Assembly: GCA_019237135.1 (NCBI GenBank)
Contig: JAFAHQ010000184.1
Coordinates: 1 to 34,933 of the forward strand
DNA length: 34,933 nt
Source of the DNA: Alphaproteobacteria bacterium
Lineage (GTDB): Bacteria > Pseudomonadota > Alphaproteobacteria > ATCC43930 > CGMCC-115725
Direction of reading: 5' to 3'
Shown: positions 1 through 34,933 of the stretch, in pieces
Layout of the letters: every line of letters starts with the position of its first letter
Position numbering within the stretch: the first letter of the stretch is position 1
Notes under the pieces: generated by a model
The model's database searches: none
The model's input: only the letters and a program-made list of their open reading frames with translations
What the model was told of the DNA's origin: nothing
Made by a program: the position numbers and the translations under genes

Positions 1-150
1 GACCCTTTCCGGACCTTCGGCCTGCGTATGAAAATCGAGGCGTTTCCCGCGACTTCCAATGGGGGCTTATGCGGCTTCTTGCGATTTCCTCGTTTCTCCG
101 CCGGAGGGGCACGATCAGGACTAGCGCAGGCGCGGAGGTGGAAAAGCAGA

Positions 151-170
151 GGGGGCCTTCGCAGGCCCCC
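151..170 (-). terminator. GC hairpin, possible leftward terminator
   Basis: Perfect 8-base arms (GGGGGCCT / AGGCCCCC) enclose a TCGC loop. Read on the minus strand the hairpin is followed by CTGCTTTTCC, a short T-run, while the plus strand has no T-tract after it. It therefore fits a weak leftward intrinsic terminator better than a rightward one. No confident leftward gene lies immediately upstream, so what it terminates is unknown. Confidence 0.35.
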
Positions 171-678
171 TGGTGCGTCGCTCGCGCGACGAGGTCGAAA
201 GCCTTGCAGCGGAACTGCAAAGCTAGAACGCCCCGGCTGAAACCAGGTCGCAATGAGCGATTTACGCCTTGGAGCAGGGAGGTTCAAGATGGCGGGACTC
301 GGGAGAACCAGAGCATCTCGAGCACGGGAGTTATTGCACAGAAACCTAATTGATATGCCCTCGCCATACCGAGGAGAGTGGCGGTTTGTTGATCAAGCAT
401 CGCGCCCGGTTCGGGCGATTGTTCTGCTGTGATTTCCCGACCGATGCGCCACCCGAGGAGTTCCATGCGGAACATCCGGTTGTTGTCGTGCGAAAACCCG
501 AACCGCCCGCTGCAGGCGCGGTCGGGACAGGCGCTCGCGCCCCCAACACCGGCCGGCTCTTTCGTCCCAAACCCGGAGCAAGTGGTCCTATGCACAAACG
601 TCAAAGCTGCCCCGATAATTGCTAAATTGACAAGCAATGGTTAAGCGTGGTATCAACCGCGCAACTCAGACCGATTCT

Positions 679-685
679 AAGGAGG
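679..685 (+). promoter_or_regulatory. Strong Shine-Dalgarno selecting a TTG start
   Basis: AAGGAGG stands 7 bases before TTG at 693. This near-perfect match favours the TTG over the in-frame ATG at 729, which has no comparable site in front of it. Confidence 0.7.
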
Positions 686-692
686 CACAGGT

Positions 693-1217
693 TTGGAACG
701 AGACACAGGACAAACGACCGAAAACGCGATGGTAGATTTGCAGACAGAGAATTCGCCTGCGCCTGATAATTTCCTGCAGAAGCAGGTCGAGCGGACCCCC
801 GAAGGCCACTTCGTTAAGGGTCAATCGGGCAACCCGGCGGGCCGGGCGGTCGGGTGCCGAAACAAGGCGACGCGGATCGCCGAGGCATTGCTCGACGGCG
901 ATGTCGAGGCGCTGACAAAAAAAGCCGTGTCGCTTGCTCTCGATGGCGATCCGTCCGCGATGCGGCTCTGCTTCGACCGGATCATCGCACCGCGCCGCGC
1001 ACGGCCGGTGCAGCTCGATCTGCCGCCGATCACCGAGGCGGCGGACATCGCGCGCGCGATGGCCGCGATCACAGCGGCGGTTGCCGAAGGCGCCATCACG
1101 CCGGCCGAAGGGGCCGAAGTCGGAATGGTTGTCGAGACCTACCTTCGGGCACTCGAGGCGAGCGATTTCGACAGACGGCTGAAAGCGCTGGAAGCCGCCC
1201 ATGCGGCGGTTTCTTGA
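693..1217 (+). CDS. DUF5681 domain-containing protein
   Basis: This is a 174-residue soluble protein of unknown function. Residues about 37-55 contain the hallmark of DUF5681: a 'G.F.KGQSGNPAGR' block followed by '.GCRNKAT'. The rest is predicted helical and alanine-rich. Members of this family are frequent in alphaproteobacteria and often lie near phage terminase-like genes, but no phage gene is visible here. The TTG start is chosen because of the strong AAGGAGG site before it; an ATG start 12 codons later would leave the domain intact. The stop overlaps the next gene by 17 bases, so the two are probably co-translated. The family assignment rests on the GNPAGR-type motif and is fairly secure; the role is not known. 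Confidence 0.8.
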   Translation: MERDTGQTTENAMVDLQTENSPAPDNFLQKQVERTPEGHFVKGQSGNPAGRAVGCRNKATRIAEALLDGDVEALTKKAVSLALDGDPSAMRLCFDRIIAPRRARPVQLDLPPITEAADIARAMAAITAAVAEGAITPAEGAEVGMVVETYLRALEASDFDRRLKALEAAHAAVS

Positions 1218-1689
1218 TACCCGGCTGGCGCGAGTCACGAAGGCCAAAGCGCCGCGCGATTTGACCGAGGCGCGCCACCGCTCGCTGCTCAGAGGGCGAG
1301 CCGTGGTGCGCACCCTGTTGCGCGAGCGACTGGTCCAGCCGGACGCTGGGCAGGCATTTGCCGGGATGTTGCGGCTCGGTGACGCGGCCGCGGCCGAGCT
1401 CGCCGGCATCCCGGATACACAAGAACTGCGCGAGACCGATTTGGCATTGCTCGCCCGCGATCACGCGGGAGCGGAGGAGATGTTCGAGGCGGGGCTGTTG
1501 CGCCTCGTACGGCAATGCTCAGACGGTCGCGAGCTCGGCACGGCAACCGCGTCTCCGGCCGAGTTGCTCGCGGGGTATGTCGCGCAGGCCGCGGGCGGTG
1601 GAGCCGCCAGCGGCGGGCCGTCCGGCTACGCCGCTTCGGCCGTCACGATCTCGCCGATCACCAGGCCCTTGTCGCCGGCACCGACGTGA
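1201..1689 (+). CDS. Hypothetical protein, convergent overlap with clpB
   Basis: I do not recognise this 162-residue protein. It begins with ATG inside the last codons of the DUF5681 gene (17-base overlap), which suggests translational coupling. Residues 1-130 are helical and rich in Ala, Arg, Leu and Glu, without membrane segments or a signal peptide. The final 22 or so residues are encoded antisense to the end of clpB, because the gene runs 64 bases past the clpB stop from the other side. That tail is low complexity (Ser, Pro, Thr, Ala) and may be a run-on created when an original stop was lost. It may work with the DUF5681 protein, but only the adjacency supports this. Confidence 0.55.
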
Positions 1690-4220
1690 ACCGTCGCCCC
1701 GTCCGGGATGTGGCCTTCGAGGATTTGCTGGGCTAACGGGTTCTGCAGCTCGCGCTGGATCACCCGCTTCAACGGCCGGGCGCCATAGACCGGATCGTAG
1801 CCGGCATTGGCAAGCCAAGCGCTCGCCGCCGCGTCGACCTCAAGGGTGATCTTGCGGTCGGCGAGCAGTTTTCGCAGCCGTTCGAGCTGGATCGTGACGA
1901 TCCCCTTCAGGTCGTCGCGCGATAGCCGCCGGAACAGCAGGATCTCGTCGAGCCGGTTCAGGAACTCCGGCCGGAACGCATCGCGCACCGCGGCCATCAC
2001 CGCGCTGCGCGCCACCGCCGCCTCCGCGCCCTCCGGCAAGCTCGCCAAGGCCTCGCTGCCGAGGTTCGAGGTCAGCACGATCAAGGTGTTGCGGAAGTCG
2101 ACCGTGCGGCCCTGGCCGTCGGTCAAGCGGCCGTCGTCGAGCACCTGCAGAAGGACGTTGAAGACGTCGGGGTGGGCCTTCTCGACCTCGTCGAACAGGA
2201 TCACCTGGTAGGGCCGGCGCCGCACCGCCTCGGTCAGGGAGCCGCCCTCGTCGTAACCGACATATCCGGGGGGTGCCCCGATCAGACGCGCGACCGAGTG
2301 CTTCTCCATGTATTCCGACATGTCGATGCGCACCATCGCGCTCTCGTCGTCGAACAGGAATTCCGCCAAGGCCCGCGTCAGCTCGGTTTTGCCGACACCG
2401 GTCGGTCCGAGAAACAGGAACGAGCCCAGCGGCCGGTTCGGATCCTGCAGCCCGGCTCGAGCACGGCGGATGGCGTTAGACACAGCGATGATCGCCTCGT
2501 CCTGACCGACCACCCGACGGCGCAAATTCTGCTCCATGTTGAGAAGCTTCTCCCGCTCGCCCGACAGCATCTTGTCGACCGGTATCCCAGTCCAGCGCGA
2601 CACCACGGCGGCGATGTGCTCCTCGGTGACGGCTTCCTCGACCATCCGCCCCGCCTCGGCGCTCTCGACCTCGTTGAGCTTGCGTTCGAGCTCGGGGATC
2701 ACGCCATAGGTCAGCTCGCCGGCCCGGCTCCAATCGCCGCGGCGTTGCACGATGTCGAGCTCGGCGCGCGCCTGGTCGAGCTGCTCCTTCAATTTCTGCG
2801 CCCCGGCGAGCTTGTCCTTTTCGGCGCGCCATTGCGCGGTCAGCTCGGCCGATCGCTGCTCGAGCTCTTCGAGCTCCCTAACCAGCCTTTCGAGGCGGTC
2901 GCGCGAGGCCGGGTCGTTTTCCTTTTTCAGCGCTTCGCGCTCGATCTTGAGCTGCACGATGCGGCGGTCGAGTTCGTCGATCGCTTCCGGCTTCGAGTCG
3001 ACCTCCATGCGCAGCCGGGAGGCCGCCTCGTCCATCAGGTCGATCGCCTTGTCCGGCAAAAACCGGTCGGTAATGTAGCGGTTCGACAAGGTCGCGGCGG
3101 CGACGATCGCCCCATCGGTGATGCGCACGCCGTGATGCAGCTCGTATTTCTCCTTGATCCCGCGGAGGATCGAAATCGTGTCTTCGACCGACGGCTCGTC
3201 GACAAAGACCGGCTGAAAACGCCGCGCCAGAGCGGCGTCCTTCTCAATGTTTTTGCGGTATTCGTCGAGTGTGGTGGCGCCGATGCAATGCAGTTCGCCG
3301 CGGGCCAAAGCCGGCTTCAGCATGTTGGAGGCGTCCATCGCCCCTTCCGCCTTGCCGGCGCCGACGAGGGTGTGTAGTTCGTCGATGAACAGCACGATCT
3401 CGCCGGCGGCGGCGGTGATCTCGGACAAGACTGCCTTCAGCCGCTCTTCGAACTCGCCGCGGTATTTGGAGCCGGCGACCATCGCGCCGAGATCGAGCGC
3501 AAGCAGGCGCTTGTCCTTGAGGCCCTCAGGCACGTCGCCATTGACGATGCGCAGCGCCAAGCCCTCGACGATCGCGGTCTTGCCGACCCCGGGCTCCCCG
3601 ATCAACACCGGGTTGTTCTTGGTCCGCCGCGACAGCACCTGCATCGTGCGGCGAATCTCCTCGTCCCGGCCGATCACGGGGTCGAGCTTGCCTTCGCGGG
3701 CCACGGCGGTCAGGTCGCGGGCATAGCGTTTGAGCGCGTCGTACCCTTCCTCGGCCGATGCGCTGTCGGCCTTGCGGCCCTTGCGCAGATCTTCGATCGC
3801 CGCGTTGAGCTTCTGCGGTGTGACGCCGCCGGCGGCTAGCGCCTTGCCGGCGGGTGTTTCCCTGGCCATCGCTAGTGCCAGCAGCAGCCGCTCTACGGTG
3901 ACAAAGCTGTCGCCGGCCTTCTCGGCGATCTGTTCTGCTTGCTCGAAGACCCGAGCGATCTCGGGCGTCAGATATACCTGGCCGGCGCCACTCCCCTCGA
4001 CCCGTGGCTGCTTGCCGAGTTCGGTTTCGACCGCGCTCAGGACGGTCTGTGGATCGCCGCCCGCCGCTCGGATCAAATTGCCGCAAAGACCTTCCTTATC
4101 ATCGAGGAGAGTCTTCAGGAGATGTTCGGGCGTCAGCCGCTGATGGCCACTGCGCAACGCCAAGCCCTGGGCCGATTGGATGAATCCTTTCGACCGCTCG
4201 GTATATTTCTCGAATTCCAT
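1626..4220 (-). CDS. clpB: ATP-dependent chaperone ClpB
   Basis: Cytosolic AAA+ disaggregase that threads aggregated proteins through a hexamer, together with DnaK/DnaJ/GrpE. At 864 residues it has the normal family length. The order is complete: Clp N-domain (about 1-145), first AAA+ module with Walker A GEPGVGKT (208-215), pore loop near 251-258 and Walker B ending FIDELH (278-283), the coiled-coil middle domain (about 405-525), then the second AAA+ module with GPTGVGKT (605-612), pore loop GYVGYDEGG (652-660) and Walker [10 protein letters not shown] (675-683). Both Walker B motifs keep the acidic pair. It starts with ATG at 4220 ([10 protein letters not shown]), the usual family start. 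It is last in the prfA-prmC-DUF4167-clpB run but has its own 144-base upstream gap carrying a heat-shock-like promoter. Confidence 0.98.
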
Positions 4221-4289
4221 GATTTACTCGCTCTGCTGAACCGGCCGTGGCACCCCTGTTCAGGCGATCCCGCAACCCTTCAGCAGGCA

Positions 4290-4316
4290 ATATGGTGCGG
4301 GCGGGTTGGCGCTCAA
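4290..4316 (-). promoter_or_regulatory. clpB: Possible heat-shock (sigma-32) promoter of clpB
   Basis: On the minus strand TTGAGC (4316-4311) and CCATAT (4295-4290) are separated by 15 bases, about 70 bases before the clpB ATG. The -10 side (CACCATAT) resembles the CCCCATNT type of sigma-32 promoter. clpB is a classic heat-shock gene, so the position makes sense. The -35 box also sits inside a small GGGTTG/CAACCC inverted repeat. The call comes from eye matching only. Confidence 0.4.
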
Positions 4317-4364
4317 CCCCAACCGGGGCGGCCCCGTGAGCGCCGTTGGCTTACGCCCGCAGGA

Positions 4365-4805
4365 CTAGGCGAACGGGGGGGTATCGCTCGAATTGGGCAG
4401 CTCGGTACGAAGCGGCTGCTCGTCGCTCGCCGGCGGCGGCGAGGGTTGTGCGAAAGCCTCGTTCGTCTCGCGACTTTCGGCCTCGGACCCGCCCGCCTCT
4501 AGATCGGCCGGCGTCATCGGGCGTGGTGCCCCATGCGGGTGGCCTTCTCCGTTCGCATTCATGACGCGGAAATAATGCTCCGCGTGCTGATAGAGGTTTT
4601 CGGCCGCAATCCGATCGCCGCTGGACGCTGCTTCGCGTGCCAAGGCCACATAGCGTTCGAAAACTTGATAAGCGTTGCCGCGAATTTTTACGTTTGGACC
4701 ATTGCTGTCGAAAGTTTGTATTCGGTGGGGCATCCGCGGTCGGTTGTGGTGCGGATTGCCTCCGTTGCCGCGACCGCGCGATCGCTTGTTTGGTCCTGGT
4801 CTCAT
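4365..4805 (-). CDS. DUF4167 domain-containing protein
   Basis: 146-residue protein starting at ATG 4805 (a GTG lies one codon upstream at 4808). The N-terminal third is very basic, with an SRGRG-type start followed by Asn/His/Arg-rich sequence typical of RNA-binding tails. Then comes the DUF4167 core (about 30-85), whose recognisable part is 'G..VKIRGNAYQVFERY..LAREA', '.GDRI.AENL.QHAEHYFR'. The C-terminal 60 residues are acidic, Pro/Ser-rich and probably disordered. The family is found in alphaproteobacteria next to prmC and clpB, exactly as here. Its function is not established; the basic tail and the release-factor neighbours hint at an RNA or ribosome link, which is inference. Confidence 0.9.
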   Translation of the reverse strand: MRPGPNKRSRGRGNGGNPHHNRPRMPHRIQTFDSNGPNVKIRGNAYQVFERYVALAREAASSGDRIAAENLYQHAEHYFRVMNANGEGHPHGAPRPMTPADLEAGGSEAESRETNEAFAQPSPPPASDEQPLRTELPNSSDTPPFA

Positions 4806-4965
4806 CACACCTGTCTAATCGCGGTGAACACAGTTGGACCGATGTCCGGCGGGAGCTTACCACGCCCTCTCGGGTGGTTGCGGCCACGTCGCCGCGTTCC
4901 CAGACGATGTTGAGCCCCCGAGCACCTCCACCCTAGACGGGACCGCCGCGCATTCCAACAGTTTT

Positions 4966-5817
4966 CTACAGAGCGCGAGCCACTACGCAGCGCCTGATGC
5001 CGGCGAGGTCCCTCTCACAACTCTCGATCGCCAGCCCGCTTGCCTGCAAAATTGCTGCGACAGCCGAGGCCTGACCCAGCCCGACCTCAGATACAAAAAC
5101 CGCCCCCGGCTTTAGCAACCGGGGGAGGTCCCGCACGAGAGACCGATAAGCGCCAAGACCGTCGGCGCCGCCGTCGAGGGCCAAACAGGGGTCGTAAAGG
5201 GCGACTTCGCACGGCAAATTGGCGAGTGCCGCACTGGCGATATAAGGCGGGTTCGAAACGATTACCTCAAACCCGCCCGTTAGAGCCGCTCCCCAATCGC
5301 CAACAAAGAAATGAGCACGCTTGGCAAGGCCGATCGCCGCTGCATTGCGACGCGCGGTGATCATCGCGCCCGCGACGATATCGACCCCAATCCCGGTCGC
5401 GGCCGGGAGTTCTGAAAGGAGCGCGAGTAGGATGCACCCGGTGCCGGCCCCGAGGTCGAGAAGGCGGAACGGTGCCCGCCGATCGGAAACGCGCCGCAAC
5501 ACGGCTTCGACGACGGTTTCGGTCTCCGGTCGCGGATCGAGTGTGTCGGGCGATAGCTCGAATTCCAGGCTCCAGAATTCACGGCGGCCGAGGATGCGGC
5601 TCAATGGCTCGCGCCCGGCCATTCGATCCAAAGCCAGCCGAAAGCGACTGGTCTGTTGCTCATCGAGCACCTGTTCCGGATGGCCCAGAAGCTCGGCAGG
5701 CGTCAGATCAAGCGCCCTGGCCACCAACCGTCGGGCCAGACGGCGGGGCTCCGCAAATCCGGCTCGCGACAGCGTAGAGGCAGCCTCGCCGAGTAAGGAG
5801 ATGAGCGTCTCCCTCAC
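4966..5817 (-). CDS. prmC: Peptide chain release factor N5-glutamine methyltransferase
   Basis: Uses SAM to methylate the GGQ glutamine of release factors 1 and 2, including the product of the gene just upstream. The 283-residue protein has the PrmC/HemK layout: a helical N-domain, the RPETE element (about 96-100), SAM motif DLGAGTG (121-127), and the catalytic NPPY (189-192), which holds the substrate glutamine. I chose GTG at 5817 because GGGTGAGG lies just in front of it and the gene then begins 13 bases after the prfA stop. A longer frame reaches an ATG at 5877, but that would overlap prfA by 47 bases and add residues not typical of the family. It is in the prfA operon. Confidence 0.95.
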   Translation of the reverse strand: MRETLISLLGEAASTLSRAGFAEPRRLARRLVARALDLTPAELLGHPEQVLDEQQTSRFRLALDRMAGREPLSRILGRREFWSLEFELSPDTLDPRPETETVVEAVLRRVSDRRAPFRLLDLGAGTGCILLALLSELPAATGIGVDIVAGAMITARRNAAAIGLAKRAHFFVGDWGAALTGGFEVIVSNPPYIASAALANLPCEVALYDPCLALDGGADGLGAYRSLVRDLPRLLKPGAVFVSEVGLGQASAVAAILQASGLAIESCERDLAGIRRCVVARAL

Positions 5818-5830
5818 ATTGACCTCACCC

Positions 5831-6904
5831 CTAAATGGTTGCCAATCGAGCAGCTTGGTCCTCGGCGAGAAGGGCATCGATGATCTCGTCGAGCGCCTCG
5901 CCGCTCATCACCTTGTCGATCTTGTATAGGGTCAGGTTGATGCGGTGGTCGGTGACTCGGCCTTGCGGGAAATTGTAGGTGCGGATGCGTTCCGATCGAT
6001 CGCCGCTGCCGACCTGGCTCTTGCGCTGGGCCGCACGCGCGCTGTCACGCGCTTGCCGTTCCATCTCGTAGAGGCGCGAGCGTAACACCTTAAGCGCCCT
6101 CGCCTTGTTCTTGTGCTGTGACTTCTCGTCCTGCTGGATGACGACGAGCGCGGTCGGCAAATGGGTAATCCGTACCGCGCTGTCGGTCGTATTGACCGAT
6201 TGGCCACCGGGTCCGCTCGCCCTGAAGACGTCGATGCGCAAATCCCTCTCATCAATCCGGATATCGACCTCTTCTGCCTCGCGTAACACGGCGATGGTGG
6301 CGGCGGAAGTATGGATGCGCCCGCTTGCTTCGGTCTCGGGTACACGCTGGACGCGGTGCACCCCTGATTCGAACTTGAGCCGGGCGAACACGTCTCGCCC
6401 GCTGATCAGTGCGCTCGCCTCCTTGAAACCGCCGAGGCCAGTCTCTGAGAGATCGAGGACTTCGAAGCGCCAGCCTTGCACGTCGGCATAGCGCTGATAC
6501 ATGCGAAAGAGTTCGGCGGCAAACAGCGCCGCCTCCTCTCCCCCGGTGCCCGCGCGCACCTCGAGGATGGCGTTGCGCGCGTCGTCGGCATCCCTCGGCA
6601 ACAGCGCCAGTTTGACCTGCTGCTCAAGCTCCGGAAGGCGTTCGCGCAAGATCCGCACCTCGCCTTCGGCGAGCGCCTTGAGTTCCGGATCTTCGTTCGA
6701 CCGGGCAATTTCGATAAGCGAGGCGAGTTCGTCGCGTGCGCGGCGCAACGCAGCGATGCTCTCGACGATCGGGCTCAGCTCGCTGTACTCCTTCGACAAT
6801 CGCGCAAAATCGACACCGGTGAGCTCGCTGCCGCCGAGCACGTCGCGCAGCTCCGCATGACGGCGGACGAGCTGCTCCAGATGCGCTTCGAGAGATGCCT
6901 CCAC
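5831..6904 (-). CDS. prfA: Peptide chain release factor 1
   Basis: Recognises UAA and UAG in the ribosomal A site and triggers peptide release. It is 357 residues, the normal RF1 length. The GGQ motif is at 233-235 within SGPGGQSVN. The stop-codon-reading PxT tripeptide is PET (189-191), followed by the usual [12 protein letters not shown] segment, which identifies RF1 rather than RF2. The downstream neighbour is prmC, the enzyme that modifies this GGQ. It begins 12 bases after the hisS stop, so hisS, prfA and prmC very probably form one transcript. Confidence 0.97.
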
Positions 6905-6916
6905 CGTGCCCCGAAC

Positions 6917-8176
6917 TCAGAAAAGGATTTGCTCGTCGGCCAGCGCTTTGAGTCGCGCCGGCAGTTCGGCAAGGGTGACTTCGGTCTGCTCCCCGTTGGC
7001 GAGATTGCGCAAGGTCGCCGCGCCTCGTGCCAGCTCATCATCGCCCAGCAAGATGGCAGCAAACGCGTTGATCCGATTGGCTCGCCGCAGGCGACGCGCG
7101 AGGTTGCCGGAATATCCGAGATCGATCGTGAAACCGGAGCCGCGAAGATCCTCGGCGAGCTTCAGCGCGACGGTTTCGCCGACCTCGCCGATCGGCACCA
7201 GCGCAACCGGGCTCGGCGGCGGCGGTGGAGCGATCAGCATCGCCAGCCGCTCGATGCCTGCGGCCCAGCCGACCCCGGGCAACGCCGGGCCACCCATCAG
7301 CTCGACGAGACCGTCATATCGACCGCCGCCCATAACCGTGCCCTGCGCTCCGAGCTCGGCGGTCACGAACTCGAAGGCGGTATGGGTGTAATAGTCAAGT
7401 CCTCGCACGAGCTGTGGGTTCAACCGATAATTTATCCCGAGCCGATCGAGCCCGATACGGACCAGATCAAAAAAACGGCGCGACTCGGGATTCAGATAAT
7501 CGGCAAACGCCGGCGCATACCGAGCGACGCGCTGGTCGGTTTTTTCTTTCGAATCGAAGATACGCAGCGGGTTACGTTCGAGGCGCCGCTGGCTGTCCTC
7601 CGACAATTCGGAAGCCCGAGCGGAAAAATAGGCAACGAGCGCCTCGCGATAGGAGGCCCGGCTCGCGGGATCGCCCAAAGTGTTGAGCTGGAGCTCGACG
7701 CGATCACCGATCCCGAGCGCTGCGAGGATGCGGCCGCCGAGTGCGATCACCTCGATGTCGGCTTGCGGCTGCGCCACCCCGATCAGCTCGACCCCGATCT
7801 GGTGAAACTGGCGGAACCGGCCCTTTTGCGGGCGCTCATAGCGGAACATCGGGCCGCTATAGAAGAATTTCAGCGGCACGCTCTGGGCAAGGCCATTGGA
7901 GATCAACGCACGAACCACGCCGGCTGTGTTCTCCGGCCGCAAGGTCAACTCCTCACCGCCACGGTCGTTGAAGGTGTACATCTCCTTGGCAACAATGTCG
8001 GTGTGCTCGCCGATGGGGCGCGCGAAAACCTCGGTGAACTCGAAAATCGGCGTCGCCATTTCGGCAAAGCCGTAGAGTTCGGCTGCGGCCCGCGCAGTCT
8101 CGACCACCCGGCGGTGGCGCCGCGCCGCCTCGGGAAGAACATCTTGAGTACCGCGGACCGCCTGCAAGGCGCGCAT
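6917..8176 (-). CDS. hisS: Histidine--tRNA ligase
   Basis: Charges tRNA-His with histidine in the cytosol. The 419 residues cover a full class II synthetase: motif 1 region (about 40-80), motif 2 with [10 protein letters not shown] and RQFHQ (111-126), the histidine-specific RGLDYYT (258-264), motif 3 WAAGIER (304-310), and the C-terminal anticodon-binding domain (about 325-419). All key motifs are present, so this is HisRS and not the HisZ regulatory paralogue, which lacks them. A run of prolines at about 316-320 links the two domains. It starts with ATG at 8176 and is followed at 12 bases by prfA. A 12-base palindrome lies in its upstream leader. Confidence 0.97.
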
Positions 8177-8194
8177 GCAAAATACCCAGACCGC

Positions 8195-8206
8195 TCTCCG
8201 CGGAGA
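8195..8206. repeat. 12-base palindrome upstream of hisS
   Basis: TCTCCGCGGAGA is a perfect palindrome about 18 bases upstream of the hisS start. It could be an operator or part of a leader fold. The ABC permease gene ends about 110 bases further upstream. No function can be assigned. Confidence 0.3.
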
Positions 8207-8314
8207 ACCAGTCGTTGTCGATCGTCTACGCCAAGGTGTTGCTTGTCGACGGACTCTTCAACCGTTCACACAGAGCCCGTCCCTCGGCCTCCGCCGGCAT
8301 CATCTGCTTGGAGC

Positions 8315-9535
8315 CTAGTGATACGGGTCGGCGGCATCGCGCAACCCGTCGCCGAAAAAGTTGAACGCCAAGACGGTAATGACGACATTTGCCACTGGCA
8401 GCATCAACCATGGGTAAAGTGCTACGACATTAATGTTCTGCGCTTCGTTGAGCAGAACACCCCAGCTCGTCATTGGTGGCCGCAGCCCGAGACCGAGGAA
8501 AGAAAGTGCCGTCTCGCCCAGGATCATCCCCGGGATGACCAAGGTCGCCGAGGCGATCAGATGGCTCATGAAACTTGGTAGGAGGTGCCGGCCGATAATG
8601 CGCGCTGGTCGCGCGCCCATCAGTACCGCGGCGGTGCAGAAGTCCTCCTCGCGCAACGCCAAGAGCTTGGACCGAACGGCTCGGGCAAGGTGGGTCCATT
8701 CGATCATCCCGAGGATCAATGTGATGCCGACGTAAACAAGGATCGGGCTCCAACTAACTGGCAATATCGCCGAAAGCGCCATCCACAGCGGCAAGTGAGG
8801 AAAGGATTGGACAACTTCGATCCCGCGCTGAATCAGGATATCGGTCCAACCGCCATAATAACCGGCGATCCCACCGATCAAGATCCCGAGTGTAAAGCTC
8901 ACGGCAACGCCGAGGAGTCCGACCGTCAGCGAGATCCGCGCCCCATACACCATCCGTGAAAGGAGATCGCGACCGAGCCGATCTGTGCCCAGTAAGAAGA
9001 GCTGCCCGGCGTGGGCCGGGCAAGCAAGATGCAGGTCGGCACGGAACAATCCCCAGAACAAATATTCCTCGCCACGACAAAAGAAACGGATAGTCTGGCG
9101 TTTTTCTGGGTTCGGCGTGTATACCCGCTCGAGAGCCGCCATGTCAAGCCGATAGTCGAACCCATAGACGAAAGGCGGGACAAGTCGGCCATCGTGAAAG
9201 ATCCGCACGCGTTGCGGCGGCGCGAAGATGAAATCGGTGTTGCGCGTGTCGAGACCGTAGGGAGCGAGAAACTCGCAGATCAGAATAGATAGGTACATCG
9301 TCAGCAGGACCGCACCGGATATAACGGCGACCCGGTGGCGGCAAAGCTTCCACCACATCATCCGCCACTGCGACGCCATATAGAAGCGCTCTTGCGCCGG
9401 CGTCATACGCTCGACCGCGTAGGGGTCGAAAGGCGCGTCCGAGACGAAGTGCGCCAGCTCATTGTCGGTGTGAACGGCCGTCGCCTCGTTGCCGCGGCGC
9501 GGCAGGCCGCCGGACGCGAAGGCCAAATCGCTCAT
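8315..9535 (-). CDS. ABC importer permease, OppC/YejE type
   Basis: Inner-membrane permease subunit of the peptide/oligosaccharide-type importer encoded here, 406 residues. After a soluble N-terminus (about 1-65) comes one membrane helix (about 68-92), then an unusually long periplasmic loop of about 90 residues, then the BPD_transp_1 core. The core begins with the family motif LLGTDRLGRDLLSRMVYGAR and includes the ATPase-coupling region around TAAVLMGARPARII. It ends with DGLRDAADPY, typical of the OppC/DppC/YejE branch. Its ATG overlaps the stop of the OppB-type permease (ATGA at 9532-9535), so the two are translationally coupled. It is the last importer gene; hisS follows after 138 bases. 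Confidence 0.93.
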   Translation of the reverse strand: MSDLAFASGGLPRRGNEATAVHTDNELAHFVSDAPFDPYAVERMTPAQERFYMASQWRMMWWKLCRHRVAVISGAVLLTMYLSILICEFLAPYGLDTRNTDFIFAPPQRVRIFHDGRLVPPFVYGFDYRLDMAALERVYTPNPEKRQTIRFFCRGEEYLFWGLFRADLHLACPAHAGQLFLLGTDRLGRDLLSRMVYGARISLTVGLLGVAVSFTLGILIGGIAGYYGGWTDILIQRGIEVVQSFPHLPLWMALSAILPVSWSPILVYVGITLILGMIEWTHLARAVRSKLLALREEDFCTAAVLMGARPARIIGRHLLPSFMSHLIASATLVIPGMILGETALSFLGLGLRPPMTSWGVLLNEAQNINVVALYPWLMLPVANVVITVLAFNFFGDGLRDAADPYH

Positions 9536-10530
9536 CGACGTCGGCCCGCCTGCAGGCGGATCCTCGGATCGAGTACGGCGAGCGCAAAATCGGACACGAA
9601 TACGCCGATTACCGTCAAGAATGCCATAAACATCAAGAATGAGCCGGCAAGATACATATCTTGGCTGCGTAGCGCTTCGAGCAGCATCGGTCCGGTGGTC
9701 GGCAAAGACATTACAACCGAGACGATCGCTGCGCCGGAGATAACATGCGGCAATAAAGAGCCAATATCGGAAATAAACGGGTTCAGAGCCATCCGCAACG
9801 GATATTTGAACAACACTTTGAGGGGGGATAGCCCCTTCGCACGTGCGGTCACTACATATTGCTTTTGCAGTTCGTCGAGCAGGTTAGCACGCAGCCGCCG
9901 GATCATGCTTGCGGTTCCCGCCGTACCGATGACAATGACTGGAATCCAGATATGAGCGAGCACAGAAAGCGTCTTGTTCCAAGTCCAAGGCTGATCGACG
10001 TATTGAGGGTCCATCAGGCCGCCGATTGAAATTCCAAAATACACATTCGCCAAGTATAGCAGGACGAGAGCAAGAAGAAAGCTGGGTGTAGCCAGCCCGA
10101 GAAACCCCAGCAACGTCAAACAGTGGTCCGTCCAACTATACTGGTGTGTCGCCGAATAGACACCGATCGGGAAGGCAACGAGGTAGGTAAAGATGATCGT
10201 CGTGAAGGAAACAAGAAAGGTGAGGAAAAGACGATCGCCTACCACTTTCGTAACCGGCAGGTTATAGGTAAATGAGTATCCTAGGTCCCCCCGAAGAAGC
10301 CCGCCGGCCCAATACACGTATTGCTCCCACAGCGGGCGGTCGAAGCCGTACTCGGCCTCCAAAAAATGGATTTTGGCTAGATCTGCCGGTTCGCCCGATT
10401 CCTGCAGCTCGGCGATGTAGGTCGTGAAATAATTGCCCTGGGGCAGGTTGATGATGGTGAAGATCACAATACTGATCGCGATCAAAGTCGGGATCATGAT
10501 CAGGATCCGGTGAACTAAGTAACTAAGCAT
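9532..10530 (-). CDS. ABC importer permease, OppB/YejB type
   Basis: 332-residue inner-membrane permease, partner of the downstream OppC-type subunit. The N-terminus 'RILIMIPTLIAISIVIF' forms the first membrane helix. About five further helices follow, with the EAA-type coupling loop near TARAKGLSPLKVLFKYPLR and the C-terminal segment DFALAVLDPRIRL expected for this family. It starts with ATG at 10530, 44 bases after the stop of the binding-protein gene. The stretch around 10.0-10.5 kb is visibly richer in A and T than the flanking glycosyltransferase and housekeeping genes, which may reflect membrane-protein composition or a different origin. Confidence 0.93.
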   Translation of the reverse strand: MLSYLVHRILIMIPTLIAISIVIFTIINLPQGNYFTTYIAELQESGEPADLAKIHFLEAEYGFDRPLWEQYVYWAGGLLRGDLGYSFTYNLPVTKVVGDRLFLTFLVSFTTIIFTYLVAFPIGVYSATHQYSWTDHCLTLLGFLGLATPSFLLALVLLYLANVYFGISIGGLMDPQYVDQPWTWNKTLSVLAHIWIPVIVIGTAGTASMIRRLRANLLDELQKQYVVTARAKGLSPLKVLFKYPLRMALNPFISDIGSLLPHVISGAAIVSVVMSLPTTGPMLLEALRSQDMYLAGSFLMFMAFLTVIGVFVSDFALAVLDPRIRLQAGRRR

Positions 10531-10574
10531 AGGGCCGATCTAGCCAGATTTCAGCAATCGTATCCAGTCCGTCG

Positions 10575-12506
10575 TCAGGGATGCACCGGCGTTGAGACGT
10601 CTGAAGACGCCGATTTCGCTCGCGCGTCGGAAGTGTCCAGCCAGAACGTATCCGGCTTGAAGATCCCGAAAAAAGCCCCGGGATCCCAATTGTAGGACCC
10701 TTCTTCCGGGACGTTGCGGAGTCTTTCGCTCACCACCACCGGCTGGAGGACACCCGCAACCGTGCCGATCGAAAAAACCTCATCGGCCCATATCTGCAGC
10801 ATGGCATGCCAAATCCGGGACTGGTCCGCCGGCAGTGCTGCGCCGAGCCAATCCTCGTAGAGCTCCTTCAGCCGCGTCGCAGACGGCAAATCAGGGGATT
10901 CGCCGGCCTTACCCTTCGTCTCATAATATTGACCCCATTTTGGCCATTGCAGCTGCTGTTGACTCGTAGGGGCGAATTCCCAGGGCGACATCTGGGCCGT
11001 CGCAAGACCGTTCTCGATCCCTTTGTCGATCGACATCAACGTCTCACCTGAGAAGACCCGACGCCGGAACAAGGTCAGCTGCAAGGGCTTGGCAAAAAGC
11101 CTTATTCCGATGCGCCGCCAAGAATCGCGTACCAGCTCCAATACGTCCGATTGTTCGGTCGATTCACCTGAATTCTCTACGATGATCTCCATGGGTCGAT
11201 TATCCGGAAGGAGACGCATACCATCACTGTCGCGCTTTGTAAGCCCGATCAAATCGAGAAGGCGGTTGGCCTCACGCGGGTCGAAGTTTGCCCAGGCCGA
11301 GCGATACTCGGGTTCGTAAAGCGGGCTCTGCGGCAAAACCGTGTTCTGTCCCTCGATCGCCAGCCCGAAGTAGATCGCCTGATTGATCTCGTGTCGGTTG
11401 ACCGCCAGCGACAAGGCGCGACGAAAGCGCAGGTCGCGAACTAAGGCCCGCCAAGTCTCATCGTTTACGTTGAGGTTTGGATAAAGAGCGAGCTGACTGC
11501 CTGGACCGGTGCGCCAGAGGTGTACCTTGTAATTGTTGCGCTGCTCGCTTTCTTTGAGAAATGTGTAATTATCGAAGCGCAGATAGCGCGCCTGGAGGTC
11601 GCTCTCGCCCGCGCCCGTTTTTGCCGGGATGATCTTGCTGTCGGCAATCGACATTATGACGCGGTCGATATATGGAAGCTGATGCCCGGCTTCGTCGACA
11701 CGATAATAATAAGGATTTCTTTCGAATATAAACCTATCCGAAGGTGGTTTCGTCTTCAGTATCCAGGGTTCCAAGGATGGCAGGTTAGGGTTGTCGTTGC
11801 GGTACATCGTATCCATCCTGGCATGCAGCGCCGCCCAATTGCGTTGGTTATGTGTTTTGACGAGCGCGTCGAGCGTGACCTTATCAGCGAATTTTTCATG
11901 GAATTGCTTCAGATAATGTGACGGGCAATAGATGTAGAGCGGGTCTGCCCCGGCAAGATTAGGCAGAAACAATGGATTCGGCCGGGTCCAGACGTAGCGA
12001 ACCGTAGTTTCGTCGAGGACTTCGAACCGAGGCATCTCGCCTTGCACCATCATCGATACGGGTAGGCCTGAGGGCGATAACTGGTTATTTTGCGCGACAT
12101 CCTCGAACCAATAGCGGAAGTCCTCGGAGGTAAAGGGATGCCCGTCCGACCATTTGTGTCCGCTACGCAAATGGAGCGTGAAGATCCGGCCATCTTGGAC
12201 ATCCGCCGAGGTCAGGATATCGGGCACGAGGGTCAGCGCAGGTGTATAACCCACCAGCCGTGCATACCCGTAAACCACCATCATACGGGTGTCCTTTGGC
12301 CCGCCCATCAACATCCGCAACTCGCCGCCGGGATTGCCGATTGTTTCGGATCCCGCCACCTCCGGGTCGCTTGGCAACCGTTCGTTAACCCTGGACAGCT
12401 TTCCGCTGGCTACTTCCTGCGTGAAAAACGGCGACTCCTGCAGCTCGCCTCGCACTGTGCTGGGAACTGCTATCGAGAGAGCCAAGACGAGGCCGATCGT
12501 CTTCAC
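10575..12506 (-). CDS. Periplasmic substrate-binding protein, SBP family 5
   Basis: Binding protein of the ABC importer, 643 residues from the chosen GTG. That start is supported by GGGAGGA just in front and by the residues that follow: Val-Lys, then a hydrophobic stretch to about residue 20, a classic secretion signal without a lipobox. A frame extending to 12572 would add 22 polar residues before the signal and overlap the ATPase gene. The mature part shows family 5 features such as 'LHLRSGHKWSDGHPFTSEDF' and 'ERNPYYYRVDEAG.QLPYID', and is long like the oligopeptide and oligosaccharide binders. The ligand cannot be read from sequence; relatives take peptides, opines or alpha-galactosides. 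Composition is somewhat less GC-rich than its neighbours. Confidence 0.92.
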   Translation of the reverse strand: MKTIGLVLALSIAVPSTVRGELQESPFFTQEVASGKLSRVNERLPSDPEVAGSETIGNPGGELRMLMGGPKDTRMMVVYGYARLVGYTPALTLVPDILTSADVQDGRIFTLHLRSGHKWSDGHPFTSEDFRYWFEDVAQNNQLSPSGLPVSMMVQGEMPRFEVLDETTVRYVWTRPNPLFLPNLAGADPLYIYCPSHYLKQFHEKFADKVTLDALVKTHNQRNWAALHARMDTMYRNDNPNLPSLEPWILKTKPPSDRFIFERNPYYYRVDEAGHQLPYIDRVIMSIADSKIIPAKTGAGESDLQARYLRFDNYTFLKESEQRNNYKVHLWRTGPGSQLALYPNLNVNDETWRALVRDLRFRRALSLAVNRHEINQAIYFGLAIEGQNTVLPQSPLYEPEYRSAWANFDPREANRLLDLIGLTKRDSDGMRLLPDNRPMEIIVENSGESTEQSDVLELVRDSWRRIGIRLFAKPLQLTLFRRRVFSGETLMSIDKGIENGLATAQMSPWEFAPTSQQQLQWPKWGQYYETKGKAGESPDLPSATRLKELYEDWLGAALPADQSRIWHAMLQIWADEVFSIGTVAGVLQPVVVSERLRNVPEEGSYNWDPGAFFGIFKPDTFWLDTSDARAKSASSDVSTPVHP

Positions 12507-12540
12507 ACCGCTCCTCCCTATCGGTTTTTCGTCTCTCCAA

Positions 12541-14448
12541 TTATGCCGAGACGGCGTTGCTGGCCTGAGCAACCCTCGCAGACGGCGACATCCTGGCCTC
12601 CACCCAATGGTCTGGACCGATCTCGATGAGAGGCGGTGCGTTCAACGGTTCACGGCGAAACGGCTCGGGCCAAGAGGCCGGGTCCGAGGCTTTGTCCTCC
12701 ATTAACCGGTGGAAGTCGAGGGAGCGCGACGGGTCAGGCGTGGGCACGGCCGCGAGCAGGGCCAAGGTGTAGGGATGGACTGGGTTGCGAAACAGCGTTG
12801 CGCGATCGGCGATTTCGACGATCCGACCGGCACACATGACTGCGATACGATCGGCAATATAGTCGATAACCGCGAGGTTGTGGGAAATGAAAAGGTACGT
12901 GAGCGAGAGCTTTTTCTTCAAATCCACTAACAGATTGAGAATCTGCGCTTGGATCGAAACGTCGAGCGCCGATGTCGGCTCATCGCAGATCACTAGATCA
13001 GGCCGCAACGCAAGGGCGCGCGCAATACCGATGCGCTGGCGCTGACCTCCGGAAAAGCTGTGGGGGTAACGTTTGAGATGGCGGGGGTCGAGGCCAACGA
13101 GGATGACCAGTTCATGCACCATCTCACGACGCGAGCGAACATCACCGATCCCGTGGATCACGAGTGGCTCTTCGATGATATCATAGACCGTCATCCGCGG
13201 GTTCAGCGATCCGAACGGGTCCTGGAAGATGAATTGCACCTGCCGCCTAAACCGCTTCAAATCCTCGCCATCCAGACGGAGCACATCGATGAGCCTTCCG
13301 CGGTCGTTGAAGCGGATCGCTCCTGAATCGGGTGATACAGCCCGCAGCAGCAGTTTGCTCAAAGTCGTTTTCCCGCACCCACTCTCGCCGACCAGCCCAA
13401 GACACTCGCCGCGCTCGATTCTCAGGCTGATCCCATCGACGGCAACGACTTGAGGACCCGATCGTCCGCCTCCAAACCACCCGCTCTTGCGGATGGTAAA
13501 GGTCTTTCGTACGCCGACGCACTCGACCAGCGGGCCATCTGCACCAACTGGCCATTCCGCTTTTTCGGCCATCAGATGCGGCGCATCTCCAGGGCGGATT
13601 TCGCGGATTGGGACGAGACGCTCGCCGGGCTTCATGTCGAAGTGGGGAACGGCCCGCAGCAGCGCCCGCAGATAAGGATGCTCCGCTTGACGAAAGATAT
13701 CATCGAGGGTACCGCTCTCCATGACCTCGCCGTGGTACATCACCACAATTTCCTCGGCGACATTGGCAACGACACCAAGGTCGTGGGTGATCAACAGCAC
13801 TGCCATGCTGAGCTCATGTTGGAGCTCTATGATCAGCTTAAGGATTTGCGCCTGGATGGTCACATCGAGCGCGGTCGTCGGCTCGTCAGCAATCAGCAGC
13901 GCGGGGCGGCAGACCAGCGCCATTGCAATCATAGCGCGCTGACGCAGCCCGCCGGACAGCTCAAAAGGGTAGCTACGCAGAGCCCGCTTGGGGTCTGGAA
14001 ATCCAACGAGTCGCAGCATCTCCTCCGTCAATTCAGAGGCTTGTGCAGCGCTCACTGGTCGATGGAGGCGCAGCGCTTCGCTGACCTGATTGCCGATGGT
14101 ATGAACGGGGGACAACGAGGTCATAGGCTCTTGGAAAATGATCGAAATGCGCCCACCTCGGATCGCTCGCATCTGCGGACCATTGTCCGGCAGTTTCACG
14201 AGATCGACGACCTCGCCGTCGAGCCGGGGATCAGTAAACAAGATCTCGCCGCGGGTGATCACCCCGCTACGCGGCAGGATGCGGAGGATGGTCTGACTGA
14301 CCACCGACTTTCCTGAGCCGGATTCGCCGACGAGCGCCACGGTTGATCGCGGTCGCACGCGGAACGAAACTCCCCTAACCGCCCGGATAAAGCCGCCTGG
14401 GGCGGCGAAGCGAACATGAAGGTCGCGGATTGTGAGGAGATCGGTCAA
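12541..14448 (-). CDS. ABC importer ATPase, two fused nucleotide-binding domains
   Basis: Supplies both ATPase domains of the importer in one 635-residue chain, as in YejF-type systems. Domain 1 has Walker A GESGSGKS (41-48), Q-loop FQEP, signature LSGGLRQR (164-171) and Walker B LLIADEP. Domain 2 has GESGCGKT (354-361), FQDP, signature FSGGQRQR (465-472) and LVICDEP. Each domain is followed by the HPY-containing oligopeptide-transporter C-terminal element. All catalytic motifs are intact. The start is TTG at 14448, with GGGAGGG in front; it overlaps the stop of the small membrane protein as TTGA. The binding-protein gene starts 34 bases after its stop. Confidence 0.95.
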
Positions 14449-14975
14449 ACTGGATGCCCTCCCACGTGCGGGATGCGGGGCTCGGTGTGTAGACTGACCC
14501 CAAGGGCAGCCAGATTGGCTAAGGTGGTCGCGTTAAGTGTTAACCCGCAGGAGTGCGCAGTTCTAGCCGACTTATCAACCAGCTCGGCAAAACCCTCGAT
14601 CCGGCTGTCCAACTTTACCTTCGTCCGGCCGGAGCGAAGTTCGAGTTGCATCCAGCCGTCGCGCCGGTCGCGGCGAGTGGAATAATAAGCGAGCGTCATA
14701 CGATCGAGCTTCCCCCAAGTGATCGAGGCACGACGCAGTCCCGACGCCCGCAGAGCCGACTTAGTCATCTCGAAACGGGTCCCGTGGCGAAGTATCGTGC
14801 GCACGCCGAATACCGCAAAGAGTGCTGCAAAGCCGCTCAACACCGTGGCGGCAACCACGCCGATGGGCATGATCACGAGGATTGCTGCGGTCGGGACGAA
14901 CCCGGCAGCGGCGCGGAGATAATCACCATACATAGCTGAAGTCGGGTACGCGTAACGGGTCATCGCCTGGGTCAC
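14445..14975 (-). CDS. Hypothetical membrane protein with PH-like tail
   Basis: 176-residue protein I cannot assign to a named family. Residues about 25-60 form two closely spaced hydrophobic helices. The rest (about 65-150) looks like a small beta-rich, PH-like cytoplasmic domain, with alternating hydrophobic residues around 'ITWGKLDRMTLAYYSTRRD' and 'GWMQLELRSGRTKVKLDS'. It starts with GTG at 14975, overlapping the deacetylase stop as GTGA, and ends in a TTGA overlap with the ATPase gene. This ties it tightly to both the glycan genes and the importer. A membrane-anchored accessory role in the glycan pathway is only inferred from position. Confidence 0.75.
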   Translation of the reverse strand: MTQAMTRYAYPTSAMYGDYLRAAAGFVPTAAILVIMPIGVVAATVLSGFAALFAVFGVRTILRHGTRFEMTKSALRASGLRRASITWGKLDRMTLAYYSTRRDRRDGWMQLELRSGRTKVKLDSRIEGFAELVDKSARTAHSCGLTLNATTLANLAALGVSLHTEPRIPHVGGHPV

Positions 14976-15781
14976 AGGGCGTCCGCGAATACTTCCGCGG
15001 CATCGAGCCAGCTTGTCGCAGGGTGTACCTGGGTGATTGCGATGAGCTTGGAAAGGAATGCATCTGTCGCCTCGTCCTGCACTAGGTGGTGCGTCAAGAT
15101 TCCGGTTGGCTCCTCGGCGTCGACTTCGCCAAGGCGACGGGCCTGCAAGTGTCTAACGATGCCACCTAGCGCCGCTTCTTCACCTATAAAACCGCGATCC
15201 TCTGCCCACGCGACGAGATCGATATGAACGTTGACCTCGGTGATGCCCGGCGCCGGCCAAGGGGTGCCCCGCGGCTTTACGCGTGAGATCGCGCTGAGGC
15301 CGCAAGAGGGGAGGAGCGGCAGAAAACAAGAAGCAAAGCGATTCCAGGGCGGCGTCAAGACCGGGAGCGCGCGGGTCCCGAACAACGTGGTTAGTATCTT
15401 TCGGCCCGCCGTCAGCTCGGATCTCACAACGTGGCAGGGACGTTCCGCTGGAAACTCATTCTTCTTGCCGTCGATGGAACGGCTCGTGTGGCGCCATCCG
15501 TGTTGCAAGACAAAGAGGCGGCTCGCTTCACGGGGCCGAGACGGGTGAGCAACCCATGCAGCAAGTCCTGGGTCCGCAGTCGCTGGAATCACGGCGAGCG
15601 AAATCGGGACGTCGCCTGCGGTAGAAACCAAGCGGTCCAGGCGGCAGCTTGCCATCACCGCGTCGTCATCACGCCACCAGAGGGTCGCGGTACGGCCTCC
15701 CTCTCCCCATTGGTCGAACTCGCCGACCAGATCCGACCATCCTGCTGTCCTCACCAAATCTTCGCGCAGCAAAGACCTCAT
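14972..15781 (-). CDS. Polysaccharide deacetylase-like protein
   Basis: 269-residue member of the NodB-like carbohydrate esterase fold, which removes acetyl groups from N-acetyl sugars using a metal. Visible active-site elements are the acidic motif RDDDA (about 37-41), the metal-binding HGWRHT (94-99, H-x3-H), and TPPWNRF (142-148), which fits the Arg-containing third motif. A late THH near 230 could be the C-terminal catalytic histidine. There is no signal peptide, so it may act on a cytosolic lipid-linked or nucleotide-linked sugar. It overlaps the upstream MurG-like gene as ATGA and the downstream membrane protein as GTGA. Its place among four glycosyltransferases supports glycan tailoring; the substrate is unknown. 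Confidence 0.82.
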   Translation of the reverse strand: MRSLLREDLVRTAGWSDLVGEFDQWGEGGRTATLWWRDDDAVMASCRLDRLVSTAGDVPISLAVIPATADPGLAAWVAHPSRPREASRLFVLQHGWRHTSRSIDGKKNEFPAERPCHVVRSELTAGRKILTTLFGTRALPVLTPPWNRFASCFLPLLPSCGLSAISRVKPRGTPWPAPGITEVNVHIDLVAWAEDRGFIGEEAALGGIVRHLQARRLGEVDAEEPTGILTHHLVQDEATDAFLSKLIAITQVHPATSWLDAAEVFADAL

Positions 15782-16995
15782 GCGCCGATAATACCGCCGG
15801 CCGACCGTGATACAAAATTTCCGTTCGTGCGCCCGATAACACTCGCGGGATCACGGATGATGTTCGCGATTAGGCGGGCCGAACGGCGTGCCCCGCCCGT
15901 GTCGACCGAAATCGTCAGAGGATCGCGCCTGATCGCGCGTTGGACAGCTTTAGCGAGTCGTGTGGGGGTAAGCAGAGGCTCCGGAATCATTTCCAGCGCC
16001 CCACGGGCAGCCAAGCGCTCCGCTCGCAACTGTTGTTCGGTTTCCCGCTCGGATGCGAACGGCACGACCACGGCTCGAGCGCCGGCCGCGAGTATGTCGA
16101 GAATAGTATTATATCCGGCTTGGCTCACCGATACGCGACAGCGCCGCAGCATTTGGGGGAATTCCTGGCGATAGCGCTCGAGGACCACATCCTCGGGCAA
16201 AGCATCCGCGAGTGTGCCAAACGCCGGCTCTGGCAAGTTGGGTCCGGCGAGCAGACGCCAAGTGAGACTGGCGAGGCAGCCGCGTCGCCTCGCCTCAAGC
16301 GCCGTCGATAAAAGAGCGGTGCCGACCGCACCGCCGCCAACCGAGACCAATACCTCGTTCGCCCCCACGGTCTCATCTCCTCCAACGGCCTGATCTGGGT
16401 CACCGATGTAACCAGTATAGATAAGACGGTCGGCGATCTCGGATACGGCAGAGAAACTCGCGCCCAGAGATATAAAGGCCGGATCTCCATGAACGAGCAC
16501 GAAGTCGAAATCGGAACGCACCCGATCGACGATCTCGCGCAGGCGGCTCGCATCGTCGGGTACGACTACAATGTCCCGAACAGAACACAGAATTCGCGGT
16601 CGCGGACAGCGCGATCGCGCCGCTTTGATCAGCGCTTCAATCTCGAAGCGGAACGCGCGCCGCCCGAATGGAAATGCTTCGATTACGACCGCATCGGGCC
16701 GGGCCGACTTGAAGGCGGCAAGCAGCGCGTTCCGACGAGCTTGTTGCAGTTTTTCGTCGATCGGCTGGCCGTCCGGACCAACAAGTTCTTTGAAGGTCGC
16801 GTCGCGAGCTTTGATCGGCGCGAGCTGAACAATGCGCGCGGACTGCGTACAGAGGGGTCCTAGGGGAGGTTCTCCGCCTGAGACCAGGGTAACCCCGATC
16901 CCTTCCCGCGCGACCGCGTCGGCAATCCGGAAAGTGCGCTGCATGTGCCCGATGCCGAGCAGGTGCTGGACGTAAAACAGGACGGAGGCGTTCAC
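15778..16995 (-). CDS. MurG-like glycosyltransferase (COG4671 type), copy 2
   Basis: 405-residue GT-B-fold protein resembling the predicted glycosyltransferases of COG4671. The N-terminal Gly-rich loop is LLGIGHMQR (12-20). The C-terminal half has VSVGGGAVG (217-225) and the donor-site-like segment QAGYNTILD (292-300), followed by VVVPF and E..QQLRAERLA, as in MurG/GT28 proteins. It starts with GTG at 16995 and has no signal peptide. The gene after it overlaps by 4 bases. It is clearly related in layout to the protein encoded at 19579-20805, so the cluster has two paralogues, possibly adding sugars to successive acceptors. Donor and acceptor are not predictable. Confidence 0.85.
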   Translation of the reverse strand: MNASVLFYVQHLLGIGHMQRTFRIADAVAREGIGVTLVSGGEPPLGPLCTQSARIVQLAPIKARDATFKELVGPDGQPIDEKLQQARRNALLAAFKSARPDAVVIEAFPFGRRAFRFEIEALIKAARSRCPRPRILCSVRDIVVVPDDASRLREIVDRVRSDFDFVLVHGDPAFISLGASFSAVSEIADRLIYTGYIGDPDQAVGGDETVGANEVLVSVGGGAVGTALLSTALEARRRGCLASLTWRLLAGPNLPEPAFGTLADALPEDVVLERYRQEFPQMLRRCRVSVSQAGYNTILDILAAGARAVVVPFASERETEQQLRAERLAARGALEMIPEPLLTPTRLAKAVQRAIRRDPLTISVDTGGARRSARLIANIIRDPASVIGRTNGNFVSRSAGGIIGA

Positions 16996-17034
16996 GAAAT
17001 CTTACCGAAAGAATTGCCACAGTCCGCACCCACC

Positions 17035-17054
17035 GGCCTCCTGGTCAGGAGGCC
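17035..17054. repeat. Hairpin between glycosyltransferase genes
   Basis: Perfect 8-base arms (GGCCTCCT / AGGAGGCC) around a GGTC loop, in the 75-base gap between the GT4 stop at 17071 and the MurG-like start at 16995. No T-run follows on the minus strand, so it is a poor intrinsic terminator. It could act as an mRNA-stability or attenuation element within the operon. Confidence 0.4.
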
Positions 17055-17070
17055 TGTCTCCACGCTTGTA

Positions 17071-18177
17071 TCACGCTGCACAAGGACGACAGACCGCATC
17101 GATCACCGCAGCCAGTCGACGAGCAGCGGCCGGGAGATCATGCTCCACGAGTACGCGCCGCCGCGCCGCTTTTGCGAACACCGACCGCCGACCGCGATTG
17201 AGGATCACACTACGCACCGCCGCAGCAAAGGCAAGGGCGTCACCAGGCGCAACGAGAAGTCCAGTGACCTCCGGCACGACGATTTCTCCAACTCCACCGA
17301 CTGCCCCGGCCACCACGGGCAACCCACTGGCCTGCGCCTCGAGCAGCGCCATGCCATAGGCTTCGTTGCAGGCGGGCCAGACGAAGAGATCCGCCACGGC
17401 AAGTCGCTCCGCGATCGCCGCATGGTCGAGCGACCCCATCCAGGTCACCCGCTCGTTGAGCGGCGCGAGTGCATTCTCAGCATCGCGTCGGGCCGGACCG
17501 TCGCCGACCACTTCCAACGACCAAGGCAAATCGAGCAGATGAGACAGCGAGTCACCCAGAAGGCGATACGAGGCGAGCTTGTCGCCCTGGCGCATCATCG
17601 CGACCGTTATCAGGCGGGGCGGCCCGCCCGCCGGTTTCCATATTTGACCGTAGCTCGCCGCATCGACAAACGGCTTGAGGGCAGCCCAGCGCCAAGGCTC
17701 CCGCAGCAACGGCAAGATGCATTCCCGATCTTTCGAGTTCAGTCCGATTACCGCGTCAGCTTTTCGGATCGCGCTTTCGGCGGCGCGATGGCCCACCGCC
17801 CAAGCACCGCATCTCTGTGTCGGGGTCACGGAAGCCTCGGCGATGACATACGGGATGCCAAGCCTGCCCGCGATTGTCGGCCCCAACCAATCGGGCGCCT
17901 TGTGATAGACATGATAAGAGAACCAAAGTTCTGGCGTAAATTCAGGAAACGCTTGGTAGTGGCGGAGAAGACGGTCCGCGATCCGCTCTCCGAGTACGGC
18001 GAGTCGGGCCTGTCGAGGCGCGTCGCCACACCCCTCAAAGCTGCGAAAGCGTGAGACGAGAATGGGCTCATGTTTGACAAGGCGTAAGGCGGCGAGGAAG
18101 AGCTGCGCAATTTGACGATCACCCGACGGGACCGGATGATCAGGCGGTTTCAACGGCGCGTAGAAGCCGATGCGCAT
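17071..18177 (-). CDS. Glycosyltransferase family 4 protein, copy 2
   Basis: 368-residue GT-B glycosyltransferase. The start is set at ATG 18177, where the protein opens with MRIGFYAPLKPP, the usual beta-strand and loop of the acceptor domain; a longer frame to 18258 adds 27 atypical residues. The C-terminal donor domain contains LEVVGDGP (about 221-228) and the E-x7-E motif in NEAYGMALLEAQASG (E272, E280), then 'VGGVGEIV' and 'GLLVAPGD'. No membrane segment or signal is present. It lies 67 bases after the upstream GT4 gene and is probably in the same transcript. A transfer to a lipid-linked or polysaccharide acceptor is expected, but the sugar cannot be stated. Confidence 0.9.
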   Translation of the reverse strand: MRIGFYAPLKPPDHPVPSGDRQIAQLFLAALRLVKHEPILVSRFRSFEGCGDAPRQARLAVLGERIADRLLRHYQAFPEFTPELWFSYHVYHKAPDWLGPTIAGRLGIPYVIAEASVTPTQRCGAWAVGHRAAESAIRKADAVIGLNSKDRECILPLLREPWRWAALKPFVDAASYGQIWKPAGGPPRLITVAMMRQGDKLASYRLLGDSLSHLLDLPWSLEVVGDGPARRDAENALAPLNERVTWMGSLDHAAIAERLAVADLFVWPACNEAYGMALLEAQASGLPVVAGAVGGVGEIVVPEVTGLLVAPGDALAFAAAVRSVILNRGRRSVFAKAARRRVLVEHDLPAAARRLAAVIDAVCRPCAA

Positions 18178-18244
18178 GCGCCTAGGACCATGCTGTTGAG
18201 CTATTTCTACAACCGTTGAGGCAGGAGAACGGAGAACCGGCTGC

Positions 18245-19573
18245 CTACAAAACCGCATCTACCCCAAGGCGATGGGTATCGCGCAACGACCGGGAGGCAT
18301 CCCGCAAACTAAGCGGCCGCCCATTGGCCGGAAGCAGTCCAAAGCGCACCGCGAGCACATCGATCCCAGATTTCATAGCGAAGTTGCGGTGCACGCGGCG
18401 TTCCCCAGCGGCGCCCAGCACCGCACGCCTTGAGGGATCGCGGATTAGCGCGCTCATGGCTTGAGCAAGCCCGACCGGGTCATCGGGAGGCACGAGCAAC
18501 CCCGTCACTCCTTGCTCGACCAACTCGGGGATCCCTGATACATCGGTTGCAACACACGCGAGCCGCTGGCTCTGTGCCTCGAGCAAGACGTTCGGTAGGC
18601 CATCGCGGTCGCCGTCCTTCGCTACTTTCGAGGCGAGCACAAACAGATCCGCTTGACGATAAGCAGCGAGCACGTCGGGTTGGGCCAAGGCGCCGCGCCA
18701 TTCGATGCGGTGCGACAGACCCAGACGCCGGGCTCGATTGGTCAGCGCGGTCGAGAGCACGCCCCCGCCGACATGGATAAAACGCCATTCGAGGCGGCTC
18801 GGCAAAAGCGCAAGTGCATCCAGCAGATCGTCATAGCCCTTCTTGGCGACCAGCCGGCCGACCGAGACGATAATGACAGGATGCTCGAGATCGCTGCCGT
18901 CCGCGCCCTTTGAGCGGATCGGGGGCGGCGGAAATCGCTCAAGGTCGAGCCCATGATAGCAGAGTGTAACCGCATCCGGGCGCGAAGCGAGGTTGGCGAG
19001 ATGACTGCGCCCGGCCTCGGTGCAGGTTACCACCCAGCTCGCCTCGGCAAGCTTTTTGCGCTTCTCCCATGCCGGAAGCGTCCAGATGTCCTTGGCGTGC
19101 GCTGAAACCGTCCATCTGAGACCGACAGTCATGGCGGCATAGCGGGCGACGGAGGCCGGGGTATGGAGGAAATGCGCGTGGAGATGGTTGACGTCTGCGG
19201 GAAGCTCCGCCACCAGCACCATGGCTTGGCCGAAGCGGCGGATACGGTTCGGGGTCGGGTCCCGCCACAAATCCGCGAGCCACGCAGATCTGGCTGCGCC
19301 GTAGCCCGGCAGCCGGCGCGAGCGCCGCCAGCCGCGCCACACCCGGTGGGGCTCCTGGTATAAATATTCCGGAAGATAGAGCAGCGCGGCGTGGATCAAC
19401 TGCTGGACCGGATGCGTGGCGCGATCTGTCGGGTGGCGCAGCGACACGATCAGGATTTCGAGCCCGCGTCGCTCGAGAGCAGCGATTTCTTGAGCGATAA
19501 AGGTCTCGGAAAGCCGCGGATACCCTTTCAGAACGAAGGCGACGCGACCGGGGCCTCCGGGGAATGGCTGCAC
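18245..19573 (-). CDS. Glycosyltransferase family 4 protein, copy 1
   Basis: 442-residue GT-B glycosyltransferase. GTG at 19573 is chosen because it lies 5 bases after the upstream stop and only a few residues before the first strand (VAFVLKGYPRLSETF, the usual opening of this subgroup). A longer frame to 19636 would overlap the upstream gene by 58 bases. The donor domain shows VSVGRLVAKKGYDDLL, then DGLPNVLLEAQS, where Asp stands in place of the first Glu of E-x7-E, and 'VSGIPELVEQGVTGLLVPPDD'. It resembles colanic acid or exopolysaccharide biosynthesis transferases of the SETFI type. It shares the operon with a second GT4 and two MurG-like proteins. Confidence 0.9.
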   Translation of the reverse strand: MQPFPGGPGRVAFVLKGYPRLSETFIAQEIAALERRGLEILIVSLRHPTDRATHPVQQLIHAALLYLPEYLYQEPHRVWRGWRRSRRLPGYGAARSAWLADLWRDPTPNRIRRFGQAMVLVAELPADVNHLHAHFLHTPASVARYAAMTVGLRWTVSAHAKDIWTLPAWEKRKKLAEASWVVTCTEAGRSHLANLASRPDAVTLCYHGLDLERFPPPPIRSKGADGSDLEHPVIIVSVGRLVAKKGYDDLLDALALLPSRLEWRFIHVGGGVLSTALTNRARRLGLSHRIEWRGALAQPDVLAAYRQADLFVLASKVAKDGDRDGLPNVLLEAQSQRLACVATDVSGIPELVEQGVTGLLVPPDDPVGLAQAMSALIRDPSRRAVLGAAGERRVHRNFAMKSGIDVLAVRFGLLPANGRPLSLRDASRSLRDTHRLGVDAVL

Positions 19574-19578
19574 CGACC

Positions 19579-20805
19579 TTAGGCCTCGAGACGCTCGCGG
19601 GCCGCAAAGCAGCCAGCCCTGCCCTCGTCGAGCCATCTTCGCGCACGCCGATTGACGGTTCGCATGCCGTCCAGCAACCCCGGGATCATCGCGGTCGAGG
19701 GCGGCGGCTGCTCGGTCAGCCGCCGGATTGCCCCCGCCATCACTCTGGGGTCGCGTCCCTCTTCCTCGGGAAGCATCGTCAGAAGGCCGAGTTCGGCAGC
19801 GCGTCGCGCCCTGATGAACTGCTCGAGACGGGGGGCTGTTCGCGGCACGATCAGCGCTTTCTTGTCGAAGGACAGAATTTCGCAGAAGGTGTTGTAACCA
19901 CCCATCGCGACCACGCCGGCGGCGCGCGCCATCAGTGACTCGAGGCGGGCGTTAAAGGTGATCGTCCGGACGTTCTCGAGACGCGCGGCACGGCTTGCGA
20001 ACCACGCTCGTTGCTCGGGTTGCATGAAGGGCCCGAAGACGATCAGTGCAGGCAGCGGCATGGCTCGGTCATGTTCGTAAACTGCCAACACCAAATCGAT
20101 CAGCGCTTCGCCGTCGCCTCCGCCGCCGGGTGTCACCAGCACGAAATCCCTTTCGAGAAGATCCAGAATATCGGGGGTAGCCTGAGGCTCGGACGCGCTG
20201 CGTCGAAGATAACCGGTGTAGGTCATCCGGCGTCGCACGCTGGTCGGCACCGGAAGCCCCGCGAGTGGATCGCAGATTTCCGGCAGGCCGTATACCCAGA
20301 TATCGTCGTAATACTCCGCCAGCGCCGGGACCGCTTGCTTGCGTTCCCACTCGCTCTCGAGCGCCTCGGGATCGTCCATCACGTCGCGCAATCCCAGGAC
20401 CAGCGCCGTCCCGCGGCGTTGCAATAAATCCAACGTGTCGCGCACCTCGCCGCGCAGTCCCAAGGGCTCCTTGTCGACGATCAAGAGATCGGGGTCGAAG
20501 ATGTCTGCGGTATGGCGGATAATCGAGGAGCGCATCGCCAGGGTCTCCTCGATATCGATGTGCAAACTAAGCGAGACATATTCTCCGTTGCGCAGCTTGA
20601 TCACCCCCGGCACGCGCACAAAATCGACGCGAGAGCGGAAATCGAAACTGCCGATGATCGGCGACCCGGAAAGAATCAGCACCGAAACGGCAGGGTCCTC
20701 ATCCACGAGGGAATGAGCGATTGCCCGACAGCGACGCAAATGCCCAAGCCCGAAGCTATCGTGGCTATAGACGAGCACCCGTTTATGGTGACGGCGAACG
20801 GTCAC
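19579..20805 (-). CDS. MurG-like glycosyltransferase (COG4671 type), copy 1
   Basis: 408-residue predicted glycosyltransferase, first gene of the leftward glycan operon. The N-terminal loop is DSFGLGHLRRC (16-26). The C-terminal domain has LVTPGGGGDG (223-232) and MGGYNTFCEI (301-310), then ALIVPRTAPRLEQ.IRA, the donor-binding region of MurG-like proteins. No signal peptide or membrane helix is visible. The gene starts 70 bases from the divergently transcribed ABC gene and ends 5 bases before the GT4 start. It is a paralogue of the protein at 15778-16995, with different loops. Function beyond glycosyl transfer is not predictable. Confidence 0.86.
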   Translation of the reverse strand: MTVRRHHKRVLVYSHDSFGLGHLRRCRAIAHSLVDEDPAVSVLILSGSPIIGSFDFRSRVDFVRVPGVIKLRNGEYVSLSLHIDIEETLAMRSSIIRHTADIFDPDLLIVDKEPLGLRGEVRDTLDLLQRRGTALVLGLRDVMDDPEALESEWERKQAVPALAEYYDDIWVYGLPEICDPLAGLPVPTSVRRRMTYTGYLRRSASEPQATPDILDLLERDFVLVTPGGGGDGEALIDLVLAVYEHDRAMPLPALIVFGPFMQPEQRAWFASRAARLENVRTITFNARLESLMARAAGVVAMGGYNTFCEILSFDKKALIVPRTAPRLEQFIRARRAAELGLLTMLPEEEGRDPRVMAGAIRRLTEQPPPSTAMIPGLLDGMRTVNRRARRWLDEGRAGCFAARERLEA

Positions 20806-20828
20806 GGGGACCCCTCTCGTCTAACCGT

Positions 20829-20859
20829 GCCGAGGGACTATTGCATAGGGCGCCTCGGC
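20829..20859. promoter_or_regulatory. Inverted repeat in a divergent promoter region
   Basis: GCCGAGG (20829-20835) and CCTCGGC (20853-20859) are perfect 7-base inverted arms with a 17-base spacer. They fill much of the 70-base gap between the divergent starts at 20805 and 20876. They could be an operator controlling both the glycan operon and the ABC/CNB/methyltransferase cassette, or a leader hairpin of the rightward gene. No binding protein is identifiable. Confidence 0.35.
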
Positions 20860-20875
20860 GGGAAATGATCTTTTC

Positions 20876-23686
20876 ATGAAGGCGATCGCCGTCAAAGGAG
20901 TGTCAGCGCTGCTCAGCACCGCCGAAGAGGCCCTTCGGCCGGCACGGTATTGGCTCGGATTTGCCCCATGGCGGCACAAAGCAGCGGCTCCCGCACCGGC
21001 GAGGAAGCCGAAACCGGAAGCCGAAGACCCGAGCGCGCTGGAGCCGACACTCTATCGCTTCATTCTTCGGCACAGCTTAGGGGCACAGATTTTTCTTCTC
21101 GTGCTGACGCTTATCTCTTTCCCCTTTCTTTACTATTCGCTCCTGCTCCCGAAAACGATTACCGACGGCGCGATCAAAGGCGGCAAACAGTTTCCACTGC
21201 ACATTCTGGGGTTCGAGCTTGATCAGATCAGCTATTTGATGGTCCTCTGCGCCGCGTTTTTGGGTCTCGTTTTTATAAACGGCGGATTCAAATACTACAT
21301 CAATACTTACAAAGGACGGCTCGGAGAACGGATGCTGCGGCGGTTCCGTTATCAGCTGTATCAGCGTATGTTGCTGTTCCCACTGTCGTATTTTCATAAG
21401 AACTCGTCAGCCCAGATCATTCCGATGATCACCGTTGAGTGCGAGCAGCTGGGCGGGTTCATCGGCGACTCGTTTGTTACCCCGCTGTCCAACGGGGGCC
21501 AGTTGCTGACGAATATTTTCTTCATGTTCATGCAGGATTGGATCCTCGGCTTGGCGGCGGTCGCGCTATACCCCGTGCAGGGCTACTTGATCCCGAAATT
21601 GCAGTTCAAGGTAAACCAACTCGCCAGGCGCCGGGTGCGCACGATCCGCCAGGTAGCCGACCGCGTCCAGGAATCGGCGACCGGCATTGCCGACATCCAA
21701 GCCAATGACAACGCTCGCCTTCAACTGAGCGGTTTTGCCCATCTGCTGGGCACGATTTACGACATCCGCTTCGAGAGCTATCAACGCAAATTTTTTGTCA
21801 AGTTCCTAAACAACTTTTTGGGACAACTAACACCCTTCTTTTTCTTTTCGATTGGCGGTTACCTGGTGCTCATAAATAAGCTTTCTGTGGGCGCGCTCGC
21901 GGCGGTGCTTCTCTCCCAAAGGGAGCTGGCGTCGCCGTGGAATGAACTGCTCGGCTTTTATCAGATCTTCCAGACCTCCAAGATCACGTACGAGCAGATC
22001 GTCGAGCAATTCCAGCCCGCCGGCATGATGGATGCTCGGCTCCAGCTCGAGGAGCCGGGCGTGGTGACGCCGCTGACCGGCGAACTCGTCGTCGCCAATT
22101 TGTCGCTCGCCGAGGACGGCGGTAGCCGCATACTCGACGGCATCACCTTCAGCGTCCCGCTGGAAGCACATGTAGCAGTCATCGGCCAAGGCGGCAGCGG
22201 CAAAAACGAGCTTGCTCTGGTGCTCGCGCGCCTGACCCGGCCGACAAGCGGCCGCATACTGATCGGCGGCATGGACCTTGCCGCCCTGCCGACCGCCGTA
22301 ACCGGCCGCCGGATCGGCTATGCCGGGGCGGCTCCCTATCTGTTTGCCGGAACCTTACGCGACAATCTTTTGCTCGGCCTGCGCCACCGCCCGATCCGAC
22401 CGGCCGAATACGATCCGGGGAGCGACAAACGTCGTTCTTCCCAGATCTACGAAGCGCGGCGGTCCGGCAACATCGACTTCGACCTTCACGCCGACTGGCT
22501 TGATTACGAGAGCGCCGGGGTCGCCGACAAAGCGGGTCTATCGGCGCGCATAACCGAAGTTCTGGCCCGTCTCGATTTCGACGAGGTCGTCTACACTTTG
22601 GGGCTGCGTTGGCGGCTTGATCCCGAAGCCCAGTCCGAAGCAGCTGCACGGCTTCTCGAAGCGCGCAGGACGCTTGCCCGTCGGCTCAGTGAGGACGGCA
22701 TCGCCAACCTCGTTGAGACTTACGACGCCGATCGGTTCAACCTCAACGCATCGGTCGCGGAGAACCTGCTCTTCGGAACTCCGATCGGTCCGGCCTTCGA
22801 CTTCGAGGCGCTCGCCGACAATACCTACGTGTTGCAGGTTCTGACCAAGGTCGGGCTGATCGACGACCTCGTCGAAGTCGGTAAGCAGGTGGCCGAGACG
22901 ATGATCGAATTGTTCGCCGACCTGCCAGCCGATCACGAGTTCTTCGAACAATTCAGCTTTATCAGCGCGACCGACCTGCCGGAGTTCGTCGCGATCCTCG
23001 GGCGCATCGGCGCCGATGGGACGAGGGCACTCTCCAGAGCCGATCGCACCAAGCTGCTCTCGTTGCCGTTCAAGCTCATCCCGGCGAGACACCGGCTCGA
23101 CGTTCTCGACCAGACGATGCAAGACCGCTTGCTCGAGGCGCGCAAGGTGTTTCGAGCCGATCTTCCGGCGGAGGCGCAGTCGCAGATCGAGTTCTTTGAT
23201 GCGGAGCGCTATAACGCGGCCGCCTCGGTACAGGACAATATCCTGTTTGGTAAGATCGCTTATGGCGAGGCCGACGCACCGGTCCGCGTTCCTTCCGCGG
23301 TTGCCGAGGTGGTCGACGAGTTGTCCCTGCGGCAAACCATCATCGAGGTCGGGCTCGAGTACAATGTCGGGACCGGCGGATCGCGGCTGTCTTTCGCCGA
23401 GCGCCAAAAGGCGGGGATAGCCCGCGAGGTGCTCAAGCGTCCTGATCTCTTGATCCTCAACGAGGCGACCTCGGCGCTCGACGGACAGGGGCAGTCGAGA
23501 GTGACCAAGGGCTTGAAGGACGAGTTTGCGGGTCGAGGCATCATTTGGGTGCTGCATCGAGCCAACCTCGCCAAGGACTTCGATCGCGTTCTCGTTCTCA
23601 GCAATGGCAAGTTGGAGGAGCAAGGCGCGCCGTCCGAGCTCGACGGCAACGGGTCGCTGATGTCCTTGCTGATCGCCGCCGAATGA
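20876..23686 (+). CDS. ABC-exporter-like protein with a divergent, interrupted ATPase domain
   Basis: 936-residue membrane protein. Residues about 65-350 form a six-helix exporter-type transmembrane domain, with cytoplasmic helices around 145-190 and 245-300. The ATPase domain begins near 400. Its Walker A is GQGGSGKN (437-444), with Asn where Ser/Thr should bind magnesium. The Q-loop reads YAGAAPYLF (482-490), with no glutamine. The signature is LSFAE (838-842) instead of LSGGQ. Walker B reads LLILNEATSALD (858-869), with Asn for the Asp but the catalytic Glu kept; the switch His (894) is present. Between Q-loop and signature lies a 340-residue insertion containing a duplicated module. The protein may hydrolyse ATP poorly or act as a regulated or structural transporter. 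It is first in a cassette with a cyclic-nucleotide-binding protein and a methyltransferase. Confidence 0.88.
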   Translation: MKAIAVKGVSALLSTAEEALRPARYWLGFAPWRHKAAAPAPARKPKPEAEDPSALEPTLYRFILRHSLGAQIFLLVLTLISFPFLYYSLLLPKTITDGAIKGGKQFPLHILGFELDQISYLMVLCAAFLGLVFINGGFKYYINTYKGRLGERMLRRFRYQLYQRMLLFPLSYFHKNSSAQIIPMITVECEQLGGFIGDSFVTPLSNGGQLLTNIFFMFMQDWILGLAAVALYPVQGYLIPKLQFKVNQLARRRVRTIRQVADRVQESATGIADIQANDNARLQLSGFAHLLGTIYDIRFESYQRKFFVKFLNNFLGQLTPFFFFSIGGYLVLINKLSVGALAAVLLSQRELASPWNELLGFYQIFQTSKITYEQIVEQFQPAGMMDARLQLEEPGVVTPLTGELVVANLSLAEDGGSRILDGITFSVPLEAHVAVIGQGGSGKNELALVLARLTRPTSGRILIGGMDLAALPTAVTGRRIGYAGAAPYLFAGTLRDNLLLGLRHRPIRPAEYDPGSDKRRSSQIYEARRSGNIDFDLHADWLDYESAGVADKAGLSARITEVLARLDFDEVVYTLGLRWRLDPEAQSEAAARLLEARRTLARRLSEDGIANLVETYDADRFNLNASVAENLLFGTPIGPAFDFEALADNTYVLQVLTKVGLIDDLVEVGKQVAETMIELFADLPADHEFFEQFSFISATDLPEFVAILGRIGADGTRALSRADRTKLLSLPFKLIPARHRLDVLDQTMQDRLLEARKVFRADLPAEAQSQIEFFDAERYNAAASVQDNILFGKIAYGEADAPVRVPSAVAEVVDELSLRQTIIEVGLEYNVGTGGSRLSFAERQKAGIAREVLKRPDLLILNEATSALDGQGQSRVTKGLKDEFAGRGIIWVLHRANLAKDFDRVLVLSNGKLEEQGAPSELDGNGSLMSLLIAAE
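22616..22789 (+). repeat. Protein-level module A inside the ABC insertion
   Basis: Encodes residues about 581-638. It contains LLEAR (593-597), then about 20 residues later YDADRFN, then ASVAENLLFG (625-634). The last element mimics the segment that normally follows the Q-loop in exporters (GTLRDNLLLG at 492-501 here). Module B repeats the same order. Confidence 0.65.
23096..23266 (+). repeat. Protein-level module B inside the ABC insertion
   Basis: Encodes residues about 741-797. It contains LLEAR (752-756), FDAERYN and ASVQDNILFG (783-792), in the same order and nearly the same spacing as module A. With the original post-Q-loop segment this gives three '[DE]N-x-L-[FL]-G' elements in one ATPase domain. 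The nucleotide sequences have diverged, so the duplication is old. Confidence 0.65.
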
Positions 23687-23711
23687 CCGAGATGGGCATG
23701 GGAGGAAAAGA

Positions 23712-24194
23712 ATGAGCCTGAAGGAAGAATTCGAGCTGCTTCGTCGCGTGCCGATCTTTGCGGAGATCGAGCCCTCCAAGCTGAAATTGTTGGCCTTCAT
23801 GAGCGAGCGGATCGGCTTCGATCCCGGCAAACGGCTGGTGCAGCAGGGCGACTCCGCCGACGCGGCATATCTGATCATCGACGGCCATGCCGAGGTCGTC
23901 CTCGAAACCGCTGCCGGACCGGTGGTCGTCGCGACACTTGGCGCCAACGAAACCGTCGGGGAGATGGGGATATTGGGCGACGTGCCGCGCAACGCGACGG
24001 TCCGTGCCAAAGATCGGCTCATCGTTTTGCGCATCTCCAAGGACCCGTTCATGCGGATGGTGCGCGAATTCCCGAACATGGCAGTCTCGATCATGCGGGA
24101 ACTGGCGCAGCGGCTCGATGCGACGAACCATCAGCTGAGCGCGGCGCTCGCCGAAGTTAAACGATTGCGCGATCAAGCCGGCATCGCCGCCTGA
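23712..24194 (+). CDS. Stand-alone cyclic-nucleotide-binding-domain protein
   Basis: 160-residue cytosolic protein made almost entirely of a Crp-like cyclic-nucleotide-binding beta-roll (about 10-130) and a short C-terminal helix. The phosphate-binding cassette is visible as VGEMGILGDVPRNATVRA (81-98), containing the Gly-Glu and Arg positions needed to hold a cyclic nucleotide. There is no helix-turn-helix, so it is not a DNA-binding regulator by itself. GGAGG at 23701-23705 supports the ATG. It starts 25 bases after the ABC stop and abuts the methyltransferase gene. A plausible role is ligand-dependent control of the ABC protein; this is inferred from linkage. Confidence 0.9.
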   Translation: MSLKEEFELLRRVPIFAEIEPSKLKLLAFMSERIGFDPGKRLVQQGDSADAAYLIIDGHAEVVLETAAGPVVVATLGANETVGEMGILGDVPRNATVRAKDRLIVLRISKDPFMRMVREFPNMAVSIMRELAQRLDATNHQLSAALAEVKRLRDQAGIAA

Positions 24195-24701
24195 TTGCTC
24201 GTGAGCCGGCTCGACAGCTTTATCCGCCGCCTCAAGGCGCAGCGCGCATGCCTCGATCTGGCAGCCCGTCTAATCGCGGAATTGGATGGGGACGTCCTCG
24301 AGTTGGGGCTCGGCAACGGCCGGACCTACGACCATCTGCGCTGGCTTTTTCCAGACCGGAAAATATACGTCTGCGAGCGGAGCGTTGCCGCCCACCCCGA
24401 TTGCGTGCCGCCGCCCGAACTCCTCATCCTGGGCGACATGCGTGATACCTTGCAAACAGCCCACGAGCTGCTTGGAGGTCGTATGGCTCTCGCCCATCTC
24501 GACCCTTCTACTGGGGACAGTGTGGCAAGCAAAGCACTCGCGGCGGAGGTTGCACCCCTAATCCTGCTGCTTCTGCGTCCAAGCGGGTTGCTGGTCAGCG
24601 AGCCTGCGATCGCCGACGATCGGCTGGTCCCCTTACCGCTACCAGAAAGGGTCGCTCAAGGCCGTTATAATATCTACCGGTACGTCAGTTGCCGATCGTA
24701 A
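24195..24701 (+). CDS. Small class I SAM-dependent methyltransferase
   Basis: 168-residue protein with a Rossmann SAM-binding start: motif I is VLELGLGNGRTYDHL (34-48), followed by the strand 'IYVCERS' with the acidic residue expected to hold the ribose. ALAHLD.STGD matches the motif-III region. It is short for the family and may lack a separate substrate domain. The start could be TTG at 24195, directly after the preceding stop, or GTG at 24201. Its 3' end overlaps the convergent xthA by 17 bases. The substrate is unknown; lipid, sugar or protein targets are all possible given the membrane/glycan setting. Confidence 0.78.
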   Translation: MLVSRLDSFIRRLKAQRACLDLAARLIAELDGDVLELGLGNGRTYDHLRWLFPDRKIYVCERSVAAHPDCVPPPELLILGDMRDTLQTAHELLGGRMALAHLDPSTGDSVASKALAAEVAPLILLLLRPSGLLVSEPAIADDRLVPLPLPERVAQGRYNIYRYVSCRS

Positions 24702-25482
24702 GCATGACCGGGACGTGGTCGGAGGCTTTGTCCCAACCCCGGCTCTCTCGGTAAACGCGGGCCTCGGAGAGTTCGCCCGCGAGCGCGTCCGTTACCCAGA
24801 TATGATCCAGCCGGCGGCCCCGGTTCGAAGCCGCCCAGTCCCGTGCCCGATAACTCCACCAGGTGTAGAGGCGCTCGTGCTCCGGCACGAAATGCCTGAC
24901 TGCGTCGACAAACCCACCGGCGCGCTGCAAAAGCCCGAGGCGCTCTACCTCGACAGGCGTGTGGCTGACGACCGTCAGGAGCTGCTTGTGCGACCAGACG
25001 TCAGTCGCTAGCGGAGCAATGTTCAGATCGCCCATCGCAATCATCCGCCGTCCGTCCTGCCGTTTTGCCGCGAACCATGCCGCCACCTCGTCGAGAAACC
25101 TTAGCTTATGGGCGAATTTCGGGTTGCGCTCCGGGTCCGGCACGTCGCCACCCGCCGGCACGTAGATGTTGTGAAGCTCGATGCCACCGGGCAGCTCGAC
25201 CGTAGCATGGCGGCAATCGGCGCGGGCGCACCAGGCGCGGATCTGAGGCCACCGGAATGGGATCCGCGACAGAATGGCAACGCCGTTGTAGCCTTTCATG
25301 CCGTGCACCAGCATCTGGCGGTAGCCAAGCGCGCCAAATGCTTCGCGAGGGAAGAGATCGTCCGGCGTCTTGGTCTCCTGCAGACATAGGACTTCTGGGG
25401 CCCATTCCGCGACCAGCCGGCGAACATTGGCGATCCTTAACCGAATCGAGTTGATGTTCCAGGTGATGACGCGCAACGCCAT
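24685..25482 (-). CDS. xthA: Exodeoxyribonuclease III
   Basis: AP endonuclease and 3'-5' exonuclease of base-excision repair, cytosolic, 265 residues. It belongs to the endonuclease/exonuclease/phosphatase fold and shows ITWNINS (6-12), the metal-binding QETK (35-38), YNGVAILSR, YVPAGGD, MGDLNIAP, LDHIWVT and the C-terminal SDHVPV with the catalytic His. All catalytic residues appear intact. It starts with ATG at 25482. In many alphaproteobacteria it follows ftsK-lolA; here a class I amidotransferase gene and a probable terminator lie between. It converges on the methyltransferase gene with a 17-base overlap. Confidence 0.96.
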   Translation of the reverse strand: MALRVITWNINSIRLRIANVRRLVAEWAPEVLCLQETKTPDDLFPREAFGALGYRQMLVHGMKGYNGVAILSRIPFRWPQIRAWCARADCRHATVELPGGIELHNIYVPAGGDVPDPERNPKFAHKLRFLDEVAAWFAAKRQDGRRMIAMGDLNIAPLATDVWSHKQLLTVVSHTPVEVERLGLLQRAGGFVDAVRHFVPEHERLYTWWSYRARDWAASNRGRRLDHIWVTDALAGELSEARVYRESRGWDKASDHVPVMLTIGN

Positions 25483-25579
25483 CGCTCATCCGACGCGTTC
25501 GACCGGGGTTTCGGTACCTGAATGAAACATGAGGCAACGGCTAGGGCAACCTGTGACGGGAGCTGGCGGGCAAAACATC

Positions 25580-25610
25580 GGCGCCCGGTCGGGGGGGAAG
25601 ACCGGGCGCC
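25580..25610 (-). terminator. Intrinsic terminator after the ftsK-lolA-amidotransferase run
   Basis: Perfect 11-base GC arms (GGCGCCCGGTC / GACCGGGCGCC) with a 9-base G-rich loop. Read leftward it is followed by GATGTTTTG. It lies 160 bases past the amidotransferase stop and about 100 bases before the xthA start, where a leftward terminator is expected. The rest of the 287-base gap shows no gene. Confidence 0.6.
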
Positions 25611-25769
25611 TGCATGTCAGAAGCGTTTGGGGGAAATCGGGCCTACAGGGGACACAGACCCGTTCTGAGCAGAGCTGCTGCTCTCTCCGCTTCCGGGTTA
25701 ACGAAGTGGGGCGGCATGATGGAAAACAAAGGCGCGATTTCTGCATGCCCGCAGCGGCAAAAATGCATG

Positions 25770-26570
25770 CTACGCTCGGGAACCAACTGTAATTCCCTCA
25801 TACCGCGTTGAAGATAGACAGGATCCCGCAGTGGCTGCGCCACATGCCTCAGCAAAGGCCGAAAACAGGGCGCTCGAGAACGGGTTCCCCAGGGCCTTAT
25901 ACTCGGGATGCCACTGCACGCCGACGACAAATCGCGCCTCGGGCAGACTGACTGCCTCGATCTGCCCATCCGGCGCCACCGCCTCGACGCGAAGTCTGGG
26001 GGCGGGACGATCGATACCCTGGGAATGCAACGAATTGACCATCACCTCGGTGGCGCCGGCAAGAGACGTCAGAAGCCCGCCCGCGGTCAATGTCACGCTG
26101 TGGGCCGGACCGTACGGCCCATCGGGAGCGTCTCTGCGCGAGCGATGATTGAGGCGGCCGGGAACATCTTGCACTCGCTGATGCAGTGTGCCGCCGAGCG
26201 CCACGTTCAACTCCTGGATGCCACGACAAATTGCCAAGAGCGGTAGGTCGCGCCGGATCGCTTCACGAATCAGCGGCAGCGTCGTCGCGTCCCGCTCCTG
26301 ATCGTGGAGGATTTCGGGGTGGCTCGGTTCGGCGCCGTAATGTCTGGGATGGACATTTGTCGGACTGCCCGTCAGCAGCAGTCCGTCGAGCCGGTCTAGC
26401 AGCACACAGACGTCGACCTTCGACCCGATCGCTGGGATCAATACCGGCAAACATCCTGCTGCGTCGATCACCGCACTCGGATATCTCTCGTTAACCCCAT
26501 GGAAGACCCGCTCGTTAAGCACACGGAGACAGGTAGGGATGCCGACCAGCGGCATGAGGCAGGCGGGCAT
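25770..26570 (-). CDS. Gamma-glutamyl-gamma-aminobutyrate hydrolase family protein
   Basis: 266-residue class I glutamine amidotransferase-like hydrolase of the PuuD type, which cleaves gamma-glutamyl-GABA or similar gamma-glutamyl amides in the cytosol. The opening MPLVGIPTC is typical. The nucleophile elbow is AICRGIQE (C115), and the other triad residues lie in GVQWHPEY (H221, E223). The motif GLLLTGSPTNVHP.HYG is characteristic of the PuuD group. The start may be ATG at 26570 or the one five codons later. It follows lolA by 11 bases. No other putrescine-degradation genes are seen, so the physiological substrate is open. Confidence 0.9.
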   Translation of the reverse strand: MPACLMPLVGIPTCLRVLNERVFHGVNERYPSAVIDAAGCLPVLIPAIGSKVDVCVLLDRLDGLLLTGSPTNVHPRHYGAEPSHPEILHDQERDATTLPLIREAIRRDLPLLAICRGIQELNVALGGTLHQRVQDVPGRLNHRSRRDAPDGPYGPAHSVTLTAGGLLTSLAGATEVMVNSLHSQGIDRPAPRLRVEAVAPDGQIEAVSLPEARFVVGVQWHPEYKALGNPFSSALFSAFAEACGAATAGSCLSSTRYEGITVGSRA

Positions 26571-26581
26571 CAGGGTTGAAC

Positions 26582-27304
26582 TCAGGGTTGGTACTGACGG
26601 CGTCCAGCAGCAAACGGATCGTGGTATACAAACAACTCCGGGTCTAGCGCTACCCCGAACTGTGAGTCAAAGATCGAAACCGTCGTAGTCTTGCGCTGTT
26701 GATCAACGATCATCCACTGGCGCAGCGCCACCGGCTTACTGTTGAATACCATGGTCAGGCTGCCGTTGTCCGGTTCTGTCGGCTCGATGACAGTAATGGC
26801 CAACGCGTTCGCACCTCGCTCGAAACGCGTGATGACGAGATCGTCAAAGGTAATGGGGTCGCGTAACAGAAACCATGCCGGCGTCGACTTCAACCCGACT
26901 TTCGACATCTCAGCGAGCTGTTTGTCCACATAATAGACATAGAACCGGTCGGCGATTAGCAGGATCGGCGAAGGTGGGTCGTATTCGAACCGCATACGGC
27001 CGGGCCGCGCCATCCACAAGCCTCCGGTTGCGGTACCGCTGCTAGAGGAGGACTGTCGGAACCGGGCGGTCATCGTGTGTATGCCATTCAGATAGGCGGT
27101 GATTCGCTGCAAGTCCTCCGTGTCCAGTGGGGTCAGCACGGCCGGCGCCGATGGAACGGCTGCGCTTGAGAGGGCGGCCTGCAACATTGTCGCCGGCGGC
27201 AAAAGGGATGCGATAACAACACGGCGGCTGACGCGATGCCGCTGGACGTAAGTCGAAACCCTGTCCCTGCAAAGGCGATCACCGACGATTTCCACTCGTT
27301 TCAT
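26582..27304 (-). CDS. lolA: Outer-membrane lipoprotein carrier LolA family protein
   Basis: Periplasmic chaperone carrying lipoproteins from the inner membrane LolCDE complex to the outer membrane. From ATG 27304 it is 240 residues; a longer frame to 27352 would begin close to ftsK and is less likely. A basic N-terminus (containing SRRVVIAS, somewhat Tat-like) precedes a hydrophobic stretch, then the LolA domain with the typical 'L..I..YLNGI.TM.ARF.Q', 'G.LWM.RPGRMRFEYDPPSP.LL', 'VYYVDKQL' and 'PAWFLLRDP' pattern. The N-terminal extension before the signal is longer than usual. It lies 57 bases after ftsK, the conserved order in alphaproteobacteria. Confidence 0.9.
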   Translation of the reverse strand: MKRVEIVGDRLCRDRVSTYVQRHRVSRRVVIASLLPPATMLQAALSSAAVPSAPAVLTPLDTEDLQRITAYLNGIHTMTARFRQSSSSSGTATGGLWMARPGRMRFEYDPPSPILLIADRFYVYYVDKQLAEMSKVGLKSTPAWFLLRDPITFDDLVITRFERGANALAITVIEPTEPDNGSLTMVFNSKPVALRQWMIVDQQRKTTTVSIFDSQFGVALDPELFVYHDPFAAGRRQYQP

Positions 27305-27361
27305 TTCAGCGGCTCCCGCGACTTTTCGCAGACATGAGCCAGCGGCCGCCACCGAGCGCGG

Positions 27362-29791
27362 TCAATCACAGCCCCTCGCCAAAACCTCGCGTTTGCCGAC
27401 GTGGTTGGCAGCGCTGACGATGCCCTCTGCTTCCATCCGCTCGATGATGCGGGCCGCGCGATTGTACCCGATCTGCAGATGGCGCTGCACGAAGCTTGTT
27501 GAGGCTTTGCGCTCGCGGCACACCACGGCAACAGCCTGTCCATAGAGCGCGTCGCCAGCACCACCGTCGTCCTCGTTTCCCTGAAGGTCGAGCGGGCCAC
27601 CGTCATCCTCGGTGATTTCGTCGATGAAATCGGGCTCTCCGCGCGTCTTGAGGAACGACACAACGCGCTCGACCTCCTCGTCCGAGACAAAGGGGCCGTG
27701 GACACGCGTGATGCGCCCGCCCCCCGCCATGTAGAGCATGTCGCCGCGGCCCAGGAGCTGCTCGGCGCCGCCTTCGCCAAGGATCGTGCGGCTGTCGATC
27801 TTTGACGTCACCTGAAAGCTGATTCGGGTCGGGAAATTTGCTTTGATGGTACCCGTGATAACATCGACCGAGGGGCGCTGGGTGGCCATGATAATGTGAA
27901 TACCGGCAGCGCGCGCCATTTGCGCCAACCGCTGGATCGCCGCTTCGATCTCCTTACCAGCGACCAGCATAAGATCCGCCATCTCGTCTACGACGACGAC
28001 GATCAGCGGCAGCTCGCTGGCGTCGAACGGCTGCGATTCAAAGATCGGCCGACCAGTTTCCGCATCGAAGCCGGTTTGCACTTTGCTGATCAGGCTCTCG
28101 CCCTTGCGCCGCGCTTCCGCGAGCCGCGCATTAAACCCGTCGATGTTGCGCACCCCGAGCTTCGACATCTTGCGATAACGGGTTTCCATTTCGCGCACCG
28201 TCCATTTGAGCGCCATAACGGCTTTGCGGGGATCGGTGACCACCGGGGCCAGGAGATGTGGGATCCCGTCGTAGACTGAAAGTTCCAGCATCTTCGGATC
28301 GACCATGATGAATTTGCAACGATCGGGCGGCATCCGGTACAGGATGGATAAGATCATCGTGTTGATGCCGACCGACTTGCCCGACCCTGTCGTTCCCGCG
28401 ATCAACAGATGCGGCATCTTTGCCAAGTCGGCGATGACCGGCTCGCCTGAAATATCTTTTCCCAGGATCAAGGCGAGACGTCCGGGATGCTTGTCATGGA
28501 CCGGGGAGGCGAGAAGTTCGCGCAGAAAGACTGTTTCGGCTCTGCGGTTTGGCAGCTCGATTCCGATCACGTTGCGTCCGGGCACAACAGCAACCCGCAC
28601 CGAGATCGCGCTCATCGAGCGTGCGATGTCGTCGGCGAGCCCAATGATCCGCGAGGCCTTGATCCCTGGCGCTGGCTCGAGCTCGTAAAGCGTCACGACT
28701 GGCCCAGGACGAATTTGTACAATCTGGCCTCGGACCCCGAAGTCCTCGAGCACCGTCTCGAGAAGGCGAGCATTTTTTCCCAGCGCTTCCTCGTCAACCT
28801 CCTCGGTCTTGATTACCTGCGGTCTGGCCAAGAGTTCGAGAGAGGGCAGCAAGGGTTGCCCATCTGGTTCCAGATCGAGTGTTGGCTGGCGCTCCTGATT
28901 GGAACGCGTTCCGGGTGCGAGCGGCTTTGCCCTAGGCGCGATGAAGCGAATGAGCCCGCCGCGATCGCGCCCCCCGCCCATGGTACTCGATGCGCCGTGA
29001 TCAAGGCGCGGCTCCTGCCGGTTTGGCAACCCCGTCGATACAGCCGGCTCATCCGGCCCGGATAAACCGGAGGAGCTTGCGGTTGCATCGGGGGGGCGGC
29101 CGCCCCGCCAATAGCGAACCAGTCGATCGGCGACCCCCGCTGCTACGATCGTGCGGCGGCCGGAAAACGTGCCGATGCGAGACATACTGCGCCCTGCCTC
29201 CTCACCAATGTCGCGCCAGTCCCGCCAAGAGAGGCCTATAATCAACAGCAGCAGCAGGCCGACGATGCCCGCCGCTGCCAACGAAATTGGCAACGCCGCG
29301 GAGCTGAGGGACGCACGCATCAGCAGCCCCTGCAGCCCCCATCCTACAGCGCCGCCGAACTTAACCTCCTGAGAGCGGGTCCCGAGATCAAGAACCGATA
29401 GTGCGAATGCCCCCAACACGAGAACCACCGGAAGCAGTGCCACTTTGAGCCCGAGCGATACGAGTGGACGATTTAGCAGCAGACGAAAGCACCAGCCGAG
29501 CAACACCATCGGGATCAAAAAAGCAGCAAGGCCGAGGCTCTGCCGCAAGAGATCCACAAGAACAGCCCCACTATAGCCGAGAAAGTTATGAGGTGCTGCG
29601 TCGACAGCTGTGTTGAGCGACGGGTCCCGCGAGTCGTAGGTCAGCAATGCCAGCACCAGTAAAAAGCATGCGAGCAATAGGGCCAAGCCTAAGGATTCAA
29701 GCAAGCGCCGCTTCAGCCTAGCCAATACATCCGCCCATCCTCGCATACCCCGGACAGTTCCGCGCGCCGAATATCCTACTGATCGGGCCAT
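27362..29791 (-). CDS. ftsK: DNA translocase FtsK
   Basis: Septal DNA pump that clears chromosome termini and activates XerCD at dif. From ATG 29791 it has 809 residues; this start has GGAGG eight bases upstream, unlike the alternative at 29833. Four to five membrane helices occupy about 33-190, followed by a short Pro/Gly/Arg-rich linker, so the protein is of the compact alphaproteobacterial type. The motor has Walker A GTTGSGKS (466-473) and Walker [12 protein letters not shown], plus [13 protein letters not shown]. The last 65 residues form the winged-helix gamma domain ([20 protein letters not shown]) that reads KOPS. The 152-base gap to the divergent ubiH-family gene presumably holds both promoters; none is obvious. 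Confidence 0.96.
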
Positions 29792-29943
29792 GCTGCCCCC
29801 CTCCGGTGCCGGCCTTCTCCGTGCTCTGTCCATCCCCTGATGGCACGAAACGGTAGCAAGCTTACGTGATTAGCAGCGGTCGCGAAAGCGCCTGACCCGA
29901 TCGAGATCTGGACAGTTTGCCGGCTCCGCTCCATCCTTTTGCG

Positions 29944-31158
29944 GTGAGCGAGGATGTCGAGGTCTTGATCGCCGGCGCCGGCCTGATCGGGCTGTTGCTC
30001 GGCGTCGCGTGCGCCGGCGCCGGACTTGAGGTCGCGATCGTCGATCCGACCGACCCTGCAGCAGCGCTCAACGAAGGGTTTGACGGCCGCTGTTCGGCGA
30101 TTGGCTACGGATCGCGCCGGGTCTGGGACGCCCTCGGCCTGTGGCCTGAGATCGCCGCGCGGGCCGAGCCGATTCTTGAGATCCGGGTCGCCGACGATGA
30201 TTCGGCGCTGTTCCTCCATTACGACCATCGCCAACTCGGAGCCGGCGCCCCGCTTGGCTACGTCGTCGAGAACCGGGTGCTCCGCCGCGCACTGATCGAG
30301 AGGGCCAGATCGCTTCCAGGCCTCTCCCTTCTTGCTCCGCTCGCCGTCGGGGGAGTCGAGACTTCGCCCTTTGCCGCGGTCGCTATGCTCTCCGACGGAC
30401 GACTGGTTTCGTCTCGCCTCGTCGTCGCAGCCGACGGTCAAAAGTCCCCTTTGCGTCGGAGAGCAGGCATCGGCGCTGTAGAGTGGCGCTACCGCCAGAC
30501 CGGTATCGTGACTACGGTGCGCCACGAGCGCCCCCATCGCGGCGTCGCGGTCGAGCACTTTCTGCCGGCGGGTCCATTTGCGATCCTGCCCATGACCGGC
30601 AACCGCTCCTCGATCGTGTGGACCGAACGGGCCGAGCTCAGCGATCGGCTGATCGTGTTGCCCGATACCCAGTTTTCGGCGGAGCTCGCCGCGCGTTTCG
30701 GCGACTTTCTTGGCGCGGTCGAGCCCATTGGGCCACGCTCGACCTATCCGCTCGGGCTGATGCTGGCGGAGCGCTACGTCGCGCGCCGGCTGGCGCTGGT
30801 CGGCGAGGCAGCGCATGTGATTCATCCTATCGCCGGGCAAGGTCTCAATCTCGGCACCCGCGACGTCGCCGCACTCGCCGAGCTCGTGATTGACACGCGT
30901 CGGCTTGGTCTCGACATCGGCGATGACGCCGTGCTCGACCGCTACCAGCGATGGCGTCGTTTCGACACTCTCTTGCTCGCCGGCGTCACAGATGGACTCA
31001 ACCGTTTGTTTTCGAACTCGCTCCCGTCTGTGCGGCTCGCTCGTGATTTCGGCTTTGCCGTGGTTCAACGCCTGCCGCCGCTCAAACGCTTGCTGATGCG
31101 CGATGCAATGGGGCTGGTCGGCGACCTGCCGCGCCTCGTCCGCGGCCAGCCCTTGTAG
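29944..31158 (+). CDS. UbiH/UbiF-family FAD-dependent monooxygenase
   Basis: Flavoprotein hydroxylase of the ubiquinone-biosynthesis type, which adds hydroxyl groups to the quinone ring at the inner membrane. From GTG 29944 it has 404 residues and opens with the usual SEDVEVLIAGAG; TTG at 29917 is an alternative that adds nine residues. FAD-binding signs are GAGLIG (11-16), the DGQKSPLR motif (164-171) and GEAAHVIHPIAGQGLN (287-302). The subtype (UbiH, UbiF, UbiL or another ring position) cannot be decided by eye. Its position divergent from ftsK fits alphaproteobacterial gene order. Confidence 0.9.
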   Translation: MSEDVEVLIAGAGLIGLLLGVACAGAGLEVAIVDPTDPAAALNEGFDGRCSAIGYGSRRVWDALGLWPEIAARAEPILEIRVADDDSALFLHYDHRQLGAGAPLGYVVENRVLRRALIERARSLPGLSLLAPLAVGGVETSPFAAVAMLSDGRLVSSRLVVAADGQKSPLRRRAGIGAVEWRYRQTGIVTTVRHERPHRGVAVEHFLPAGPFAILPMTGNRSSIVWTERAELSDRLIVLPDTQFSAELAARFGDFLGAVEPIGPRSTYPLGLMLAERYVARRLALVGEAAHVIHPIAGQGLNLGTRDVAALAELVIDTRRLGLDIGDDAVLDRYQRWRRFDTLLLAGVTDGLNRLFSNSLPSVRLARDFGFAVVQRLPPLKRLLMRDAMGLVGDLPRLVRGQPL

Positions 31159-31633
31159 CTCCTGTCCTCGAATCGTCTCTCTCGGGCTCGGTCTCGCCTG
31201 ATTCAAAGCGGGTGTCCAGGGAAATGGCGACGTTCTTGGAGCCGCCGCGGGCTCTGGCCTGCAATCAGAAATTGCATCGATTGTTGTCGGTCGCTGCGCC
31301 TGCAGCAAATCTGCAGCAAAACCTCTCGCATTGGTTGAAGTACAAACTGAGTGCGGCGACGCGTCTCAGCCGCACCGGAGCTGCCAACCCATCGTCTCTG
31401 CTTGCTACGAATTGCAATCATCGGCTTCTTCGTGTTTGCCGATTTTGTCAAAACAGCTAAGTTGGAATTATCTTCAAAATTATCCTCATCATAATTGCTC
31501 GCCTTCACAACCTGCAGCAGATCGAGTTTTTTGCTTCATTGTTTCGATCGCTGCCACGAAATACCCCGGCGGTGCATTCCGACTCTAGCTCAAGACTCTA
31601 ATCCACAAACCTTCTATTAGCATATAAATGAGA

Positions 31634-31650
31634 ATTTATCAATGATAAAT
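31634..31650. repeat. AT-rich inverted repeat
   Basis: ATTTATC (31634-31640) and GATAAAT (31644-31650) are perfect 7-base arms with a 3-base spacer, inside the AT-rich block. It could be a weak hairpin or protein site; no T-run follows. Confidence 0.35.
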
Positions 31651-31716
31651 GTTCGGACCGCAATATAAAGCCGGTCGGTGGCCGTTTTCCATCGTGTATT
31701 GTCGTCTCGCCTTCCG

Positions 31717-32010
31717 CTAACGCCCCTTGCAATCATGGCCTCTCGCTAAGCGAAAGCCAACGACCCGACGACGCCTGTAGCCGAGTCGCAAAATCTCATT
31801 TTGGCAGAAGAGGTTGTCGTCAAAGGCTTCGTTCGGAATGGTACCCTCGGCGTGGCCGGTTTGTCCATTGGCCTCAAGTGCGAGAGGTGCCCTTGCCCCC
31901 TGGACTACGAAGTCGATCTCGCGCGTTTGGCCTATTCGATCCAGAAATGGATATTGGGGATTATGTGATGAATTTGTTGTCCAAGAGCGGATAGAGAAAT
32001 TTTTTGCCAA
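31717..32010 (-). pseudogene. Possible remnant of a PD-(D/E)XK nuclease domain
   Basis: 97-codon frame opening with TTG, with no complete protein around it. Residues about 20-80 look like a real conserved domain: 'HNPQYPFLDRIGQTREIDFVV', then 'PLALEANGQTGHAEGTI', then 'FDDNLFCQNEILRLGYR'. The D...E-x-N spacing and the 'N...LGYR' helix resemble the nuclease domain often found at the C-terminus of large helicase-like proteins. No helicase part is present upstream. The end turns Arg-rich and probably runs out of frame. It is best read as the 3' ruin of a larger defence-type gene; family assignment is from memory and tentative. Confidence 0.4.
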
Positions 32011-32440
32011 ATTCGCTCCGAGTCCTACGCAATGTGTGCTTCGATTGTATTGAGATATTTTGATAGATCCATACGTTCGTCTTCAGACAAAACCGGGGCA
32101 TGTCAGACCAGCACTCGTTGACATTGCGCCAAATTGATCAGGTGCGATCAGAAGTCTCCGCCATCGAAAAGCGACCTTCAGTTCGTCACGAGCGAGCGAC
32201 CCGGGCGCAACAGCCTAGGCGGAAGGAAATATGGCGCACCGTCCCGCTCGGGATGCTGGGCGGGAGGCTCGTCCAGCCTCTCGCCTTCGTGTTCTTGTAG
32301 CGCGACCGCCGCTGGCCGACGCTTGGTCCGCCCGGTAAGAAAGCTACATAGTCCGGGCGATTTCGGCAATCGGAGCGCGATCCCGATTCCGTCAGAGCCT
32401 CACTGCGGGAGAGGCAGGGTAAGGGCTGCAATTTCACCCG

Positions 32441-32466
32441 ACCCTAGCTTCGCAACCCTAGCTTCG
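32441..32466. repeat. Short tandem repeat
   Basis: ACCCTAGCTTCG occurs twice (32441-32452 and 32455-32466), with a period of 14 bases, in the gene-poor region just beyond the end of ppx. No function is evident. Confidence 0.5.
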
Positions 32467-32530
32467 TCCCCTGTTGTCACCCCCAGCTGGCCCTCCTTGG
32501 CTCGTGGAGGAGGAACGGCCGAGGGGACCG

Positions 32531-34045
32531 CTAGCCGCGGGCTAGCTGCCTCGCCTCGCGCCGCCTCACCACAGGGGTCGTCCCGAGAGATCGGGCAAGC
32601 ACATCGAGGCGCCTTTGTACCGCTTCACCGACGAAGAGGCTGCCCGAGCAGGGGATCTCAAGGACAAGGCTGTCCCCTTCGCGACCGAGCCACAGCTCGG
32701 ATAGGAGGTCGATCGTCCCGCCACACAGGGTGTAAGCGAGGCGAAGTGCAAGACCGAGGGTACGCACCTCCCCAGCGGCTTGCTCGTCGAGCATCAGCCG
32801 GGTCGGATCCTTGACCGGGTCATCCGCTGCGCCACCGTAGCGGGTGTGCAGCACCGTTGCGACGAACACGCGATCGGCATGACCAATGGCGGCAAACGGC
32901 ATCCTGAGGCTGCGGGTAAAGGCAAGTTCGGCGCGGTAGTCGGGGTGCTCGCTCCAAGCAATGTCGCTAAGCCAGCAGGCGGCGCGATGAAGCCGGCGTG
33001 ACCCCTCTGATAAGCTTGGGAACAGTGGCGCCGTCCAGCGCTGCAATTGGTCGCCTTCGAGGTGGAAGCGACTCTGGCTTCGGGCGATTGCCGCGCAAGC
33101 CGCGATCAGTGGATCCGGCCCACGCTCCCACGCCGAGATAAGGCCGTACGCATAACCCTCGCGCAGCCCGAATGCAGAAAAGATAACGCTTTGGGGTCCC
33201 GCTACAGCGATCAGCTTGCGTAGGACGAGTGAGGCGGCAGGCACCAACTCGAGACGTTTACGCGCGATCGAGGTGATTCGTTCGAGCGACTTGTGCGACT
33301 GCCGTCCGATGATGTCGAAGAAGGCTTCGGCATCGCGGCGGCCAATCGTGTATTGGTGAACGATGTGGAGCGGATAGTGGGTGTGCTCCATGTGCAGCCG
33401 GGCGATGGCCCGCGCCGCCCCGCCGACAAGGTACAAATTCTTCCCGGGTGTCGTTCGTAAGACAGGTGCCACCACGAAAGCGCGCTCGGCAGCTTCGGAG
33501 ATGGCTTTAACGCTGCCGCCGAGTGCTGCCAGACGCAACGGCCCCAGCGGGAGGGTAATCCCCGGTCCGATCTGCACGATTTCGCCGGCTACCGCTGCCC
33601 TTATCCGAACCAATTCGACGCTGCCCCCGCCGAGATCGCCGACGAGCCCATCCGCCTCGGGAATTCCGGCTAGTACCCCGGCCGCGGACAATCGTGCCTC
33701 TTCGGCACCGTCGATGATTTTGACCGGCACGCGGCACTGTTGCTCGACCTCGGCGGCAAAGGAGAGGCCATCGCTGGCATCGCGGACCGCCGCTGTCGCA
33801 AGCACCGCAAGATGTTCGGCGCCGAGGGCGCGGGCAAGCGCGACGAACCGGCGCAGGTTGGCCAGCGCGAGCGTCACGCCCTCGGCGTTCAGCCGGCCGG
33901 TCGAGGCGATCCCTCGACCGAGCCCGCACATGACTTTCTCGTTCAGGAGGGGGAACAGGGCGCCGCCCAGCCGCTCGAACACGACAAGGCGTAACGAGTT
34001 CGAGCCCAAATCGATGACGGCGATACGGCCGATAATTTCCATCAC
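32531..34045 (-). CDS. ppx: Exopolyphosphatase Ppx/GppA family
   Basis: Hydrolyses inorganic polyphosphate or pppGpp in the cytosol, 504 residues. The ASKHA-type ATPase fold is shown by IAVIDLGSNSLRLVVFE (8-24), ATAAVRDASDG and DLGGGSVEL. The C-terminal half (about 310-490) is the helical HD-like domain of long Ppx proteins, with HRAACWLSDIAW and HPDYRAE. The length and this domain match the alphaproteobacterial Ppx group. The start may be the first or third codon region (34045 or 34042). It lies 18 bases after the ppk stop, so polyphosphate synthesis and breakdown are encoded together. Confidence 0.93.
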   Translation of the reverse strand: MMEIIGRIAVIDLGSNSLRLVVFERLGGALFPLLNEKVMCGLGRGIASTGRLNAEGVTLALANLRRFVALARALGAEHLAVLATAAVRDASDGLSFAAEVEQQCRVPVKIIDGAEEARLSAAGVLAGIPEADGLVGDLGGGSVELVRIRAAVAGEIVQIGPGITLPLGPLRLAALGGSVKAISEAAERAFVVAPVLRTTPGKNLYLVGGAARAIARLHMEHTHYPLHIVHQYTIGRRDAEAFFDIIGRQSHKSLERITSIARKRLELVPAASLVLRKLIAVAGPQSVIFSAFGLREGYAYGLISAWERGPDPLIAACAAIARSQSRFHLEGDQLQRWTAPLFPSLSEGSRRLHRAACWLSDIAWSEHPDYRAELAFTRSLRMPFAAIGHADRVFVATVLHTRYGGAADDPVKDPTRLMLDEQAAGEVRTLGLALRLAYTLCGGTIDLLSELWLGREGDSLVLEIPCSGSLFVGEAVQRRLDVLARSLGTTPVVRRREARQLARG

Positions 34046-34063
34046 ACCCGGTCGGAAATCAGT

Positions 34064-34933
34064 TTAGCGAACGACAAGCCTCGGCTGTCCTCGCTTGAGC
34101 GCGGTCCCTCGCCCCGACAGGCTTGGATTCGTCATGAAATAAGTATGGGCCGAGAAGGCTTCCTCATCGAGCGGCACGCGCCCGTAGCCTCCGTCTGGTG
34201 AAAGGCTCCAGCTCTGTGAGGTATCGCGCAGATTTGCTACCATGATCTCGTCGAGCACCTGGCGGTGCACGGTCTGGTTCTCGATCGGTACAAGCGCTTC
34301 GACCCGCCCGTCGAAATTGCGCGGCATCCAGTCGGCGGAGCTGATAAAGACCTTGGCCCGGTCTGAAGGCAGCTTCTTGCCGTTGGCGAAGCAGACGATG
34401 CGTCCGTGCTCAAGGAAGCGGCCGATGATGCTCTTGACCCGGATGTTGTCGGAGAGTCCAGGGACGCCGGGACGCAGGCAGCAGATGCCGCGCACCACGA
34501 GTTCAATCCTGACGCCCGCCTGTCCGGCGCGATAGAGGCAATCGATGAGGCCGGGGTCGACGAGGGAATTGAGCTTCACCCAGATCGCGGCCGGCCGGCC
34601 GGCGCGGGCATGTCCGATTTCTTCTTCGATCGCGTCGACCAGGACTCCGCGCAGGTTGACCGGCGAGACGGCGACTTTTTTCAAGCCCACGGGCTCGGCA
34701 TAACCGGTGACATAGTTGAACAGCTGCGAGGCGTCGCTGCCAAGATCCGGATCGGCGCTGAACAAAGACAGGTCCGTGTAGATCTTCGCCGTTTGCGGAT
34801 GATAGTTGCCGGTGCCGAAGTGAACATAGCTCCTGAGCTGGCCTTGCTCGCGACGGACCACGAGACTCACCTTCGCGTGCGTCTTGAGTTCGATGAACCC
34901 GTAGACGACCTGCACACCCGCACGCTCGAGGTC
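34064..34933 (-). CDS. ppk: Polyphosphate kinase 1, C-terminal part (cut by window edge)
   Basis: Makes polyphosphate from ATP at the membrane. Only the last 290 or so codons are in the window; the frame is open to the right edge (…[12 protein letters not shown]). Present are the LKTHAKV segment with the first catalytic, phosphorylated histidine, [19 protein letters not shown], and the final phospholipase-D-like domain with FLEHGRI, the second catalytic histidine, and [14 protein letters not shown]. The C-terminus ends about 30 residues past the domain. It is upstream of ppx in the same direction with an 18-base gap. Confidence 0.96.

Follow-up and report, generated by a model that had tools for sequence, protein, structure and literature searches.

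ABC exporters are generally regarded as driven by ATP, and a degenerate nucleotide site in such a transporter is normally rescued by a canonical one. The locus described here raises the question of how an exporter-like protein may work when its own ATPase motifs are altered. It lies in a stretch of 34,933 nucleotides of alphaproteobacterial DNA, referred to as the window, from a 77%-complete genome assembly in 423 contigs. An ABC exporter with changes in Walker A, Q-loop, signature and Walker B had been predicted at this position, and both the open reading frame and all four changes were recovered as first described, with the non-canonical residue classes recurring in 146 homologues; the Lys, catalytic Glu, D-loop Asp and switch His said to be retained are also present in the protein. 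The features of the locus are listed in Table 1.

Table 1. Features of the ABC exporter-like gene, its product and the neighbouring genes in the window (residues refer to the 936-aa protein).
Feature	Position	Strand	Evidence or occurrence
ABC-exporter-like protein, 936 aa, interrupted NBD	20876..23686	+	ORF; Pfam ABC_membrane and ABC_tran in two stretches; 384 relatives
Transmembrane domain (TMD), ABC exporter type I, residues 55-390	21038..22045	+	PF00664; AlphaFold/Foldseek matches to P-gp, TmrAB, MsbA
Walker A, GQGGSGKN, residues 437-444	22184..22207	+	position 444 Asp/Glu in 107/146 relatives
Repeat 1, native Q-loop segment without Gln, residues 480-502, IGYAGAAPYLFAGTLRDNLLLGL	22313..22381	+	
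Insert between Q-loop and signature, residues 503-783, predicted mostly helical, confident model	22382..23224	+	
Repeat 2, residues 612-640, LVETYDADRFNLNASVAENLLFGTPIGPA	22709..22795	+	N630 in 146/146, G634 in 140/146
Repeat 3, residues 771-799, IEFFDAERYNAAASVQDNILFGKIAYGEA	23186..23272	+	N788 and G792 in 146/146
Signature, LSFAERQK, residues 838-845; family form LSxAQRQK	23387..23410	+	
Walker B and D-loop, LILNEATSALD, residues 859-869	23450..23482	+	Asn/Ser replaces Asp in 112/146
Switch His 894	23555..23557	+	His in 59/146 relatives
Cyclic-nucleotide-binding partner, CRP-like ligand domain only, 160 aa	23712..24194	+	PF00027
Methyltransf_17 SAM-methyltransferase	24195..24701	+	PF12692; 62/95 loci
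Glycosyltransferase, GT28-C-like, divergent	19579..20805	-	PF04101; 80/95 loci
GT4 glycosyltransferase, conserved neighbour	18245..19636	-	
GT4 glycosyltransferase, conserved neighbour	17071..18258	-	

The six-helix membrane domain of type I ABC exporters was recognised in the protein both by Pfam (ABC_membrane at residues 106-346, PF00664, 66.1 bits) and by Foldseek matches to type I exporters, which extended to the whole AlphaFold chain (mean pLDDT 81). The nucleotide-binding domain (NBD) is not the contiguous, canonical ABC_tran domain of these exporters: in the Pfam scan, as in the genome scan, ABC_tran falls into two separate pieces with ~280 aa between them, and none of the 146 homologues is fully canonical. 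From the Q-loop segment (480-502) to the signature (838) there are ~335 residues, ~280 beyond an ordinary exporter. Membership of the MsbA family was not obtained, the best NCBIfam score being to TIGR02203 (MsbA) at 193.6 bits against a cut-off of 602. We regard the architecture of the family as well supported; its function we infer.

Within the insert region the Q-loop/"NLLFG" segment recurs twice, so that the protein has three tandem copies in all. Profile-profile comparisons with hhalign (54-61 columns) gave E-values of 6.7e-13, 1.7e-7 and 2e-6 for R2-R3, R1-R2 and R1-R3, with scores of 79.8, 46.8 and 41.0, respectively; column shuffling, done 40 times for each pair, scored 19.4 at best. 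A canonical exporter profile from the same genome matched R3 (E 7.5e-36), R1 (E 2.3e-9) and, weakly, R2 (E 3e-4); the start of the Q-loop/helical subdomain is therefore present three times, and only the third copy continues into the signature and Walker B. At the level of sequence, a tandem triplication of the Q-loop segment is demonstrated, and structural modelling predicts an extra helical lobe on the NBD, the insert modelled alone reaching an AlphaFold pLDDT of 89. Full second NBD copies within the insert were considered and rejected: hhalign reached weakly from repeat 2 towards the signature/Walker B of repeat 3, and robust similarity is limited to ~55-60 columns that run from the Q-loop segment on into the helical subdomain. 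Identity with a known domain was likewise ruled out, as the insert has no family in Pfam or NCBIfam and a structure search with its predicted fold returned no PDB entry below E 1.

In none of the 146 aligned homologues is the ATPase site fully canonical, and in many it is degenerate. The Walker A Ser/Thr at position 444 is replaced in 131 (Asp 57, Glu 50), with Ser remaining in 8 and Thr in 7, and the Walker B Asp in 126 (Asn 89, Ser 23), with Asp retained in 20. Lys 443 is present in 91 and the catalytic Glu in 89; both occur together in 73 homologues and both are absent from 39. Gln is found in the Q-loop of 29, the window protein reading IGYAGAAPYLF at this site. As a control, a canonical Walker A (GK[ST]) is present at each of 20 further ABC ATPase loci sampled in the window's genome, and DE wherever Walker B was detected by pattern. 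Rhizobial members lack both Lys and Glu, with NR where DE is expected (Rhizobium etli, GPNGSGAE and FNRPLSALD; Mesorhizobium, STATGGAE), whereas Lys, Glu and His all persist in the clade to which the window protein belongs. A FastTree tree based on the TMD alone requires at the fewest 20, 17 and 21 independent changes for Lys, Glu and His, respectively, counts that are approximate because the tree is quick and has several long branches. Walker A is wholly gone from one lineage (L101-L104, L170 and L171), with up to three paralogues per genome and, in several cases, the cyclic-nucleotide-binding (cNMP) domain fused to the ABC protein. A compensating charge swap between Walker A 444 and Walker B 862 is unsupported, acidic residues at 444 occurring with Asn/Ser in 62 sequences and with Asp in 7, and Ser/Thr with Asn in 8 and with Asp in 2.

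Local decay or sequencing error can be ruled out as the cause of these changes, since the full canonical set is found in none of the homologues and, in Walker A and Walker B, the replacing residues fall into the same classes throughout Alphaproteobacteria; the exception is the signature Glu of LSFAE, which is nearly private to the window (1/81 close homologues, 7/146 overall) and whose gag codon is one base off a Gln codon. The gene had been thought intact and selected for, and it is indeed under purifying selection, with dN/dS of 0.09-0.24 in the TMD, NBD core and insert against the nearest relatives, values that are approximate at a dS near or above 1. Homologues with canonical motifs at the same positions had been named beforehand as the finding that would overturn the original prediction, and no fully canonical one occurs among the 146. 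As for the conservation of the four changes, it holds family-wide for Walker A and Walker B and breaks down for the variable Q-loop Gln and for the signature Glu. The earlier interpretation is supported in part: its description of a regulated or half-active transporter fits the window protein as a putative one, but it had overlooked the ~280-aa insert, the three Q-loop segments and the cyclic-nucleotide partner.

A genome-contig scan returned 384 encoding relatives, the best 80 of which are 48-75% identical to the window protein, mostly full length and nearly all labelled Alphaproteobacteria or Proteobacteria. A member at E < 1e-100 was present in 59 of 190 genomes of Alphaproteobacteria (about a third), including R. 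etli and Sinorhizobium meliloti, and a profile of the insert run against 399 genomes of the phylum found matches in 31, every one of them Alphaproteobacteria. Members reside on plasmids (R. etli p42e, S. meliloti pSymB, Mesorhizobium, Azospirillum), and the window's genome holds one. This is an old, unnamed family of transporter-like proteins, so far confined to Alphaproteobacteria. Neither a paper describing it nor any activity, interaction, biochemical or phenotype report for a member was found in open-licence PMC papers. In the S. meliloti 1021 pSymB record, the member (L111:7443-10194) is split into two overlapping frames of 237 and 762 aa, which places a frameshift in the part encoding the TMD; intact versions exist among its relatives. 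There are also TMD-only relatives: one of 413 aa (L091:3940-5181, minus strand) has no NBD and shares 40% identity with residues 25-375, its gene being flanked by CopB/multicopper oxidase genes on one side and by a gene for a PCu(A)C copper chaperone on the other, and similar proteins of 320-380 aa occur in other genomes (L092-L100).

The ABC gene is genetically coupled to a cNMP-binding protein. In 85 of 92 eligible loci the gene for the latter comes next downstream in the same orientation; in six loci (L059, L070, L101, L103, L104 and L112) the domain is fused to the C-terminus of the ABC protein, with an additional GGDEF domain in L059 and L070 (ABC-cNMP-GGDEF). In R. etli CFN42 the ABC gene and that of its cNMP partner are RHE_RS24195 and RHE_RS24190. 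L109, a further candidate fusion, was discarded, its ABC and cNMP parts being in different frames. The Gly, Glu and Arg of the cNMP ligand site are retained in 91, 88 and 92 of 92 partner sequences, respectively. In most loci, divergent glycosyltransferase genes lie upstream of the ABC gene, and an OppDF-like ABC importer and a methyltransferase are frequent nearby; no canonical half-exporter recurs in the conserved neighbourhoods examined. The window itself carries a gene for an OppDF-like fused double-ATPase importer and one for a probable substrate-binding protein (12541-14448 and 10575-12572, both on the minus strand), both of which recur in family neighbourhoods, and the R. etli and Azospirillum loci likewise have genes for importers dependent on substrate-binding proteins. 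At a Mesorhizobium locus (L090; 1-1458, 14034-15197 and 16889-18229), two genes annotated as adenylate/guanylate cyclases, together with a DUF3095 gene, surround the ABC-cNMP pair.

Several known systems resemble this family in part. MsbA-type (type I, ABCB-like) exporters are alike in TMD and NBD, by sequence and predicted structure, but lack the 280-aa insert with its two extra Q-loop repeats, the non-canonical Walker A and B and the cNMP partner. HetC of Nostoc is a peptidase-containing exporter whose cNMP-type domain is required for function and binds ppGpp, and whose ATPase Glu is essential (PMC10986499); it shares with the present family the coupling of an ABC exporter to a CRP-like ligand domain. 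In HetC, however, an N-terminal cNMP domain is combined with a C39 peptidase, whereas here the domain is encoded by a separate 3' gene or fused C-terminally and the ATPase site is degenerate; with no peptidase in Pfam scans and no N-terminal cNMP domain, the protein does not belong to the HetC/NHLM-type CNBD-coupled peptide exporters. Exporters in which one nucleotide site is degenerate (TM287/288, TmrAB, CFTR, ABCG5/G8) likewise have altered catalytic residues kept by selection, that site usually being paired with a canonical one (PMC7756269). These vary mostly in the Glu or the signature, whereas in the present family the Walker A Ser/Thr is changed to Asp/Glu and every member is non-canonical. 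By analogy, the protein could heterodimerise with a partner that provides the canonical site, as in TM287/288 or TmrAB; with no evident canonical partner in the conserved neighbourhoods and a single family member in the window's genome, this is very improbable.

An ordinary ATP-driven exporter with relaxed motifs is easier to entertain, if still doubtful: Lys and Glu would hydrolyse ATP, Asp/Glu/Asn in Walker A and Asn/Ser in Walker B would tune the rate, and the insert would be a docking or regulatory domain. The 73 homologues with both Lys and Glu, among them the window's clade, which adds His, and a nearly canonical LSxAQRQK signature speak for it. Half of the family, however, lacks Lys and/or Glu with the architecture unchanged, and in P-loops generally an acidic residue at the Walker A Ser/Thr position is expected to hinder Mg-ATP binding. 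The altered Walker A and the NR of rhizobial members, and the lineage without any Walker A, are consistent with a pseudo-ATPase receptor or channel, in which the NBD would be no transport motor and the TMD would serve as a cyclic-nucleotide-gated flippase, facilitator or signalling module; so are the cNMP and GGDEF fusions and the conservation of ligand residues in the cNMP partner while the ATPase residues erode. Yet many members, that of the window included, have both Lys and Glu, and the predicted structure still shows the exporter fold, so that this reading appears unlikely.

The explanation we favour, at a confidence just short of an even chance, is a homodimeric glycoconjugate transporter derived from an ABC exporter, controlled by cyclic nucleotides, with a triplicated Q-loop lobe and weak or absent ATPase activity. 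A type I exporter-derived protein would act as a homodimer, the segment running from its Q-loop into the helical subdomain being triplicated in tandem to form the predicted extra lobe on the NBD, and the adjacent or fused cyclic-nucleotide-binding subunit would control its conformational cycle. Cyclic-nucleotide control is suggested because of the adjacency, the six fusions, the intact ligand residues, the ABC-cNMP-GGDEF fusions and the cyclase genes at the Mesorhizobium locus. The cargo, exported or flipped, would most likely be a glycoconjugate made by the divergent glycosyltransferases, as judged from their conservation upstream. In clades with Lys and Glu, such as that of the window, ATP may be a slow or structural ligand; since the window's clade keeps Lys, Glu and His, it may also hydrolyse ATP in the usual way, if slowly. 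A bolder proposal, and a rather improbable one, is that the lineage has abandoned ATP hydrolysis as a driving force and moves a glycoconjugate, by export or flipping, under cyclic-nucleotide gating through the triplicated lobe.

Together, the family conserves its architecture while the ATPase residues are repeatedly lost, and it is tied to a cyclic-nucleotide sensor. As the ATPase site is never fully standard and repeatedly lost while the repeated insert and the cNMP sensor are kept, these proteins may be powered or switched differently from ordinary ABC pumps. The natural series from members with Lys and Glu to members without both allows one to ask what role a non-hydrolysing ABC nucleotide-binding domain plays.
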